Source: Candidatus Manganitrophus noduliformans (lineage in GTDB: Bacteria > Nitrospirota > Nitrospiria > SBBL01 > Manganitrophaceae). From it: a stretch of 64,000 bases of DNA. This document shows positions 1-64,000 of the stretch, in pieces. Location: NCBI RefSeq assembly GCF_012184425.1, contig NZ_VTOW01000002.1, positions 868,001-932,000 of the forward strand. Direction: 5' to 3'. The position numbers and the translations under genes are program-made. How positions within the stretch are numbered: position 1 is the stretch's first letter; each line of letters starts with the position of its first letter. A model generated the notes under the pieces. That model saw nothing but the letters and a program-made list of their open reading frames with translations, was not told where the DNA came from and did not search any database.

Positions 1-2
1 AC

Positions 3-611
3 GCGATCGCCCTGTACGGCGGCTTGCAGCTGCTCTGGAGAAAACCCAAAGGGGAAGAAGAGGCCTACTATACGCGGGTCATGCACTTGGGGATGGTGAT
101 CGGAACCGGCCTGCTCCTGATTCAGCCGATCGCGGGGATGCTCTATTCGTTTCAGATCCGGCGGGCCAATCCGCGGGCGTACGAGCGGATTCTCTTCGAG
201 CTGGAGTGGCTGCTGCGGATCCAGTTTCTCTTGATCGGACTTCTTTTCTACTTGAGCAACCAATTTTTTGCGCAGATCTCCTCCCATCCCCGGCGCTCCC
301 GCGTTCTGATCGGAACGCTCCTTCTGGCGGCTTTCTTCATGGTCCTCGCCGCGCAGCAGGTCTGGATTCGGCGGGGACTGACCCTGGTCCTGATCTTGAT
401 TACGCTTTACCATCTCCGCCACGTTCCCCTCCGGGAAACGCCGCAGCATCGCCGGGGACCGTGGCTCGCGATCTCGGTCGGCTTTTGCGCCGTGGCGACC
501 TTTCTGGTGATGGGGGTGATTCGGGAGCAGGCCCGGCGGCCGTATACGGTGTATGGAGAGATCCGTCTTGAAGATGAAAAACAACCGGCATCGGAGCTCG
601 CACAACGATGA
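3..611 (+). CDS. CydA-like membrane protein, 5'-truncated by window edge
   Basis: The frame is open to the first bases of the window, so only the C-terminal part (about 200 residues) is seen. It holds about five hydrophobic membrane segments and ends in a tail containing ARRPYTVYGEIRLEDE. That tail closely matches the end of the CydA-like protein at 2296-3648 (ARYPYLIYGKMTMEDE), so the two are paralogues; the position corresponds to the GRQPW region of cytochrome bd subunit I. Whether the haem ligands are kept cannot be judged because the N-terminus is missing. The stop overlaps the Rieske start (ATGA), implying translational coupling. Inferred role: integral membrane electron-transfer or quinol-reactive subunit of a hybrid bc/bd-like complex. 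Confidence 0.75.
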   Translation, partial: AIALYGGLQLLWRKPKGEEEAYYTRVMHLGMVIGTGLLLIQPIAGMLYSFQIRRANPRAYERILFELEWLLRIQFLLIGLLFYLSNQFFAQISSHPRRSRVLIGTLLLAAFFMVLAAQQVWIRRGLTLVLILITLYHLRHVPLRETPQHRRGPWLAISVGFCAVATFLVMGVIREQARRPYTVYGEIRLEDEKQPASELAQR

Positions 612-1153
612 ATCAGACAACGGAAGAGCCGATCGGACGGCGGCATTTCATGGAACGGGCGATCCTGGGCATCTTCGGCGCTTTGGGCCTGATGCTCTCG
701 GCGCCGATCATCGGCTACATCCTCTCGCCGATCTTCCGCGTCCGGGAGAACCTCGCCCAATCGACGCGGTGGGCGCCGATCGCCTCCCTGGCGGAAATGG
801 AGTCGATCGGAGATCTCCCCCGGATGTTTCAGGTCCCCTATTTCGTGAAAGAGGGATGGCGGACGCGGGAGACCTCGCGGCCGGTCTTCGCGGTGAAGAA
901 AGGGGGAAAGTTGGCCCTCTTCTCCTCTTTTTGCACCCATCTCGGCTGCCCGACCGCATGGGACGAGGCGAAGCGGATGATCATCTGCCCCTGCCACGGC
1001 GGACTCTATAACAACTTCGGGGAGGTGATCGGCGGCCCCCCGCCCCGGAACCTGGCGGAGATGGAATACAAGGTGGAGAACGGGCTGGTCTATCTGAAAG
1101 ACCCGGCGAACGTTTACGAGGTCGGATGGAAAGATCCGAGGAGGCCGGCTTGA
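608..1153 (+). CDS. Rieske [2Fe-2S] protein of a cytochrome bc/b6f-type complex
   Basis: A 181-residue Rieske protein. One N-terminal membrane anchor (about residues 16-42) follows a basic stretch with GRRHF, resembling a Tat-type signal anchor without an obvious twin-arginine consensus. The cluster-binding boxes are intact: CTHLGC at 109-114 and CPCHGG at 127-132, followed by the GPPPR loop. In this family the protein carries electrons from quinol at the Qo site of cytochrome b to a c-type cytochrome in the periplasm. It overlaps the upstream CydA-like gene by 4 nt and is followed at once by cytochrome b, so the three are very likely one operon and one complex. Confidence 0.93.
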   Translation: MNQTTEEPIGRRHFMERAILGIFGALGLMLSAPIIGYILSPIFRVRENLAQSTRWAPIASLAEMESIGDLPRMFQVPYFVKEGWRTRETSRPVFAVKKGGKLALFSSFCTHLGCPTAWDEAKRMIICPCHGGLYNNFGEVIGGPPPRNLAEMEYKVENGLVYLKDPANVYEVGWKDPRRPA

Positions 1154-1161
1154 GACACGGC

Positions 1162-2277
1162 ATGAGACAATCGCTCCGGGATTGGTTCGACGAGCGGGTG
1201 GGGCTCGATATTTTCGAGCGGATGCTTCAGAAGCCGCTCCCGAAGCGGGGGGCCTGGTTTTATACCCTCGGGAGCGCCACCTTGTCTTTGATCACGATCC
1301 AGTTCGTCACCGGCGCCTTCTTGATGTTCTACTACGTCCCAGACGGGGAATACGCCGAGCAGTCGATCCGGTACATCACGGAGCAGGTGAGCTACGGCTG
1401 GTATCTGCGGAGCATGCACCGCTGGTCGGCGAACCTCCTCTTCGTCGTGATCGGACTCCACATGTTCCGCGTCTTCGTGAGCGGCTCGTTCAAGCGGCCG
1501 CGGGAGATGACCTGGGTCATCGGCGCGCTGATCTTTTTGACGGTGATCGGCATCGGCTTGACCGGCGGGCTTTTGCCGTGGGACGACAACGCCCATTGGA
1601 TCGGAACGGTCTTCGGGAACACCCTCTCCTATTTCCCGTTGGTCGGCCCTTTTCTTCGCAGCGCGCTCCTGGGGGGAGAACATGTCGGCACCCTCACGCT
1701 GACCCGGTTCTACGCCCTGCATGTTTGGGTTCTCCCGCTGGTGCTCGGAATTTTGATTACATTGCACCTCTACCTGATCCGGAAGCACGGCCTCTTCGGG
1801 TCGGTCATCGAGTACCGCGATCAGATCGCGGCGCTGAAGGCGAAGGGGGTCCCGCGGGAATCGATCATCGTGACGAAAATGACCCCCGACGAGACGGAGC
1901 CTTTTTATCCCGCCCAGGTTTTCCGCGACTCGATCGTCGCCTTCGGCCTGATCACCGCCGTTTCGCTTTTTTCGATCCTCTTCCCCTTCTCCCCTTATCG
2001 GGGCGAAGAGCCGCCGCCGACCGAGATCATTCCCCGGCCGGAGTGGTTTTTCTGGTCGGTGGACGAGTGGCTGATGTTCTTTCCGGGGCGGTTGATCCCG
2101 ATCGGGCTGATTCTCGTCACCCTCTTTTTTCTTTTTCTCCCCCTCATTCCGTTTGTCGAGCGCCACCCGGAGGTCAGCCCCATCCGAAGGCCGGTCCCGA
2201 CGATCATCGGAACGTGGGTCTATCTTTTTATCATCGTCCTCGCCCTGATGGCGGGGGCGCGGATTCTCAACTACTGA
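1162..2277 (+). CDS. Cytochrome b (fused b6/subunit IV type)
   Basis: About 371 residues. Counting from ATG 1162, histidines fall at 86, 100, 187 and 202, the numbering and spacing (14 residues between the last pair) of b6-type rather than mitochondrial-type cytochrome b; these should bind two haems b. The C-terminal part continues into a subunit-IV-like section with PEWFFW in place of PEWY, the Qo-site signature. About eight membrane segments are visible. Start choice is uncertain: ATG 1162 is used, TTG 1150 has a better-spaced GAGGAGG (1138-1144), and ATG 1126 would overlap the Rieske gene by 28 nt. Role: quinol oxidation/reduction core of the complex, possibly run in reverse in a chemolithotroph. 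Confidence 0.93.
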   Translation: MRQSLRDWFDERVGLDIFERMLQKPLPKRGAWFYTLGSATLSLITIQFVTGAFLMFYYVPDGEYAEQSIRYITEQVSYGWYLRSMHRWSANLLFVVIGLHMFRVFVSGSFKRPREMTWVIGALIFLTVIGIGLTGGLLPWDDNAHWIGTVFGNTLSYFPLVGPFLRSALLGGEHVGTLTLTRFYALHVWVLPLVLGILITLHLYLIRKHGLFGSVIEYRDQIAALKAKGVPRESIIVTKMTPDETEPFYPAQVFRDSIVAFGLITAVSLFSILFPFSPYRGEEPPPTEIIPRPEWFFWSVDEWLMFFPGRLIPIGLILVTLFFLFLPLIPFVERHPEVSPIRRPVPTIIGTWVYLFIIVLALMAGARILNY

Positions 2278-2295
2278 CGCAACAGGGGAATCGGG

Positions 2296-3648
2296 ATGGA
2301 GGAATCGTTACTCGCAAGCCGATTGGCGATCGCAATCACCGCGTCGCTGCACTCTCTCTTCGCCACCTTCATCGTCGGGGGGATGCTCTTGGGCGCCACG
2401 GCCGAATCGGTCGGGGTGCTCACCCGCGAGCCGCGCTACGAGCGGCTCTCCCATTCGATCGCCCGCACCCTCGTGCTGATGAGCGCGACGGTGGCCTTTT
2501 TGGGGGTGGTCCTCGTTTTCTTGCTGACGATCCTCTGGCCGGCCTTCTGGACCCTTCTTTTTCGGATCATGTTCTGGCCGCTGATCTTCGAGGCGTCGAT
2601 GTTCTTGGGGGAGGCCGCCTGTCTCTATCCCTGGTATTACAGCTGGGGAAAATGGCCGCGGAAAACCCATCTGTTCGTCGCCTGGCTGGGGGCGACCTTC
2701 GGGGTGATCGCGATGGTGATGATCGACATCGTCGGCTCTTTCATGCTGACCCCCGGCCCGGTCGAGCCGTTTTTCAAACGGGCCATCAACCCGACGATGG
2801 TTCAACTGACCCTTCATCGCTTCGCCGGAAATCTGTCGTGGTTTGGCTTCGGCATCGCCGCGCTTTCGGCCATCCGTTATTTGCGGACGAAAGATCCGGA
2901 AGAGCGGGCCTATCATGAATGGGTCGGCGCCTTTTCGGTGATTGTCGGGTTCGGATTTCTTCTTCTGATGCCGATCATCGGGTTTTCCTATCTGAAAGCG
3001 GTCCGCTTCGCCTCCGAGGGGGCGTTCAGCCGGCTGATGCTCGGCGAGAAATCGTGGATCTTCGTTCTCCAGGTCCTCCTGATCAACGTTCTCTTTATCG
3101 CCGGAACCTGGTACATGTTCCGGATGGCCTACTTTCGGTACAAAGAAAACCCCCATTTCAAGCGGTACCGTCTGATCACCTTCATCGTGATGGGAATCGC
3201 GGCGATCGTTTTCGTGATGCCTTACCAGGTCCGCTACATCCCCTTCGCCGAGTATTTCACCTCGGCCGAGGTCAATCCCTGGGGAAAGATGCAGCCGCAT
3301 AAATACATTGCGATGGGGGTCCTGATCGGATTGGGAATCCTCAACTACGGCTTCTATCTCAGCGCCCTGCGCTTCAAGACGGAGTGGGGGGGAGGAGGGC
3401 GTTTCCCTCAAGCGCTTCTGATCATCCTCGGCCTCTTTACGATCTTCTCGATGATCAACATGGGTTATGCCCGGGAGAACGCGCGGTATCCCTATCTGAT
3501 CTACGGCAAAATGACGATGGAAGATGAAAGAGAAATCGGCTTGGGAGGGGGCCGTTCGACGCGCGAAGCTCCCGACCGCCAAAGAAAGAGCCCCGACGAT
3601 CGGAATGATCCGAACCCTCGGGGCTCTGAAGAAATGAGGAGACGCTGA
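2296..3648 (+). CDS. CydA-like (cytochrome bd subunit I-like) membrane protein
   Basis: 450 residues with about nine membrane segments. Several cytochrome bd subunit I landmarks are kept: His19 (b595 ligand position in E. coli CydA), an acidic residue at 99 within FEAS followed by Glu106, a helix with His174 near the position of the b558 ligand, and a Met in KYIAMGVLIGLG that aligns with the other b558 ligand. The quinol-binding Q-loop is not recognisable and the GRQPW motif is replaced by ARYPYLIYG. No CydB follows. It is therefore a bd-like protein, not a standard bd oxidase; oxygen reduction is not assured. It follows cytochrome b by 18 nt. The last ~20 codons are low-complexity and contain a terminator hairpin for the opposite strand. 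Confidence 0.8.
   Translation: MEESLLASRLAIAITASLHSLFATFIVGGMLLGATAESVGVLTREPRYERLSHSIARTLVLMSATVAFLGVVLVFLLTILWPAFWTLLFRIMFWPLIFEASMFLGEAACLYPWYYSWGKWPRKTHLFVAWLGATFGVIAMVMIDIVGSFMLTPGPVEPFFKRAINPTMVQLTLHRFAGNLSWFGFGIAALSAIRYLRTKDPEERAYHEWVGAFSVIVGFGFLLLMPIIGFSYLKAVRFASEGAFSRLMLGEKSWIFVLQVLLINVLFIAGTWYMFRMAYFRYKENPHFKRYRLITFIVMGIAAIVFVMPYQVRYIPFAEYFTSAEVNPWGKMQPHKYIAMGVLIGLGILNYGFYLSALRFKTEWGGGGRFPQALLIILGLFTIFSMINMGYARENARYPYLIYGKMTMEDEREIGLGGGRSTREAPDRQRKSPDDRNDPNPRGSEEMRRR
3587..3627 (-). terminator. Intrinsic terminator for the 3651-4094 gene, inside the CydA-like 3' end
   Basis: A 10-bp perfect inverted repeat (AGAGCCCCGA at 3587-3596, TCGGGGCTCT at 3618-3627) is followed on the minus strand by TTCTTT. 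It lies 24 nt past the stop of the minus-strand gene and within the C-terminal codons of the plus-strand gene. On the plus strand no T-tract follows. Confidence 0.6.
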
Positions 3649-3650
3649 GA

Positions 3651-4094
3651 TTACCCGGCCGGCGGCTCCATCGGTCCCCCTTGCTCTTGGGGGGTCACCT
3701 CGACCGCGTTGAGGACCACGACCAGGTCGATCTGGTCTCCCTCTTCGATTTGATCCAGCTGGCCTCTCGCCCCTTCCTCGACGGTAAAGATATTCACCAT
3801 CCCTTCCGGGGTCCGCACGGCAATCAATCCGGTCGCCGGATCGATATCGAGCACCTCTCCCGAAACCGTTCCTCGCGTCGGGATCATCGGCGTTCCGCCG
3901 GGGGCCATCCCTTCTTGCGATTCCATTCCCGGCTGCTCCGATTCCATCCCCGGATCGGGCTGTTGTTGATTCAGATCACGCCCCGGTTGACCCTGCTGCT
4001 CATCCGGCTGCGCCATCTGCGCAGAGGAGGTGACCGGCCCCATGATCAGCATTCCCATCATTAAAAAACCAAATAAGACGACGAATCTTTTCAT
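3651..4094 (-). CDS. Small secreted protein, paralogue of 4222-4602
   Basis: 147 residues from ATG 4094, with an AGGAGAG ribosome site 6-7 nt upstream; a TTG lies one codon earlier. Residues 1-26 form a Sec signal peptide (basic start, hydrophobic core, SSAQM cleavage region). A Gln/Pro/Met-rich linker follows, then a compact domain with VSGEVLDIDPATGLIAVRT and FTVEEGARGQLDQIEEGD, which looks like a small beta-barrel. The downstream neighbour on the same strand has the same signal peptide and domain, so this is a tandem duplication. Function is not known; a periplasmic location is inferred. Confidence 0.72.
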   Translation of the reverse strand: MKRFVVLFGFLMMGMLIMGPVTSSAQMAQPDEQQGQPGRDLNQQQPDPGMESEQPGMESQEGMAPGGTPMIPTRGTVSGEVLDIDPATGLIAVRTPEGMVNIFTVEEGARGQLDQIEEGDQIDLVVVLNAVEVTPQEQGGPMEPPAG

Positions 4095-4120
4095 CAAATC
4101 TCTCCTTTATCGGCAAGTGC

Positions 4121-4163
4121 GAACCCCGGCGCCCGCTCTGTGCATTCGGGGTCGCCGGGGTTC
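4121..4163 (-). repeat. Hairpin between the two secreted paralogues
   Basis: Perfect 10-bp inverted repeat GAACCCCGGC (4121-4130) / GCCGGGGTTC (4154-4163). No U-tract follows on the minus strand, so this is more likely an mRNA-stabilising or processing hairpin than a strong terminator between the two same-strand genes. Confidence 0.45.
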
Positions 4164-4221
4164 GTTTAATAGAGTCGTTGCCCGTTCTCTCTCTCCTTCA
4201 TCGGAAGGGACAACAAACCGA

Positions 4222-4602
4222 TCACCGGGTCATCGGCTGCTGCGGCGATCCTCCCTGCGTTCCTTGCTGGGGGGTCGCCCGAAGGACCATCACCAAATCG
4301 ACCTGGTCTCCTTTTTTGATCTGATTGAGCTGCTCTTTTGCTTCTTCCTCAACCGTGAAACGGTTGGTCACCCCTTCCTCGGTTTGGATCTCGATCATCC
4401 CGGTTTGCGGATTGATATTCACCACCTCGCCGGAAAGTCTCCCCTCCGAGAGGATCACCCCGCTGCCGCCGCCGGGAGCCGCCCCTCTCCCCTCTTCAAA
4501 TTGATTCGAGGGTTTTTGCTCCATTTCTGCATGAGACAGGACCGGTCCCATGAGGAACATTCCTATCATTAATCCAAATAGGACGAAGAATCCTTTTTTC
4601 AT
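4222..4602 (-). CDS. Small secreted protein, paralogue of 3651-4094
   Basis: 126 residues from ATG 4602, with GGGAGG 7 nt upstream; GTG 4605 is an alternative. Signal peptide MKKGFFVLFGLMIGMFLMG... ending near SHAEM. The mature part repeats the layout of the neighbour: short linker, then LSGEVVNINPQTGMIEIQT and FTVEEEAKEQLNQIKKGD. It lacks the long Gln/Pro linker seen in the neighbour. The two genes are on the same strand 127 nt apart. Function unknown; the conserved pattern suggests a small periplasmic beta-structured domain. Confidence 0.72.
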   Translation of the reverse strand: MKKGFFVLFGLMIGMFLMGPVLSHAEMEQKPSNQFEEGRGAAPGGGSGVILSEGRLSGEVVNINPQTGMIEIQTEEGVTNRFTVEEEAKEQLNQIKKGDQVDLVMVLRATPQQGTQGGSPQQPMTR

Positions 4603-4619
4603 CACAATACCTCCCTTGC

Positions 4620-4991
4620 TTACCTTACAAGTAAAAAGCCCGACGGCCTTCCGTTACCGGCCGACAGGTTCGATTGAAACAATCGATGTGGTTCACTTTC
4701 TTGATGATCGGTCCGAGTCAGACCTTGGCCGATCATTCCCGTTCGCGGATCGGCATATGCCGCCGCGAAGCGCGTCGTCCGCTCTTCTTCAACAACCGAT
4801 CGACGCTCCCATTGAGCGCTCCCGCTCGGCCGGGTCGCTTCGATCGCGCTTCGGCTCCCTTTTTTATCTTGCTGCGCGTGCCGGACTTGAGCCAAGGCGG
4901 TGAGCGCCATGACCAAAAAGAATGTGATGGCGAATAAAGTCCCAAAAGCTGGAAGATATTTCCTGATCATCCTCAACATTTTCATCTCCAT
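4620..4991 (-). CDS. Small membrane-anchored or secreted protein, uncertain
   Basis: The frame extends to 5042, but the region from ATG 4991 gives a proper start: MEMKMLRMIRKYLPAFG, then a hydrophobic segment ending in LTALAQV, a signal peptide or anchor. A weak TATGGAG precedes the second Met. The rest is charged and low in structure. It includes ADPRTGMIGQG, which resembles the NPQTGMIEIQ / DPATGLIAVR motif of the two secreted paralogues just downstream on the same strand, after which similarity is lost. It may be a diverged or frame-damaged third copy. No function is assigned. Confidence 0.4.
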   Translation of the reverse strand: MEMKMLRMIRKYLPAFGTLFAITFFLVMALTALAQVRHAQQDKKGSRSAIEATRPSGSAQWERRSVVEEERTTRFAAAYADPRTGMIGQGLTRTDHQESEPHRLFQSNLSAGNGRPSGFLLVR

Positions 4992-5042
4992 AGGATTCGC
5001 GATATACCGTGTCTGGTTGAGCTTCGTCCGGACAGATGTCAT

Positions 5043-5429
5043 ATGCCTATTGATAGTATGAGCAAGAAAAGTGCCTTTTTAAAAGAGCGCGGAGCTTTTC
5101 TATTCGATTAAAAATGAAATCATTCAGGCGCCTCGATTTCTCTTTGTAAAAAGCTTGCACAGATGACCGAGGCGATTGCGAAAGAACGGTGGTTTTTATA
5201 CATTCCGGATCACATCACCCGCGGATCTCCCGGAAGCGATCGGGCGGGTAAAGCGGAGAGCCCCTTGGACTTCCTCCCTTTGCATGGCATCGTCCGCCGT
5301 TGCGACGATGCCTGGTACAAATATTGCTCCGATATCAATCATGATATTTCTCATCGTTCGATCCATTTGAGTCTCATTTTGAGTCTCATCGGCGGCGATG
5401 ATCGAAATCGATTTCATCGGGAGCGAAGG
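5043..5429. other. Non-coding gap with candidate sigma-54 promoter and tandem repeat
   Basis: A plus-strand frame runs through here from 5163, but its composition and lack of a ribosome site suggest it is not translated. The stretch holds a sigma-54-like site at 5313-5328 and a 12-bp tandem repeat at 5367-5390, both upstream of the BON gene. Confidence 0.4.
5313..5328 (+). promoter_or_regulatory. Candidate sigma-54 (-24/-12) promoter
   Basis: TGGTACAAATATTGCT matches the sigma-54 consensus TGGCACG-N4-TTGCW except at two tolerated positions, with the exact 10-nt spacing between GG and GC. It lies about 100 nt upstream of the BON-protein start. Confidence 0.4.
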
Positions 5430-5699
5430 ATGGTTCCGGAGAAAAAAGAGGGGTTCCTCTCGACAGACGATCGGGAGATCGGGGGACGCGTCTTAAGCAG
5501 CCTCAAGCGCAGCGCCGTGACGGAGTTCCCGCCCGACCTTCGGATCGCCGTCTCCGCCGGGGTGGTCCGTCTGGAAGGGTCTGTCTCCCTGCTCGCCGAA
5601 AAAGCGATGATCGAAGACGCCGTCCGCTTTACCGAAGGGGTCTTGGCGGTCGAGAACGCGCTTCGGATCGTCCCCTGCTCCGCAAGGAGGTCTTCATGA
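5430..5699 (+). CDS. BON-domain protein
   Basis: 89 residues from ATG 5430. The body STDDREIGGRVLSSLKR...VRLEGSVSLLAEKAMIEDA...GVLAVENALRIV is a BON domain: an alpha-beta fold with the typical GxVRLEGxV strand and the closing GVxxVxNxLxI. BON domains are thought to bind phospholipid or support osmotic-shock proteins. There is no signal peptide in this form. A longer frame begins at 5163, but the upstream part does not look coding. The stop overlaps the GAPDH start (ATGA), so expression is probably coupled to gap. Confidence 0.65.
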   Translation: MVPEKKEGFLSTDDREIGGRVLSSLKRSAVTEFPPDLRIAVSAGVVRLEGSVSLLAEKAMIEDAVRFTEGVLAVENALRIVPCSARRSS

Positions 5700-6697
5700 G
5701 ACGGATTGCAATCAACGGATTCGGCCGGATCGGCCGCGCCTTTTTAAGAATCGCCCTTCAAAGAGAAGAGAAAGATCTGGAGGTCGTCGCCGTGAACGAC
5801 ATCTCCGATCCGGAGAGCCTCGCCTACGCGTTTAAATTCGATTCGGTTCACGGAAAATGGAAACATCCCTTCGAGGTGGAGCGGAACCATTTTGTCGCGG
5901 ATGGGAAGAAAATTGCCGTGCTCAACGAGGCCGATCCCTCCCGTCTTCCCTGGAAAGAGTGGGACGTGGAAGGGGTGGTCGAATGCTCCGGGAAATTTAC
6001 GAACCGCGAAGGGGCCTTGAAACATCTGCAAGCCGGCGCGCGGAAGGTGCTTGTTTCCGCCCCCGCCCGCGACGCCGATCTGACGATCACGATGGGGGTC
6101 AACGAGGATCGGTACGACCCCCGGCGCCATCACATCGTGTCGAACGCCTCCTGCACGACCAACTGCATCGCCCCCGTCGCCAAGGTGCTGAACGACGCCT
6201 TTACGATCGAGCATGCCCTGATGAACACGGTCCACGCCTATACTTCTTCCCAGGTCCTCCTCGACCGCCCGAAGAAAAAAGACAAACGAAGAGGCCGGGC
6301 CGCGGCCCTCTCCCTCATCCCGACCACCACCGGCGCGGCGATCGCGGCGACCCAGGCCCTTCCGGAGCTGGCGGGGAAAATCGACGGGATGGCGATTCGC
6401 GCCCCGATCCCGGACGTTTCGATCCTCGATCTGGTGGCCCAGACGCGGGAGCCGGTCGATGTGGAGAAGGTCGTCGAGGCCTTCCGGAAGGCGGAGCAGA
6501 ACCCGCGCCTCGCCCCGATTTTGCAAGTTTCCGAAGAGGAGCTGGTCTCGATCGACTACATCGGCTCCCCCTACTCCGCCGTGATCGACGCGCCGTCGAC
6601 GATGGTCGTCGGCGAGCACCTGCTCCGGGTTTTGGCCTGGTACGACAACGAATGGGGCTTCTCGAACCGCCTTGTCGATGTGACGAAACTTTTATAG
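5696..6697 (+). CDS. gap: Glyceraldehyde-3-phosphate dehydrogenase, type I
   Basis: 333 residues, the normal family length. The Rossmann start INGFGRIGRAFLR binds NAD(P); the catalytic cysteine lies in SNASCTTNC at about residue 150; the C-terminal WYDNEWGFSNRLVDV is typical. It interconverts glyceraldehyde-3-phosphate and 1,3-bisphosphoglycerate in the cytoplasm, in glycolysis/gluconeogenesis or as the reductive step of a carbon-fixation route. An insertion-like basic run (DRPKKKDKRRGRAA) sits where the S-loop region is usually shorter in charge. It overlaps the BON gene by 4 nt and is followed 18 nt later by a small ORF. Confidence 0.96.
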   Translation: MRRIAINGFGRIGRAFLRIALQREEKDLEVVAVNDISDPESLAYAFKFDSVHGKWKHPFEVERNHFVADGKKIAVLNEADPSRLPWKEWDVEGVVECSGKFTNREGALKHLQAGARKVLVSAPARDADLTITMGVNEDRYDPRRHHIVSNASCTTNCIAPVAKVLNDAFTIEHALMNTVHAYTSSQVLLDRPKKKDKRRGRAAALSLIPTTTGAAIAATQALPELAGKIDGMAIRAPIPDVSILDLVAQTREPVDVEKVVEAFRKAEQNPRLAPILQVSEEELVSIDYIGSPYSAVIDAPSTMVVGEHLLRVLAWYDNEWGFSNRLVDVTKLL

Positions 6698-6715
6698 CCC
6701 GAAGGAGAGAACGCG

Positions 6716-6907
6716 ATGATTCTGAAAGCGATGCCGAACGCGAAGTGCAGGAAGAAAGAGCCCGAGCGAGAGACCTCCTGCCTCAATCGGGGCGGGGGAC
6801 GCTACTTCATCATCCACCGGGTCAGCCAGTTCTCAAAGCGAAACCCGAAGAAAGAGATGCAGAAGCGGCTGAAGGAAATTGACCGGCTGGAAAGATACAG
6901 AGGATGA
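6716..6907 (+). CDS. Small basic protein of unknown function
   Basis: 63 residues, pI clearly basic. AAGGAG stands 8 nt upstream of ATG 6716, a good ribosome site. The sequence has two Cys and a C-terminal charged helix (KEMQKRLKEIDRLERYRG). It starts 18 nt after gap and is followed by a hairpin, so it would be the last gene of the gap transcript. No family recognised. Confidence 0.5.
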   Translation: MILKAMPNAKCRKKEPERETSCLNRGGGRYFIIHRVSQFSKRNPKKEMQKRLKEIDRLERYRG

Positions 6908-6915
6908 TATACGGC

Positions 6916-6937
6916 GCCGGCCCGAAGGCGGGCCGGC
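6916..6937 (+). terminator. Hairpin after the gap transcript
   Basis: Perfect 9-bp stem GCCGGCCCG / CGGGCCGGC with a 4-nt AAGG loop, 8 nt past the small ORF stop. No clear T-tract follows, so termination is likely but not certain. Confidence 0.5.
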
Positions 6938-7158
6938 CGTCGATGGTTTGTGTCCCCCGCCTCATCGAAGGGGTTCCATCCGAAATCCATCCGGAGGATG
7001 GACGCAACGGATTAACCTTCCCCCCACTTACATTGATATAGTGCCGTCAAAAGTATTCACGCCTTAGGGGGGCATCAAAGATCAAATCATATGCTACCCG
7101 TAAGCAAATGCGCTTCGGAAACGCGCTATTTCCGAACCATTTCGCGGATGCTTCGTCA

Positions 7159-8482
7159 GCTTCAATGAGGCCGAAGATTTTACTCTTCGGAAAGTGGCGC
7201 CGACCCAGCCTGGATCGAAGACCTATCTGGTGCTTCAATGAGGCCGAAGATTTTACTCTTCGGAAAGTTCATGTCTGACCTGTTCGGAATCCTCGCCAAA
7301 CACGAGCTTCAATGAGGCCGAAGATTTTACTCTTCGGAAAGTCGAGCAAACCCAAAACTATGCCGAAGTCCCGGACATGCTTCAATAGGGCCAAAGATTT
7401 TACTCTTCGGAAAGTGCTGGACAAGATCACGATTTTGGAAATGAGAATCACGCTTCAATGAGGCCGAAGACTTTACTCTTCGGAAAGGCCGTTGGGATGG
7501 TCGAGCTCTCCCCGGCTCTTTCGAGGCTTCAATAAGGCCGAAGATTTTACTCTTCGGAAAGATTCTGAAATTCAGAAACGGCCACATTTTCAGAACGAGC
7601 TTCAATTAAGCCGAAGATTTTAGAGAGGCCCTACGTCCCGGTCCCCGCACCATCAACATCACTTCAATGAGGCCGAAGATTTTACTCTTCGGAAAGTTGG
7701 TCCGCCTGAATCTGCTTATCATGTTCCTCGCAGACTCTTCAATAAGGCCGAAGACTTTACCCTTCGGAAAGGGAAGTAGAGCCACCGCGTCTTTCGCGCG
7801 AACCACTCTCTTCAATAAGGCCGAAGATTTTACTCTTCGGAAAATGCTGGTATGCCGATCTTCGGGCCTGGGGCCTGGGGCTTCAATGAGGCCGAAGGTT
7901 TTATTCTTCGGGAAGTTCCTACCCTCCTCTCCGCCCTCGAAGCGGCTCAGCGGGCTTCAATAAGGCCGAAGATTTTACTCTTCGGAAAGTATCTTGGCGT
8001 TGATCAGGCTCTCGGCCATTCCCGCGCTTCAATGAGGCCGAAGACTTTAGTCTTCGGAAAGGACCCGTATCCGAAATTCAGATAATTGTCGTTGTCCCAC
8101 TCGCTTCAATAAGGCCAAAGATTTTACTCTTCGGAAAGGATACCCAAAAGGGCAACCGCCTTTAAAACTCTCCTGTGCTTCAATAAGGCCGAAGATTTTA
8201 CTCTTCGGAAAGCGCGGCCTGCTTAAAAGCGTTGACCTTGATCGTGTCGCTTCAATAGGGCCGAAGATTTTACTCTTCGGAAAGCACCGCGTGCTGCTCT
8301 TTCAACCTATCCAGAAACCGCTTCAATGAGGCCGAAGATTTTACTCTTCGGAAAGAGGAGCTTACCGGGTCGGACATTTCCGTGGAGCTGACGCTTCAAT
8401 GAGGCCGAAGATTTTACTCTTCGGAAAGCGACCATCACCTTGTCCACGTTCCAGAGCGTCCCCTTACTTCAATGAGGCCGAA
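7159..8482 (-). CRISPR. CRISPR array, 19 repeat units, 18 spacers, type I-G
   Basis: Repeats are 36 nt, starting on the plus strand with GCTTCAATGAGG and ending CTCTTCGGAAAG. They begin at 7159, 7232, 7306, 7379, 7452, 7526, 7599, 7661, 7736, 7809, 7880, 7954, 8026, 8102, 8177, 8249, 8320, 8393 and 8466. Spacers are 35-40 nt and all different. Read on the minus strand the repeat contains the stem CCGAAGA/TCTTCGG and ends in ATTGAAGC, a typical 8-nt crRNA handle, so transcription is probably minus, like the cas genes. The unit at 7599 is only 24 nt; the unit at 8466 is only about 17 nt and merges into a cas4 remnant. A fragment CTTCGGAAA at 7113-7121, one spacer length before the first repeat, may be a decayed terminal repeat. 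No leader is visible. Confidence 0.97.
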
Positions 8483-8571
8483 TATCCCAAACGGGGACAA
8501 TAGGTAAACTCGTTCAGCATCCGCACGGGGAGGAGCGGCAGGTCGGCAGGCGGATCTGTAGCGTTGTTCAT
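8464..8571 (-). pseudogene. Remnant of cas4 (cas4-cas1) N-terminus fused to a CRISPR repeat
   Basis: A 35-codon minus-strand ORF too short for usual ORF callers. AAGGAG (8579-8584 on the plus strand) precedes ATG 8571. It encodes LPLLPVRMLNEFTYCPRLGY, the characteristic N-terminus of the Cas4 domain in type I-G Cas4-Cas1 fusions (the RMLNEFxYCPRL pattern including a cluster Cys). Directly after GY the codons become SASLK-stop and are CRISPR-repeat sequence (TTCGGCCTCATTGAAG). The rest of cas4-cas1, cas2 and the leader are absent. It follows csb2 by 52 nt, exactly where type I-G adaptation genes normally stand. This is a deletion scar. Confidence 0.85.
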
Positions 8572-8623
8572 AGAAAAGCTCCTTTTCGGTTGTCAAAGAG
8601 CAATTAAATAAGGAATGAGGCGA

Positions 8624-11148
<2,525 letters not shown>

Positions 11149-11172
11149 TCATGTGAGTAAGAATATTAAGTT

Positions 11173-13239
11173 CTATCTTTGTGCCGGCTCGGACACTTTT
11201 AAAATTCGTTTAACGAGGCGGTAAATATCTGATCTGGAAATTGGAAAGATCAATGCTGCTGCAATGCGTTGAGTTTTTTTGCTCGGCTCTGTAATAAGGT
11301 TTACTAAGGGATGAAACCCGCTGCCTGTGAGACGTTGGGCTGCCAGCTTTGAGGCTGCGGCTGCATCCCCTGAGGCTGCTCTCGTCAGAATCGCTGTATT
11401 GAGCGGAATCGGTGTATCCTTTAAAGGCTCATGCAGACATGTCAATTTCAGGAGATCATAGAGCAGGGGCGTAACCCTGCCCTCAATGCGATGACTGGCT
11501 GCGGTTGTGCCTTTTGGCCAGTCAATGAGAGAGAGTCCCCATAGAAGTTTCTCAAGCCGTGAATCATCGACATCAACAGAAATAAAGGCCGCAATTTCTC
11601 CCAGGCCCGCTCGGTATTTTCCATCCAGGGACTCAGCATCCAAACATCGCCGAAGTAGAGCGGCCGTAAGATTATTAACGAGCGATCCATCTCTCCAGAC
11701 CACATGCGGAGGATTCTTTTGATCAAGCCAACTTACTTTACCAGGTCGGACTTCGACCGGTTCTAAATTCTTCCGGATTCCCATCGAGGCCAGCGCTAAA
11801 GCGAGGTGAAATTCGGCTTTTTCTCTCCCATTGTCTAATGCTTCAATCCACTCTTCGGAAAGAAGAATCGGTTTGGCAAACGCTTCTTCTCGAAATCGAG
11901 GTGATCCCGCCAAGGCCCTCTCTGCCTGCCCCAGTGCAATCACGATCTCCGTCATTTGGGCGGGCCCTCCGGGTTTGCAGAAGTTCATGATCGCTTCTTC
12001 GACGGCGCGAAATGTTCGTTTTATCCGTTCGGGGGCGGTGTTTCCCATCGCTTTATGCCTGAACGAATCGATCCAGGACCCGACCTGATCCAGCAAATTT
12101 GCCTTAGGACGGGCTTTGGCCCTCCAACGCCCCAGAGGGGTTGCAAAATAAGCGAGACCGTTTCTCTCCTGAAAGCCGTAGCGAAGAAATTCATTGATGC
12201 CGCGATCCGTTCCCAGCATTGCCAATGCCTGGGCGAAGTCGACACTATTTTTAGCAGGGCGCCGTCCCGCTTGCGCCCTTCCCTCAGAAAAAAGGGTGAT
12301 CACTTCAGAGAGCAATGAAGGGGATTCCCATAAGGGGATCCAGAGTTCACCGCGGGAAGTTTCATCTGCCGTGCTGGCAGTGCCATATCCAACGCCGGCC
12401 GCTCGTGTGCTGAAGGGATAACCCAACTCTACGGTGGTGCCGGCCCGAAGACGCTTTGTTGCCGCAGCCGCAAAGAGCAACGCACCTTCGATCATGAGAA
12501 TGAAATCCCAAGGATTGATCAGTGATTTTGAGGAAAAACCTACTGACGAATTTGCCCCTCCCGCTGCGCCCGGATAAAATTGCCCAATCGGTTTGTCAGC
12601 TAAAAGCTTCTGTACAGGCTCGTTGAAAAGAGCGCCGGAGAGCCATGACCGGGAAAAAGCGGTCGGCGTACCCATTCCGATATCGAAAATGTCGATCAAG
12701 CGCTGCATGAAATTATTCGTGAATTCCAACCGCCCGTCGTTACCACCGGTTCCGAGGAGAGGTGGATATTTCGCTTCATGTTCCGTCAGGATATACGCCG
12801 CATCCAGCCAGGCGACTGCTTTATCCGGGAAATGATTTCGGCATTGACGTAAAAGGAGTTGCTTTTGCTCGCCACTCGATTTTTCGGACAACCCAAGTGA
12901 TTCGATTAAGTTTTGAGCGATAGAAATCGTTTGCCGGTAATCGGAGAATCGTTGAGCCGGAGAAGTACATAGGGCATCGATTCCCTCTTTTTTGTCTTTC
13001 GGATAAAATCCACTTCCCCCATTCCACGGGGCGACAATGGGCGTTGGCGGATAATCCTGCAAAAAGAACTGCTCCAGTTTTTCTCGATCAAGGCTCGATC
13101 GGAGAATAAACTCATCTTGTTTCCATCCGCCACGGACATTTGGGTCAGCCTGTTCTCCCAAGAGCCGTAATACCCCGAGGGCCTTGAGATAGTTGGCCAG
13201 CGGTTCCGGTCTACATCCAGAAAGTATCAGATCATTCAT
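11173..13239 (-). CDS. csx17: Csx17 (Cas8-type large subunit), type I-G
   Basis: 688 residues from ATG 13239, preceded by GAGGAG; the frame is open to 13281 but that extension lies in cas3. The start MNDLILSGCRPEPLANYLKALGVLRL is typical of Csx17, the I-G signature large subunit thought to take the place of Cas8 in PAM recognition. It overlaps the cas3 stop by 8 nt, so the two are translationally coupled. Confidence 0.93.
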   Translation of the reverse strand: MNDLILSGCRPEPLANYLKALGVLRLLGEQADPNVRGGWKQDEFILRSSLDREKLEQFFLQDYPPTPIVAPWNGGSGFYPKDKKEGIDALCTSPAQRFSDYRQTISIAQNLIESLGLSEKSSGEQKQLLLRQCRNHFPDKAVAWLDAAYILTEHEAKYPPLLGTGGNDGRLEFTNNFMQRLIDIFDIGMGTPTAFSRSWLSGALFNEPVQKLLADKPIGQFYPGAAGGANSSVGFSSKSLINPWDFILMIEGALLFAAAATKRLRAGTTVELGYPFSTRAAGVGYGTASTADETSRGELWIPLWESPSLLSEVITLFSEGRAQAGRRPAKNSVDFAQALAMLGTDRGINEFLRYGFQERNGLAYFATPLGRWRAKARPKANLLDQVGSWIDSFRHKAMGNTAPERIKRTFRAVEEAIMNFCKPGGPAQMTEIVIALGQAERALAGSPRFREEAFAKPILLSEEWIEALDNGREKAEFHLALALASMGIRKNLEPVEVRPGKVSWLDQKNPPHVVWRDGSLVNNLTAALLRRCLDAESLDGKYRAGLGEIAAFISVDVDDSRLEKLLWGLSLIDWPKGTTAASHRIEGRVTPLLYDLLKLTCLHEPLKDTPIPLNTAILTRAASGDAAAASKLAAQRLTGSGFHPLVNLITEPSKKTQRIAAALIFPISRSDIYRLVKRILKVSEPAQR

Positions 13240-15676
13240 TGATCTCCTCTTCCTTTTGGGTTCCTCTCCAATCGGCCACACGAACGAGGGTTTCCATCCA
13301 GGCTAATCTAAAAGGCCCGTATTCATCCCGCAATCTAAGTGTTCGCTCCAACCAGCTGGCCCCATGCGGGCCCTCACCCATTCCCATATAAGCGAGTGTC
13401 AGAATCAATTTCTGACTCTGAATTTTGTCTCCAAGGTCGACCGCCGGAAGCTCATCTCCTTCCCAGACGCCGCGGGCGAAGGGCCGACCATCACCAGATG
13501 CTCTTTCACCAGGAAGGGAGCGGATCGAAAGACGCACCTTGCCGTGATGGGCTGCTGCAAGGTACGCGGCGAGATCGGATTCCTTGTGTTGCAAAAGTGC
13601 CAAAGCCGAGGCAAGTTCATGACGGAAATGGGGGCGTTGATATGCTCCCCCTTTATGGGCCGATTTTGCCCATGGGGGCTGGGCTCCGCCTAAATCGTCG
13701 CTTGGTAAGGGAGTCGGCAGCATCATTTGGAATACTTCATGGGCTTTTCCGATATCGTGCCATCGAGCCGCCTTGGAGAGGTCGTCCCACGGGACATCGG
13801 GTAGAGAACTAAAAAGTATTTTCCTGAAGGCATTGAGCGCTTCAGCAACATCTTTTGCATGCTCCGTCAGGGTGACGTAACGGCCTATAAAGGTCCGCCG
13901 GTTATCGTCGTAAGCGTCCAGCGGAGTGGCGTCTGGAGGAGGTGGAAGAGCCGTGACCAGATCGTTCTCGTCTCCAGTCCAGCCAAGCTCTTCCGAATAG
14001 CCGCCGGAACCGATGTCCATGCGAATGGTAAGGCCGGGCCAGACGGATCTATCCGTAACGGGAACCCACTCTTGATCTAAACTATTCCATCGGGAGGCTG
14101 GCTTCTTCCTTTTTAGAAAGATTCTGAAACTTTTAATTGAAACCGAACAGAGTTCTTCGTCTCGGGGTGCACTTTCCGAATTTTTATCAACTAATGCTCG
14201 CCAATAGACCTGAACATCATTGTTCTCGGTTTCACGAATGTAACGGGATACGTCAATGTCATTCCCCGCCAGATCGGGGGTGGTGTCAAAAAGTTCGATC
14301 AAATCTTTTTTCCGGAGCATATGGGCGGGCGGAGCCGGGAAAGGATCGCTGAATCCAGAGACTGCTTGAGGTCCCCCATCCGTTAACTGCGTCAGTTGTT
14401 TTCTCGCCCAGTCCAGCGGAGTGGTCTCATAGGGTTGAGCCGCCTCTTTATTTGGCTCATTTTCACCTTTTTTGTTGACGATCAGCGTTTCGAGGTCTAT
14501 CCAAAAGATGCGGGCAGGATGATCTTCGTTGTATTCTCCGTATCGATTGCACCGCCCAAACCGTTGAACGAGTGACGACCAGGGGGCCAGTTCCGTAAAG
14601 AGCGTTTGGGCGGAGAGATCGATGCCTGCCTCAATGGCCTGAGTGGCCACAATGATACGGCCTTGTGGAGGGCTTTCTTTTAGACGTGCTTGAATCTTTT
14701 TCCGTTCGGCGGAGCGGAAACGGGAATGAATGAGAAGAAGGTCTGGTGGTTGGGAAGCGCTTCGCAAGAGTTCTTGTAGTGCTTTGAATACTTCCTGGGC
14801 GCGATTGACACGATTTACAATGACCAGGCTGAACGACTCGGTCTTGTGCTTCTGCACCACTTCTTTTGCTAAAGTCTCCGCATAGTCATCTGCTGCTTCC
14901 GCGCGCCAAATCGTCTGCGCCTTGGTCAGAGATTTTCTGGCATTCGTGCGTTTAGATACTTCTTGATGCTGCTTATCTTGGTCATTCAACGAGAGCGTTT
15001 GGAGACGAGCGGCCTGTTCCAGAAAATCGACTGTGGCAAGTCCTTCTTTTTTCAGTGTGGCGGACATCCAGAGCGAATGAACTGCTCCATAGGTGCCGAG
15101 CTTTTCCCGAAACGCCTGAAGCTGAGCGGTTGTCGGAAGTCCCGCTCCCATCAGCTGCACTTCGTCGAAGGTCCAAAGACAGTCGTTATTGAGAAGGGAA
15201 AAATGCATTGGCCATCGATAGCGGCTCATTGCATAGCCCCGGTTTAATGCGCGCGATAGCAGCTGGTCTTGAGTGCCGATCAGGATTGCATCCGCTTCCG
15301 GATGGGCGTCCCAGTCCAGAGCGATTTCACCGCCCATAAGAAGGTGGACCGAAACTTTCCCGTCACCGGGGTTACCAAGCAGGTTTAATTCATTCAGCCA
15401 ACCCTTTGCGTTCTCGTAGGTTTGTTCAACCAATACACGCATGGGCAGGCAGTAAACAAGGCGGCGCGGTGTGGCATTTTGGATCGCTCTATCCTGATGA
15501 AACCTCCGCCTCCATAACCATCCTAAGATAGTCGTTGCCGTTTTCCCCAAGCCTGTCGGTATATCGACTAATTGAGGAAGGGAATCATCCATTGCGAAGC
15601 GGATTTGATATGGATAGGGTTCATGTGTTGTAATTCTTTTGAACCAATTTATGAACTCGATATGGGGTTTATTCAC
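13232..15676 (-). CDS. cas3: Cas3 helicase-nuclease, type I-G
   Basis: 814 residues, GTG start (a stop lies directly upstream in frame, AGAGGA precedes). The helicase comes first: PTGLGKT (Walker A, about residue 41), DEVQ in place of DExH (about 169), MSATL, and motif VI QRFGRCNR. The HD nuclease is C-terminal (ARWHDIGKAHEVF, about 645), the domain order known for type I-G Cas3. It degrades DNA recruited by Cascade. First gene of the visible cas operon. Confidence 0.94.
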   Translation of the reverse strand: MNKPHIEFINWFKRITTHEPYPYQIRFAMDDSLPQLVDIPTGLGKTATTILGWLWRRRFHQDRAIQNATPRRLVYCLPMRVLVEQTYENAKGWLNELNLLGNPGDGKVSVHLLMGGEIALDWDAHPEADAILIGTQDQLLSRALNRGYAMSRYRWPMHFSLLNNDCLWTFDEVQLMGAGLPTTAQLQAFREKLGTYGAVHSLWMSATLKKEGLATVDFLEQAARLQTLSLNDQDKQHQEVSKRTNARKSLTKAQTIWRAEAADDYAETLAKEVVQKHKTESFSLVIVNRVNRAQEVFKALQELLRSASQPPDLLLIHSRFRSAERKKIQARLKESPPQGRIIVATQAIEAGIDLSAQTLFTELAPWSSLVQRFGRCNRYGEYNEDHPARIFWIDLETLIVNKKGENEPNKEAAQPYETTPLDWARKQLTQLTDGGPQAVSGFSDPFPAPPAHMLRKKDLIELFDTTPDLAGNDIDVSRYIRETENNDVQVYWRALVDKNSESAPRDEELCSVSIKSFRIFLKRKKPASRWNSLDQEWVPVTDRSVWPGLTIRMDIGSGGYSEELGWTGDENDLVTALPPPPDATPLDAYDDNRRTFIGRYVTLTEHAKDVAEALNAFRKILFSSLPDVPWDDLSKAARWHDIGKAHEVFQMMLPTPLPSDDLGGAQPPWAKSAHKGGAYQRPHFRHELASALALLQHKESDLAAYLAAAHHGKVRLSIRSLPGERASGDGRPFARGVWEGDELPAVDLGDKIQSQKLILTLAYMGMGEGPHGASWLERTLRLRDEYGPFRLAWMETLVRVADWRGTQKEEEINE

Positions 15677-15871
15677 TTAATGTCCTCTGTTGGGTATAGA
15701 GTTGTGATGAAATAAATGGGGCCGCGGCAAATGGCCGCGCAACCTCCGCCATCCCTTCAACCGCCTCCACGCACTCCCGTAGCGTCAGCTTGAGCGCCTG
15801 CCTCCGTTGGGCCCGCGGCTCCCTTCCCAGGTCGTCAAACGCCAGTCGATGTCATCCCTCTCTTCACTCAT
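15669..15871 (-). pseudogene. Frameshifted small protein gene upstream of cas3
   Basis: From ATG 15871 the frame reads MSEERDDIDWRLTTWEGSR and then loses sense; a shift by one base near 15812-15816 restores a plausible continuation, RAQRRQALKLTLRECVEAVEG, ending at a TAA at 15669 that overlaps the cas3 start. The join restores a single protein of about 66 residues, so a 1-nt deletion is the simplest explanation (or a sequence error). Short proteins with a DW.LTT.EG.R start are a recurring class of unknown function; no role is claimed. Confidence 0.5.
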
Positions 15872-16236
15872 CGGACTTCTATTCCTCCAAAATCCATCGC
15901 AAGTGTTGGATGTCGCCGATACTGCGCGGCCCGCCGCAATATTCGAACGTCAATTCTATACTGGATCGTCTCCTGCTGAGTTTGACTTAAACGAATAAGC
16001 CATTTTCAAAAAACTTGCAACCAGATCAAGATGTCAGTCTTTTCTTTAACTTCATAAGCGCGATCCTACCATGCCCCTTTGACATCCCAGGTCACAAATT
16101 CTCTTCACCCTCAAAAAAATTTTATCTCCTGCCTCTTTAATTCTTTCCAGAAAGAATCGGGGCAGGAATGCCCCTCCCACCTGGAGAAGGAAAGATGGAC
16201 AAGAATGCCTCCTACTATTTAGATTCGATTCCTCCC
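15872..16236. other. Gene-free stretch with decayed minus-strand ORF fragments and hairpins
   Basis: Minus-strand fragments such as IELTFEYCGGPRSIGDIQHL (around 15890-15960) and a short frame ending LIWLQVF (around 16010-16050) look like pieces of one or more broken genes; I could not identify a family. Two small hairpins lie at 16140-16157 (ATTCTTTC/GAAAGAAT) and 16159-16174 (GGGGC/GCCCC). Confidence 0.35.
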
Positions 16237-16277
16237 TTGACCTCCCAAAAAAGAGGTAATACAATGGAGATACATTG
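16237..16277 (+). promoter_or_regulatory. Promoter and likely operator of the toxin-antitoxin pair
   Basis: TTGACC (16237-16242) and TACAAT (16260-16265) are separated by 17 nt, a near-consensus sigma-70 promoter. The -10 overlaps an inverted repeat CAATG (16262-16266) / CATTG (16273-16277), a plausible site for autorepression by the antitoxin or toxin-antitoxin complex. Confidence 0.65.
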
Positions 16278-16303
16278 AATAAACTTTGTCATGGAGGCTC
16301 AAC

Positions 16304-16531
16304 ATGATCAAACGCTTGACCAAACACGGCAACAGCCTGGCGCTGGTGATCGACCGTCCGGTACTCGACCTTTTGGAGATCGATGATCAAACCCCGCTCT
16401 CGGTGACGACCGACGGGAAGTGCCTGATTATCGCTCCGGCTCCGGATGAAAAGCGCCGTCAATCATTTCAGAGCGCGCTGAAGAAGGTGAACAAACGTTA
16501 TGGCCGCGCTCTTAAGAAATTGGCCGAGTGA
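16304..16531 (+). CDS. AbrB/MazE-type antitoxin of a Doc module
   Basis: 75 residues from ATG 16304, with GGAGG 6 nt upstream; the frame is open from 16286. MIKRLTKHGNSLALVIDRPVLDLLEI is the swapped-hairpin AbrB DNA-binding fold, and the C-terminal charged helix (KRRQSFQSALKKVNKRYGRALKKLAE) would bind and block the toxin. The stop overlaps the toxin start (GTGA). It should neutralise the Doc toxin and repress the shared promoter. Confidence 0.85.
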   Translation: MIKRLTKHGNSLALVIDRPVLDLLEIDDQTPLSVTTDGKCLIIAPAPDEKRRQSFQSALKKVNKRYGRALKKLAE

Positions 16532-16929
16532 AAATGGAGCCGATCTTTCTCACCTTGGAAGAGGTGATCGAAATCCATGCCGACCAGATCACCCATTACG
16601 GGGGAACCGCCGGCATCCGGGACATGATGCTCTTGCAATCGGCCGTGGCGATGCCCCAGGCCGGATTCGGAGATCAGTATCTTCATACAGATCTCTTCGA
16701 AATGGCGGCAGGCTACCTTTTCCACATTGTTCAAAACCATCCCTTCGTTGACGGCAACAAACGGGTCGGCGCGACGGCGGCTTTGGTGTTTCTGGAACTC
16801 AATCAGGTCGATCTTAAAATCACCAATACCGCTTTGGTTCAGCTTGTTCTCGATGTTGCGCAGGGTCGGGCCGGCAAAGCAGCCGTCGCCGAGTTCTTCA
16901 GGAAAAAGCCCATACGGAATGAAGACTAA
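16528..16929 (+). CDS. doc: Doc-family (Fic-fold) toxin
   Basis: 133 residues. The Doc/Fic motif is intact: HPFVDGNKRVGA (about residues 71-82), with the HxFxxGNKR residues needed for phosphate transfer. Phage P1 Doc phosphorylates EF-Tu and arrests translation; the same activity is inferred. GTG 16528 overlaps the antitoxin stop, giving coupling; ATG 16534 is an alternative. Its stop overlaps the end of the convergent WYL gene by 4 nt. Confidence 0.87.
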   Translation: MKMEPIFLTLEEVIEIHADQITHYGGTAGIRDMMLLQSAVAMPQAGFGDQYLHTDLFEMAAGYLFHIVQNHPFVDGNKRVGATAALVFLELNQVDLKITNTALVQLVLDVAQGRAGKAAVAEFFRKKPIRNED

Positions 16930-17957
16930 ATTTCTCTCTTCTTCGCCGATGCGGTTTTTGCCACGGCATTGATCTTCCCCTTCTGATACTTCCCCGCCAC
17001 CTTCCACGCCTCATTCTCCACCATCCGTCTTAATCTCACCGGCGCGGTCACCTCCACCTGCGCTCCGAACCCCATCACCCACTGCATCAGCTCGGGGGTA
17101 ATCGCCACGCGAAGGTCCAGTTGAATTTTTCCGCCGCGAAGCGGCGTGATCTTCTGGCTCCGATGCCACCGCCGCTCCCGCACCCAGAGGGCCGCCTTCT
17201 TTTCGAAAAGGAGGGAAACATCCTCCGCCTCCCCCCGGTAGACCCCGAAGGCGTCTTTGAAATAATCGTCGATGGAGAAGTAGAAGGGGATCTGAAACGG
17301 CCGGCCGGTCACCTGAAGCGAGGCGATCCGGTCGATAACAAAGGTGCGGGTGTCTTTTCGTTCATGACAGTAACCGATGAGGTAGAGCGTTCCGCCGTAG
17401 TGCCAGAGACGATATGGATTGACGGCTCTCGTTGCGGGACGGCCGGTCCGCAAGGGGGTGTAGCGGATCTCGATTGTTTTTCCGGTCTCGATCGCCCGCC
17501 GGATCGGATCGATCCGGGAGCGGTGCGCCTTGTAAACTTTGTACGGCGGCATCCCGATCTGAATCGTCTGCTGAAGCAGGGCGAGATAATCTTTGCTTTT
17601 GGCGGGAAGGTTCGCTTTGATTTTTTGGGTGAGGCCCTGGATCGCGTCGGCGAGGAAGGTCCCTTCCAGCGGCGCCATCATCTGCATCCCGCATTGGAGG
17701 GCGTAAAGCTCCGTGCCGGTGAGGGGAAGGGGGGCGCGCTTGTAAGCGTCGTCAAGCTTCCAAACGCTCTTGCCGTTCTCCCGCTCGGCGTAGATCGGAA
17801 ACCCGACGAGCCCCAGGACGTCGAGGTCCCGCCGGAGCGTCCGCTCATGGCAGGTTTCGGAGAGGGCGTCGGAGATCTGCCGAAGGGTCACCCGCCCGTT
17901 CGACTCCAACAGCTTGAGGATCGTCCATTGGCGGATCGGCTGATCGGCGCGCGGCAT
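16926..17957 (-). CDS. WYL-domain transcriptional regulator
   Basis: 343 residues from ATG 17957, preceded by GGGAGA; the frame runs on to 18230 but the conserved part starts here. Order: N-terminal winged HTH (IRQWTILKLLESNGRVTLRQISDAL...RTLRRDLDVL), WYL domain around TLYLIGYCHERKDTRTFVIDRI, and a C-terminal WCX-like section ending in a basic tail. WYL proteins sense ligands, often nucleic acids or nucleotides, and many sit beside defence or DNA-damage genes. Its place beside a toxin-antitoxin pair and a CRISPR locus fits, but its targets are unknown. Confidence 0.87.
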   Translation of the reverse strand: MPRADQPIRQWTILKLLESNGRVTLRQISDALSETCHERTLRRDLDVLGLVGFPIYAERENGKSVWKLDDAYKRAPLPLTGTELYALQCGMQMMAPLEGTFLADAIQGLTQKIKANLPAKSKDYLALLQQTIQIGMPPYKVYKAHRSRIDPIRRAIETGKTIEIRYTPLRTGRPATRAVNPYRLWHYGGTLYLIGYCHERKDTRTFVIDRIASLQVTGRPFQIPFYFSIDDYFKDAFGVYRGEAEDVSLLFEKKAALWVRERRWHRSQKITPLRGGKIQLDLRVAITPELMQWVMGFGAQVEVTAPVRLRRMVENEAWKVAGKYQKGKINAVAKTASAKKREI

Positions 17958-18064
17958 GGGATCTCCCGCAGGGAAGAGTGGGCAATGGCGGCATGGTATC
18001 GAAACGGATTTAAAAAGGCAACCGGAAATTCCGGAGTTCAGGGAAGGCCTCCGCCCCGGTCGGC

Positions 18065-18094
18065 TTGAATCGTCTCTCCGGAAAATCTTACAAT
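18065..18094 (+). promoter_or_regulatory. Candidate sigma-70 promoter for 18126
   Basis: TTGAAT (18065-18070) and TACAAT (18089-18094) with an 18-nt spacer, 31 nt before the start codon of the coiled-coil gene. Confidence 0.5.
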
Positions 18095-18125
18095 AAAGAA
18101 GAAGGTTCTTCGGAAGGAGTATTGC

Positions 18126-18461
18126 ATGAATGCATGGATGAAGGTGAAGGAGGATATCACCCGGAAGATGCGGGGGGAAATTCCCCACGTCAAACGGCGG
18201 CCGGGATCGGTCTCCGAGAAAGCGGACCACTTGGCGCAGATCGGAAAGCTGCGCTACCAGATTTTTTTGTTCGAACAGAAGGCGGAGAAAAATTTCTCCG
18301 AGATCGGCGAGCGGCTCTTCGAGCTCGCCGAGGCGAACGGCGCGAAGAACCCGCTCTCCGATCCGACGATCAAGAAAAAACTGGCGGATGCGAAAAAGAT
18401 CGAACGAAAGCTCAAATCACTCCACGACAAAATGGCCCAGCTCCGCGAAAGAGCCGCGTAG
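18126..18461 (+). CDS. Small coiled-coil protein of unknown function
   Basis: 111 residues, strongly charged and helical. AAGGAG precedes ATG 18126 by 6 nt, and a promoter-like site stands upstream. The central helix (QIGKLRYQIFLFEQKAEKNF) and C-terminal helix (KIERKLKSLHDKMAQLRERA) suggest a coiled coil. No signal peptide, no Cys. It converges with the FAD oxidoreductase, 4 nt apart. No function assigned. Confidence 0.7.
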   Translation: MNAWMKVKEDITRKMRGEIPHVKRRPGSVSEKADHLAQIGKLRYQIFLFEQKAEKNFSEIGERLFELAEANGAKNPLSDPTIKKKLADAKKIERKLKSLHDKMAQLRERAA

Positions 18462-18465
18462 CCGG

Positions 18466-19671
18466 TCAGATATGCAGCCCCTCCGGAACCATCGCTCCTC
18501 TCTCGAAGCGATCCCCCGCGAGAGGGGCGAGATCGAGCGTCCGATACCGTCCTTCGACGATCAACTCCGCCAGCGCCTGGCCGGCGGCGTACGACTGCAT
18601 CACCCCCCGGCCTGAAAAAGAGTGGGCCTCGAAAACCCCCGCCGGGCCGGCCGCGCCGATGATGGCGCTTTTGTCGGGGGAGACCTCATAGAGCCCGGCC
18701 CACCCGCTCACATACTTCAACTTTTCAAACCGGCTCCCCCGCTCCCAGAGCCGGGGCCAGATCTCCCGCAAAAAGAAGTCGTACCCCTCGTCCTCGAAAC
18801 GATACCCTTTCGGCTCGGTCGGAACCGAATATCCCGCCAAAAGGTTATTCGCCTCGGCATGGAAGTAAAGACCGGTCGTATCGACGATCATTCCGAAGGG
18901 GGTCAGATCGACCTCCCGGCTGTGGGCGACGGAGACCTGGCGCCGGACCGGAGCGGAAGGGATCTCTTTTCCATAAAGCCGGGCGAGCCGGGGCGCCCAC
19001 GGCCCGGCCGCGTTCACCACGATGCGCGCCGAGATCGTTTGGGCCGCGCTCCCCTCCGGGAGGGTCCCCTCTGTGAGGAAGGGCGTCACCTCTTCTTGAG
19101 ATCGGATCTCGCGCAGGAGGACGCTGTCGATCCGCCCCTGCGCCATGGCAATCCGCTCCACGGCATGGCGGTCGATCCAGGCGACCCCCCGCTCCGACGC
19201 GATCCGGCGATAATGCAGTTTTAAGAGATTCGGGTTGATCAGGCCGTCGCGGGGGGAAAAGGTCGCCGCCGCCACCCCTTCCAGCCGATCGAGGAAAGGG
19301 TATCGGGCTTGAACTTCGGACGGGGTCCACTCCTCCACCGGAACCCCCAACCGCCGCTGCGCCGCCAGCCGCTCGGCGGCCCACCGCCACTGCGCCGCAT
19401 TGTAGAGCCAGAGGTAACCTTTCTGTTGAAACCCGACCTCGGCCGCCACCGTCTCGTAATAGGCGATCGATCGCCTCCCCAATTCAATATTGATCGGCTG
19501 CTCCCAGGTGGCGCGGACCCCGCCGGCATTCCGCTCGGTCGAGCCCCACGTCCCGGAGAGGTCGATATCGACCACGCCGATCCGGCCGCCCCCCCGCTCC
19601 GAGAGGGCCATTGCAACGCTGCTCCCGATAATCCCGCCGCCGATGATGAGGATATCGAACGATCGCTCCAA
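18466..19671 (-). CDS. FAD-dependent oxidoreductase of the DAO/sarcosine oxidase family
   Basis: 401 residues. It opens with the Rossmann FAD motif [18 protein letters not shown] and an acidic VVDID end of strand 2. The middle and C-terminus carry the DAO features: RYPFLD region, VNAAGPWAP, and the late FAD contact GHSFSGRG-like [16 protein letters not shown]. Members oxidise amines or amino acids such as sarcosine, glycine or D-amino acids; the substrate is not readable here. No signal peptide, so cytoplasmic. Stands alone between a convergent gene and a long non-coding stretch. Confidence 0.85.
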
Positions 19672-20105
19672 AGCGCTCTCCCGATGAATCTGATCTGCTT
19701 CCCGTCTCCGACCATTATATCCAAATTCGGTCGGATCACCAATCGAGGGGGAGAAACCTCAACGGCACCGCACTTGCACCTTACAAGGAAACCGATCGGC
19801 GCGAGAGTGCTCCCGGTCACAAAGAAGAAGGACAACAGCCCCTCTCACCGGGAAGCTTCCCGCAGCGCGTGTTGAATCTTTGAACCGGGTTGTAAACGTT
19901 TCGCACTTTTTTTCATTTTGGCCCACTTGCACTCCTCCGGGAGCGCAGGGAAGCCCAAGGGGAGCCCCCCCACCGGATCCCCCCCAAGTCCGGCTGTTCG
20001 TTCAACGAACCCGGGGGGGTCTCTCCTTGCAAGTCTTAAATAAGAAATAAATCCTCTTCCCTCACGGCTCCCCCCCAGCGCCTCGCCTGTTCTCTCCTTC
20101 ATCCC
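19672..20105. other. Non-coding stretch
   Basis: About 430 bases without a convincing gene. The only structure seen is a C/G-rich inverted repeat at 19976-20023. Confidence 0.4.
19976..20023. repeat. G/C-rich inverted repeat with inner hairpin
   Basis: Outer arms GATCCCCCCC (19976-19985) and GGGGGGGTCTC (20013-20023) can pair over about 9-10 bases with one mismatch; an inner GTTCG/CGAAC hairpin lies within. No T-tract follows directly. It may act as a terminator or be a small dispersed repeat. Confidence 0.35.
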
Positions 20106-20133
20106 TTGACCTTTTAAAACGATCCGCTATAAT
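20106..20133 (+). promoter_or_regulatory. Sigma-70 promoter for the pseudopilin/propeller genes
   Basis: TTGACC (20106-20111), 16-nt spacer, TATAAT (20128-20133): a perfect -10 and a good -35, about 70 nt before the pseudopilin. Confidence 0.7.
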
Positions 20134-20203
20134 CTCAATCGCATCGGATGGAAACCGATCCGGCGTGGGATCGGGTTGAAAACCCAAGGAGGCAAGGACC
20201 GCT

Positions 20204-20737
20204 CTGATTTCTTTTCTACACCCTGATCGTGAGCCGCGGAAGGGCCGTCAGGCCGGGTTCTCCCTGCTGGAGTTGATGATCACCATCGTCATCATCTTCG
20301 TCCTTGCGATGATGGCGCTTCCCCTTTCAAAAAATATCGCCAAGCGGGCCAAAGAGACGGAGCTGAAACAACGCCTCCAGATCCTCCGGAAAGCGATCGA
20401 CGATTTCAATCGCGACTGGAACCGGGACGGGGACAACCTTCTGGGGGAGCTCTGCAAGCAGAACAAGCTCACCTGCAAAGAGGTGAGCAGCCCCTTCGGA
20501 TACCCCAAGAAATTGGAGCTCCTCCTCGGAGTGGAGCTGACGGGAGAGGTCGAGACGACCACCCGGCGCTATCTACGAAAGCCCCTTCCCGATCCGATGA
20601 CCGAATCGGGCGAGTGGGGATTGCGCTGTTATACCGATCCCCCCGATTCCGAGACCTGGTGCGAAGACGATATCTATGATGTCTATACCACAAGCGAAGA
20701 GACCGCCCTCGATGAAACCAAATACCGCGACTGGTAA
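20204..20737 (+). CDS. Type IV prepilin-like/pseudopilin (GspG-like)
   Basis: The first ATG (20273) lies inside the prepilin signal. The same frame upstream encodes RKGRQAGFSLLELMITIVII, a textbook prepilin peptidase site (G|FSLLE with Glu at +5), so translation must begin earlier. The frame is open back to 20180 but contains no ATG, GTG or TTG before the signal; CTG 20204, 11 nt after AAGGAGG (20186-20192), is the best candidate, with ATT 20207 next. The mature part keeps the pseudopilin pattern RRYLRKPLPDPMTESGEWGLR and four Cys. It is homologous to the protein at 23642-24232. Role: minor pilin or type II secretion pseudopilin in the inner membrane. Confidence 0.75.
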   Translation: MISFLHPDREPRKGRQAGFSLLELMITIVIIFVLAMMALPLSKNIAKRAKETELKQRLQILRKAIDDFNRDWNRDGDNLLGELCKQNKLTCKEVSSPFGYPKKLELLLGVELTGEVETTTRRYLRKPLPDPMTESGEWGLRCYTDPPDSETWCEDDIYDVYTTSEETALDETKYRDW

Positions 20738-20761
20738 CGGGCGGGAGCGCCGACGGGCCGC

Positions 20762-23635
20762 GTGAAGAGGCGCACCCTTTTTCTCAGGCGGTTCTTCCTC
20801 TTTGTCCTCCTCTCCGGGTGTATTCCTCTTCCGCTCACCCCACCCAAATTCGATCCCTCGCTGACATGGAAGACACTCGAGACCCCCCATTTCTCGATTC
20901 ACTTTCATCAGGGGGAAGAGCGGACCGCCGAAGAGGCGGCGCGCCATGCGGAGGAGGCCCACACCCGTTTGACGCAGCGGCTGCATTGGACCCCTTCCGG
21001 AAAAACACAGCTGGTGTTGGTCGACCACGCCGACCGGGTCCAGGGAGAGGCGACCCCTTTTCCCTATAATACGATCTACATCAACCCTTATCCCCCCGCC
21101 GCCGGAATCCTCACCCCGATCCGGTATCAGAATTGGCTCCGGGCGATCATCTTCCACGAATACACCCACATCGTCCAGCTCGATCAGGCGCACCGGCTTC
21201 CCAAGGTGTTCCGATCTATCTTCGGCCGCGTCGTCCTCCCGAATGTCTGGCAGCCCCTCTGGCTGCTTGAAGGATTGGCGACATACGAGGAGAGCGAGGC
21301 CGGAACGACCGACCGGTCCGACGGGACCTTCTCAGAGATGCTCCTTCGAACCGCCGTTCTGGAAGATCGATTCAAGTCGATCGACCAGGCGCATCTTCCC
21401 GACAGCTGGCCCGCCGGAATGACCCCTTATTACTACGGGGCCGCCTTTCATCGGTTCCTGCGCGAGCGCTACGGAGAGGAGAAGATCGCCGAGTGGAGCA
21501 ACCGGTACAGCGGCCGCCTCATTCCCTTTTTCATCGAAAGCAACGCGGAGGACGTCTTCGGCAGACGCCTCGGCGCGCTCTGGCGGGAGTGGAAAGATTC
21601 ACTTCAGGAAAAATATCGCCGGGAGGCCGCGCGTTTGAAGGAAGAAGGGATCACGACCCCTCGCCCCCTGAGCCGTTCCGACTTTTGGAAGCTCGCCCCC
21701 GTCCCTTCCCCCGACGGGAGACGGATCGCCTACACCGAGATCAACCGGCGGGAATATCCAAAGATCAAATTCCTCTCCTCCGAAGGAGAATCGAAGTGGA
21801 ATACATCGGAAGAGAATTCGATCCGGCGAAACTCCGATGCCGGGCTCTCCTGGTCCCCCGACGGAAAATCGATCGTCTTCTCCCAAATGGAGGTCTTCGG
21901 AAATTTCTCCACCTACAGCGATCTCTACCGGTTTGATCTGGACGATCGGAAGCTCCGGCGGCTGACGAAGGGGCTGCGGGCGAAAGACCCCGATTTCTCC
22001 CCGGACGGACAACGGGTCCTCTTCGTCCGGCAGGAGATCGACCGGAGCGATCTCTGGATCTGGGAAGAGGGAGAGAGCCGTCTCCTCCTCTCCGGCGAGC
22101 GGGATCAATTCTTCGCTACCCCGCGCTGGTCGCCCGACGGTAAGCGGATTGTCCTCTCCATCTGGAGCGGGGGAAATCAGGACATCGCGCTTTATTATCT
22201 CGAATTGAACCGCCTCGAGCGGGTGATGGAGGATGCGGCGCTCGACCTCACCCCCGTCTGGTCTCCCGACGGAGAAGTCCTTCTCTTTGTTTCCGATCGG
22301 GAAGGGATCTTCGATCTTTTTGCCTACACTCTTTCCGGCCGGCAGTTTTATCGGGTCACCCGTCTCTTGGGAGGGGCCTTCACCCCCTTCGTCTCCCCCG
22401 ATTCGAAGTCGATCTTCTTCTCCTCATACCGCGCAGACGGATTCGAGATCGCGGCGATCCCGTATGACCGATCTTCCTGGAAACCGATCTCCGTCGCGGC
22501 CGCGGCGCCGGCGGAAGCGGCTTCCCCTGTGGATGCGCCGCCGATCGAGGAGGCCGGCCGGGTCCATTCCTACTTTGAGCCGGCGACCCTCCTCCCCCGG
22601 TTCTGGGTCCCCCTCTTCGGGGTCGATGAAGAAGGGCTGACCGTCGGCGCGCTGACCGGCGGGGTCGATCCGCTCGGGAAGGACCGCTACCTTCTCAATC
22701 TCTTTTACGGTTCGGAGAGCGACCGGTTCTCCTATCAGATCGATTACTGGAACGATCATTTTACCCCGACCCTTCATTTCCAGTGGCTCGACCGGGCAGA
22801 CCCCCATGGGGATCTGCTGATCGAGCCGGACGGGGATGAGAAAACCTACTGGGAGCGGAACCGGCGGTTTCGCATCGAAGCGATCTTTCCTTTCCTCACC
22901 TTCGAGCGGCAGTCGTTTATCTCGGTCGGTTATCAGCGGGAGGCGCTCGCGTCGCTGACCGATCTCGGCGCGTCGCTGGTGATTCCGGAAGAGGGGGTCT
23001 TAAGCGGGCTTCGTCTCTCTTGGGTCTACAACAGCGCCCATGAATACGGCTTCTCCATCAGCCCGGAAGAGGGGCGGCGCCTCTTTCTCACCCAAGAAAT
23101 TTTCCGCCGGAAGTTCGGGGGAGATGTCAACCGGCGGCGGACGATCGGCGGATGGCGTGAGTATTACAATCTCCCCTGGCCCAACCAGCTCTTCGCCGCC
23201 CAGCTCTCCGGGGGGCTTGCGCACGGCGATCTCCTCGTTCAGCGGAGTTTTCAGCTCGGCGGGCTGACCGCCCCCTTTGCCGATTTTCAGGAGGAGCCCT
23301 TCCTCCTCCGCGGCTATCCGGCACGTGAATTCCGCGGCGAGCGAGCCCTTTCCTTCTCGGTCGAATACCGCTTTCCGCTCAGAAACGTCGAGCGGGGATG
23401 GGGGACGTTTCCCTTCTTCGTTCGCCGCCTGCATGGAACCGTTTTCGGAGATCTGGGAGATGCCTGGGATGAGGGAGAGGGGGGACCCTCCTTTAAAAGC
23501 GGGGTCGGCGGCAGTCTTGGAACCGATTTTTATCTCGGCTATTACATTCCCGTTCGTCTTCAGGGGGGGGTTGCGAGAGGGCTCAGCGAGGAAGGAATCA
23601 CACTGGTCTTTATCACCCTCGGGAATGCATTTTGA
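20762..23635 (+). CDS. Lipoprotein with gluzincin motif, TolB/PD40 propeller and C-terminal beta-barrel-like domain
   Basis: 957 residues, GTG start. Lipobox LLSG|C near residue 20. N-terminal domain has HEYTH (about 139) followed by LLEGLATYEES, the HExxH...E arrangement of gluzincin metallopeptidases. Then PD40/TolB-like repeats (LSWSPDGKSIVF, PDFSPDGQRVLF, PRWSPDGKRIVL, PVWSPDGEVLLF). The last 300 residues alternate as outer-membrane beta strands and end with GDLGDAWDEG... and a terminal Phe, as in BamA-like surface antigens. Inferred location: outer membrane or periplasm. It follows the pseudopilin by 24 nt. Substrate unknown. Confidence 0.75.
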   Translation: MKRRTLFLRRFFLFVLLSGCIPLPLTPPKFDPSLTWKTLETPHFSIHFHQGEERTAEEAARHAEEAHTRLTQRLHWTPSGKTQLVLVDHADRVQGEATPFPYNTIYINPYPPAAGILTPIRYQNWLRAIIFHEYTHIVQLDQAHRLPKVFRSIFGRVVLPNVWQPLWLLEGLATYEESEAGTTDRSDGTFSEMLLRTAVLEDRFKSIDQAHLPDSWPAGMTPYYYGAAFHRFLRERYGEEKIAEWSNRYSGRLIPFFIESNAEDVFGRRLGALWREWKDSLQEKYRREAARLKEEGITTPRPLSRSDFWKLAPVPSPDGRRIAYTEINRREYPKIKFLSSEGESKWNTSEENSIRRNSDAGLSWSPDGKSIVFSQMEVFGNFSTYSDLYRFDLDDRKLRRLTKGLRAKDPDFSPDGQRVLFVRQEIDRSDLWIWEEGESRLLLSGERDQFFATPRWSPDGKRIVLSIWSGGNQDIALYYLELNRLERVMEDAALDLTPVWSPDGEVLLFVSDREGIFDLFAYTLSGRQFYRVTRLLGGAFTPFVSPDSKSIFFSSYRADGFEIAAIPYDRSSWKPISVAAAAPAEAASPVDAPPIEEAGRVHSYFEPATLLPRFWVPLFGVDEEGLTVGALTGGVDPLGKDRYLLNLFYGSESDRFSYQIDYWNDHFTPTLHFQWLDRADPHGDLLIEPDGDEKTYWERNRRFRIEAIFPFLTFERQSFISVGYQREALASLTDLGASLVIPEEGVLSGLRLSWVYNSAHEYGFSISPEEGRRLFLTQEIFRRKFGGDVNRRRTIGGWREYYNLPWPNQLFAAQLSGGLAHGDLLVQRSFQLGGLTAPFADFQEEPFLLRGYPAREFRGERALSFSVEYRFPLRNVERGWGTFPFFVRRLHGTVFGDLGDAWDEGEGGPSFKSGVGGSLGTDFYLGYYIPVRLQGGVARGLSEEGITLVFITLGNAF

Positions 23636-23641
23636 TGCGAA

Positions 23642-24232
23642 TCAAAACGGCGGCGGCGAATCGGTCGGATTGAGTCTGGAGGACGAAGGGGGGGAGGACG
23701 GGGTTGCAGGAGGGACCGGCGCTTTCGACGGCGGCAGGTTGTGAATCGCCTGCTGCGGATTGTACTCGAAGAGCCATTCCGAATATTTCTTCTTTCCCTC
23801 GAAGCTCTTCAACTCTTCCGGAAAATTTCCGATCTTGAGGGGGGTCTCTTCGCTGGCGCTGCGAACCCCCTTCACCCGGCCGCTTCCGTCCCGGAGGAGA
23901 ACCCACTCCCCCCCGGTGACCGGGTCGGGATAAATCTTCCTCAAATAACGCCGGATTCCCGGAGAGCCGGGATCTTTGATCAAATCCTCGAGCGTCCGGG
24001 GATACTGTGAAAAACCGGCCCGGCTGGTTCGATAATAGAGCTCGATCCCCCGCCGGATCGCCTGGCCCCGGAACAACAGCTCCGTCTCCTTCTCCCGCTT
24101 GGCGACGGTGGTCAACTGCCGGGCGGCGGTGCCGATCATCGTTCCGATCAGCACGATCGAAAACATCACCGTCAAAAAGGTGAAACCGCGCTGATTGGGT
24201 CGAAGCGAACCGGAGCGACTGGCCGCGATCAC
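23642..24232 (-). CDS. Type IV prepilin-like/pseudopilin
   Basis: 196 residues. The prepilin signal is RPNQRG|FTFLTVMFSIVLIG: cleavage after Gly and a hydrophobic helix, but Thr stands where the usual Glu at +5 would be. The body has the pseudopilin helix and RRYLRKIYPDPVTGGEWVLLRD, matching the other pseudopilin in this region. The tail is a Pro/Ser-rich spacer (PPSKAPVPPATPSSPPSSS). It overlaps the upstream propeller gene by 4 nt (ATGA) and converges with the plus-strand gene 7 nt away. Confidence 0.83.
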   Translation of the reverse strand: MIAASRSGSLRPNQRGFTFLTVMFSIVLIGTMIGTAARQLTTVAKREKETELLFRGQAIRRGIELYYRTSRAGFSQYPRTLEDLIKDPGSPGIRRYLRKIYPDPVTGGEWVLLRDGSGRVKGVRSASEETPLKIGNFPEELKSFEGKKKYSEWLFEYNPQQAIHNLPPSKAPVPPATPSSPPSSSRLNPTDSPPPF

Positions 24233-26841
24233 CGGGTCCTCCTGTAGACTCCGGTCGCCACCGTGCCGGCATAGACGATGCTGTTCTGCTGCGGATCGGC
24301 CAGAATCGCATAAACGGGGGAAGCCATCCCGTCATCGAGAGGAATCCAGTGGACCCCCTCGTTGAGGCTCTTGAAGACGCCGGCGTCGGTGCCGACATAC
24401 ATCCCCGATCCGAACGGAGACAGGGCCGGGTCGAAGGTGATGACATGAACACGAATCCCGTTCAAATCGGAAACTCCATTCCAGCTCGCGCCGCCGTCGC
24501 TGCTCTTGAAGAGCCCGGCCGTCGTTCCGGCGAAGAGCACCGACGGAAATTCCGGATGAACGGCGAGGGCAAAAACGCTCCGGGCGGAGAGGTCGTCCCC
24601 TTCGCCGGGGTTCTCCTCCGTGACACGGACCCATACGTCGGCGCCGTCATCGACCGCCTTAAAAATGCCGTTCTGAAACATCCCGGCCAAAAGGGTCGGC
24701 GGACTTCCCGGAAGAATCGCCAGCGTGTGGACGCCGCCGGTCGGCAATGTCGCGCTTACATCGGTATTCATCGGCGACCAGGTGAGATGCCCGTCCGATC
24801 CGACCGTCCCCCGGAACACCCCGCCGCCGGAGGTTCCGGCGTAGAGCCGCGTCGGATCGCCCGGATCGACGATCAAGCTGCTGACGAACTTCGTAATCTG
24901 CTGGGCGGGCAGGCCGGCCGGGCCGTTCTCTTCCCGCCAGCTGGCGCCGCCGTCGAGACTTTTATAAACGCCGTCGCCGGAGAGCGCGGCATAGAGGATT
25001 CCCGGCTGATCGGGGTGAGCGGCCAACGCCTGAACCTCCCGGGAGGCGAGCCGCGTGTTCACGGCGGTCCAAGCCCTTCCCTGATTCACACTCTTGAAGA
25101 CCCCTGCGGAGCCGCCGGCGTACAAGACATTTCCGGAAGTGGAAATCATCGATTTGATCGATGCGGCCGGAAGGGGGTTCGAGATGTTTTCCAGACTTCC
25201 GAGGTCGATCGCCGTCCACTGGCCTCCCCCGTCGGTGCTCTTAAACAATGTTCCCACCCCTCCCGCATAAAGAAGACTTTGATTTTGAGGATGAATCAGA
25301 ATAGCCCGGATATCGGTCGTCGTCAATCCCTGGTTGATCGTCGACCAGGCGGCTCCTCCATCGGTGCTTTTGAAGATCCCGCCGGTCGCGCTGGTCGCAT
25401 AGAGGATCCGGAAATCGCCTGGATCGATCATAATCGATGTCACCGATTCCATGGACGGAGCGCCGATGGAAACCCAGCCGCCCGTTCCATCGGCGCTCCC
25501 CTGATAGATCCCCTCCGGCGTCCCGGCGTAGAGAATACCCCTCGGCCCGTCGAGAGTCAAACTCAGAATCCCCAACCCGGTCAGACCGGTGTTATTTAAA
25601 ACCCAGTGATCGCCGCCGTCGACGCTGCGATACACCCCTCCCCGCGTTCCCGCATAAAGGGTCGGCACACTGGTGTGCGGCACGGTCGGGTCGATCAACA
25701 GGGCGGAGAGATCGAGGCCGTCTCCGGTCCCAAGACCGGTATTGCTTGCCTTGCGAAACTCACCGGCCGGCCCGCTGGAAAAGACCCCTCCCCCGCCGGT
25801 TCCGACATAAAGGGCGGTCATCCGCGTGGGGGTGGCCGACACTTCCGGAGAAGGAGCCGTCGGATTCCCGTTTTGCGTTACAACATAGTAATAGGGGGTC
25901 CCGTTGGAGATATTGATCGTATCGGTAAAGGAGGTCCCGGTGATCCCATCTTCGATCAGATTCAACGGATCTGTGACATCAACGCCTGCGACTACATCAC
26001 GATAGACGCGATATGTCCCTGCGCCGGAGACGGTTCCCCACCGAATCGTATTCTGGCCGTCTCCCGCCGTCACCTTGGTTGCGCTGGGGGGAGGATTCTG
26101 GCCGGTCACGTTTTCCGGAACGGCTGAAACCATCGCCGAGGGGGTCGTTTCTTCCCCGCTCACAACGGCGGTCACAACATAATAGTAGGGGATTCCATTC
26201 GTCAGACCGGTATGGACATAACTGAGCGCCACCGGATCGGATCGATCGATCAGCGTCCATGTTCCGTCAAATGAAGGAGGGGTCGTGCAGCCGGGACAGT
26301 CCCGGAAGTAGAGCTTGTAAGCGGCGGCATTGGGAACCGCATTCCAGCTCAATGAATTGCTCGCATTTCCGGCGCTGACGTCGATGCCGCTCGGCGGAGC
26401 ATAGGGATGGAAGGCGACCGCGTAGGCGGTGTTCTGGGCCAGACCCGATCCGATGATCTGCCAGGAAGCGCCGCCGTCCTCGGTCTTGAAGAGCTCTCCC
26501 CCCGCCAAAGCGGCGTAAATCTTCAGCGGATTGATCGGATCGACGATCAGGGAGCGGACCGGCTGTCCCGGAAGGCCCCGGTTGGCGGCGCTCCAGGTGG
26601 CGCCGCCGTCGGTCGTTTTATAGACGCTGACCGTGGAGCTGGCGGCATAAATGACGTTTGAATTGGTCGGATCGGCCGCCAAGGCGTAGAAAATCCCCTT
26701 GGATAAGTCGCTTGTGTCGCTCCAACCGGTCGGTTCCGGCGACTCGCGCGGGCCGGTGTTTCGGGGATCGTTGCTGCAACCTGCCAAGAGCGCGAAAAGA
26801 AAGAGGGAAAAAATACCGCTCTGCCATCCTTTTTTCATCAT
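24229..26841 (-). CDS. Lipoprotein with BNR/Ycf48-like beta-propeller repeats and two FN3-like domains
   Basis: 870 residues. Signal with lipobox LLAG|C near residue 22. More than ten repeats of the type VYKTTDGGATW / LYAGTxGGVF (for example KSTDGGAAWSTI, KSSDGGASWNGV), as in Ycf48/sortilin-like propellers. Two fibronectin type III-like modules interrupt the propeller (about residues 155-245 and 250-340, with SLSWNAVPNAAAYKLYFRD and TIRWGTVSGAGTYRVYRD). It would be an extracytoplasmic binding or scaffold protein. It is translationally coupled to the following pseudopilin. Two adjacent ATGs (26841, 26838) are possible starts. Confidence 0.82.
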   Translation of the reverse strand: MMKKGWQSGIFSLFLFALLAGCSNDPRNTGPRESPEPTGWSDTSDLSKGIFYALAADPTNSNVIYAASSTVSVYKTTDGGATWSAANRGLPGQPVRSLIVDPINPLKIYAALAGGELFKTEDGGASWQIIGSGLAQNTAYAVAFHPYAPPSGIDVSAGNASNSLSWNAVPNAAAYKLYFRDCPGCTTPPSFDGTWTLIDRSDPVALSYVHTGLTNGIPYYYVVTAVVSGEETTPSAMVSAVPENVTGQNPPPSATKVTAGDGQNTIRWGTVSGAGTYRVYRDVVAGVDVTDPLNLIEDGITGTSFTDTINISNGTPYYYVVTQNGNPTAPSPEVSATPTRMTALYVGTGGGGVFSSGPAGEFRKASNTGLGTGDGLDLSALLIDPTVPHTSVPTLYAGTRGGVYRSVDGGDHWVLNNTGLTGLGILSLTLDGPRGILYAGTPEGIYQGSADGTGGWVSIGAPSMESVTSIMIDPGDFRILYATSATGGIFKSTDGGAAWSTINQGLTTTDIRAILIHPQNQSLLYAGGVGTLFKSTDGGGQWTAIDLGSLENISNPLPAASIKSMISTSGNVLYAGGSAGVFKSVNQGRAWTAVNTRLASREVQALAAHPDQPGILYAALSGDGVYKSLDGGASWREENGPAGLPAQQITKFVSSLIVDPGDPTRLYAGTSGGGVFRGTVGSDGHLTWSPMNTDVSATLPTGGVHTLAILPGSPPTLLAGMFQNGIFKAVDDGADVWVRVTEENPGEGDDLSARSVFALAVHPEFPSVLFAGTTAGLFKSSDGGASWNGVSDLNGIRVHVITFDPALSPFGSGMYVGTDAGVFKSLNEGVHWIPLDDGMASPVYAILADPQQNSIVYAGTVATGVYRRTR

Positions 26842-26864
26842 TATCCCTGGAAATACTCATCAAA

Positions 26865-26893
26865 AGGATAGTCGAAGAGTCCAGTACTGTCAA
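26865..26893 (-). promoter_or_regulatory. Sigma-70 promoter for the BNR lipoprotein
   Basis: On the minus strand TTGACA (26893-26888), a 17-nt spacer, and TATCCT (26870-26865), 24 nt before the start. It is back-to-back with the hemL promoter. Confidence 0.6.
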
Positions 26894-26909
26894 CGCGTTC
26901 GGCCTCGAC

Positions 26910-26938
26910 TTGACTTGCCTCCCTCCTTTCCTTAGAAT
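26910..26938 (+). promoter_or_regulatory. Sigma-70 promoter for hemL
   Basis: TTGACT (26910-26915), 17-nt spacer, TAGAAT (26933-26938), 27 nt before the hemL ATG. Confidence 0.6.
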
Positions 26939-26964
26939 GAAGCAACATTTCTGGAGCTTGGCGG

Positions 26965-28248
26965 ATGAAACGAGAAAAATCGGCGGCCCTCTTTCAAGAG
27001 GCGGAGAAGCGGATTCCGGGCGGGGTCAACTCCCCGGTTCGGGCCTTCAAATCGGTCGGCGGAAACCCCCTCTTTATTAAAAAAGCGAAAGGAAGCAAGA
27101 TCGTCGATGCGGACGGAAACCGTTTCATCGACTATGTCCTTTCATGGGGACCGATGATCGTCGGCCACGCCCATCCGAAAGTCGTGGAGGCGATCAAAAA
27201 AGCGGCCGAAAACGGGACCAGCTTCGGCGCCCCGACGGCCTTGGAAATCGATCTCGCCAAATCGGTCCAGGCCAACTTCCCGCTGATGGAGCGGGTCCGC
27301 TTCGTCAACTCCGGCACCGAGGCGACGATGAGCGCCATCCGCCTGGCGCGCGCCTTCACCCGGCGGAACAAGATCATCAAGTTCGAAGGCTGCTACCACG
27401 GCCACGCCGACTCCCTTCTCGTAAAAGCCGGATCGGGCGCGACCACCCTCGGCATTCCCGATTCTCCCGGCGTTCACCCCGACCTCGCGCGCGACACGAT
27501 CACCCTTCCCTTCAATAATTTAAAGTTGCTCCAGAAGACCTTGGAACAGGAAGGAAACCAGATCGCCTGCGTGATCGTGGAGCCGGTCCCGGGGAATATG
27601 GGAACGATTGTTCCGGAAGACGGTTATCTCCCCGGATTACGGGAGCTGACGCGGCCGTTCGGGACCGTGCTGATCTTCGATGAGGTGATGTCCGGCTTTC
27701 GGATCGCCCCCGGCGGTGCGCAGGAGCGTTATGGAATCCGTCCCGATCTGACCTGCTTGGGAAAGATCATCGGCGGGGGACTTCCGGTCGGCGCGTACGG
27801 CGGAAAGCGCGAAATCATGGAGATGGTCGCGCCGGTCGGTCCGGTGTATCAGGCCGGAACCCTTTCCGGCAATCCGATCGCCATGGCCGCGGGGCTGGCC
27901 ACCCTTTCTCTGTTGAAGGATTTGAGCGTGTATGAAAAACTCGAACGCCGCGCCGCCGATCTGGCCGAGGGGCTCGCCGACGCCGCGCGGAAAGCCAAGA
28001 TCTCCGTTCAAATCAACCGGGTCGCCTCCCAGATGACCCTTTTCTTCAACAGCAACAAGGTCGCCGACTACACGACCGCCCTCCAGTCGGACCGGGACCG
28101 CTTCTCGAAGTTCTTCCTCGCCCTTCTGGAACAGGGGGTTTATCTCCCCCCTTCCCAATTCGAGGCCTTCTTCCTCTCGACGGCCCACAGTCCATCCGAT
28201 ATTGAGCAGACCGTCGCGGCGGCCTACCGGGCGTTCAAAAAGCTCTAA
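26965..28248 (+). CDS. hemL: Glutamate-1-semialdehyde 2,1-aminomutase
   Basis: 427 residues, standard length. Landmarks: [17 protein letters not shown]-type N-terminus ([12 protein letters not shown]), [40 protein letters not shown], and the PLP lysine in [17 protein letters not shown] (about residue 267). It converts glutamate-1-semialdehyde to 5-aminolevulinate in the C5 haem pathway, in the cytoplasm. A TAATG overlap joins it to the following membrane protein. Confidence 0.97.
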
Positions 28249-28646
28249 TGACGACGCAGCCCCGCCCGTCTCCCCCTCCGTTTGACCGCGAACAATTTCT
28301 GACGCGGAGCAATCAGGCGCTTCACCGAATCGAACGAAACGGGCTGATCATTCTGGCGGTGATCGGATTGGTGACCCTTCTTTTCTTCGGCGCGTTCGGG
28401 GCGTCGATGATGATCGGCGGGGTTCTGGGGATGTTTAACTTTCGAAGCCTCCACCGGATGTTCCAGCGAAGACTGATCGATCCCTCCCGCCGGCATAAAG
28501 AACAGCTGGTCTACAGCGGAAAGGTCTTCTTGATTGTCGGTCTTTTCTTTTACATCATCCAGTGGAAGGAGATCAGCGTCGCCGGCATCCTCATCGGCTT
28601 TTTTTTAATCACCAGCTCGGTCTATCTGGAGACCCTCCGAAAATAA
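28248..28646 (+). CDS. AtpI/ATP synthase subunit I-like membrane protein
   Basis: 132 residues with about four membrane helices (LIILAVIGLVTLLFFGAFG, SMMIGGVLGMFNF, VFLIVGLFFYII, VAGILIGFFLITSSVYL). Size and layout fit the ATP synthase subunit I family, which assists c-ring assembly or Mg transport. ATP synthase genes do not follow, so the link is by family resemblance only. Its start overlaps the hemL stop by 1 nt. Confidence 0.6.
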   Translation: MTTQPRPSPPPFDREQFLTRSNQALHRIERNGLIILAVIGLVTLLFFGAFGASMMIGGVLGMFNFRSLHRMFQRRLIDPSRRHKEQLVYSGKVFLIVGLFFYIIQWKEISVAGILIGFFLITSSVYLETLRK

Positions 28647-28657
28647 AATCGGGTCCC

Positions 28658-29425
28658 TTACACTTTTTTGAAGAACGCCGTCACCAGATCGATCGGGATC
28701 GGAAAGATGATCGTCGAGGTTTTGTCGCTGGAGAGCTCGATCAATGACTGCAGGTAGCGCAGCTGCAGCGTCGCCGGCTCCGAGCTGATGATCCGGGCCG
28801 CGTCGGCCAGCCTCTGCGCCGCCTCGAATTCCCCTTCGGCATGGATGACCTTCGCCCGCCGCTCCCGCTCCGCCTCGGCCTGGCGCGCGATCGCGCGGAG
28901 CATCTCTCCCGGAAGATCGACGTTCTTCACCTCCACCGCCGTCACTTTGACCCCCCACGGCTCGGTCTGATCGTCGATGATCCGCTGCAGCTGCGCGTTG
29001 ATCTCCTCCCGCTTGGAAAGGAGGTCGTCCAGCTGGCTCTGGCCTAACACGCTCCGAAGCGTCGTCTGGGCGATTTGGGAGGTGGCGTAGAGAAAATTCT
29101 CCACCTCCAGGATCGCCTTCGGCGCATCGACCACGCGAAAATAGATCACGGCGTTCACCTTCACAGAGACGTTGTCCCGCGTGATGATATCCTGCGCCGG
29201 AACGTCCATCGTGACCGTTCGCAGGCTGACCCGCTCCATCTTGTCCAGGATCGGGATCAAGATGATCAGCCCCGGCCCATTCCCTCCGTAGAGGGCGCCG
29301 TCCTTCGAATACCGTCCCAGGCGAAAGACGACCGCCCGTTCGTACTCCTTCAAAATCCGCAAACCATTGGCCAGGATGAAAAATAGAAGCAACAACAGGG
29401 CAACAACCGGAAACGTCAATGGCAT
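28658..29425 (-). CDS. Slipin (stomatin-like SPFH/band 7 protein)
   Basis: 255 residues: N-terminal membrane segment ([20 protein letters not shown]), then the SPFH domain with [33 protein letters not shown], and [37 protein letters not shown], typical of prokaryotic slipins. These form membrane microdomain scaffolds. It lies 10 nt after the NfeD gene; slipin and NfeD proteases are a known conserved pair in which NfeD can cleave slipin's C-terminus. Confidence 0.93.
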
Positions 29426-29435
29426 CTCATCCTCC

Positions 29436-30731
29436 TTATTTTTTGATCTTCCGCACGCGCAGCTTCAACCCGGTCACCTTCGTCACCTCCACCTCTTCGC
29501 CCTTCGCGACCGGCTCGTCGCTCTCCGCCTGCCAGATCTCCCCGTGGATGCGAACCATCCCGCGCGGCGCGAGATCGGCGATTGCCACGCCGATTTCTCC
29601 GACCATCCCCTCTTTTCCGGTCACCGTGCTGCCGCGCTGCGCGCGCCAAGCGGCTCGAATAAAGACGAGGGAGACCAGAAGAACCATCGCCATGGTCGAT
29701 AAAATCACCGCCGGCGAAATGCGAAGGGCGGGAAGATCGGTATCCATGAGCATCAGCGAGCCGAAGAGAAAAGCGGCGATTCCCCCCAGCCCCAGAATGC
29801 CGAAACTGGGGACCAGCGCCTCGGCGATAAAAAGGCCCACCGCAAGCAAAATCAGAAGTAGCCCGGCATAATTGATCGGCAAGGTCTGGAAGGAATAAAA
29901 GGCGAGGATCAACGAAATCGCCCCGACCACGCCGGGAAAGATCGCCCCCGGGCTGTAGAGCTCCGCAATCAGGCCGGTAATGCCGACCAGCATCAAGATG
30001 TAGGCGACATTCGGATCGGAGATCGCCTTCAAGATTCGAAGCCGCAGGCTGATCGGGTTTTTGACCACCTCGGCGTTTTCCGTCGAGAGAACCTGTTTTC
30101 CTGCGGCGGTCGTCACCGTCCGGCCGTCGATTTTTTTGATCACTTCTTCAAGATCATCTGCGACGAGATCGACGACGTTCAATTTCACCGCTTCTTGCTC
30201 GGTGATGGAGACCGATTCCCGGACCGCTTTTTCGGCCCACTCCGGGTTCCGGCCCCGCCGCTCCGCCAGCGATCGGATATAGGCGGCGGCGTCATTCGTG
30301 ATCTTCTTCTTCATCTCCTCATCCATCTCTCCCCCGCCCATCGCCACCGGGTGGGCCGCGCCGATATTGGTGCCGGGGGCCATCGCCGCGACATGCGCCG
30401 CGAGGGTGATGAAGACCCCCGCCGATCCGGCCCGCCCGCCGCTGGGGGCGACATAAACGACGATGGGAACCTCCGAAGCGATCATCGCTTTGATGATATC
30501 CCGCATTGAGGTATCGAGCCCGCCGGGAGTATCGAGCTGGATGATCAGCGCTTCGGCGCCGGCCTGCTCGGCCTGCGTGATCGCCGTCGTGAAGAGCTCG
30601 GACGACACCGGATTGATGATTCCGTCATAGGTAACGACATGAATCGGCTTCGCCTCGGAAATCAGAGGGAAAGAAGAAATAAAAAAAACCGATAGAAAAA
30701 GAGAAAAAAGGGATTTACGTAAAGGCCGCAT
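29436..30731 (-). CDS. NfeD-family membrane serine protease (ClpP-like)
   Basis: 431 residues from ATG 30731 (frame open to 30767). Signal peptide [17 protein letters not shown]...SEA, then a ClpP-class protease domain with [33 protein letters not shown] (catalytic Ser in GSAG) and a Lys candidate in [13 protein letters not shown]. Four or five membrane helices follow (about 230-370), and a C-terminal OB-fold NfeD domain ([20 protein letters not shown]). Works with the neighbouring slipin in membrane quality control. Confidence 0.92.
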
Positions 30732-30790
30732 GGGATAAATCTTAGCCCTTTGCCGGAGGGGAGTCAAGAAAGGGGAATGGGATGAGGGTG

Positions 30791-30840
30791 GTAGGGGCGA
30801 GGCGGCGCCTCGCCCTGGGTAACCGGCGGATCGTCCCTAC
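30791..30840. repeat. Small palindromic dispersed-type repeat
   Basis: Outer ends GTAGGGGCGA and TCGTCCCTAC pair at 9 of 10 positions, enclosing a perfect palindrome GGGCGAGGCG-G-CGCCTCGCCC. GTAGGGGCG...-type units are common intergenic repeats in many bacteria. It lies between rplI and the NfeD gene. Confidence 0.55.
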
Positions 30841-30883
30841 ATGAGGGGAAAAGCGGCGCGGGGGAGGAGACCCCCACGCGCGA

Positions 30884-31348
30884 TTATCCTTCTGTTTCGA
30901 CCGCTTCCGACTTGATGACCTCGACCTTGACCTGGGCGGTCACGTCGTGATGGACCTTGACGGGAACCATGAAGGTCCCGATCTCCTTGATCGGCTTCTC
31001 AAGCTGGATCCTTCGTTTGTCGATCTCAAAACCCTGAGCCGCAATGGCGTCGGCGATATCCTTGGAGGTGACCGACCCGAAGAGCTTTCCCTCCTCGCCG
31101 ACCTGGACCGGAATGGAAACGGAAACGGCGCTGATTTTCTTCGCCTCTTCCTCCGCCGCCGTCTTTTCTTTCTTGATCCGGTCGGCGATCACTCTCTTTT
31201 CGTGCTCGAGCGATTTGATGTTCTTCGTCGTGGCCAGCGCCGCCATATTTCTCGGAAGGAGAAAATTTCGGGCATAACCGTCCGCCACGTTCACGAGGTC
31301 GCCCATCCGCCCCAATTTATCGACATCTTCTCTTAAAATCACCTTCAT
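30884..31348 (-). CDS. rplI: 50S ribosomal protein L9
   Basis: 154 residues from ATG 31348, preceded by GGAGAAG; the frame is open to 31381. The L9 signature is complete: MKVILREDVDKLGRMGDLVNVADGYARNFLLPRNMA, then a long charged helix and the C-terminal domain (GKLFGSVTSKDIADAI). It binds 23S rRNA at the L1 stalk base and helps keep the reading frame. Usual rpsF/rpsR neighbours are absent here. Confidence 0.97.
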   Translation of the reverse strand: MKVILREDVDKLGRMGDLVNVADGYARNFLLPRNMAALATTKNIKSLEHEKRVIADRIKKEKTAAEEEAKKISAVSVSIPVQVGEEGKLFGSVTSKDIADAIAAQGFEIDKRRIQLEKPIKEIGTFMVPVKVHHDVTAQVKVEVIKSEAVETEG

Positions 31349-31420
31349 AAAGCGCTTCTCCCTTCGCCGGATAGATTGCAAGACGAGGCCCGGCGGGGTG
31401 CCGGGCCGAATTTCGCTATT

Positions 31421-32380
31421 TTATTGGAGCGCGGCCGTCTTGTCAACGTCTATATCGATCCGCCTCAGATCCTCCTTGGCGACATCATAGAGGGTCCACC
31501 CCTTCTGATTGAGGGTCATCACGATCTGCCGCTTCCGAAGGCTCTGTTCGATATCAATGGAGGAAGGGGGCTCATTAAAACCGTTATGGAAGTGATAGAG
31601 GCCGACCACGCGCTCCCCGAAGGGAATTTTCCCAAGCGCCTCCTTGAATTGATAAGGGGAGAGGAGATAGCGCGACTCGGAAAGGGCCTCGAAGGTATCG
31701 ATGAAGTTGTCGATGAGGCTCTGCTTGATCGGACCGCTCAGCCGTTCACTTTTCAGAGCGGAGACCAGATCGCTCCTCCATTTCTGCTGCACCCCGACCT
31801 TTTCGAACACCTCCTGGGCCTCTTTATCATCGAGGAATGCGATGAACTGCGACACCGAATCCCCTTTTTCTCGAAGCCGGCCGAGATAAATTTCATTCAG
31901 AGAGGTGATCTCATAAAGACGGATCGACGGATTTCCCTGCCGGTACGAGAGGGTCAAGATTCCTCCGAGCTCGCTTTGGCGATGACGGCGGGAGGCCGCC
32001 AAGCGATCGTAAATCTCTTGACCGATCTCCGGAGATTCGAGCGCCACCCTCAGATCGCGGTGGGAAACCTGGTTTAAGTCGAACCGGTAAAGATGATGGT
32101 CGGCGATCTCATAAAAATGCCCCATCAATGTGTAAGGAAATTCGTGGGTCGCGATTTTGTAGAAGATCGGAATCCCTTGGACGAAGGTCCTGTTTCCCTT
32201 GTAAAGCCGCTCCAGCGGCGGCTCGGCCGGGTAAATGAACTGGGTCGAAAGTTGAAGGTAGCAGATCAGAAGGGGGATCAACCAATAGTCGTTCAGTTTT
32301 CGGCGGAGCCGATTCGGGAAGGTCCGGCTTCGCCGCTCCCAACCGGACGGGTCTGGGAAGGTTGCGGCATTGTCAGTCAT
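31421..32380 (-). CDS. Membrane protein with C-terminal JAMM (JAB/MPN+)-like motif
   Basis: 319 residues. One membrane segment near the N-terminus ([21 protein letters not shown], residues ~31-50), then a mixed alpha/beta region of unknown fold. Near residue 265-290 stands [19 protein letters not shown], which fits the JAMM metal motif H-x-H-x(7)-S-x(2)-D exactly, followed by [16 protein letters not shown] as in JAB domains; the customary Pro after the second His is replaced by Asn. An upstream Glu ([12 protein letters not shown]) could complete the site. A membrane-tethered zinc isopeptidase is the inference. Its start overlaps the QueC-like gene by 8 nt, with AAAGGAAAG as ribosome site. Confidence 0.65.
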
Positions 32381-33080
32381 GAGACTTTCCTTTCACGCTT
32401 GGCATCGATCGATACGTGGTTGGATCTGAGAGGCCGGCGGCCCGGAAAGCCCGCATCCGCTCCGCGCACTTGTTGCAGTTTCCGCAATGGGCCCTCCCCT
32501 TCGGCGCGATGCAGGAGAAGGTGAGGAAGAGGGGAAGAGCGCGCCCGCGCTCCAGCACCTCGCGTTTGGAGAGCTGCGCATAGGGGGTGACCACCGTGAG
32601 GGGGGCCCGGAGACCTTCCGACAGGGCGGTCTCCATCGTCCTGAAAAAAAGGGGGGTGCTGTCGGGGAAAGGATTCCCCTTCAGAATGCCCGACGCGATG
32701 AAGGCGATCCCTTGCAGCGCCGCGTACACCGCCGCTTTCGAGAGAAGAATGATATTTCTTCCCGGAAGGTAGACAGCCGCATCCTCCGATTCAAAGGACG
32801 GGATTTTCTTTCCGGTCAGGCTCCAATGATCGGGGTAGATATCCCGAAGCGGCAGGTCGACGATCTTAAGGGGGGCGATGGTCTTGAAGGCGATTCTTTT
32901 GAGGTAACGGCGGAGCCAGTGAAGCTCGGCCTTCTCCCAGGCAAATCCGTTCCGGATATAGAAGGGGACCACCGCCGTAAACTGAGCCGACAACTCCGAC
33001 ACCAGCACCGCGCTGTCGATCCCGCCGCTGACTAAAGCAAGCACCTTTTCTTCTCTGCCTCTTCCCTTCCGACCTTTCAT
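32373..33080 (-). CDS. QueC-like (ExsB family) ATP pyrophosphatase
   Basis: 235 residues from ATG 33080; the frame opens at TTG 33119. PP-loop [17 protein letters not shown] at the start, [17 protein letters not shown] in the middle, and a C-terminal zinc site with FSCIAP...[15 protein letters not shown], as in QueC, which makes preQ0 from carboxy-deazaguanine. The section normally reading GVNAVDYSGYPDCRPEF is different here ([17 protein letters not shown]), so a variant substrate is possible. It is fused by overlap to the JAMM-motif gene and divergent from an SDR and a QueD-like gene, which supports deazapurine or pterin chemistry. Confidence 0.8.
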
Positions 33081-33297
33081 ACCAGCCTGGACTTCCGAGA
33101 TAGGAGCCGATTCTAACAAAGTGCTTTCATCAAATCAATTCCGAAGTTGTATTTCGATCAAATTTTCTGGCACAATATTGTCCGATACCGACGGAAATCT
33201 TGACACCCGGCAAAAAAGGGAAGACCCGATCCCTCCTTGATCTTTTCCGCCCCGCATACTATCATAGCGAAATTCTGCAAACGGGAGCAATGCTCGA

Positions 33298-34029
33298 ATG
33301 AAACTCAAAGGAAAGACGGTCCTCGTCACCGGTGCCGGCCGCCGGGTCGGGAAATCGATCGCGCTGGCCCTCGCCGAGAAAGGGGCGCAGGTGGCCATCC
33401 ATTACAATCGCTCCAAAAAAGAAGCTCGAACGGTCGTCAAAGAGATCGAGAAGCGGGGGGGAACCGCGCATGCCGTTCAGGGAGATCTCGCCAAAGGGCG
33501 CGACTGCGAGCGGATCGTTCAGGAGACGGTCAAGGTCCTCGGCCGCCTCGACGTTCTGGTCAACAATGCGGCGGTCTTTTTTAAGACCCCGCTCTTCGAG
33601 GTCACCGAGAAGGATTGGGATCTCACCCTCGATTCGAATCTCAAGGGAAGTTTCTTCTGCGCCCAGGCGGCGGCGAAGGCGATGCAGAAAGAGGGGGGGA
33701 AGATTATCAACTTCGCCGACTGGTCCGGCTTTCGCCCCTACGTCGATTATCTCCCCTACTGCATTTCGAAGGCGGGGGTGATCGCGATGACAAAAGGCCT
33801 CGCCAAGACATTGGCCCCCAAAATCGAGGTGAACGCCATCGCCCCCGGCCCGATTCTCCTCCCCGAGAACCTCGACCCGATGGAAGAGGAGGAGATCTCG
33901 CGGAATACGCCGCTGAAGAAGGTCGGATCGCCGCAGGACATCGTGAATGCCATTCTCTTCTTAATCGAGGGGACCGATTTCATGACCGGCGCGACGATTG
34001 TCGTCGACGGCGGACGGCTGATTGCTTAA
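33298..34029 (+). CDS. Short-chain dehydrogenase/reductase, pteridine-reductase-like
   Basis: 243 residues. N-terminal cofactor motif VTGAGRRVGKSIALAL with a following basic patch (HYNRSKKEAR) that favours NADPH; NNAAVF; catalytic YxxxK as YCISK (about residue 155); C-terminal GTDFMTGATIVVDGGR. The TGAxRRxG form is common in pteridine reductase/FolM-like SDRs. It precedes the QueD/PTPS-like gene by 17 nt, which supports a pterin-type substrate, although a generic 3-oxoacyl reductase cannot be ruled out. Confidence 0.82.
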   Translation: MKLKGKTVLVTGAGRRVGKSIALALAEKGAQVAIHYNRSKKEARTVVKEIEKRGGTAHAVQGDLAKGRDCERIVQETVKVLGRLDVLVNNAAVFFKTPLFEVTEKDWDLTLDSNLKGSFFCAQAAAKAMQKEGGKIINFADWSGFRPYVDYLPYCISKAGVIAMTKGLAKTLAPKIEVNAIAPGPILLPENLDPMEEEEISRNTPLKKVGSPQDIVNAILFLIEGTDFMTGATIVVDGGRLIA

Positions 34030-34046
34030 TTTGAAAGGGACAATCG

Positions 34047-34448
34047 ATGTATAAAGTCACCCGCGAAATCCATTTCTGCTATGGCCACCGCCTTCTCAAC
34101 TACAGCGGCAAGTGCCGCCATCTTCACGGCCACAACGGCAAGGTCGAGATCGAGCTTTATTCTGAAAAATTGAACGAGCTGGGGATGGTCCGCGACTTCG
34201 AGGAGATCAAGCAGGTGGTTCAGGTCTGGATCGACGACAACCTCGACCACAACATGATCCTCTGCCGCCGCGACCCGCTGATCCCCGCGCTGGAGGAGAG
34301 GAAGGAGCGCTACTACCTCATCGACGAAAACCCCACCGCCGAGGCGATCTCGAAGCTGATCTACGACTACGCCGTCTCGCAAAAACTTCCGGTCTCCGAA
34401 GTGCGCCTGTGGGAGACGCCGAAGTCGTTTGCGAGTTACCGAAAGTGA
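34047..34448 (+). CDS. queD: 6-pyruvoyl-tetrahydropterin synthase/QueD-like protein
   Basis: 133 residues. Zinc ligands are visible as FCYGHRL and HLHGHNG, and the catalytic cysteine of the QueD/PTPS motif CxxxHGH is present in GKCRHLHGH. Family members act on dihydroneopterin triphosphate to give carboxy-tetrahydropterin (preQ0 route) or pyruvoyl-tetrahydropterin. Linked to the SDR upstream and the QueC-like gene on the other strand. Which branch it serves is not certain. Confidence 0.87.
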   Translation: MYKVTREIHFCYGHRLLNYSGKCRHLHGHNGKVEIELYSEKLNELGMVRDFEEIKQVVQVWIDDNLDHNMILCRRDPLIPALEERKERYYLIDENPTAEAISKLIYDYAVSQKLPVSEVRLWETPKSFASYRK

Positions 34449-34471
34449 CCTCCTTCCTTTGTTAAAGAGGG

Positions 34472-35254
34472 CTAGCGAAACCGGGTATAGGCTTGCAGGC
34501 CGACATAAGATCCCTCCTGATCTTCCCCTTCCGAGAACCGGGTCCGCTTGAATCCCCCTTTCATCCCGAACGAAAACCTCCCCGGGATCACGTCGATCTC
34601 GATGAACCCGCCCCCCTGGCGGGTGAGAAGATCCCGGTTCCCCTGGAGGATCGCTTCGAGGCCGACGGCGAGCCGATCGGTCCAGTTCCCGCTGCGGGTC
34701 ACCGGAAGCTTGACCGCGAGCCGGCCGAAGCTGTATCTGCTCTTGAAGCTGTGGGAGGAGAATCCGTTGACGACCGCCCGCTTTCCGATCGAGTGGTCAA
34801 CCATCCCCTGCACGACCCCTCCCTGCTGGAGGTCGAGGTCGCTCCTCCTCTCCCCGCCGGCAAAACGCTCCACCTTCCGGTCCCACCGCCGTTCAACGCC
34901 GGCGAGAAGCTGCGCCATCGTCGCTCCCGCCGTGAGCCGCCCCCCCGCAAACAGGCCGGCGCCGGGCGACGTCACGTCGGTCTGCTGATCGTCCGATCCG
35001 AAATCGTAGTAGAGATAGCTCCCCTCGACCTTCCCGATCCAGGCGAAACGCTCGTTCAACGGACCAATCAGGCTGACGCTGTAGAAGCCGAATCCGACGC
35101 CATGGCTGTCCCCCTCCCAGGCGCCGTATCCTTCCAGCTGCATCGCCCGCCCGGCGGCGGGATCGATGATGAGGGATAGAACAAAAACGGCCAACATTCC
35201 GAAACCGAGCTTCAGCGCGGCGTGCGGTTGACGGTTAAACTGCTGATTTTCCAT
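34472..35254 (-). CDS. bcsS: BcsS-like cellulose biosynthesis outer-membrane protein
   Basis: 260 residues from ATG 35254; GTG 35281 is an alternative and neither has an ideal ribosome site. Signal-like hydrophobic segment (LGFGMLAVFVLSLIIDPAAG), then alternating strands typical of a small barrel: YGAWEGDSHGVGFGFYSV, WIGKVEGSYLYYDF, GLFAGGRLTAGATMAQLLAGVERRW, ending YVGLQAYTRFR. This matches the BcsS family found with cellulose synthase genes. It overlaps the GT2 gene by about 40 nt, so the two are one unit. Confidence 0.72.
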   Translation of the reverse strand: MENQQFNRQPHAALKLGFGMLAVFVLSLIIDPAAGRAMQLEGYGAWEGDSHGVGFGFYSVSLIGPLNERFAWIGKVEGSYLYYDFGSDDQQTDVTSPGAGLFAGGRLTAGATMAQLLAGVERRWDRKVERFAGGERRSDLDLQQGGVVQGMVDHSIGKRAVVNGFSSHSFKSRYSFGRLAVKLPVTRSGNWTDRLAVGLEAILQGNRDLLTRQGGGFIEIDVIPGRFSFGMKGGFKRTRFSEGEDQEGSYVGLQAYTRFR

Positions 35255-37659
35255 TCCTCCCCTTCTTTCCGAAAGGTCCACCGGTCCCCCATGGACAAGA
35301 AAACCTTTTGCTCTTTTCCGGCCGATTGAATCGTCGCGCTCAGATCGTTCACGACCGACGCCTTCTCCTCCTCGATGAACATGGAGAGGTTCTGATGACT
35401 TAAGTTGACATACGTCCGCAGGCCGAACTCTTCTTCGTATCGCGTCCGAATCTGGTCGAGGCCGCGCCAGACACGGTCGTCGCTTTCATCATGGAGGGTA
35501 TAGTTGACGTCCCGGATCACCCCGTCCCGGCTCCAGAGCGCCACCGCCGCATCGATATCCTTCGACAGAGCCGCGTTCTCCTCCGAAAAGACCTTGGCCC
35601 GGATGAGCGCCTCGGGAGGGTTGTTGATCAACGCCCGGGGGGCGGAGGGGATCTCCGGCCGCTCGGCCGGAAGCGTTCGGAAGACCTTCTCCTGATCCGG
35701 AGCGAGGGTGACCGAAAAATAAAAGAAGAAGGCGACGAACCCGCCGACCGCGGCGAGCCCCAGGGCGCCCCGCCGGTCGGTGACCATCGACCGGAACCGC
35801 TCCCCGGTCGTCCGCGACGTCTGGAGAAGAACCGGATCGGTCACCTTCTGCTCGCTCCGATAACTCCAGAGGCTCACCAGAAGGGACGACCCGTAAATAA
35901 ACCCCTGCCATCCAAGAAGGGAGGCGAGAAGGAGGAGCGTCCCGTTCGTCGGGCCGCTGAAGATCAGGCCGATCGAGGAGAGGAGACAAACGCCGAGAAT
36001 CACCCCTTCTTTCGCCACGATCTGGAGAGAGCGGATCGCCGCCGCCTCTCCCCGCTGTTTGGGGGTCCGGAGAAAAACCCCCTCCTTCTTCGTGAGGCCC
36101 AGAAGGCACGCGAGCGTCACGACCCAGGTCAGACCCAAAATCACCATGAATGCATCGAACGCCTCCCGAAGGGTGCAGCCGAGGCGGATGCGAAGCGCCC
36201 AGAAAAACTTCGTTACCCCGAACAGGATGAAAAAGGGGGGACCGAAAAAGGAGGCGACCGCCATCGGAGGCAAAAAGACCGATCGGGCCAGCAAGAAGGC
36301 GCTGCTGCTGATCAGCAGGAGGAGGGTGAAAGCGAACGCGAGCGGATCGCCGAGCCATTGGAGCCCCCCCAGCCAATAGTCGGCCTTTTGACCCCAGGTC
36401 AGCCGGTTTTCCGGATCGAGCCGGCCCGACCAGGGGAGGAGCTTTTTCCAATGGAGGCGAAGAATCTGCATCCCCCCGAAGGCCCAACGGAAACGCTGCT
36501 TCCTGAGCCCCTCGAAATTGAGCGGCATCAGCCCCCTTCCGTAGGTCCGATCGACGTAGACCGATTCATACCCCCGGCTGAGAATTCGAAGGGAGATCTC
36601 GGCATCCTCGGTGATGCACCACTCGTCCCACCCCCCCATCTCCTCCAGGACCCTCTTCCGGATCAGCCCCATCGTCCCGGCGAAGATGATCCCGTTCCGC
36701 TCGTTGCGGGAGGCCATCGACACCGCGAAAAAATAGGCGTAGGCGCGGTAACAGGCGCCCGCGTAGCGGTCGTCGTTCGAGAAGTCCCGGTAATCCTGCG
36801 GGGTTTGAAGAAAAGCGACGTTGGGATTGTCGAAAAATCCGATCAGATCTTTCAGGTAATTCCGCTCGACGACGTAATCCGAATCGATCACCCCGATGAT
36901 TTCGGCCTCCGGATCGGTCTGCGTGAGACCGAAATTGAGCGCCCCCGATTTAAAGCCGGGCCAGTTGTCGAGATGAAAGAACTTGAAGCCGAGCCGGAGG
37001 CAATGCGCTTCGACCGGGCGCCACAACGACTCCTCTTTCGTGTTGTTGTCGATGACGATCACCTCGTAATTCGGATATTCGAGCTTGGCGAGCGCATCGA
37101 GCGTTTGAATCACCATCCGGGGGGGTTCGTTGTACGCCGGGAGATGGAGGGAGACCTTCGGGAAGTTCCGCTCGGCGGGGCAGATCGAGAAATTCCTCCG
37201 CCACCGGGTCCGGCAGATCACATCGACCACTTCGAAGGTGTGCCCGGTCATGAAGAACATCGCGACCGACTGAAGGAGGAGCAGCGCGATCGAAAAGGCG
37301 AAACTCAGCGGACCGAGGTGGGAGGTGAAGGTCACATAGCCCGTATATCCGATCAGGCTGGCGGCGCTCGCCGCCATCGCGGCGAACGCCGCCTGGCCCA
37401 AGGCGTTCCACTCCTCCGCCAGCGCCGCCGTCACTATCCCGAGCCCCAGAAAGAGGAGGAGGGGATAGAGCCGCCCGCCGGGGGGGACGATCCAGGTCTC
37501 CAGAAGAAGCTGCGCGGCGTAGGCGACGCTCCCCAGGTAGATCAGCGAGACCAGCCAGTGCCCCCGCTTCACCCGGTGGCCGAACAAAAAGAGGGAAAAT
37601 CCGCTGAGAAGCAGTGCGGAGAGATTCAGGTAAAGAAGATAGGGAAAGATTTCAGACAT
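35212..37659 (-). CDS. GT2 beta-glycan synthase (BcsA/NdvC-like) with C-terminal NTF2/SnoaL-like domain
   Basis: 815 residues. Four or more N-terminal membrane helices, then a GT2 domain with VIDNNTKEES, IDSDYVV (DxD), TEDAEISLRI (TED) and QRFRWAFGG (QxxRW): all catalytic motifs of processive synthases. More helices follow (about 430-640). After the last helix an extra domain, residues ~700-815, has the NTF2/SnoaL pattern (DIDAAVALWSRDGVIRDVN, ...GDRWTFRKEGEEWKISSLTV). No PilZ domain is seen, unlike BcsA, so c-di-GMP control would be different. It would polymerise and export a glucan-type polymer across the inner membrane. Confidence 0.83.
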   Translation of the reverse strand: MSEIFPYLLYLNLSALLLSGFSLFLFGHRVKRGHWLVSLIYLGSVAYAAQLLLETWIVPPGGRLYPLLLFLGLGIVTAALAEEWNALGQAAFAAMAASAASLIGYTGYVTFTSHLGPLSFAFSIALLLLQSVAMFFMTGHTFEVVDVICRTRWRRNFSICPAERNFPKVSLHLPAYNEPPRMVIQTLDALAKLEYPNYEVIVIDNNTKEESLWRPVEAHCLRLGFKFFHLDNWPGFKSGALNFGLTQTDPEAEIIGVIDSDYVVERNYLKDLIGFFDNPNVAFLQTPQDYRDFSNDDRYAGACYRAYAYFFAVSMASRNERNGIIFAGTMGLIRKRVLEEMGGWDEWCITEDAEISLRILSRGYESVYVDRTYGRGLMPLNFEGLRKQRFRWAFGGMQILRLHWKKLLPWSGRLDPENRLTWGQKADYWLGGLQWLGDPLAFAFTLLLLISSSAFLLARSVFLPPMAVASFFGPPFFILFGVTKFFWALRIRLGCTLREAFDAFMVILGLTWVVTLACLLGLTKKEGVFLRTPKQRGEAAAIRSLQIVAKEGVILGVCLLSSIGLIFSGPTNGTLLLLASLLGWQGFIYGSSLLVSLWSYRSEQKVTDPVLLQTSRTTGERFRSMVTDRRGALGLAAVGGFVAFFFYFSVTLAPDQEKVFRTLPAERPEIPSAPRALINNPPEALIRAKVFSEENAALSKDIDAAVALWSRDGVIRDVNYTLHDESDDRVWRGLDQIRTRYEEEFGLRTYVNLSHQNLSMFIEEEKASVVNDLSATIQSAGKEQKVFLSMGDRWTFRKEGEEWKISSLTVNRTPR

Positions 37660-37666
37660 GAACCCG

Positions 37667-37705
37667 TTAAATGTATCGCTGCGCCGGCGAAAAAAACCGG
37701 CGCAT
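37667..37705 (-). CDS. Possible leader peptide before the GT2 gene
   Basis: A 12-codon ORF, MRRFFSPAQRYI, with AAGGAG (37714-37709) just upstream. It ends 7 nt before the GT2 ATG, and the GT2 gene has no ribosome site of its own. The ORF lies over the hairpin at 37680-37704. This suggests translational coupling or attenuation. Confidence 0.35.
   Translation of the reverse strand: MRRFFSPAQRYI
37680..37704 (-). promoter_or_regulatory. Hairpin in the GT2 5' leader
   Basis: 8-bp stem TGCGCCGG / CCGGCGCA with a 9-nt loop that is a T-run on the transcribed strand. It is about 20 nt upstream of the GT2 start and covers a possible leader peptide. Confidence 0.45.
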
Positions 37706-37913
37706 CCTCTCCTTATAAATTATGAACTGTCGTCCATGCGGTTCCGATCGATGCCCGCAGGGAAAAGCGGCGGCGCGCCGTGGAAAAGGACGATCACCGC
37801 CGAGCCCTTCCGCCCCCGACAACGTCGGCATATCATACCTGAATGGAATTAACCTTACAAGTTTTTTTGAGCGGGCAGAATGACCGCCGCATTTCGAGCG
37901 GACCCGAAGTCCG

Positions 37914-39083
37914 TCAGGACGCCGTTTGGTTCGGAGTGACCGCCGGCGCCGAGACCGCCTCCCGCTTGCGCTGGAAGATCCGGCGCCACGCCATGGCGAG
38001 ACCGGTCCAGGCGAGCATGATCCCTCCCATCGCCCCGATAAGAGCGATGATTTGACCCGGAATTCCCCCCGCCACGCCGGTGTGGATCGGCCGGACCCAC
38101 GCGCGCAACGTTCTTCCGAGGTTGTATTCGGAAAACGGCTCCCATTTCACGACCTCCGCCGTCACCGGGTTGAGCGTCAGCAATGAGCGCGGGCTCGGAT
38201 GCCAGGTCGCCGGCTCCTGAATAAAAACGGTCGCCGGCCCCTCCGCCTGTTGCGGGAAGCGGAGCCGGATCGACGCCCAGCCGGGCGCCTGCGCCTCCGC
38301 GCGCGCCCAGAGGGGATCGACCCGGTCAAGGGGAAATTCAAGGGGAGGCCCGGGGGGGACGGTCTGCCGGGCCGGAGGGGGCTCATTTCCGGCGAGCCTG
38401 TAGAGAAGATCGTTGGCCCACCGGTACGACATGACCAGTCCGGTCAGGGTGATGACGACGAGAAGCGGCGCGCACCAGAAACCGATCACGTTATGGCGGT
38501 TCCAATCGCGCGCCTTCCCTTGCAAGCGCGGGTTGAAGCGGGTCACCGCTTTGAGCGTCGTGCCGGCCCACCGCCTCGGCCACCAGAGGTAGACCCCGGT
38601 GACGACCAGGATCAGGAACGCGGCGTTGGAGACGCCGGTGACCGGCCTTCCGATCTCCCGCGAGCCGAGCCAGCGATGCCAGTCTTGAATGTCATGCATG
38701 AGCTTGTGGATCTTCGAGCCTTGTCCCAAGACGTCGCCGGTATAGGGATTCACGAAGAGCGTCCCCTCCCGGCCGAAGCTGACCCCGGCGGAGGAGGTCG
38801 GCTCGGAGCGCATCGAAACACCGCTCGGAGGGACCTCCGGAAATGCTTCCCGCGCCTTCGCCACGATCGTCTCCATGTTCAATCTTTGCGCGCCCGGAGC
38901 GGGGGGGGGCACGTTCCGAACCCCCCGCTCCGCGAAATCGACGATCTGCGGCTCGAAGGCGATCAGCGCGCCGGTCACCGACATCACCAGAATCACGACA
39001 CCGGCGACGGTTCCCGCCGCGAGATGGATCCAGAATAGGATATTCCGGAACGTCATCGCCGGTTTGGCCGATACTTTCTCCAT
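37914..39083 (-). CDS. PepSY-associated TM protein of iron uptake
   Basis: 389 residues with GGAGGGA 7 nt before ATG. Four membrane helices: FRNILFWIHLAAGTVAGVVIL near the N-terminus, AAFLILVVTGVYLWWPRRW, FWCAPLLVVITLTGLVMSYRW, and GQIIALIGAMGGIMLAWTG near the C-terminus. Between them lies a periplasmic PepSY-like part (TIVAKAREAFPEVPPSGVS). Conserved histidines in helices (WIHLAAG, IQDWHRWLG, RPIHTGVAG) suggest haem binding. Such proteins (FoxB/PiuB class) reduce or release iron from siderophores at the inner membrane. Last gene of the iron operon. Confidence 0.88.
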   Translation of the reverse strand: MEKVSAKPAMTFRNILFWIHLAAGTVAGVVILVMSVTGALIAFEPQIVDFAERGVRNVPPPAPGAQRLNMETIVAKAREAFPEVPPSGVSMRSEPTSSAGVSFGREGTLFVNPYTGDVLGQGSKIHKLMHDIQDWHRWLGSREIGRPVTGVSNAAFLILVVTGVYLWWPRRWAGTTLKAVTRFNPRLQGKARDWNRHNVIGFWCAPLLVVITLTGLVMSYRWANDLLYRLAGNEPPPARQTVPPGPPLEFPLDRVDPLWARAEAQAPGWASIRLRFPQQAEGPATVFIQEPATWHPSPRSLLTLNPVTAEVVKWEPFSEYNLGRTLRAWVRPIHTGVAGGIPGQIIALIGAMGGIMLAWTGLAMAWRRIFQRKREAVSAPAVTPNQTAS

Positions 39084-39098
39084 TTTTCCATCCCTCCT

Positions 39099-39779
39099 CT
39101 AACTCACCTCCGACCAATGCCGCAGAAGGTTGTGATAAACGCCGGTCAACTGCACGACCGACGGATGGCCCGGGTCCCGCTCCAGCCGCTGGATCCCCAG
39201 ATCGAGATCGAACAGGATCGATCGCCGGGCATCATCGCGGACCATGCTCTGAATCCAAAAGAAGGAAGCGAGGCGGGTCCCGCGCGTCACCGGCCGGACA
39301 TGATGAAGACTCGTCGAAGGATAGAGAACCAGGTGGCCGGCCGACAGCTTTATACTTTGCACGCCATAGGTGTCTTCCACCACCAGATCACCCCCCTCGT
39401 ATTCGTCCGGCGCGCACAGGAAGAGGGTCGCCGAAAGATCGGTGCGTATTTTGTAGGGGGTCCCCGGAACCTGCCGGACGGCGTTGTCGACGTGGGTGCC
39501 GAACGACTGGCCGTCTTGATAGCGATTGAAGAGCGGCGGGAAAACCTTCAACGGCAGGGCCGCCGAAATGAACAGCGGACTTTTCCCGAGCGCTTCCAGG
39601 ATCATCTCGCCGACTTTGACCGCGGCGGGATGGCCCTCCCGCACCTGCATGTTCTCCTTCGCCCTGGCCGATTGATGGCCCGCGGTGACGCGCCCGTCGA
39701 CCCAGTCGGCCTGCTCCAGGACTCTTCGGGCCTCAATAAGCTGCTCCTTCGTCAATATATCGGGGATACTCAATAACAT
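39099..39779 (-). CDS. PKHD-type Fe(II)/2-oxoglutarate hydroxylase (PiuC family)
   Basis: 226 residues. [34 protein letters not shown] is the PiuC/YbiX start. The 2-His-1-Asp iron site is FGTHVDN plus the distal His in [11 protein letters not shown], whose Arg binds 2-oxoglutarate. The family regularly neighbours TonB-dependent catecholate receptors such as Fiu/PiuA, as here. The substrate is unknown; a role in processing catecholate siderophores is often suggested. Confidence 0.93.
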
Positions 39780-39796
39780 GGTTGTCTCCTTTCATC

Positions 39797-42091
39797 TTAG
39801 AATTGAAAGTCGGCCGAGGCGATCGCCGACCGCCCCGCGCCGGGGATGAAGTGGCCGCCGCCGACCGACTGGATATATTCCTCATCGGCCAGATTGAATC
39901 CGTTGACCCGAAGGGTCAGGCTCTCGGTCGCCCGGTAGGCGACCATCGCGTCGAAGTGCCAGTAGCTCGGCGCGGTCCGTTGGTTGTTGACGTTCGAGAA
40001 ACGGTCACCGACGAACTGCGCACCTCCCCCGACTTCGAGATTCCACGGCAACTGGTGGGTCGTCCAGAGGCTGAAGGAGTGCTTCGGCGTATTGGCCAGC
40101 TCGTTTCCGACCACCGCCGCGTTGAGCGATTCGACCACTTCGCTGTTCATAAGGGCATAGCCGCCGAAGAGCTGCCATTGATCGGTGACGTTTCCGGCGA
40201 CGCTCAGCTCCACGCCGTCGACCCGCTCTTTCCCCTCCAGGACGATCACGTCGGTGGGGTCGACCGGGTCCTGGGTCCGCGCGTTGGTCTTCTCGGTCCG
40301 GAAGAGGGCCACCGTAAAGGCAAGACGCTCCTCGAAGAGATTCCACTTCGTTCCGATTTCATAGGTCCGGCTCTCCTCCGGCTCGGTGTCGACGTTGGCC
40401 GCGGCCGTGACGCTGCTGCTCAAGGTCAACCCCTCCCCGGCGGGATTAAACGACGTTCCGTAGGCGGCGTAGAGGCTCCCGTTCGCCGTCGGCTTGAAGA
40501 CGACGCCGGCCCGCCAGCTGAGCATCCGGTCGGTCCGCTCCAGCGGGGTAACCATTCCATCGGCCGCGCGGGATTGGTAGTCAAGGTCGAAGTAGTCCCA
40601 CCGCAGGCCGCCGGTGACCTCCCATCGCTCGCCGAGTCCGAGGGTGTCGAAGAGGTAGACCGCCCCGGCCTTCGCGGTTGCGTCATTTTTGGCGCCGGTC
40701 CGCCGGACCGAGTCGGGATAGGGGTCGTCCGGATTCGGGTTGAAGAGATCTGTCTGCGACAGCGGCCCTGTCCGGAGATAGTTGACCGAAGTTTCATGGC
40801 TGTATTCGATCCCGGTCGTCACCGCATGGTCGATCCCGCCGGTCCGGAACCGGAGGGTCAGGTCGGTCAGGTTGGCGAGAATCGTGTCGGTCTGGTCGCG
40901 CGATTGCAGATTCCGGTTGATCACCGTCCCCTGCACCGTCGCCGGTCCCGGATCTAAATCGGCAAAGCGCGGGGCGGTGGTGACCGAGTCGCGCCGGGTC
41001 TGGCCGTAGCGGGTCAGATTGCGGAGGCTGAAGGAAGAGCTGAAATCGTGCGCGATCTCCGCGGTGGCGATGTCGGTGATCACCTCGTCGAAATCGCGAT
41101 CCTTGAGGCCGTAGAAATTGCTGAAGTCGACCGGCGCCGCCTCATCGGCGTAGGTCGCCAGCACCGGGTCGCTGTTGCCGGCCGGCACCCAGGGGATGCC
41201 GTAGTCGGGCATGTTGTCCTGATCGAGATGGGAGTAGCTGAGGGTCAGCCGGGTCGGCGTGTCGAGGCCGAAGGCGATCGACGGGGCGACTCCCCAGCGC
41301 TGGTTGGTCACCTCGTCGCGGCCGGGAACGTCGGCGTCGTGCCAGAGGGCATTGAGGCGAAGGGAGGTTCCCTGTAATCCTTCCAGAGGCTGGTTGAGGT
41401 CGAGGGTCGCCCGTTTGTAATTATCGGTGCCGATCCCGATCGTCCCTCCGTAGAAGGGATCGAGGAGCGGCCGCTTGCTGACCAGATTGATCGCGCCGCC
41501 GGTCGAGCCGCGCCCGGCGTACGAAGAAGCGGGGCCTTTGAATACCTCGACCTGTGAGATGTTGAACGGATCGCGGAAATAGCCGCCGAAATCGCGGACG
41601 CCGTCGATGAAGAGGTCGGTCCGGGCGTTAAATCCGCGGATCGACAGGTTGTCGGCGGGCGGCCCCCCTCCCCCTTCTCCCGCCTGGAGGGAGATGCCGG
41701 GGACGTTGCGCAGCACGTCGCGCAGCGTCGTCGCCCCCCGCTCTTCGATCACCGCCTCGGGAATCACGGTGACCGTCTGCGGGATGTCGACCAGCGGCTG
41801 GGTAAATTTCGGCGAGGCGGGCGCTTCGGGCTTGTAGGAGTCCTCATCTCTTTCCTGTTGCCCCGGCACCACCACCTCCGGAAGGACGGCCGACTCCTCG
41901 TTGGTCTGCTGCGCCCAGGCGACCGTCCCCATGCCGATCAAAGCCGCCGCGCCGATGACGCTGACGATCGATTGGGCGAAACGCCCTTTGCGCGGTCTGA
42001 TCTCTGCAGGGGATTGTTTTACGCTTCTTTTCTTCGCCGTCGCTTCCGCCAGCCGCCGGTTGCGGCGGCAGGTCCGTTTCAATTGTCTCAT
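39797..42091 (-). CDS. TonB-dependent siderophore receptor (Fiu/PiuA-like)
   Basis: 764 residues. A long basic N-terminus precedes the signal (SIVSVIGAAALIGMGTVAWAQQ). Then come the TonB box region, plug domain (QPLVDIPQTVTVIPEAVIEE, TTLRDVLRNVPGI, SIRGFNARTDLFIDGVRDFG, VFKGPASSYAGRGSTGGAIN) and a 22-strand barrel ending AIASADFQF with the terminal Phe. It imports a ferric siderophore, most likely catecholate given PiuC next door. Energy comes from the ExbBD-TonB proteins encoded upstream. Confidence 0.95.
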   Translation of the reverse strand: MRQLKRTCRRNRRLAEATAKKRSVKQSPAEIRPRKGRFAQSIVSVIGAAALIGMGTVAWAQQTNEESAVLPEVVVPGQQERDEDSYKPEAPASPKFTQPLVDIPQTVTVIPEAVIEERGATTLRDVLRNVPGISLQAGEGGGGPPADNLSIRGFNARTDLFIDGVRDFGGYFRDPFNISQVEVFKGPASSYAGRGSTGGAINLVSKRPLLDPFYGGTIGIGTDNYKRATLDLNQPLEGLQGTSLRLNALWHDADVPGRDEVTNQRWGVAPSIAFGLDTPTRLTLSYSHLDQDNMPDYGIPWVPAGNSDPVLATYADEAAPVDFSNFYGLKDRDFDEVITDIATAEIAHDFSSSFSLRNLTRYGQTRRDSVTTAPRFADLDPGPATVQGTVINRNLQSRDQTDTILANLTDLTLRFRTGGIDHAVTTGIEYSHETSVNYLRTGPLSQTDLFNPNPDDPYPDSVRRTGAKNDATAKAGAVYLFDTLGLGERWEVTGGLRWDYFDLDYQSRAADGMVTPLERTDRMLSWRAGVVFKPTANGSLYAAYGTSFNPAGEGLTLSSSVTAAANVDTEPEESRTYEIGTKWNLFEERLAFTVALFRTEKTNARTQDPVDPTDVIVLEGKERVDGVELSVAGNVTDQWQLFGGYALMNSEVVESLNAAVVGNELANTPKHSFSLWTTHQLPWNLEVGGGAQFVGDRFSNVNNQRTAPSYWHFDAMVAYRATESLTLRVNGFNLADEEYIQSVGGGHFIPGAGRSAIASADFQF

Positions 42092-42139
42092 TCTCGGATG
42101 TTCCTTTCTCTTTTAGAGGTGAGTGTTTTGATTTTGAAC

Positions 42140-43012
42140 CTATTGTAAATGGAACCGGATCGGGAGGGTCACCTTGCAGGCGACCGGCTCCCCCTCCCGG
42201 TTGTAGGCCGGGGTGAAGACCGCCTCCCGGACTTTGCGAAGGGCCACTTCGTTCAAGGCTTCGTCGCTTCCCTGCAACAGACGGACATCCCTTACCCGGC
42301 CGGCCGCGTCGATGAAAACCGAGAGGAGCACCCGTCCGTCCTTCCCCCTCCGGCGCGCCGAGCGGGGGTAGTCGCGGGGGGTGATGAGATTGTCGACCCA
42401 TTGAGGGAGTTTGGCGACTTGAGCGGCGGAAAGGTAGCGGCCCGCGGCGCCGGCCGATCCCCCGGACACCCCGCCCATCTCCCCGCCGGGAGTCCCCCCC
42501 GGAATTCCCCCGGTCACACCCCCGGGTTCGCCGCTCTCCGCCGCGGCGACGGAGACAGGTTCTTCTGCGGCGGACTCGCCCGCGTCTGTCTCCTGAGCCT
42601 CCACGGAAGAGACCCCCGAAGGAGCCTCCTCCGTGGAGGGGGTTTCAGGCGCTTCCGGAACCTCCGGAAGATCGGAGGAGACTTCCGAAACGACCGGCGG
42701 GATGATCGCTTCCGGCTTCGGCGGCGTCTCCTTCTGGGGGAGAGAAGACGCCGCCGCCCGCTTCTTCGCGACGGTCCGGACCGGAGCGGGCGTTGTTTTC
42801 GCCTGGGCTCCCGGTCCCGGCGGCGGGGGCGGGGCGGGGGGAGCCGGTAAAAGCGACGTCATGGAGAGGTCGAGTTCGGCCACAACGCGGGGGGATGGCT
42901 CGACGGCCGAGGTCAAGGTATAGTAGACCCCGCCGCCCAATCCGGCATGGACGAGGGTTGAGAGAAAGATCCCGATACTTGTGCCGCTGAATATCTGCTT
43001 AAGGAGAATCAT
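42140..43012 (-). CDS. tonB: Energy transducer TonB
   Basis: 290 residues. One N-terminal membrane helix (IFLSTLVHAGLGGGVYYTL; the SxxxH motif is present as STLVH), a long Pro/Glu/Gly-rich periplasmic spacer (about 55-200), and the C-terminal TonB domain (ITPRDYPRSARRRGKDGRVLLSVFIDAAGRV...AVFTPAYNREGEPVACKVTLPI, YP motif included). It passes proton-motive energy to the receptor. It starts 1 nt past the exbD stop region. Confidence 0.94.
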   Translation of the reverse strand: MILLKQIFSGTSIGIFLSTLVHAGLGGGVYYTLTSAVEPSPRVVAELDLSMTSLLPAPPAPPPPPGPGAQAKTTPAPVRTVAKKRAAASSLPQKETPPKPEAIIPPVVSEVSSDLPEVPEAPETPSTEEAPSGVSSVEAQETDAGESAAEEPVSVAAAESGEPGGVTGGIPGGTPGGEMGGVSGGSAGAAGRYLSAAQVAKLPQWVDNLITPRDYPRSARRRGKDGRVLLSVFIDAAGRVRDVRLLQGSDEALNEVALRKVREAVFTPAYNREGEPVACKVTLPIRFHLQ

Positions 43013-43013
43013 C

Positions 43014-43430
43014 TTAAGGCGACGCCCCCTGCTCCGACGCCAACGCCACCCGCGTGACCCCCGATTGCTTGATCGCGTCGAGAACGCCGACCACCTGTTG
43101 GTAGTGAATCCCGCCGTCGGCGGACAATGTCACCCGCACGCCGGGATTCAACTCCGCCTCGCGCGCCAGGTTCGCCTTCAGGCCGTTGAGATCGACCGCT
43201 TCTTCCATCAAATAAAGACGGCCGTCGCCGTCGAGCGAGACGATCAGGCCGGCGGCGGTGGGAGGGGCCTCCGCCGCGGCGGTCTTGGGGAGATTGATCT
43301 TCAGCTCCCCGTTGGAGGTAAAATGGGCCGTGACCATAAAGATGATCAGGAGCACCAGCACCACGTCGACCAGCGGCGTGACATTGATGCCGGTGACCGC
43401 CCCGTCGTCGCCGGAATCCGATCCGCTCAT
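43014..43430 (-). CDS. exbD: ExbD/TolR biopolymer transport protein
   Basis: 138 residues, one membrane helix with the proton-carrying Asp (INVTPLVDVVLVLLIIFMV), then a periplasmic TolR-like domain. Overlaps exbB by 4 nt. It forms the motor with ExbB. Confidence 0.94.
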   Translation of the reverse strand: MSGSDSGDDGAVTGINVTPLVDVVLVLLIIFMVTAHFTSNGELKINLPKTAAAEAPPTAAGLIVSLDGDGRLYLMEEAVDLNGLKANLAREAELNPGVRVTLSADGGIHYQQVVGVLDAIKQSGVTRVALASEQGASP

Positions 43431-44107
43431 GCGCGCACCTCTTCCTTCTCCTCTTCCGTTGCGCCGACAAGGCGATGTTGGTCCCGCTTGGTTTCATCCC
43501 TCAAATAGACCTGCATCCTGTGAATGAGGCTCTGGGCGTTGGCGCTCACCCGCTTTACCTTCGTGTGAAAGGCATTGTTGGCCGCCACCGCCGGGATCGC
43601 CACGAAAATTCCGAACGCCGTGGCGATCAGCGCCGAGGAGATGCCGACCATCACGACGCCGATCCCCGACTGCCCGCTGGTGGCGAGGTCGTTGAAGGCT
43701 TTGATGATGCCGAGGACCGTGCCGAACAATCCGATGAACGGCGCGTTGTTCCCGAGACTCCCGAGGATGATCAAATTCCGCTCCAACGCGGCCCGCTCCA
43801 GCACCAGACGGGAGGTCATCGCTTCCGACACGGAGGCCGGCCCTTTGGCAAAGTGCGCCAGCCCCGCCGCCGCCACCCGCGCTTCGACCCCCCGTCCGTT
43901 CTCCGCCGCCTGCCGCGCACCCGCCAGATCTCCCTCTTCCAAGCAACCGGCCAACGTCTCCAGAAAACGCGGAAAGTCGAGCCGGTTTTTCCGGAAAACC
44001 CACCCCCGCTCCAGCATGACCCCCAAAGAAACCACGCTGGCGGCGACGAGCAGCCAGAGCACCCATATATCCCCCAAGAGGGCCAACCGATGAAAGACCG
44101 CGTCCAT
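43427..44107 (-). CDS. exbB: ExbB/TolQ proton-channel protein
   Basis: 226 residues, three membrane helices (DIWVLWLLVAASVVSLGVML; NNAPFIGLFGTVLGIIKAF; ISSALIATAFGIFVAIPAVAANN) with the MotA/TolQ/ExbB signature GLFGTVxGI. First gene of the iron operon, about 130 nt downstream of a Fur-box-like site and 59 nt past a hairpin with a U-tract. Confidence 0.94.
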   Translation of the reverse strand: MDAVFHRLALLGDIWVLWLLVAASVVSLGVMLERGWVFRKNRLDFPRFLETLAGCLEEGDLAGARQAAENGRGVEARVAAAGLAHFAKGPASVSEAMTSRLVLERAALERNLIILGSLGNNAPFIGLFGTVLGIIKAFNDLATSGQSGIGVVMVGISSALIATAFGIFVAIPAVAANNAFHTKVKRVSANAQSLIHRMQVYLRDETKRDQHRLVGATEEEKEEVRA

Positions 44108-44149
44108 AAGATTCCTCCTACCTGAAAAAAGATCGCCCGCCCCGTTTCC

Positions 44150-44201
44150 GCCCGGTGAAAATAAAAAAGCCCAAAGCCGAAGTGATTCGGCTTTGGGCTT
44201 T
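44150..44201 (-). terminator. Strong hairpin plus U-tract between Fur box and exbB
   Basis: A perfect 16-bp stem, AAAGCCCAAAGCCGAA (44166-44181) / TTCGGCTTTGGGCTTT (44186-44201), GTGA loop, followed on the minus strand by TTTTTTATTTT. By sequence it is an intrinsic terminator. It lies after the predicted promoter and before exbB, so it may be a leader attenuator, or the end of the 44415 gene's transcript. Confidence 0.75.
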
Positions 44202-44239
44202 GGGCCAATATGCTACGGCGCGAGCCTCACTGACTGGAA

Positions 44240-44256
44240 TTGAGAATCAATCTCAA
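44240..44256 (-). promoter_or_regulatory. Fur-box-like operator
   Basis: TTGAGAATCAATCTCAA is a near-perfect palindrome (TGAGA/TCTCA) of the GATAATGATAATC class. It lies at the expected start-point of the promoter below, ahead of an iron-uptake operon. Confidence 0.6.
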
Positions 44257-44266
44257 TATCATCGAC

Positions 44267-44296
44267 AAGATACTCCATCCGGATTTACGGTGTCAA
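44267..44296 (-). promoter_or_regulatory. Candidate sigma-70 promoter of the exbB operon
   Basis: Minus strand TTGACA (44296-44291), 18-nt spacer, TATCTT (44272-44267). The Fur-like palindrome begins 10 nt downstream. Confidence 0.55.
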
Positions 44297-44414
44297 TATC
44301 TTTTTTTAATTGAATGAAAAGAATGGGAGACGAATGTTGCTCGGGGTCGGGAGTGGGAGTTCGTTTCGGTCGTGCGCGGTCGCCGACGGGGGCGCGAAAG
44401 AAGCGCGAACGGAC

Positions 44415-45173
44415 TCACGGCGTCCAACTCGCGTTCTGTGTAGCGACGGTGTGGGGCAGCGGGTCCGACGGGATCGGCAGGTAGGGATAGCGGCCGAACA
44501 GGGTGTCGAAATCGTGGCCTGCCTTGATCCCGCGGATGAGACGGAAAAGCCCTTCCGAGCCGGCGCGGGAGTGCCACTCTCCGACGACTTGCCTCGCCGT
44601 GCCGTAGCTCCGCTGCCCATCGGCCCAGGGGACCGCATTGCCGAGAAGTTTGAGCGCCGGAGCGCCCCGGCCGTTGTCGGTGGCCCGAAGCCACGTATCG
44701 ATGGTGTAGTCGGGGTCTTGGCTGACCAGAACCGCCAGCCCCTCATCGAACCAGGGTGGGATCGCATGCCAGGCCCTGAAATCACCGACCCGGCGGTAAA
44801 GCTCGACATGCGTCAACTCGTGAGAGATCGTCACCAGGCCGAGTCCGCGGGGAGAGAGCAACACTCTGGACGATCCATACGCTTTTCCTCTTGCGGTCAC
44901 ACCGCCGTTTGAAACAAAACAAGCCTCGGTGGAGCAAGCATAAATCGTAGGGTTGCCTTTGAGACGGCCGAAGAAATCCGAGACGCGCGCCTTCGCGGCG
45001 CCGATCGTCTCCAGCAATGTCTCGCGTTGGGAGGACGGCATCGACGCATCGACATAAACGCCGTCGTCGATCTGAACGAATCCGAACCAGGTGGGGGCAA
45101 AAAGCTTGGCGCTCCGGAAGGTGCTGCACCCGGATAGGATAATTATCAGAACAATGAGAAAAATTCTTCGCAT
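44415..45173 (-). CDS. Lipoprotein with gluzincin metallopeptidase motif
   Basis: 252 residues. Signal with lipobox LSG|C near residue 15. TISHELTHVELYRR supplies the HExxH zinc motif (about residue 118), and PPWFDEGLAVLVSQD, about 27 residues later, supplies the third ligand Glu in the order used by gluzincins. Placement suggests a periplasmic or outer-membrane-anchored peptidase. It sits alone between the iron-operon control region and lhr. Confidence 0.72.
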   Translation of the reverse strand: MRRIFLIVLIIILSGCSTFRSAKLFAPTWFGFVQIDDGVYVDASMPSSQRETLLETIGAAKARVSDFFGRLKGNPTIYACSTEACFVSNGGVTARGKAYGSSRVLLSPRGLGLVTISHELTHVELYRRVGDFRAWHAIPPWFDEGLAVLVSQDPDYTIDTWLRATDNGRGAPALKLLGNAVPWADGQRSYGTARQVVGEWHSRAGSEGLFRLIRGIKAGHDFDTLFGRYPYLPIPSDPLPHTVATQNASWTP

Positions 45174-45389
45174 CTGCCCCCCTCACGATCAAGGTGGCCC
45201 GCCGCCTAGTATAAAACCCCGCGGTGTTTCACGGTCGCTTCGAGTGCGTAGTTAATCTCTCAAGTAGTCCGGTTCTGTTAAGGCAATCCACACTCTACCA
45301 CAATTCTCATTCTCATCCACGTGAAAAATGCCGGTCCTTCCCTTTCCTATTTCCTCTCGCTCTTCCCTACCCCCCTCCCAAAGTGTATA
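45174..45389. other. Intergenic region between divergent genes
   Basis: About 215 nt between the divergent lipoprotein and lhr. A TATAAT-like hexamer lies just before ATG 45390; nothing else stands out. Confidence 0.3.
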
Positions 45390-48300
45390 ATGACCCTCAT
45401 GTCTTTAACCCCCTTTCATCCCATTATTGCCGACTGGTTCAGAGAAAAATTCGGCGAGCCGACCGAGCCGCAGAAACTCGGTTGGCCCCCTATTCTCTCG
45501 GGCGAAGATACACTCATCGCCGCGCCGACCGGATCGGGAAAGACGCTGGCGGCCTTTCTCTGCGCCATCGATCGGCTGGTTCGGGACGGGATCGCGGGGC
45601 GGCTCACCCATGAAGTGAAGGTCCTCTATGTTTCGCCGCTCAAAGCGCTCAGCAGCGATGTACAACGAAACCTTCAGACGCCGCTGGAGGAGATCCAAAA
45701 GCGCGCCGTCAAACAGTGGGTGAAGCTTCCGGAGATCCGGGCGCTGGTCCGAACCGGCGATACCCCCTCGCACGAGCGGCAGGCAATGCTCCGGAAGCCG
45801 CCGCACATTCTGGTGACGACGCCGGAATCTCTTTATCTTTTGCTCACCGCACAGAAAAGCCGGGAGATTCTGCGGACGGTGGAGACGGTGATCGTCGATG
45901 AAATCCATGCCGTCGCGCGGGACAAACGGGGATCGCACCTGGCTCTTTCGCTCGAGCGGCTGGAAGCGCTCTGTAATAAACGGCCGGTCCGGATCGGCCT
46001 CTCCGCCACACAGCGGCCGATGGAAGAGATCGCGCGGTTTTTGATCGGCAGCAAACGGGTCGATGCCAATGGACATTCCCCCTGCGCGATTGTCGATGTC
46101 GGCCACCAGCGCAATCTCGATCTGGCCATCGAAGTTCCTCCCAGCGAGCTCTCCGCCGTCTGCTCGAACGAGCAGTGGGCCGAGGTCTACCATCGCCTCG
46201 CGGCGCTGATCCAGCAGCATCGAAGCACCCTCGTCTTCGTCAACACCCGCCGGCTGGCGGAGCGGGTGACCCATCAGCTCGCAGAACTTCTCGGAGAGAA
46301 CGCGGTCTCGTCCCACCACGGCAGCCTCTCGAAAAAGATCCGGCTGAAAGCGGAGCAGCGTCTAAAAGCGGGAGAGCTCAAGGCGGTCGTCGCCACCGCC
46401 TCCTTGGAGCTGGGGATCGATATCGGCTTCATCGATCTGGTCATCCAGGTCGGCTCCCCCAGGTCGATCGCGACCTTCCTGCAGCGGGTCGGGCGCTCCG
46501 GCCATGCCCTCGGCCTCACCCCCAAGGGCCGGCTCTTTGCCCTCACGCGGGATGAGTTGATCGAGTGCGCCGCGCTGATCCGGGCGATCCGCCATGGCCG
46601 CCTCGACCGGATCATTCCGCCGGAGGCGCCGATCGATATCCTGGCGCAGCAGATCATCGCCGAGACGGCCGACCGGGAGATGGACGAGCAGGCCCTCTTC
46701 GACCTCAGCCGCGCCGCCTGGCCCTATCATCAGCTGACGCGAGAGAAATTCGGCGCAGTCGTTCAGATGTTGAGCGAAGGATTCGCCACCCGGCTCGGCC
46801 GGAGCGGGGCGTACCTCCATCACGATCGGGTGAACAAGAAGATCAAGGCCCGGCGCGGGGCCCGCCTGGCGGCGATCACCTCCGGCGGCGCGATCCCGGA
46901 GCTGGCCGACTATCGGGTGGTGGCGGAGCCGGAGAAGATCGTCGTCGGATCGGTCGATGAAGATTTCGCCGTCGAGAGCCTCTCGGGAGATGTCTTTCTC
47001 TTGGGAAACACCTCCTGGCGTGTCGTTCATGTCCGCGGCGGCGATGTCGTCGTCACCGACGCCCACGGCGCCCCTCCGACGATCCCCTTCTGGCGCGGCG
47101 AAGCGCCGGCGCGGACGGTGGAGCTGTCGGCGGCGCTTTCCGATCTGCGCGAAGAACTTTCCGACCGGGTCGATCGGCCCGACGAGGCCGCCGCGTGGCT
47201 GAGGGAAGAGGCGGCGCTGGATGAATTCGGCGCCCGCCAGATGGTCCATTATGCCCAGGCACAGAAAGCCGCGATCGGTCTTCTCCCCACCCAGCGGCAT
47301 CTTCTCTTCGAACGCTTCTTCGATGAGTCGGGGGGGATGCAGCTGGTGATTCACTCCCCCTTCGGCGGGCGGATCAACCGGGCGTGGGGACTCGCCCTGC
47401 GAAAGCGCTTCTGCCGGACGTTTGATTTTGAGCTGCAGGCGAGCGCCGACGACAACGGCATCGTTCTTTCGCTCGGGCCGCAGCAGAGCTTCCCGCTCGA
47501 ACAGGTTGCGAAGATGCTCCGCGCCGAGCAGGGCCGGGAGATTTTGGTCCAGGCGCTCCTCGCCGCGCCGATGTTCAACACACGGTGGCGGTGGAACGCC
47601 AACCGCTCGCTCGCGATCCTGCGTCAGCGGAACGGCAAGCGGGTCCCGCCGGCGCTCCAGCGGATGAAATCGGACGACCTGCTCTGCGCCGTCTTCCCGC
47701 AACAGGTCGCCTGCCGGGAAAACCTGCCGGGAGACATCCCGGTCCCCGATCATCCCCTGGTCGAGCAGACGATCGTCGACTGTCTGCATGAGGCGATGGA
47801 TATCGACGGCTGGCTCGATCTGCTGCGTGCGATTGAACGGGGCGAGATCGAAATCACCGCCGCCGACACGCGCGAGCCGACCCCTTTCGCCTACCAGATT
47901 CTCAATGCCAGCCCGTATGCCTTCCTGGATGACGCGCCGCTGGAAGAACGGCGGGCGCGGGCGGTGGCGACCCGGCGGACGCTGACGGTGGAGTCGGTCC
48001 GCGACATCGGCCGTCTCGACCCGCTCGCCATCGAGCAGGTCCGGAAAGAGGCCTGGCCGTTGGTCCGCGACGCCGACGAGCTGCACGATGCGCTCCTCTT
48101 GATCGGAATGCTCCCGGCCGCCGAGGGTGAAGCGTGGGCCCCCTTCTTTCACACGCTCCGCCTCTCCGGCCGTGCGGTCGAAGCACGCGGTCCGGATGGC
48201 CGGCGCTTCTGGATCGCCGTCGAGCAGTGGCCGATGGCTCATGCCGCCCGGCCCGATCTCGTTCCGCAGACGACGCCGACGATTCCGGACGGGATTCGCC

Positions 48301-49751
48301 AAGATGGGTCGGCCTCCGAAGGATGGGTGGCGCTGGCGCGCGGGCGGTTGGAGGTGGTCGGCCCGGCCACAACAGCCCAGATCGCTCATGATCTTGGATT
48401 GAATCCGGACCACGTTGAATCAGCGTTAGGGGCATTGGAAGCGGAAGGTTTTGTCCTGCGGGGGCGCTTCACGCCGGATGCACCGGAGACCGAATGGTGT
48501 GCACGTCGGTTGCTTGCACGTATCCACCGTCTGACACTCGACCGCCTGCGGCGTCAGATCGAGCCGGCCTCGGTGGAAACCTTCCTCCAGTTCCTCCTGC
48601 AGTGGCATCGGCTCCTTCCGAAAACGCAGCTGCATGGACGCGAGGGACTCTTCTCGGTGATCGAGCAGCTCCAGGGATTCGAGATTGCGGCCAGCGCGTG
48701 GGAGCGGATCATCCTCCCCTCCCGGATCGCCCGCTACAATCCGGCCTGGCTCGATGAGCTCTGCTTGAACGGCGAAGTCGCCTGGGGACGACTCAGCCCG
48801 CCCGTCGCGAAGAAGAGCAACGGCGACGAACCGGGCCGGCCCCGGCAGGCGACGCGAAACCTTCCGATCTCGCTCATGGCGCGGGAAGATCTCGGCTGGC
48901 TCAGAACATCATTGGAAGAGCTTCCCTTTCTCAGCGAAAATGCGAAGACGGTCCTTGAAGCGCTCCGCCGGCAGGGGGCGTCGTTTATCTCCGATCTTCT
49001 CTCCGCCACCCGCCTTCTTTCGACCCAAATCGACGAAGCCCTTTGGGAGCTGGTCGCCGCCGGTCTGGTCACAGGCGATGGGTTCTCGGCGGTCCGGTTG
49101 CTGACCGACCCGAATCGTGCGGAGCGCGCCGCCCTCTCCCGACGGCGGCGCGGGTGGAAGCGGACGCCCCGCGCGCGCGGAAGCGGAAGATGGACCATCC
49201 TCCCCTCCGCTCCCGATACCATTCCACCTGAAGATCGCATCGAGGCGTGGGCTTGGCAGCTTCTTCAGCGCTATGGGATTCTCTTCAGGGATCTCATGGG
49301 CCGCGAAGAGGGAGCGCCTCCCTGGTATCGGCTTCTCCCAATCCTGCGGCGGCTGGAACAACGGGGAGAGGTTCGGGGGGGGCGATTCGTCCTCGACGTC
49401 GGCGGGGAGCAATATGGCCTGCCGGAGGCGGTCGAGTCGCTGCGTCATCTGAAACAGCATCCGCCGGAGACGGAGACGGTTTTTCTCTCGGCGGTCGATC
49501 CATTGAACCTGATCGGCATTCTGACACCGGGCCGGCGGGTGACGGCCCAGCCGTCGAACGCCGTCGCCTTCCACGGCGGCGCCTTCGTCGGATCGCGCGA
49601 GGGAAAGGAAATTTGGATCTCCGAGAAGCTTCAGAAAGAGACCTCCCGGCAGATCGAGCGGACCCTGGCGTCGGGCCGGTTGTTGGCGCCGGAAGAGCCG
49701 GGGGAAGAGGGCGAGGGGGAGATGGAACAGATCGGCTTACTAACGGAGTGA
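45390..49751 (+). CDS. lhr: Lhr-type DEAD/H helicase, full length
   Basis: 1453 residues from ATG 45390 (GTG 45321 and ATG 45399 are alternatives; no strong ribosome site). Helicase core: Walker A APTGSGKT, VDEIHAVA (DEIH), GLSATQRP, LVFVNTRRLAERV, and QRVGRSGH (motif VI). After the core come the winged-helix and Lhr-specific domains, and a long C-terminal domain as in E. coli Lhr, giving the full ~1450-1500-residue form rather than the short Lhr-Core. Lhr is a 3'-5' translocase/helicase with DNA-RNA preference, linked to DNA repair. Followed 3 nt later by a small lipoprotein. Confidence 0.94.
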   Translation: MTLMSLTPFHPIIADWFREKFGEPTEPQKLGWPPILSGEDTLIAAPTGSGKTLAAFLCAIDRLVRDGIAGRLTHEVKVLYVSPLKALSSDVQRNLQTPLEEIQKRAVKQWVKLPEIRALVRTGDTPSHERQAMLRKPPHILVTTPESLYLLLTAQKSREILRTVETVIVDEIHAVARDKRGSHLALSLERLEALCNKRPVRIGLSATQRPMEEIARFLIGSKRVDANGHSPCAIVDVGHQRNLDLAIEVPPSELSAVCSNEQWAEVYHRLAALIQQHRSTLVFVNTRRLAERVTHQLAELLGENAVSSHHGSLSKKIRLKAEQRLKAGELKAVVATASLELGIDIGFIDLVIQVGSPRSIATFLQRVGRSGHALGLTPKGRLFALTRDELIECAALIRAIRHGRLDRIIPPEAPIDILAQQIIAETADREMDEQALFDLSRAAWPYHQLTREKFGAVVQMLSEGFATRLGRSGAYLHHDRVNKKIKARRGARLAAITSGGAIPELADYRVVAEPEKIVVGSVDEDFAVESLSGDVFLLGNTSWRVVHVRGGDVVVTDAHGAPPTIPFWRGEAPARTVELSAALSDLREELSDRVDRPDEAAAWLREEAALDEFGARQMVHYAQAQKAAIGLLPTQRHLLFERFFDESGGMQLVIHSPFGGRINRAWGLALRKRFCRTFDFELQASADDNGIVLSLGPQQSFPLEQVAKMLRAEQGREILVQALLAAPMFNTRWRWNANRSLAILRQRNGKRVPPALQRMKSDDLLCAVFPQQVACRENLPGDIPVPDHPLVEQTIVDCLHEAMDIDGWLDLLRAIERGEIEITAADTREPTPFAYQILNASPYAFLDDAPLEERRARAVATRRTLTVESVRDIGRLDPLAIEQVRKEAWPLVRDADELHDALLLIGMLPAAEGEAWAPFFHTLRLSGRAVEARGPDGRRFWIAVEQWPMAHAARPDLVPQTTPTIPDGIRQDGSASEGWVALARGRLEVVGPATTAQIAHDLGLNPDHVESALGALEAEGFVLRGRFTPDAPETEWCARRLLARIHRLTLDRLRRQIEPASVETFLQFLLQWHRLLPKTQLHGREGLFSVIEQLQGFEIAASAWERIILPSRIARYNPAWLDELCLNGEVAWGRLSPPVAKKSNGDEPGRPRQATRNLPISLMAREDLGWLRTSLEELPFLSENAKTVLEALRRQGASFISDLLSATRLLSTQIDEALWELVAAGLVTGDGFSAVRLLTDPNRAERAALSRRRRGWKRTPRARGSGRWTILPSAPDTIPPEDRIEAWAWQLLQRYGILFRDLMGREEGAPPWYRLLPILRRLEQRGEVRGGRFVLDVGGEQYGLPEAVESLRHLKQHPPETETVFLSAVDPLNLIGILTPGRRVTAQPSNAVAFHGGAFVGSREGKEIWISEKLQKETSRQIERTLASGRLLAPEEPGEEGEGEMEQIGLLTE

Positions 49752-49754
49752 TCG

Positions 49755-49991
49755 ATGGGCTGGCGGAATCGGATCAATCAATTTTTCTCAATCGGCCTAC
49801 TGTTGCTGGCGGTCGGATGCGGCAACCCGGAAGCGAAAAGCAAAGAGCTTTACGACACCGCGCAATTCGAAGAGCAGCAGCGGAACTTCAAACATGCGCG
49901 GCAGCTTTACGAGCGGATTCTGAAAGAGTATCCGGAAACCGAAACGGCCAAGCAGGCCGAAACAAGGTTGAAGGAGTTGGAAGAAAAATAA
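49755..49991 (+). CDS. Small TPR-like lipoprotein
   Basis: 78 residues. Lipobox LLAV|GC... (hydrophobic FSIGLLLLAVGC), then a single TPR-like pair of helices (ELYDTAQFEEQQRNFKHARQLYERILKEYP). It resembles the start of BamD/YbgF-type TPR proteins but is far shorter. Starts 3 nt after lhr and is probably cotranscribed. Confidence 0.7.
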   Translation: MGWRNRINQFFSIGLLLLAVGCGNPEAKSKELYDTAQFEEQQRNFKHARQLYERILKEYPETETAKQAETRLKELEEK

Positions 49992-50162
49992 ATGGTTTAT
50001 TCAGCCTGCTTCCACTACAAGTATTCGCTTCTTGGAAAAAACGCATCGTTCGAACATCGGTTTGAATCCCGCCAACCTCTGCGGCAATCACCGCACATCC
50101 TCACCCTAGAAGGCGGTCTTTCTCCAGATTGACGAATCAGCGTGATCTGGTAAATTTTACTT

Positions 50163-50384
50163 ATGGAATGTCCAAAATGTAAGGTCCGGAATGGAGATCA
50201 TCGCTCTTTTTGCTGGAAGTGCCGGTTTATGATCGCGCTTCATTGCCGCTCTTGCGGATCGCCGTATAAGAGCGGTACTGCGCATTGCAACGGGTGCGGG
50301 AAAAATCTCCTCGATCAATCCCACCCGACCCTGGCCCCCAAAATACCGCTCCCCTATTTTATCCCCAAATCCGATCCGCGCTAG
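50163..50384 (+). CDS. Double zinc-ribbon small protein
   Basis: 73 residues with four CxxC knuckles: CPKC, CWKC, CRSC and CNGC, giving two zinc ribbons. No ribosome site precedes ATG 50163, but an AT-rich TAAATTTTA lies directly before it, so a leaderless mRNA is possible. Function unknown; such domains bind nucleic acid or protein partners. Confidence 0.6.
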   Translation: MECPKCKVRNGDHRSFCWKCRFMIALHCRSCGSPYKSGTAHCNGCGKNLLDQSHPTLAPKIPLPYFIPKSDPR

Positions 50385-50445
50385 GGGAACCTCAGCTCGT
50401 TCATGGATGTCCGACCCGGAGAGAAAAAGCGGTCGTTCAGGGCTG

Positions 50446-50844
50446 TTACGGGGTAATCTCTTTTGACTGGCGCAGCTGTTTCTTTTCGGCAAGCTTTTTC
50501 TTGAACGCGAGGACTCTTTCCTTGGCCGCCTTTGGAGGTCGGGTCTTTACCCTCGGCTTCGGGACCCGGTTCAGTCCCGCCAATTTTCGCTGCAGTCGGC
50601 GGAAGGCAAGGAGGCGGTTCTGGGCTTGAGAGCGCTGCTCGGTTGCGATGACGATCAGACCGGAGGGAGGATGGTGGAGGCGGACGGCCGATTCGGTTTT
50701 ATTTTTTTTCTGTCCGCCCGGGCCGCTGCTTTTATAAAAGGAGATTTCGGTTTCGCGTTCGAGGGTCTTCATGTCGGTCGCAAACGGCTTCTTCCTCACG
50801 CTTCCCTCCGTTTTTCTCATGGCGAACAGGTTCATCGTTGACAC
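50446..50844 (-). CDS. RF-1-domain (ArfB/YaeJ-like) protein
   Basis: 132 residues. The peptidyl-tRNA hydrolysis motif GGQ is present in SSGPGGQKKNKTESAVRLHHPPSGL, and the C-terminus is a basic helical tail (KERVLAFKKKLAEKKQLRQ) like the mRNA-channel tail of ArfB. Expected to release stalled ribosomes. GTG 50844 overlaps the dcd stop (TAGTG); ATG 50835 or 50820 are other starts. Confidence 0.85.
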   Translation of the reverse strand: MSTMNLFAMRKTEGSVRKKPFATDMKTLERETEISFYKSSGPGGQKKNKTESAVRLHHPPSGLIVIATEQRSQAQNRLLAFRRLQRKLAGLNRVPKPRVKTRPPKAAKERVLAFKKKLAEKKQLRQSKEITP

Positions 50845-51395
50845 TAAATCTTGGGAAGCGTGATCCCGACTTGAGATTGATATTTTCCTTTCTTATCGGC
50901 GTAGGAAACCTCACACTCCTCATCCGACTCGAAGAAAAGAACCTGGGCAATCCCCTCGTTGGCGTAGATCTTCGCCGGCAGCGGGGTGGTGTTGGAGATC
51001 TCCAGGGTGACGAACCCCTCCCACTCCGGCTCGAACGGGGTGACGTTGGTGATGATGCCGCAGCGGGCGTAGGTCGATTTTCCAACGCAGATCGTCATGA
51101 CATTGCGGGGGATCTTGAAGAACTCGACGCTCTTCCCCAAGGCAAAGGAGTTGGGGGGAATGACGCAAACATCCCCTTTGAAGTCGACGAACGATTTGGG
51201 ATCGAATTCCTTCGGGTCGACGAGGGTGTTGTTGATGTTGGTGAAGATCTTAAATTCGTTGGCAATCCGGATATCGTAACCGTAAGAGGAGACACCGTAG
51301 GAAATTCCCCCGGCGCGGACTTGTTTTTCCTCAAACGGCTGAATCATTCCATAATCTTTGGCCATACGCCGAATCCATCGATCGCTCTTAATCAT
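50844..51395 (-). CDS. dcd: dCTP deaminase
   Basis: 183 residues with the family sequence [47 protein letters not shown] (catalytic Glu region), and [15 protein letters not shown]. It deaminates dCTP to dUTP for thymidylate synthesis. GGAGGGA stands before the ATG. Confidence 0.96.
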
Positions 51396-51494
51396 CCGAT
51401 CCCTCCGCTAAGCGTTCCCATCCCCATATAGTGTGTTCGATTGGAAGTACGCTACCACAAATGGGGAATGCTTGCAATCAAAACCATCAATTTT

Positions 51495-52604
51495 CTAGTC
51501 GGTATCGTGGGGAACCACCCAGAAGGAAGCCGCATCCTTATTGACCTCTTTGGGAACGTTCGGCTGGGAGTATTTGAAGGTCTTCTCCTCGTAGTTCTTC
51601 ACAATCGCCTGGTCGTCATCGAGATAAAGGAGGGTGTCCTGGGGAAGAATCGCCACCTTTCCTCCGCCGCCGGGGGCGTCGATCACATAGTGCGGCACCG
51701 CCATTCCGGAGGTATGGCCGCGCAGCGCGGAGATGATCTTCAATCCCTTCTCCACACGGGTCCGGAAATGATGCGTCCCCTTCACCAGGTCGGCTTGATA
51801 GATATAATACGGCTTCACCCGGATCGAGAGGAGTTTCTGCATCAGCCGTTTCATCACCTCCGGGTCGTCGTTCACCCCTTCCAGCAAAACGGTCTGGCTG
51901 CCGAGCGGAATCCCCGCATCGGCGAGCATCCCGCAGGCCTTGGCGACCTCGGGGGTGATCTCGTCGGGGTGATTGAAATGAAGGTTCATATAAAGCGGGT
52001 GGTACTTCTTGAGCATGTTGCAGAGGTTCTCGGTGATCCGGGAGGGAAGGGTTCCCGGCACGCGGGTGCCGATCCGGATGATCTCCAGGTGCGGAATCGC
52101 GCGGAGCGCCTTTAAGACCCGCTCCAGAAGCATGTCGACCACCATCAGCGGATCGCCGCCGGAGAGGATGATGTCGCGGATTTCGGTATGGGCCGAGATG
52201 TAATCGACCACCTGCTTGAGATTCTCCGGCGTCAGCGTGCCGGGGGAGCCGACAAACCGCTTTCGGGTGCAGAATCGGCAGTAGATCGGGCATTGGTTGG
52301 TGATGACCAGCAGCACCCGGTCGGGATAGCGATGGACCAGATTCGGCACGGGACTGTCTTTCTCCTCGTGCAGCGGGTCTTCGGAATCGCAGGCGGCGTC
52401 GGGATGGTCTTCCTCGGCGGTCGGAACCACCTGCTTCCAGATGGAATCCCCCTTCTCTCTGATTAATTTAAAGACATGCGGCGTGATCCGCATCGGGTAC
52501 TGCTCGACAATCTCGCGCACCTCTTCCGCAGGGACGCCCAACATCTTCTCCAGCGTCTCGACGTCGTCGATACTTTCTTTGATATCTTTCTGCCACTGCT
52601 CCAC
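51495..52604 (-). CDS. KamA-family radical SAM aminomutase
   Basis: About 369 residues from GTG 52604 (GGGGAG 8 nt upstream; GTG 52613 is too close to it). Radical SAM cysteines CPIYCRFCTRKR, then SGGDPL, PLYMNLHFNHPDE, and the PLP-binding region (APGGGGKV). These features mark the lysine 2,3-aminomutase/EpmB family. Substrate may be lysine, glutamate or EF-P lysine; no EF-P gene is in view. It ends a minus-strand run with a glutaredoxin and an ATP-grasp-like protein. Confidence 0.9.
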   Translation of the reverse strand: MEQWQKDIKESIDDVETLEKMLGVPAEEVREIVEQYPMRITPHVFKLIREKGDSIWKQVVPTAEEDHPDAACDSEDPLHEEKDSPVPNLVHRYPDRVLLVITNQCPIYCRFCTRKRFVGSPGTLTPENLKQVVDYISAHTEIRDIILSGGDPLMVVDMLLERVLKALRAIPHLEIIRIGTRVPGTLPSRITENLCNMLKKYHPLYMNLHFNHPDEITPEVAKACGMLADAGIPLGSQTVLLEGVNDDPEVMKRLMQKLLSIRVKPYYIYQADLVKGTHHFRTRVEKGLKIISALRGHTSGMAVPHYVIDAPGGGGKVAILPQDTLLYLDDDQAIVKNYEEKTFKYSQPNVPKEVNKDAASFWVVPHDTD

Positions 52605-52651
52605 AGCGATCACTCCCCTCTTAATTAAAGATAGAAAGGCCCGCCCCCTCG

Positions 52652-52897
52652 TCAGGGCTGCTGTCCGTACTTTTTTTCCAGATAGGCGATGATCTCATCC
52701 TCGTCGTCCAGGACGACATCGCCGTCGACCAACACCGGCACCAAATATTGCCCCGAGACCTCGAAGACCTCCTTCCGGTTCGGCCGATAGGAAGGAACCG
52801 CGATCTTCTCGTATTCCAGCCCCAGCTCCTCCAATTTATCCCGCACCATCCGACAATAAGGACAGGAATCAAGATCATACAGTTTCATTTTTTCCAT
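52652..52897 (-). CDS. Glutaredoxin-like protein
   Basis: 81 residues from ATG 52897. CPYC redox motif in LYDLDSCPYCRMVRDKL, cis-Pro in YLVPVLVDGD, and a C-terminal helix DEIIAYLEKKYG: a complete thioredoxin-fold glutaredoxin. It is 22 nt after the ATP-grasp-like gene. It may reduce or glutathionylate a partner in the same cluster. Confidence 0.87.
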   Translation of the reverse strand: MEKMKLYDLDSCPYCRMVRDKLEELGLEYEKIAVPSYRPNRKEVFEVSGQYLVPVLVDGDVVLDDEDEIIAYLEKKYGQQP

Positions 52898-52919
52898 TGT
52901 TTCGCTTGCCAAATCCTTT

Positions 52920-54371
52920 CTAGATTGCGACAGCGCACGGCGCCATGACCGCGTCGACCATCCCATGAATCAGCTTCTTCTCGGTGGAGACGACGGTGGC
53001 CAAGATCCCTCCGAGCTTCGCTTCCTTCCCATCGACAAAATAATAAGGCGACAGCCGCGCACGACCCTCCATCGCAACCTCTCGCTCTCCTTCGAAGTCG
53101 TAATAACGGACCGTCACCTTTTTCCCTTTGTGGAACTTCTGGAGGAGATGGGGGGTCGTCGGGAAGCTCTGTAGCGCCCGATCGATCGCCCCTTTCCACG
53201 CTTCTTCCGGATGATCGTGGCCCGCGATCACCCCACGGCTTCCCCAGGCGAACTCCGAGAAACCGGACGGCTTGATGATCAACTGCCGCTCTTTCTGCGT
53301 CGCCTCCCCCAGCTGCCGGAAATCGGTGACCGGCCGATTCTCCAAGGTGAGGTCGGGAATGATCGCATAGGGAGGGACCTCGCGCGGATCGATGATCCAG
53401 GTTTTTGGGAAAATCCGCCGGAGCTGAGACATCGTCCCCTCCCCCAAATGCCCCAGCCAGAACTCTTGTAGGACCGGATGATGGAAGAGGGCGAAGAGAC
53501 TTTTCTCCTCCAGAAACGCCTTCGGCGGCGGCGTCATGGCCACCTGCTTCTTCTTGGCGGCATAGAGGATCAGCTCCGACTTCGGGATGTTCTTTAGATC
53601 GAAGAGCTCGAAAAAACGATAAAGGATATCGATCCGCTCCCGATCGGCCCAGAGTCCTTCTTCGGTAAAAGAGATCTCTCTCGGATGAAGCACCCGCGTC
53701 CGAAGCCCGCGTTGGTGGAGCGCCCCTCCCAGCCAATCCATCTCCGGGCGGTAGTCTTTCGATTCATCCGAGACGACGATTGCCAAAAGGGGATCCTCTT
53801 GGGAAGCATGGGCCCGGATCATCCGCTCGAAGCCGGCCACCATCCCGTCTCGCTCACCGACCGGACGGTCTCCCTCCGAAGCGTAAGCAATCGAGAGTCC
53901 CGCCGTCAGCCCCATGCCGCCGGGAACGGCATCCAATTCCGTCGCAATCATCCCCTCTTCGGTCGGGATGAGGTCGGGTCGAATGATCCCCGGCAGATCC
54001 TGTTTAAACCGGTTCATCCGGCCATATTCGACGACCGATTCCGGTTTTCCCTGATCGAGATAACCTGCGACCCAACGGGGCGCCCGGCCATGGACGCTGT
54101 CGAGGTAGAGCCGATTCGCCGCCTGGTAAAAAGAAAGGAGCTGGTTTCCAAGCGTTTCTAGAAAACCCAACTCCTCTTTTGTAATCCAGTATGGTTCGGT
54201 CGCGATCCGCCAGAGGTCGTTTCCTGCCGCCGAATTCCCTTCGGGCCTAAAAAGCCCCTCTTGAACAAGGGTACCCCGGATCGAATGGCTCTTTTTTTGA
54301 ATGGGCGCGTCTCTCGATGGGTCAGGTGGAGGCTCAAAGGCCTTGGACAATGTCAAATTCTCCAAAGACAA
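52920..54371 (-). CDS. ATP-grasp-like protein (circularly permuted type)
   Basis: About 483 residues; the start is uncertain because the frame begins with TTG 54371 and TTG 54350 has a better-spaced GGAG. Features that suggest a circularly permuted ATP-grasp or glutathionylspermidine-synthase-like fold: ATELDAVPGGMGLTAGLS, LIIKPSGFSEFAWGSRGV, and a closing section RYYDFEGEREVAMEGRARLSPYYF. These enzymes join a carboxylate to an amine or thiol using ATP. No substrate can be named. First gene of the run ATP-grasp/glutaredoxin/KamA-like. Confidence 0.6.
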   Translation of the reverse strand: MSLENLTLSKAFEPPPDPSRDAPIQKKSHSIRGTLVQEGLFRPEGNSAAGNDLWRIATEPYWITKEELGFLETLGNQLLSFYQAANRLYLDSVHGRAPRWVAGYLDQGKPESVVEYGRMNRFKQDLPGIIRPDLIPTEEGMIATELDAVPGGMGLTAGLSIAYASEGDRPVGERDGMVAGFERMIRAHASQEDPLLAIVVSDESKDYRPEMDWLGGALHQRGLRTRVLHPREISFTEEGLWADRERIDILYRFFELFDLKNIPKSELILYAAKKKQVAMTPPPKAFLEEKSLFALFHHPVLQEFWLGHLGEGTMSQLRRIFPKTWIIDPREVPPYAIIPDLTLENRPVTDFRQLGEATQKERQLIIKPSGFSEFAWGSRGVIAGHDHPEEAWKGAIDRALQSFPTTPHLLQKFHKGKKVTVRYYDFEGEREVAMEGRARLSPYYFVDGKEAKLGGILATVVSTEKKLIHGMVDAVMAPCAVAI

Positions 54372-54435
54372 TGATTTGATGATAACATCGCCGGAAGCCG
54401 ATCCGCAAGTAAGATTTTAGGGCGAGAAAGCCCCC

Positions 54436-55158
54436 TTACTCCTTCTTTTTACTTAGAACCTCGGCCAAACGATCAGGATAATTGGTAAAGAGGCCATCGA
54501 TCCCCATTCCCATAAAGAGGTTCATTTGAGAGGGTTCATTGACGGTGTAAGCGTAGACCTTGAATCCTTCTTTGTGTGCTATTTCAATCAAGTCGGGGGT
54601 TACCCGCTTGGAAGCGAGATGGATCGAGACCGCTTCCAGCCGTCGGGCTTCTTGCAGAATTTTCTTCAACGGCTCCCGGTCCACCAGGTAGCCGATCGGG
54701 AGGGTGGGATGAAGGGAGCGGACTTTTTTGAGGAGAATATGGTCGAACGAGGAGACGATCACCCGATCGACGATTCCCTTCTTTTGGATCAGATCGACCA
54801 CCTTCTGGGGAGAGGCCGCTTTGATCTCCAGGTTCAGCAGGAAGGGAGGGGGGATTTTGTCGATCAGCTCCGCCGCCGTGAGAACGGTCTGCTTTGCAAA
54901 CGAAGGGGAAAACCAGCTCCCGATATCAAGCCGCTTTAATTCGGAGAGGGTTAGATCGACGACCCGGCCGCTCTGTCCTGTCAGCCGTTTAATCGTCGGA
55001 TCGTGGAAGACGACCAGATCCCCCTCCCGGCTCTCCCGCAGGTCGCACTCGATGCCGTCGGCCCCCATCGCCATCGCCTTCTGAAATGCAACAAGGGTAT
55101 TCTCCGGCGCGTGTCCGGAGGCGCCGCGATGGGCCCAGATGATGATCTTTTTATCCAT
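54436..55158 (-). CDS. Glycerophosphodiester phosphodiesterase
   Basis: 240 residues from ATG 55158; the frame is open to 55257. GDPD signature IIWAHRGASGHAPENTLVAFQKAMAMGADGIECDLRESREGDLVVFHDPT holds the HR, E.D and H catalytic residues. No signal peptide, so a cytoplasmic UgpQ-type enzyme that hydrolyses glycerophosphodiesters to glycerol-3-phosphate. Confidence 0.94.
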   Translation of the reverse strand: MDKKIIIWAHRGASGHAPENTLVAFQKAMAMGADGIECDLRESREGDLVVFHDPTIKRLTGQSGRVVDLTLSELKRLDIGSWFSPSFAKQTVLTAAELIDKIPPPFLLNLEIKAASPQKVVDLIQKKGIVDRVIVSSFDHILLKKVRSLHPTLPIGYLVDREPLKKILQEARRLEAVSIHLASKRVTPDLIEIAHKEGFKVYAYTVNEPSQMNLFMGMGIDGLFTNYPDRLAEVLSKKKE

Positions 55159-55250
55159 GCGGGGAAAGGTAACACAGGAGGTTGGGGTTGTAAAGGAAGC
55201 ACGGCCAATTGATCCCAGGCCAAAAAATGGAGCGTCCGGCAATCTCTGAA

Positions 55251-55279
55251 TTGACAATTATCCCGTAATTACCTATCAT
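55251..55279 (+). promoter_or_regulatory. Consensus-like promoter for the ORF6N gene
   Basis: TTGACA (55251-55256), 17-nt spacer, TATCAT (55274-55279), about 40 nt before the ATG. Confidence 0.7.
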
Positions 55280-55319
55280 CACCCCATCCCAACCCGGTGA
55301 TTTCAAGGCGGAGCATTGA

Positions 55320-55826
55320 ATGAAGACAACCATTCCTACGGAAGTCATTGAGCAGAAAATCTATTTTATCCGGGGACACAAGGTGATGCTCGACGGAGAT
55401 CTTGCCAAACTTTATGGCGTGCCGACAAAAAGATTGAACGAACAAGTTCGCCGAAATATAAAGCGGTTTCCACCCGATTTTATGTTTCAACTTACTGCGG
55501 ACGAAGCAAAATTTTTAAGGTCGCAAAATGCGACCTTAAAAAAAGGACGCGGTCAGCACCTCAAATACCTCCCCTATGCCTTCACGGAACAGGGGGTCGC
55601 AATGCTCTCCAGCGCTTTGAACAGCGAGCGGGCTATTGAGGTCAACATTCTCATCATGCGCACCTTCGTCAAACTACGCGAGATGATTGCCTCCCACAAA
55701 GATCTGGTGAAAAAACTGGATGAACTCGAAAAGAAATATGATGAGCAATTCCAGGTGGTCTTCGAAGCAATCCGGCAATTGATGGCCCCGCCGGAAAACA
55801 CAAACCGGAAAATTGGGTTTAAATAA
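55320..55826 (+). CDS. ORF6N-domain DNA-binding protein
   Basis: 168 residues. IYFIRGHKVMLDGDLAKLYGVPTKRLNEQVRRNIKRFPPDFMFQLT is the ORF6N domain known from phages and accessory islands; a coiled-coil tail follows (HKDLVKKLDELEKKYDEQFQ). AAGGCGGAG precedes the ATG. Such genes are spread by phage and islands and are usually monocistronic, as here. The target is unknown. Confidence 0.9.
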   Translation: MKTTIPTEVIEQKIYFIRGHKVMLDGDLAKLYGVPTKRLNEQVRRNIKRFPPDFMFQLTADEAKFLRSQNATLKKGRGQHLKYLPYAFTEQGVAMLSSALNSERAIEVNILIMRTFVKLREMIASHKDLVKKLDELEKKYDEQFQVVFEAIRQLMAPPENTNRKIGFK

Positions 55827-55891
55827 TTCGGCACCCTCCGTCGATTTCATTAAACCCGACCGCCTCTCTTCCCTCGATTCTGAAAATCTGT

Positions 55892-55920
55892 TTGACTTCA
55901 CCCCTCGATTCCGGTAGTAA
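55892..55920 (+). promoter_or_regulatory. Candidate promoter for rmuC
   Basis: TTGACT (55892-55897), 17-nt spacer, TAGTAA (55915-55920), 34 nt before the rmuC ATG. Confidence 0.5.
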
Positions 55921-55953
55921 TGATCAACAGATACCAAACAGGAGCACTTCTTT

Positions 55954-57087
55954 ATGGAACTGGGGATTTTTGTTCTCCTTGCGGTCTTGGTGGTCCTTCT
56001 TCTGGTGCTCCTCGTCCGCTCATTCAAGCCGCCCGCGCAAGCGCCCGACGCCGGGATGCTCGTGATGCAGCAGCAGGTCGATCAGCTGCGCCAGCAGCTT
56101 TCGGAAACGCTGACCGCAAATACGAACCAGATGCAGCAGCAGCTTTCCCAAATCACAACGCAGGTCAATTCCCAGCTTCAATCGGTCAATCAGCAGCTCA
56201 CCTCGGCCACCGGCCAGATCGGCACCCGCCTCGACAACGCCGCGCGCGTCGTCGGCGAGGTGAAGCAAAACCTTGGAGAATTGACCAAAGCGACCCAGCA
56301 GGTTTACGAGGTCGGAAAAGATATCTCATCGCTTCAGGAGATCCTCCGCGCCCCCAAGCTGCGCGGCAGCCTCGGCGAGCTTTTTTTAGGCGAGCTCCTC
56401 GCCCAGGTCCTCCCGCCGACCCACTTCTCCCTGCAATATCGCTTTAAAAGCAACGAAGCGGTCGATGCCGTGATCACCCTGGGACCGGGACTGGTGTCGG
56501 TCGATTCCAAGTTTCCGCTCGAGAACTTCAAGAAGATGATCGAAACCAGCGTTGACGAGGAGAAGAAGTCCCATCGGAAGCGGTTTCTCACCGACGTGAA
56601 AAAGCACATCGATGCCATCGCCGCGAAATATATTCTCCCCGATGAAGGAACCTATGACTTTGCGTTAATGTATATCCCCGCCGAAAATGTTTATTACGAA
56701 ACGATCATCAAGGACGAATCGTTCGGCGACGAGAAAAGCCTTTGCAGCTATGCCCTCACGAAGCGGGTGATCCCCGTCTCCCCCAACTCATTCTATGCTT
56801 ATCTTCAGGCGATCGTCCTCGGTTTCCGCGGGCTGCGGATCGAGAAATCGGCGCAGGAGATCCACCAGCGCCTGCAGCGGCTCTCGGGAGACTTTCTTAA
56901 ATTCAAAGACGATTTCGATGTCATCGGGAAACATCTCTCGAACACGCGCGGCAAATACGAAGAGGCCTCCAAGAAACTCGACCGGCTCGGCGACCGGCTC
57001 GTCACGATCGACCATGAAAGCGCGGAACCGAAAGTGAAGGTCACCCTGCCGAAGGAAGAACTGGCCCGCCCAGCCCTCTTCGATTAA
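55954..57087 (+). CDS. rmuC: DNA recombination protein RmuC
   Basis: 377 residues. N-terminal membrane segment (ELGIFVLLAVLVVLLLVLLV), long Gln-rich coiled coil (about 30-110), then the RmuC nuclease-like domain: SLQEILRAPKLRGSLGELFLGELLAQ, VDAVITLGPGLVSVDSKFPLENF, and YDFALMYIPAENVYYE. RmuC limits inversion at short repeats. Followed by DUF3467 and MDR genes on the same strand. Confidence 0.94.
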   Translation: MELGIFVLLAVLVVLLLVLLVRSFKPPAQAPDAGMLVMQQQVDQLRQQLSETLTANTNQMQQQLSQITTQVNSQLQSVNQQLTSATGQIGTRLDNAARVVGEVKQNLGELTKATQQVYEVGKDISSLQEILRAPKLRGSLGELFLGELLAQVLPPTHFSLQYRFKSNEAVDAVITLGPGLVSVDSKFPLENFKKMIETSVDEEKKSHRKRFLTDVKKHIDAIAAKYILPDEGTYDFALMYIPAENVYYETIIKDESFGDEKSLCSYALTKRVIPVSPNSFYAYLQAIVLGFRGLRIEKSAQEIHQRLQRLSGDFLKFKDDFDVIGKHLSNTRGKYEEASKKLDRLGDRLVTIDHESAEPKVKVTLPKEELARPALFD

Positions 57088-57113
57088 TCACTCAGTAGAA
57101 AAGGACACGCGTT

Positions 57114-57431
57114 ATGTCGAACGGTCAGCAATCGCAGCCCCCTGTTCAAGTCCAGGTTGAAATCGACGATGCCACCTCCCAGGGAGTCTACACGAACCTC
57201 GCCCTTCTGACCCACAGCGAGACCGAGTTCGTCATGGACTTCATCTACATCCAGCCGCAGGCGCCGAAGGCGAAGGTGCGGTCCCGCATCATCACCAGCC
57301 CCGCCCACGCCAAACGGTTTCTGGCGGCCCTTCAAGAGAACATCCAGCGTTACGAGCAGCGTTTCGGCACGATCAAAGTCGCCGGCGAGCCGGACAAAAA
57401 CAATCCCCCGTACCAGGGACTCTATTTGTAA
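57114..57431 (+). CDS. DUF3467 protein
   Basis: 105 residues matching the DUF3467 pattern: VEIDDATSQGVYTNLALLTHSETEFVMDFIYIQP, RIITSPAHAKRFLAALQENI. Function unknown; a compact single-domain cytoplasmic protein. It lies 26 nt past rmuC and 3 nt before the dehydrogenase. Confidence 0.88.
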   Translation: MSNGQQSQPPVQVQVEIDDATSQGVYTNLALLTHSETEFVMDFIYIQPQAPKAKVRSRIITSPAHAKRFLAALQENIQRYEQRFGTIKVAGEPDKNNPPYQGLYL

Positions 57432-57434
57432 ACG

Positions 57435-58385
57435 ATGCAGGGCCTCTCTTTTAAGAAAACCCTGACCCTCCGCAAGAATCTTCCGCTCCCCTCCGCGCCC
57501 GGCGAAGCCCGCATCCGTGTCTCCCTCGCCGGGATCTGCAGCACCGATCTCGAGATCGCCAAGGGCTACATGGGTTTCCACAGCATCCTGGGACACGAAT
57601 TCGTCGGCGTCGTCGAAGCGGCCCCCGATCAGGCCTGGATCGGGAAGCGGGTCGTCGGTGAAATCAACGCCGCCTGCGGCGGCTGCTGCTTCTGCGTTCG
57701 GGGGATGCGAAATCATTGCTCTCAACGAACCGTCCTCGGCATCCTGGGAAGAGACGGCAGCTTCGCCGAGCAGCTCTCGTTGCCGATTCAAAATCTCCAT
57801 CTCGTTCCGGAAAATCTCACCGACGAAGAAGCGGTCTTCACCGAACCGCTCGCCGCCGCATTCCGAATCACCGAGCAGCTTGCGACCCGTCCCGAAGAGC
57901 GCGTCACCCTCCTCGGCGACGGCAAGCTCGGCCTTCTGATCGCACAAGTGCTGAAAGACCGCTGCCGGTTGGTCGTCGTCGGACGATACCCAGAGCGGAA
58001 CAAGACGCTGGAGCAGTGGGGCATCCAATCTCTTTCCCCTGACCAAACCATCCCGCTCCAGCATCTCTCCGACATCGTCATCGACGCCACCGGCTCCCCA
58101 AAAGGTTTCGACCTCGCCCAACAACTCGTCCGTCCCCAAGGCACGATCGTCCTGAAGACCACCTGCGCCGGCCGCCCGAAAGTGGATCTGGCGAAAGTGG
58201 TCATCGACGAGGTCACCGTGGTCGGTTCCCGCTGCGGTCCGTTTGCACCGGCGCTGGAAGCGCTCTCTCGGAAGAAGGTCGACGTTCGCCCGCTGATTAC
58301 AGAGGTGTTCCCGCTGAAGAGAGGAAAAGAAGCGTTTCGGAAAGCGGCGGAGCGAGGGACGTTGAAGGTGTTACTCCGGCCCTAG
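57435..58385 (+). CDS. Zinc-type medium-chain dehydrogenase (MDR)
   Basis: 316 residues, shorter than the usual 340-350. Catalytic zinc site: AGICSTDLE (Cys), GHEFVGVVE (His-Glu). Structural zinc cysteines in CGGCCFCVRGMRNHC. Cofactor region TLLGDGKLGLLIAQVL, with GDGKLG in place of GxGxxG. An alcohol/polyol or threonine dehydrogenase-like role is possible; no substrate can be read. Third gene after rmuC. Confidence 0.85.
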   Translation: MQGLSFKKTLTLRKNLPLPSAPGEARIRVSLAGICSTDLEIAKGYMGFHSILGHEFVGVVEAAPDQAWIGKRVVGEINAACGGCCFCVRGMRNHCSQRTVLGILGRDGSFAEQLSLPIQNLHLVPENLTDEEAVFTEPLAAAFRITEQLATRPEERVTLLGDGKLGLLIAQVLKDRCRLVVVGRYPERNKTLEQWGIQSLSPDQTIPLQHLSDIVIDATGSPKGFDLAQQLVRPQGTIVLKTTCAGRPKVDLAKVVIDEVTVVGSRCGPFAPALEALSRKKVDVRPLITEVFPLKRGKEAFRKAAERGTLKVLLRP

Positions 58386-58581
58386 GGGGCGATGGGCTTG
58401 AGGTTCTTAATTTCTTCCTGTAATCAACTGCCATTGTATCTTCGCCACAGCCTATATTTCATACGGAATTACCCAAACATTGATGCGTTACCCTTTGATA
58501 TATTCTCTTAGGGTTCCACAGCTTTGATATACTCATCAAAACGGACCCAGTCATTACTCTGATAGTATAATTGTTGTGACC

Positions 58582-59154
58582 ATGATATCTGCATTCGAAT
58601 TAAGTAAATTTTCTATTTATCGTAAGAACCGGACCCTGCAAGGAAAGTATTTTGTTTGCGATGTGTCCGGGCACAGACAGCTATACGCTCAAGTTGAAAC
58701 ACCCTTTTTCCCATGGACACCAAAACCGTTTATGGCCGTGTATGCAGATGAGATGAAAAAGGAAAGGGTTCTATCGATAGAAATGAAAGGTACCTATACG
58801 ATATGTGATGAACACGCGCGCCCGATCGGCATGATGGAGAGAACCCGAAAGAAGGTTCTCTTCGGACATGGCGAGCACGAGTGGATTCTATATGGTGGTT
58901 CAGGAGAGGAACTAGGTCGATTTGAGACAAAACAGCTTACGTCAGAACGGGAAACATTGTTGTTTACTCTTTCATCACGCTGCCAGGGCATTGGTTTTAT
59001 TAAGTGGTATGGTGGAATAGATTTCAGGGGTTTGGCAGGTCGACAAGCTTTTATCGATTTTACTATAGACTCGCATAAGATTGTCGATCGACGTATTGTA
59101 GTCTGCGCAGGTTTAATATTACTCGAGGACGTCCGTTGGCGGCATAGATATTAG
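58582..59154 (+). CDS. LURP-one/scramblase-like protein, AT-rich
   Basis: 191 residues from ATG 58582 (GTG 58576 also possible). Runs of short strands with charged turns (GKYFVCDVSGHRQLYAQV, IRDLKGTYTICDEH-type, HEWILYGGSGEELGRF) and the late helix IVDRRIVVCAGLILLEDVR resemble the tubby-C2/LURP-one/scramblase fold, weakly. Its base composition is clearly richer in A/T than the neighbours to the left, as is the recombinase element to its right, so the segment looks acquired. No ribosome site seen. Confidence 0.5.
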   Translation: MISAFELSKFSIYRKNRTLQGKYFVCDVSGHRQLYAQVETPFFPWTPKPFMAVYADEMKKERVLSIEMKGTYTICDEHARPIGMMERTRKKVLFGHGEHEWILYGGSGEELGRFETKQLTSERETLLFTLSSRCQGIGFIKWYGGIDFRGLAGRQAFIDFTIDSHKIVDRRIVVCAGLILLEDVRWRHRY

Positions 59155-59238
59155 GAAAACCTCAGTGTACTAGAGTTCCTGAGCATCATCTTTCAGTCGG
59201 TAATCCTTAATCATCTAAATCTCAGTTTTGGAAGACTT

Positions 59239-59245
59239 GTAGGTG
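59239..59245 (+). repeat. Left direct repeat (GTAGGTG) of the mobile element
   Basis: GTAGGTG, identical to 61305-61311, abuts the left inverted repeat. It fits a target-site duplication or the crossover core of a tyrosine recombinase. Confidence 0.75.
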
Positions 59246-59274
59246 CTATACGTAACATATCCTGCTTTTTCTTG
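59246..59274 (+). repeat. Left terminal inverted repeat (two blocks)
   Basis: Block A CTATACGTAACA at 59246-59257 and block B TCCTGCTTTTTCTTG at 59260-59274, 2 nt apart. Both recur inverted at the right end, there 40 nt apart. Confidence 0.8.
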
Positions 59275-59279
59275 TGATT

Positions 59280-60227
59280 TTAGTTGCTTATCTCCCTTTT
59301 TCCATTATTCATTTTCCGCATATAAGTCTCTTCCCCATCGTCGTCATCTTCTTCTTGGGTCTGCGTTCTTTGCAGGACCACCTCCATGGCCTTGTAGTAG
59401 TCTCGTTGGACCTTGATGTTCGCTACCCTGCAGTAGCGCTGGGTTGTGGTAATCTGGCCATGCCCCAGGAGGTCCTGGATCGTAACAAGATCGGCATTAG
59501 CGTTGAGAAGCTGCGTGGCCATGGTGTGGCGAAGCCGATGACACGAGACGTCCAGACTGCTTTTCCGCGCATAGTATTCGATCCTCTTCTGGATTCCTCG
59601 GACCGATAGGGGTTTCCCTCTCATCGGTCCCTTCTGCACGAGAAATAATCCTTTCACTTTCGATGATCGTTTCTCGATGTATGCTAAAAGAGCAGAGCGA
59701 GCGTCTTCACTCATGTAGACGATCCGGTCCTTACCCCCTTTCCCATTAAAGACAAAGATCTGTCTTCTCTGGTAATCTACCGCATCCACGGTCAGGTGAG
59801 CAACCTCTTTGACCCGAAGACCGCAGCGGAGCATCAACATAAACATGGCCCTGTCTCTTAGATCCGTGATGAAGGCAAAGAGCCTCCCGACCTGCGCGTC
59901 CTTCAGGTGCCGGGGCAGGGGCTTTGGCAGGCGCAGCGAGATCCGAGTCACGGGATTCACCATCCTTCTTCCCGCTTCGTTGATGAGATAATCGAAGAAG
60001 AGACGGATCGTCTGCAGATGACAGGTGATCGTTTTGGGTGTTCGCCGCTTCTGGAGCAGATGATCCGTGTAGAGGTCGATCTGCTTGGCAGTGACTTCAC
60101 AGAGGGGGACCGTGAGCCCTCGGATGAAGTGTTCGAGGATGTTGATGTAGTTCTTCACGGTATGAGCGGAGTAGTTTTTCCGCTTCAAGGCCCTGCGGTA
60201 GTGGATCAGCTCAGTAGTCTCCATCAA
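59280..60227 (-). CDS. Tyrosine recombinase, second of a pair
   Basis: 315 residues. SAM-like N-terminal domain (LIHYRRALKRKNYSAHTVKNYINILEHF), then the catalytic domain with Arg in RCGLRVKEVAHL, HRLRHTMATQL (H-x-x-R), LGHGQITTTQRYCRV (His and nucleophile Tyr). All R-K-H-R-H-Y elements appear present (Lys in NGKGGKDR). The C-terminus is acidic (QTQEEDDDDGEE). Its start overlaps the upstream recombinase by 17 nt. Confidence 0.93.
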   Translation of the reverse strand: MMETTELIHYRRALKRKNYSAHTVKNYINILEHFIRGLTVPLCEVTAKQIDLYTDHLLQKRRTPKTITCHLQTIRLFFDYLINEAGRRMVNPVTRISLRLPKPLPRHLKDAQVGRLFAFITDLRDRAMFMLMLRCGLRVKEVAHLTVDAVDYQRRQIFVFNGKGGKDRIVYMSEDARSALLAYIEKRSSKVKGLFLVQKGPMRGKPLSVRGIQKRIEYYARKSSLDVSCHRLRHTMATQLLNANADLVTIQDLLGHGQITTTQRYCRVANIKVQRDYYKAMEVVLQRTQTQEEDDDDGEETYMRKMNNGKREISN

Positions 60228-61218
60228 TCCCCCCTTTTTCGATCAAGGCCATGGCCCGGAAGTATTCTTGTTCACGAGTTTTGTCAGTGAGCCGGGCATA
60301 GCGGCGGGTCACCTCAATATCCTGATGACCCAGCAGCTGCTGGAGACATTCCAGACGCATCCCGGCATTGAGAAGCTCGGAGGCGAATGTATGGCGAAGA
60401 CAATGCACCGTGTAGCCTTTCTGCTCGAGCCCTGCCCTCTTCAGATATTTCACGAAGAGGTTGCGGCCCGTACTGTAGCAGATGCCTTTATTGCCCTGAC
60501 CATAAAAGACGAACGGCTTGCTCTTCTGCCTTTGTCTGAGCCAGAGTTTTATGGCGAACAGAGCATCATCGCTCAGGTAAACCACCCTCCCCATGCTGTT
60601 CTTCTCTCCCTCGAAGAGATGAATCTTTCTGTCTTGAATATCTAGATCGGTCATCCTCAGTCCCAATGCCTCACCGATCCGCATGCCCGTCCGTAAAAGC
60701 AGAAGGAAAAGGGCCCGGTCCCGGATATCGTCAATCACAGAGAAAAGTCTTCTCACATCGGCAGGGTTTATCGCCCGAGGGAGGACGTCGGGGAGCTTCA
60801 GCTTGATCCTCCGTTTAAGAAACGCCCCGGAGAGAACATCCTGCTCGATCAGAAAATGCAAAAAAGCAATAATGCAGGCCAGCCTCGTCCGCACCGTGGA
60901 GAGGCGGATCCCCCTGTCCTGCTCATGTTCGATAAAGGCTTCAAGGTCAATCCGTTCAATCTCCCTGAGATCCTTCTTGCCCGACCCTCCATAAAAGGCG
61001 AGGAAGAGCATGACGGACGTATACGAACTCCCAAGCGTCCTCGGCTTGTGGTTCATGCGCCACTTGTGCCGCATGTAGCGCTCGAAGTATTCCTTGGCGG
61101 GAAGCTGCAGGCGGGAGACCTTCTGCAGGATGTGATCGATCAGGGTTTGTGCAGGATGCTGCTTACGTGGCGCTTCACTTTCGACTGACTCATTGGTGAT
61201 CGGCTCTACCTTGGTCAT
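60211..61218 (-). CDS. Tyrosine recombinase, first of a pair
   Basis: 335 residues. N-terminal extension (about 40 residues), SAM-like domain (SYTSVMLFLAFYG...IDLEAFIEHEQDRGI), then RTGMRIGEALGLR, CLRHTFASEL and LGHQDIEVTRRYARLT with nucleophile Tyr. Complete catalytic set. First gene of the element, about 75 nt inside the right inverted repeat. Two divergent recombinases in one element suggest a heteromeric recombination complex. Confidence 0.93.
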   Translation of the reverse strand: MTKVEPITNESVESEAPRKQHPAQTLIDHILQKVSRLQLPAKEYFERYMRHKWRMNHKPRTLGSSYTSVMLFLAFYGGSGKKDLREIERIDLEAFIEHEQDRGIRLSTVRTRLACIIAFLHFLIEQDVLSGAFLKRRIKLKLPDVLPRAINPADVRRLFSVIDDIRDRALFLLLLRTGMRIGEALGLRMTDLDIQDRKIHLFEGEKNSMGRVVYLSDDALFAIKLWLRQRQKSKPFVFYGQGNKGICYSTGRNLFVKYLKRAGLEQKGYTVHCLRHTFASELLNAGMRLECLQQLLGHQDIEVTRRYARLTDKTREQEYFRAMALIEKGGIDGDY

Positions 61219-61237
61219 TGCTCCCCCTTTCCTTTTT

Positions 61238-61304
61238 CAAGAAAAAGCAGGAAAAATCATGACCGTTAGCCGTTTAAATGGTCAATCTATTTTGTTACGT
61301 ATAG
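61238..61304 (-). repeat. Right terminal inverted repeat (two blocks)
   Basis: Block B CAAGAAAAAGCAGGA at 61238-61252, 40-nt gap, block A TGTTACGTATAG at 61293-61304. The gap contains no gene and may hold the promoter of the recombinase pair. Confidence 0.8.
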
Positions 61305-61311
61305 GTAGGTG
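61305..61311 (+). repeat. Right direct repeat (GTAGGTG) of the mobile element
   Basis: Identical to 59239-59245, directly outside the right inverted repeat. Confidence 0.75.
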
Positions 61312-61369
61312 AAAGAATCGGTTGAATTTTCGACTGTTTGAGCGCTAAACGAATCGATCTCTCAAACCG

Positions 61370-64000
61370 CTACTCCGCTCCCGCGGTGTTCGGGCAGATG
61401 TCCTGGTAGGCGCAATACTGGCAGGCAATATAGGTGGGCCGGGCCTCGAAGTCTTCCTTCCGAATCCCCTCCGCGACGACGCGGATCTTCTCCTGCATCT
61501 TCTCGATCTCTTTCTCTTTCCGCACCGCCGTCCCGACGAACCCCGAATCGAGAAAGTGCAGCTCCACCCGCACCGGCAATGTCCCAAACCGCTCCCGGTA
61601 CGACCAGGCATAAAGCGTGAGCTGCGGATTCTCTTTGGCTTTCTTATCGGCGGTCTTCTGATCGTGCACTTCGGCGGTTTTGTAGTCGATGATCACCCCG
61701 CCTTCTGGGGTCTCATCGACCCGGTCCCACCGCCCCGCAATCCGGTTCCCTTCAAAAGTGAACGAAAATTCTTTTTCGATGTAGGTCGGCTTCCGCCCGC
61801 CCCGCTCCTGCTCATCATAAAACCGCTGGAGCGCCGCGCGGCCGGCAGCAAGACGTTGCTCCTCATGCTGGCGGCTTAAGAACCCCTCGCTCCGCCACGC
61901 CCGGTTGAACACGACGAGGATTTCCTCGAATGAAATGGTTTGATCGGTCATCTTCGCCGAGAGATAGGCCGCCACCGCCTGGTGCATCGCATTGCCGTAA
62001 AGGACGGCATGATGCTGATAGATCGGCACGCGGAGAATATGCGTGTATTTGTATTTCAGCGGGCAGGTGGAATAGTCGTCGATCTGATAATGAGTCAGAT
62101 AAAGCGGCTCATCCGAAGCCGGAGCGCGGCGCGTGAAGAGATCGGGCTGCTCCACCGCCCCATGCCGGGCGATCGCCTCCAGGGCCGATGCTTTCGTCGT
62201 CGGCACCGCCTGGATCGGGAGATTCAACGCTTCCAGCACGAAGGGGCTCACCTTCCGCTCGCGCACCCCGCCGATGTCGCGGGCGCTGGTCAGATAAAGC
62301 CGCCGCCGCGCGCGGGTCATCCCGACATAGAAGAGCCGCCGCTCTTCCTGGATGTGGAAATCCCCCTGCGGGAGCACTTCCTGAATGAGCTCCACCGGCA
62401 GCTCGATCCGCTCGCTCCGCTCCCGGCTCGGGAATTTCCCGTCGACGAGACCGACCATGAAGACGGTGTCGAACTCCAGCCCCTTCGACTTGTGGATCGT
62501 CAGGACCGAGACGGCCGATGCGTCAACGTCGGCCTCGGCGGCGGGGGGATCTTCCCCGGCCTTGATCAGAAGATCGAGATAGGCGACCACGTCATGCAGC
62601 GCCGCGGTCGGGGTCAATTGCTGGAAGCGGCGAATCTCTTCGAAGAAACGGGCGACGTTCTGGATCTTCACCTCCTGCGCCGTCGTCATCCGCTCGGCAT
62701 ACTGCTCCAGCAGGCCGCTGCGGCGGATGAACTCGTAGAGGACCACCCCGGCATCGACCTCCCGCGCCCGCTGGAGCGAGGCCTGTAAATCGGTCAGCAA
62801 CTTCTCGAGGGTCGCCGCCGCCTCCGGCGAAACGGAGATACCTACCGATTCAATCGTCTTAAAAACGTCATAAAGACTCTGGTTCTTCCGGCGCGCCAAC
62901 GCATTGCATCGGGCGAGGATTTCATCCGGCAAGCGGTAAAGCTCCGAAGTCGCGAGATAGTAGAGGCTGCTGCTGTCGTGGAAGTCGGCAACCGCCCGCA
63001 TGAAGGCGATCAGCAGCCGGACTTCCGGCCGCGAGTAGAGGCCCCGGTTGCCGGTGAACCGATAGGGAATCCCGCGGACGTTCAGCGCTCGGAGAAACGA
63101 ATCGGCGTCGGCATTCCCCCGGACGAGGATCGCAACATCGCCGAAGTCGAGGCCGGCTTCGTGCTCCTCGGCGATGATCCGCGCCACCGCATCGGCCTCG
63201 GACGAGAGGGTGTCGTAATGGAGATGGACCACCGGCGGGTCTAAAAGCGACGGCGCGGGATCTTCGACCTGCGAGATTAATCGCTTGTCGATCTTCTCCT
63301 GAACCTCCAGGCGGTCGGGATTGTTCTGCTGGATGAGGCGATAAGCGACATCAAGGATCGGCTGGACCGACCGGTAATTCTCGGTCAGGACCACCCGCTT
63401 CGCGTCGTGATACATCTTACCGAAGCCGAGGATATTCGAGATCGCCGCCCCCCGGAACTTGTAGATGCTCTGATCGTCATCGCCGACGACGGTGACGTTG
63501 TGGTGGCTTTCGGAGAGCAGGCGAACCAGCTGGAACTGGGCAAAGTTGGTATCTTGAAACTCATCGACCAGGATATACCGGAACTGCGACTGGACTTTTT
63601 TAAGAACGGTCGGGTTCTCTCGAAGCAAGCGCAGCGCCATCGAGACCTGGTCGCCGAAGTCGATGCACCCCTCCTCCATCAGAAGATCTTGATAATGCCG
63701 GTAGGTTTCGGCCAGCTCCTTCTCAAAGGCCGCTTCTTCCAAGAGGCTCGAATCTTCGGGAGTCGCCAGGGCCTTCGTCAACCGCCGGTCGGCATAGGCA
63801 AGATAGGCCTCGGGGCCGACATCTTCATCCTTGGCGCGCGAGAAGAGGGAGAGGAGCGCTTCGATATGTTTGGTCGGGTTGCCGAGGGGCCGAAAGGTCT
63901 TGAGGGGGAGCGAGAAGAGATGTTTCCTGAAGAAGATCACCTGCTCCGGCCGCGACAGCACCCGAAAGTCGGGGGTAAGCCCCAGCCGCAGGCCATGCTC
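61370..64000 (-). CDS. UvrD/Rep-like helicase with RecB-type nuclease domain, 5'-truncated by window edge
   Basis: About 877 residues seen; the frame is open to base 64000 and the N-terminal Walker A region lies beyond. Visible helicase motifs: VDEFQDTN (II), GDDDQSIYKFRGA (III), LTENYRS (IV), LTIHKSKGLEFDTVFMVGL (V), YVGMTRARRRLYL (VI). The C-terminal part has a PD-(D/E)XK nuclease core (GRWDRVDETPEGGVIIDYKTAEV) and cysteines that suggest an AddB/RecB-type 4Fe-4S cluster (YSTCPLKYKY plus ACQYCAYQDICPN). Likely role: double-strand break processing. Confidence 0.9.
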   Translation of the reverse strand, partial: EHGLRLGLTPDFRVLSRPEQVIFFRKHLFSLPLKTFRPLGNPTKHIEALLSLFSRAKDEDVGPEAYLAYADRRLTKALATPEDSSLLEEAAFEKELAETYRHYQDLLMEEGCIDFGDQVSMALRLLRENPTVLKKVQSQFRYILVDEFQDTNFAQFQLVRLLSESHHNVTVVGDDDQSIYKFRGAAISNILGFGKMYHDAKRVVLTENYRSVQPILDVAYRLIQQNNPDRLEVQEKIDKRLISQVEDPAPSLLDPPVVHLHYDTLSSEADAVARIIAEEHEAGLDFGDVAILVRGNADADSFLRALNVRGIPYRFTGNRGLYSRPEVRLLIAFMRAVADFHDSSSLYYLATSELYRLPDEILARCNALARRKNQSLYDVFKTIESVGISVSPEAAATLEKLLTDLQASLQRAREVDAGVVLYEFIRRSGLLEQYAERMTTAQEVKIQNVARFFEEIRRFQQLTPTAALHDVVAYLDLLIKAGEDPPAAEADVDASAVSVLTIHKSKGLEFDTVFMVGLVDGKFPSRERSERIELPVELIQEVLPQGDFHIQEERRLFYVGMTRARRRLYLTSARDIGGVRERKVSPFVLEALNLPIQAVPTTKASALEAIARHGAVEQPDLFTRRAPASDEPLYLTHYQIDDYSTCPLKYKYTHILRVPIYQHHAVLYGNAMHQAVAAYLSAKMTDQTISFEEILVVFNRAWRSEGFLSRQHEEQRLAAGRAALQRFYDEQERGGRKPTYIEKEFSFTFEGNRIAGRWDRVDETPEGGVIIDYKTAEVHDQKTADKKAKENPQLTLYAWSYRERFGTLPVRVELHFLDSGFVGTAVRKEKEIEKMQEKIRVVAEGIRKEDFEARPTYIACQYCAYQDICPNTAGAE

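Follow-up and report, generated by a model that had tools for sequence, protein, structure and literature searches.

The window analysed here is a stretch of 64,000 nucleotides that runs from position 868001 to 932000 on a contig of 1.16 Mb within the 5.17 Mb genome of Candidatus Manganitrophus noduliformans. At its left edge lie genes for a CydA-like protein (CydA1), a Rieske protein, a b6-type cytochrome b and a second CydA-like protein (CydA2), an order that an earlier note, made from the sequence alone, had proposed and that agrees, coordinates included, with the list of open reading frames (Table 1). CydA1, which the window truncates, was completed from 18 kb of surrounding sequence (L008), and the gene order of the operon was confirmed as receiver-like gene, CydA1, Rieske, cytochrome b and CydA2. 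Junctions inside the cluster run from a 4-nt overlap up to 18 nt. Specifically, a 4-nt ATGA overlap joins the CydA1 and Rieske genes, as had been noted, while the apparent 28-nt overlap between Rieske and cytochrome b is probably a start-codon artefact, because the cytochrome b start in the related record GW715_bin.13 aligns with the ATG at window position 1162 and thereby leaves an 8-nt gap after the Rieske gene.

Table 1. Features of the cluster and its surroundings (window positions unless prefixed L008, the 18 kb of surrounding sequence, or L115).
Feature	Position	Strand	Remarks
NtrC-type sigma-54 activator	L008:9651-10745		two genes upstream of CydA1
Candidate sigma-54 site GGTACGGATATTGCT, twin of TGGTACAAATATTGCT	L008:10927-10941		outside the window; 38-39 nt before the receiver-like gene heading the operon
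Receiver-like gene	L008:10980-11354		124 aa; below Pfam cut-off for Response_reg
CydA1, final 202 codons	3..611	+	full 407-aa gene at L008:11388-12611, starting 613 bases left of window position 1
Rieske [2Fe-2S] protein	608..1153	+	PF00355; N-terminal membrane anchor
Cytochrome b, b6-type	1162..2277	+	fused subunit-IV-like C-terminus; 371 aa from conserved start; reading frame opens at 1126
CydA2	2296..3648	+	450 aa; PF01654; probable oxygen-reducing subunit
Two small exported proteins	3651-4097, 4222-4605	-	follow the cluster in the relatives examined
Sigma-54-like site	5061-5076	-
Candidate sigma-54 -24/-12 site TGGTACAAATATTGCT	5313..5328	+	upstream of BON-GAPDH genes
Sigma-54-like site	L115:6734

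The absence of CydB, claimed earlier for the locus, holds genome-wide: no PF02322 match was obtained anywhere in the 5.17 Mb. Seven CydA-like proteins of this genome score above the Pfam cut-off, to which the divergent CydA1 has to be added. An ordinary CydAB oxidase truncated by the edge of the window can be ruled out, since the genome lacks CydB and CydA1 lacks E99 and E107; the gene upstream of Rieske is thus not a canonical CydA accompanied by CydB. Likewise, the extension to the left that had been suggested as a way to find c-type cytochromes revealed none, the CxxCH haem-c motif being absent from all open reading frames of at least 30 aa in the cluster and about 10 kb around it. Nor were Act genes, encoding alternative complex III (ACIII), found in the 18 kb around the cluster, where Rieske and cytochrome b stand instead.

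Subunits and their ligands

The Rieske protein scores above the cut-off for PF00355 (3e-9), its CTHLGC and CPCHG motifs are intact, and, beyond the cluster itself, it most resembles (up to 44%) the short Rieske proteins found in Nitrospirota bc complexes. Cytochrome b likewise exceeds the cut-off for Cytochrome_B (PF00033, 1e-48), and alignment of its four haem-b histidines with b6 H86, H100, H187 and H202 bears out the ligand positions named in the earlier note. Its Qo motif reads PEWF, where nearly all relatives have PEWY, and Cys35 of b6 is replaced by Thr. Additionally, the protein has no C-terminal cytochrome c, unlike the other bc-type cytochrome b of the genome (L102). Among the parts of a complex III, therefore, a four-His, PEW-bearing cytochrome b and a Rieske protein are present, and neither cytochrome f/c1 nor any other haem-c acceptor subunit was found in the cluster and about 10 kb around it.

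CydA2 matches PF01654 above the cut-off (3e-22), and its predicted structure (pLDDT 74.1, pTM 0.75) aligns with solved CydA chains at Z 24-28 and an rmsd of 3.4-3.8 Å. Invariant across 12 relatives are H19, E99, E106 (=E107), H174 (=H186), E394 (=E445) and R397 (=R448). Assignment of the N-terminal ligands follows from a gap-free alignment with the solved Geobacillus CydA, in which H19, E99 and E106 pair with H21, E101 and E108 and therefore correspond to E. coli H19, E99 and E107; the loss of E99 that a MAFFT alignment seemed to imply is overruled by this alignment together with the invariant column. HH-align placed the CydA profiles against E. coli CydA at the N-terminus only. The retention of His19 and of an acidic residue at 99, as first noted, is thus confirmed and extended by a second acidic ligand. 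No segment of Q-loop size occurs in CydA2, and the letters GRQPW are missing, both as previously described, yet RENARYP stands where AEYGRQPW is found and retains the E445 and R448 positions. Taken at the level of its residues, the oxygen site of CydA2 looks intact.

CydA1 is considerably more divergent. Its tail alone scored 14.5 bits, under the Pfam cut-off, and a sequence search against the PDB gave no match. Its predicted structure (pLDDT 81.9, pTM 0.84), however, aligns with solved CydA chains at Z 26-29 and an rmsd of 3.1-3.4 Å over 312-327 residues, and on this model CydA1 has the full CydA fold. Of the ligands, H29 (=H19), H194 (=H186) and E380 (=E445) are kept, while E99 and E107 are missing; the E107 position carries a His that is specific to this cluster, as opposed to the Q, M or L of ACIII-linked CydA1 proteins. 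Met393, the haem b558 ligand, is conserved in neither CydA1 nor CydA2. Since the ligand set is full in CydA2 and E99 and E107 are missing from CydA1, CydA2 is likely the oxygen-reducing subunit and CydA1 likely the partner that takes the role of CydB, both structurally and in electron transfer.

Conservation and possible regulation of the operon

The operon is present in five of the six Ca. Manganitrophus genomes, namely this one and G299, G300, G301 and G302, the latter four carrying its cytochrome b at 89-99%; the same cytochrome b is absent from the sixth, G183, and from the 12 other genomes of the order. Across 270 genomes of the class, the Rieske orthologue occurs only in these five, the next best match reaching 44%. 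The nearest named records are GAC4 (Ca. Manganitrophus sp., 96%) and GW715_bin.13 (Ca. Manganitrophaceae, 83%) over CydA2, the latter agreeing with G300 in coordinates and identity; a scan of genome contigs returned two Manganitrophaceae records as its sole matches, and plasmid searches returned nothing close. The order of receiver-like gene, CydA1, Rieske, cytochrome b, CydA2, small exported protein(s), BON and GAPDH is kept in GW715_bin.13, GAC4 (where the BON gene is not called as an open reading frame) and G299, such that the genes stay together in close relatives rather than being scattered. Values of dN/dS between 0.06 and 0.20 place all four genes under purifying selection, and because five genomes carry it at such values the cluster is not a chance assembly.

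In GAC4 (L057, CP114561.1), CydA1, Rieske and CydA2 are interrupted by no fewer than five single-base losses, most of which fall in homopolymer runs. Decay to a pseudogene was considered and rejected, as the losses fit long-read or assembly errors and G299 is intact; automatic annotation of GAC4 will nonetheless show false pseudogenes in the operon.

Three copies of the pattern GGTACNNATATTGCT were counted genome-wide, compared with none in the control. The three sites lie before the receiver-like gene, upstream of BON-GAPDH (window 5313) and before a dehydrogenase gene, so that two of the three flank the cluster. Both local sites recur in GAC4 and G299; that of BON-GAPDH recurs in GW715_bin.13 as well, a record that begins too late to cover the receiver-gene site. 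A looser sigma-54 consensus alone is near chance in the locus. Together with the sigma-54 activator encoded two genes upstream of CydA1, the GGTACNNATATTGCT sites tentatively suggest that the cluster is under conditional, sigma-54-dependent expression from these candidate promoters. The receiver-like protein has a Lys (LLKDQM) at the expected position of the phospho-acceptor Asp and is possibly a non-phosphorylated receiver. The small exported proteins match no Pfam family above cut-off, the second giving a weak CusF-like match. Further along, window positions 7158-8485 and 8624-10174 (minus strand) hold a CRISPR array in which an unusually variable repeat (GCTTCAATRAGGCCGAAGAYTTTACTCTTCGGAAAG) recurs in about 19 copies, adjoining a type I-G Csb2 gene (TIGR02165, E 2e-54).

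Relation to known clusters

The TO_3 listing for Ca. Manganitrophus strain Mn1 reportedly originates with Yu and Leadbetter in 2020. Four CydA-like terminal-oxidase clusters have been listed for Ca. Manganitrophus (PMC9040806). By their genes, TO_2 (with MrpD) corresponds to L012 and TO_4 (with ACIII) to L010 of the present genome, and L009 is the candidate for TO_1; the present locus is the sole remaining CydA cluster with complex III parts. Because the other three map elsewhere, the cluster is very probably the published TO_3, identified by elimination, and as such very probably already catalogued. In the literature covered on TO_3, its ancestry, its ligands and its lack of haem c were not found described; what is new here is the CydAA' ancestry, the split of ligands between the two CydA-like proteins, the missing haem c and a sigma-54 control that is possible.

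Phylogeny of both CydA-like proteins, a check that had been proposed at the outset, placed CydA1 and CydA2 each as sister to the ACIII-linked A1 and A2 proteins (reference pairs from Nitrospira, G183 and L010), with support of 100/100 for the joint A1 clade and 98/99 for the joint A2 clade. Such ACIII-linked pairs have been termed OR-N5-type CydAA' oxygen reductases (PMC12342949). Similarity to them extends to 37-47% identity and to the distribution of ligands, with a full set in CydA2 and a CydA1 devoid of E99 and E107. The two systems differ in the quinol-oxidising partner: in the one it is ACIII, which brings pentahaem and monohaem cytochrome c, and in TO_3 it is Rieske/cytochrome b. TO_3 also branches outside every ACIII-linked CydAA'. 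This comparison suggests that one type of CydAA' heterodimer works with interchangeable quinol-oxidising partners.

In gene order, by contrast, the closest likeness is to the CIII_1/bd-like cluster of Nitrospira, found in G143, G163, G157, G233 and G265, in which Rieske and cytochrome b likewise sit between two CydA-like genes; in N. moscoviensis, the CIII_1/bd-like_1/bd-like_2 region has already been proposed as a III/IV supercomplex (PMC6606698). The CydA-like proteins on either side of complex III in ordinary Nitrospirota (L103, L055, L098, L099, L105) nevertheless form a separate clade, with Ser instead of Glu at the E445 position (RSxxR, as opposed to RE(T/N)xR in TO_3). Given that the order is shared and the CydA clades differ, one gene order is used with two CydA-like pairs. 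The Nitrospira-type cluster differs further in a Rieske protein of about 310 aa and in several interleaved cytochrome c genes, of which TO_3 has none. The branch that leads to the cytochrome b of TO_3 is very long and falls outside the two known Nitrospirota groups, and grouping of this protein with CIII_1 is only marginally rejected (p-AU 0.0425). A degenerate copy of the ordinary Nitrospira cluster is thus ruled out by the tree for the CydA parts, but only marginally for cytochrome b. The order alone is standard in Nitrospira; the unusual features are the CydA-like proteins used and the absence of haem c. Among relatives from the class, clusters that place complex III between two CydA-like proteins and have cytochrome c genes interspersed are widespread (L055, L098, L099, L103, L105).

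Canonical cytochrome bd (CydAB) shares with the cluster the CydA fold and the H19, E99, E107, E445 and R448 positions of CydA2, but has CydB, a Q-loop and Met393, all three of which are missing here, where cytochrome b and Rieske would provide the quinol site instead. The archaeal SoxM-type quinol oxidase supercomplex would be a functional analogue, in that Rieske and cytochrome b feed an oxidase without cytochrome c; its haem-copper oxidase and blue copper protein set it apart, and the oxidase part is not known to be related in sequence.

Proposed function and alternatives

Cytochrome b6 with a PEW motif, together with Rieske, oxidises quinol, and the H19/E99/E107/E445 site of CydA reduces O2. 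Cytochrome bd usually takes electrons straight from quinol without pumping, and bc complexes usually pass theirs to cytochrome c. Our preferred reading, to which we assign a probability of about 0.58, is that the four genes encode one membrane complex acting as a forward quinol:oxygen oxidoreductase, in which the bd-like subunits receive their electrons straight from Rieske. Specifically, quinol would be oxidised at the Qo site of cytochrome b, one electron entering the b haems and the other the Rieske cluster; from there, with no haem c in the cluster, it would move without an intermediary to a haem in the CydA1/CydA2 heterodimer, where CydA1 would stand in for CydB as structural and electron-transfer partner and CydA2 would reduce O2 at its di-haem site. 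The net reaction would carry electrons from quinol to O2 with proton translocation by a Q-cycle. We infer the physical complex, the direct transfer, the oxygen activity and the direction from the conservation of the operon, the ligands of CydA2, the folds, the Rieske and cytochrome b motifs and the lack of CydB and CxxCH, all of which support a forward quinol:O2 oxidase, as does the finding that the sister CydAA' pairs adjoin ACIII, another quinol-oxidising module. The loss of Met393 counts against firmly placing the haem at which electrons enter, and a soluble cytochrome c encoded elsewhere could act as go-between for Rieske and CydA. No biochemistry was found in the literature for the cluster or for any Nitrospirota CydAA'. 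The more specific picture of a haem-c-free bc/bd hybrid, a single complex with both a Q-cycle and a CydAA' oxygen site, derived from a CydAA' pair that exchanged ACIII for, or was first built with, Rieske/cytochrome b, is put forward tentatively. Should Rieske indeed feed a bd-type site directly, the result would be a new wiring from quinol to O2 with a proton yield above that of plain bd.

The CydA-like proteins might instead serve in electron transfer or anchoring only, leaving a quinol dehydrogenase that would deliver its electrons to a periplasmic cytochrome c or to a different oxidase encoded at another locus. Consistent with this are the missing E99 and E107 of CydA1, the loss of Met393 from both proteins and the resemblance of both models, at Z 18-20 and thus clearly above unrelated entries, to the non-oxidase ACIII proteins ActC/ActF. 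CydA2, however, has the complete set of ligand positions for a di-haem oxygen site and matches CydA better than ActC/ActF, and we consider this alternative unlikely. That the operon encodes two enzymes, with the CydAA' pair as an oxidase and Rieske/cytochrome b as a complex of its own, draws on the sister CydAA', which works beside ACIII and is hence separable from Rieske/cytochrome b; it is made improbable by the position of the Rieske and cytochrome b genes between the CydA genes, with their tight junctions and an order kept in the relatives examined, and by the lack of an encoded cytochrome c1/f that a free-standing bc complex would use.

The earlier note had proposed a quinone-linked complex that may run in reverse. 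A conserved operon of b6/Rieske and CydA-like genes lacking CydB does make one complex the natural reading, but the uphill direction gained no positive support. In such a scheme, electrons from a high-potential donor would enter at the Rieske or CydA haems, and quinone reduction driven by the proton motive force would feed complex I for CO2 fixation. The organism is an autotroph on a high-potential donor and needs reverse electron flow, bc-type complexes are reversible in other chemolithotrophs, and reversal has been suggested for the Nitrospira bd-like clusters (PMC6606698). Yet the retained oxygen-site ligands of CydA2 would be pointless in a pure quinone reductase, and the kin of this protein are proposed oxygen reductases; the cluster has no donor cytochrome c; one member of the genus lacks the cluster, and the family's marine genus has no TO_3 (PMC9040806). 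Additionally, TO_2, which has MrpD pumps, is common to the whole family and lies at another locus, is already the published candidate for uphill quinone reduction (PMC9040806). Reverse operation is therefore very doubtful, and the make-up of the cluster is suggestive of an enzyme taking electrons directly from quinol to oxygen, not of one that pumps them uphill. Patchy and possibly expressed from a sigma-54 promoter, it is less likely than TO_1 or TO_2 to be a core route of Mn(II) respiration, which narrows the respiratory candidates in Mn-oxidising Nitrospirota. In G265 (L105), the second CydA-like gene has two MrpD-like genes after it, an arrangement that recalls TO_2 of Manganitrophus.

Follow-up and report, generated by a model that had tools for sequence, protein, structure and literature searches.

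The window that we analysed is a 64,000-nucleotide stretch of the Candidatus Manganitrophus noduliformans genome and carries two convergent gene pairs, each composed of a pseudopilin gene and a gene for a propeller protein. The features of the locus are the following:

20106..20133, plus strand: promoter-like site TTGACC-16-TATAAT upstream of P0001 (11 of 12 consensus matches)
20186..20192, plus strand: Shine-Dalgarno-like AAGGAGG, for the P0001 start at CTG 20204 or ATT 20207
20204..20737, plus strand: P0001, pseudopilin (prepilin motif and Pfam; operon context in relatives)
20762..23635, plus strand: P0002, TolB-like propeller envelope protein (Pfam PD40, weak C-terminal BamA-like match, motifs)
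23642..24232, minus strand: P0003, pseudopilin without Glu5 (prepilin leader; best structural matches to GspG chains; operon context)
24229..26841, minus strand: P0004, BNR/Asp-box (Sortilin-type) propeller lipoprotein (Pfam/NCBIfam, Asp-box motifs)
26865..26893, minus strand: promoter-like site TTGACA-17-TATCCT upstream of P0004 (10 of 12 consensus matches)

The original prediction placed a pseudopilin and propeller pair on each strand, and its coordinates, strands and gene order were all confirmed; on the minus strand, P0004 comes first and is followed by P0003. The two pairs are tightly linked, as had been claimed: P0001 and P0002 are separated by 24 bases, the stop of P0004 and the start of P0003 share 4 bases, and this spacing is kept within the genus. 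The stops of P0002 and P0003 lie 6 bases apart, not 7 as first given. The promoter-like sites are consensus matches only, six having been found in the region where 1.5 were expected. The start of P0001 must be CTG 20204 or ATT 20207, because the listed TTG 20273 falls inside the signal helix; the AAGGAGG ahead of this start recurs unchanged in L105, a second genome of the genus. All four genes are under purifying selection (dN/dS of 0.16-0.29 relative to two congeners). The layout is not due to chance: other Ca. Manganitrophus genomes retain it, and all four genes present such ratios. We found no secretin, ATPase or platform gene among the ORFs of the window at 14-31 kb, and the locus lies outside any gsp operon, as had been predicted.

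P0001 possesses the prepilin leader RQAG/FSLLELM and matches the N_methyl family PF07963 (29.5 bits for a cut-off of 21.2). The leader of P0003 is NQRG/FTFLTVM; this protein has no Pfam match, and P0001 is thus the only one of the two above the PF07963 cut-off. The two sequences are 34% identical over 125 residues and share the motif noticed previously, which can be written RRYLRK-x2-PDP-x(3-4)-GEW. Glycine occupies position -1 of the leader in 25/25 rows of alignment A4 and 24/24 rows of A5. Glu5 (mature numbering) is found throughout the P0001 family (24/24 rows of A5, 14/14 of A2) and nowhere in the P0003 family (0/25 rows of A4, 0/14 of A1). This residue is not obligatory, as GspK-type minor pseudopilins do not have it. 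The predicted models of both proteins present a long N-terminal helix. VIA-align gave GspG/PulG/EpsG chains in all five of its best rows for P0003 (Z 7.2-8.5, rmsd 2.5-4.9, 86-98 residues, Foldseek E > 0.001), and the P0001 model is weak (pLDDT 77), without a clear structural match. The two proteins resemble the canonical GspG of type II secretion systems (T2SS; PulG, EpsG) in their prepilin motif and, for P0003, perhaps in a GspG-type fold; P0003 differs by the missing Glu5 and both fall below the GspG equivalog cut-off of NCBIfam (TIGR01710; 27.3 bits for P0001 and 18.4 for P0003, cut-off 88.85). That cut-off and the Foldseek searches, in which neither model had a match at E <= 0.001, count against a T2SS assignment.

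In related genomes, a complete T2SS operon includes members of both pseudopilin families among its subunits. The operon of Nitrospira type, found in genomes of the same class, is ordered secretin, P1 pilin, GspG2, LysM protein, gspF, gspE, pilM/N/O-like genes, C7 and P3 pilin; P0001 belongs to the P1 family (54-60% identity, A2) and P0003 to the P3 family (34-42% identity, A1). We examined 39 named loci of the P0003 family, obtained from a five-row-alignment scan that reaches genomes with one or other of two short peptides in common and is not a census: a secretin and pilins of P1 and GspG2 type (GspG-type) were close by in 31 of them, and these three together with GspE or GspF in 28. P0003 is of the type that follows secretin, P1 and GspG2 in T2SS operons, and P0001 of the type that follows the secretin, which would make it OxpG-like by its position.

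The presence of P0001 and P0003 follows that of the T2SS ATPase and not that of the propeller partners. Across 78 genomes (ATPase threshold E <= 1e-150; counts uncorrected for shared ancestry), ATPase and P0001 were both present in 45, P0001 alone in 2, the ATPase alone in 2 and neither in 29; the corresponding numbers were 43, 2, 4 and 29 for P0003, and 8, 4, 39 and 27 for P0002, for which matches were retained when they spanned at least 370 residues with at least 39% identity, leaving out short propeller-only matches. The two genomes with pilins and no ATPase are G071 and G044. The operon of G071 (L085) contains a gspE frame that was missed at E <= 1e-150 and counted as absent, which tilts the table against the T2SS reading. 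In G044, the operon (L097) was reduced by deletion of its core to two pilin genes, of P1 and P3 type, standing side by side.

The original prediction suggested that the two pairs form a dedicated module for secretion or surface assembly. We rejected this as the main reading: there is no motor at the locus, and in phyletic profile as in operon context the pilins go with the T2SS core, not with the propellers. It is improbable that the pseudopilins function solely with their respective propeller neighbors, independently of the T2SS. The conserved gap and overlap, the selection acting on all four genes and the promoter-like site upstream of each pair would all fit such a system, but the locus has no motor, platform or secretin, both pilin families are members of T2SS operons elsewhere, where they track the ATPase, and no sharing of the propeller partners is seen beyond the genus.

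The original prediction proposed looking for gsp/pil core genes elsewhere in the genome, and we found them on contig C2, where P0001 and P0003 themselves lie at 888-892 kb. The segment at ~677-684 kb (L150) contains gspF, gspE (the ATPase at 681 kb), pilM/N/O-like genes and a GspC/PilP-like gene; relative to the operon of G070, GspE is 60% identical and GspF 45%, and PilM, PilN, PilO and C7 are weaker. In this segment we found no LysM protein C5. A pilin of GspG2 type (58% identical) is encoded at 700.8-701.3 kb (L090), and a secretin together with a second P1-type pilin at 550-553.5 kb (L088). Hence gspE, gspF, pilM, pilN, pilO, a weak C7, GspG2 and secretin plus P1 are all present in the genome. 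What forms a single operon in the Nitrospira type is here split among four or more sites, and propeller genes have become new neighbors. The gspE and core genes lie 210 kb from the window locus, and on other contigs or ~1.9 Mb away in other genomes of the genus; this lack of linkage counts against the T2SS reading.

P0001 and P0003 might also be left over from a lost second T2SS operon and kept by chance beside unrelated genes. The core deletion in G044 left exactly this combination of P1-type and P3-type genes, and Ca. Manganitrophus has a second P1-type pilin beside its secretin. The low dN/dS ratios make such a relic very unlikely, as does the fact that P0003 is the sole gene of its kind at comparable strength in its own genome.

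The genome encodes other filament machines, with four secretins and six strong GspE-type ATPases. Both an MSHA-like cluster (C4, 45-60 kb) and a type IV pilus are complete (L089, L092, L151), and either could be served by P0001 or P0003, which also counts against the T2SS reading. Pilins can be common to several systems. We nevertheless give little credence to a role of the pseudopilins in these filaments: their phyletic profile follows the specific type of ATPase found at 681 kb on C2, and this same type accompanies them in the operons of relatives.

The analysis shows to which families the two pseudopilins belong, how the genes are ordered in relatives, that the pilins track the ATPase across genomes and that the core is present elsewhere in this genome. 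P0001 and P0003 are probably displaced pseudopilins of a single machine of T2SS type, the genes of which lie scattered in the manganese-oxidizing genus Ca. Manganitrophus; this is a small departure from a known export system and not a new machine. We infer that both assemble into this dispersed T2SS: a prepilin peptidase would cleave them, GspE and GspF would build them into a periplasmic pseudopilus, and the pseudopilus would drive folded cargo out by way of the secretin. Being devoid of Glu5, P0003 would serve as a minor subunit, perhaps the one at the tip. The propeller genes would have been captured into operons with pseudopilin genes in Ca. Manganitrophus.

The domain labels first assigned to the propeller proteins stood in part. 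The PD40 (TolB-like) propeller of P0002 and the BNR/Sortilin-type propeller of P0004, which has nine Asp-box-like motifs and matches that family, are above the cut-offs. P0002 matches TolB/PD40 propellers, yet it is not TolB itself (133 bits for a cut-off of 343). Its metallopeptidase label comes from an N-terminal HExxH peptidase-like part, recognized as a motif only (HEYTH and WLLEGLATYEE, by eye), with a sub-cut-off NCBIfam match (E 0.087), and its barrel label from a sub-cut-off BamA match (residues 808-918, E 1.4e-4) and a C-terminal phenylalanine. The FN3 label of P0004 was likewise given by eye, and Pfam did not report this domain at E <= 0.001. The lipoboxes LLSGC and LLAGC of the propeller proteins were identified by eye.

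A lack of co-occurrence of the pairs elsewhere had been named as the refuting outcome, and the answer differs inside and outside the genus. Counting the window's own genome, the P0001-P0002 pair is present in 5/6 Ca. Manganitrophus genomes and the P0003-P0004 pair in 4/6. Other families of the class also have full-length homologues of P0002, but with no pilin as a neighbor: tblastn of the fetched DNA detected a pseudopilin at none of eight outside loci with full-length or near-full homologues (G006, G021 twice, G026, G027, G028, G038 and G040). Relatives of the pilins, gspE/F and the secretin were also absent there, with L105 as a positive control; the sole match was a 73-residue GspE-like stretch (L154, E 0.003) that looks like a piece of a different ATPase. 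Absence means little at two of the eight loci, as they are short contigs (L158, 4.6 kb; L160, 3.1 kb). We therefore rejected P0002 as a conserved partner of pseudopilins. No P0004 orthologue was detected outside the genus, nor any ORF with at least three Asp-box motifs in outside loci of at least 5 kb. A Gallionella locus (L179) presents a weak P0004-like ORF (29%) ~7 kb beyond its pilins. The propeller pairings were found only in Ca. Manganitrophus. A limited search of open papers revealed no report of these pairs, and the main text of a genomic study of Ca. Manganitrophaceae (PMC9040806) gave no matches to secretion, pili, propeller or lipoprotein.

Speculatively, the dispersed machine may export P0004 as a lipoprotein of the cell surface, and P0002 may be an outer-membrane protein with a function of its own. 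It is possible, if somewhat unlikely, that P0003 was placed with P0004 as its main cargo or tip-bound client, the two being co-produced. The genus-wide 4-base overlap of P0003 with the upstream P0004 gene is consistent with such coupling, as is the nature of P0004, a large lipoprotein of Asp-box propellers; surface lipoproteins can be exported by T2SS. A cargo signal is, however, unreadable from sequence, and a P0004 relative adjoins a P0003-type gene in just one of the 39 named loci, that of Ca. Manganitrophus. A broader scheme seems a long shot: client-specific, exchangeable pseudopilins would provide several dedicated routes for one T2SS, P0003 being translationally coupled with its cargo P0004 and P0001 with P0002, an outer-membrane propeller/barrel that docks or releases cargo, perhaps for surface proteins of Mn(II) oxidation. 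P0004 and P0002 are two candidate clients whose genes are linked to those of pseudopilins, an observation relevant to cargo recognition by T2SS; if the pairs are mere neighbors, the locus simply reflects gene dispersal.

These results map where the components of an export machine are located in a lineage living on Mn(II). By gene order and published text, the machine appears to resemble the 'atypical' type II (Pul) system of Geobacter and Pelobacter, described with three pseudopilins, PulG, OxpG and TklG, and exporting the multicopper oxidase OmpB, which is used on Fe(III) and Mn(IV) oxides that are insoluble (PMC3543383). The passages considered mention no propeller pairs in that system. A Desulfuromonadales locus (L197) shows a comparable set, gspF-gspE-PilM-PilO-secretin with P3, P1 and G2 pilins.

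Four genes in the window, which spans C2:868001-932000 in a genome of 5.17 Mb, form two convergent pairs whose stops lie 6 bases apart:

20204-20737, plus strand, pseudopilin P0001
20762-23635, plus strand, propeller protein P0002
23642-24232, minus strand, pseudopilin P0003
24229-26841, minus strand, BNR-propeller lipoprotein P0004

The P0004 and P0003 frames share 4 bases, a promoter-like site is present upstream of each pair (P0001-P0002 and P0004-P0003), and all four genes present dN/dS values of 0.16-0.29 (versus G005 and G004 of the same genus). No ATG, GTG or TTG start lies upstream of the prepilin leader of P0001. The start seems to be CTG 20204 (or ATT 20207), which fits 3' of a strong Shine-Dalgarno-like AAGGAGG and has identical letters in another Ca. 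Manganitrophus genome (L105). Standard ORF calling places the start at TTG 20273, within the signal helix, and the prepilin leader would thereby be lost.

P0001 carries an N_methyl motif above the cut-off, and Glu is found at mature position 5 in 24/24 aligned members of its family. Sequence matches of P0003 are weak; its predicted structure (mean pLDDT 84.8) aligns best with GspG chains, which make up the top five of the alignments listed (Z 7.2-8.5). Because Glu5 is absent from its family (0/25 members), and GspK-type tip subunits characteristically lack this residue, P0003 is at most a candidate minor subunit.

Matches were found in 47 (P0001) and 45 (P0003) of the 78 genomes searched. In Nitrospira-type genomes, a single operon encodes a secretin, a P0001-type pilin (P1), a GspG-type pilin (GspG2), a LysM protein, gspF, gspE, pilM, pilN, pilO, a GspC/PilP-like gene (C7) and a P0003-type pilin (P3). 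Among 39 named loci, drawn from Betaproteobacteria, Nitrospirota, Acidobacteriota and other groups, secretin, P1 and GspG2 lie close to P0003-type genes in 31, with gspE or gspF as well in 28; short contigs account for several of the remaining loci. Among the 45 genomes with P0003, the ATPase gene lies within 12 kb in 31, elsewhere in 12 (including G043 and G063, which are split over short contigs and not judgeable) and has no match in two. P0003 is distant from gspE outside the genus as well (G019, G023, G024, G026, G028 and G032): dispersal of the machine is not limited to Ca. Manganitrophus. A published survey describes pilins as usually encoded in one locus, mid-locus in T2SS (PMC6668835). 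In G026, the P0003-type gene directly adjoins a ribosomal protein L9-like gene (L107:9319-10405); an L9-like gene also occurs in the window (30884-31381).

The original prediction placed the pairs outside a full gsp operon, and we indeed located gsp/pil core genes at other positions of the same contig, C2. Counterparts of the G070 operon lie at 677-684 kb (gspF, 45%; gspE, 60%; weaker pilM, pilN, pilO and C7), a GspG2-type pilin at 700.8 kb (58%), and, at 550-553.5 kb, a secretin gene that overlaps the gene of another P1-type pilin, the second in this genome (L088:9666-12520). The P1-type tree separates the window copy (three sequences, support 100/99) from this second copy (four sequences, 100/99) and leaves the order of deeper forks unsettled. 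The genome encodes four secretins and nine T2SSE matches, six of them strong. Contig C4 also carries a complete MSHA-like cluster (C4:42001-62000), in which GspE, GspF and PilM accompany several pilins and a secretin.

The GspE of C2:681 kb, used as query, had matches in 47/78 genomes at E <= 1e-150. Its distribution agreed with that of P0003 in 43 + 29 of 78 genomes (Fisher p 8e-15), of P0001 in 45 + 29 (p 1e-16) and of P0002 in 8 + 27 (p 0.75), all uncorrected for ancestry. Two genomes were counted as pilin-only: in G071 the gspE frame is still there but interrupted, and G044 has a collapsed T2SS operon with just P1- and P3-type genes side by side (L097:3207-4534).

Family, operon context and phyletic tracking suggest that P0001 and P0003 are most likely processed and then assembled by the dispersed machine into a periplasmic pseudopilus. 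This machine type resembles, by description and gene order, the Pul system of Geobacteraceae, reported to be needed to secrete the multicopper oxidase OmpB and to have pseudopilins PulG, OxpG and TklG (PMC3543383; also PMC10599522). In a Desulfuromonadales locus (L197), secretin, gspE and gspF are accompanied by pilins of all three types (P1, GspG2 and P3). Export of P0004 by the machine, or any role of P0002 in it, would be a guess from tight linkage in one genus.

P0002 presents a TolB/PD40 propeller and, read by eye, an HExxH-type stretch; its C-terminus weakly resembles BamA. The pairing recurred inside the genus, where P0001-P0002 are adjacent in 5/6 genomes (G000, G002, G003, G004, G005) and P0003-P0004 in 4/6 (G000, G003, G004, G005). 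Outside it, eight loci with P0002 homologues had no pilin. G001 (72% complete) has none of the four genes, and the G002 assembly comprises 610 contigs. In G003 the genes are frame-broken; such breaks are common in long-read assemblies. Since a hemL-like gene adjoins the pilin-less P0002 homologue of G026 (L157:6015-11029), as one lies near P0002 in the window (26965-28248), the hemL neighbourhood was probably the earlier home of P0002. P0004 matches BNR/Sortilin-type propellers, and outside the genus the matches listed are to propeller repeats only. A weak P0004-like ORF (29%) lies beyond the T2SS pilins in one Gallionella genome (L179:17831-20797).
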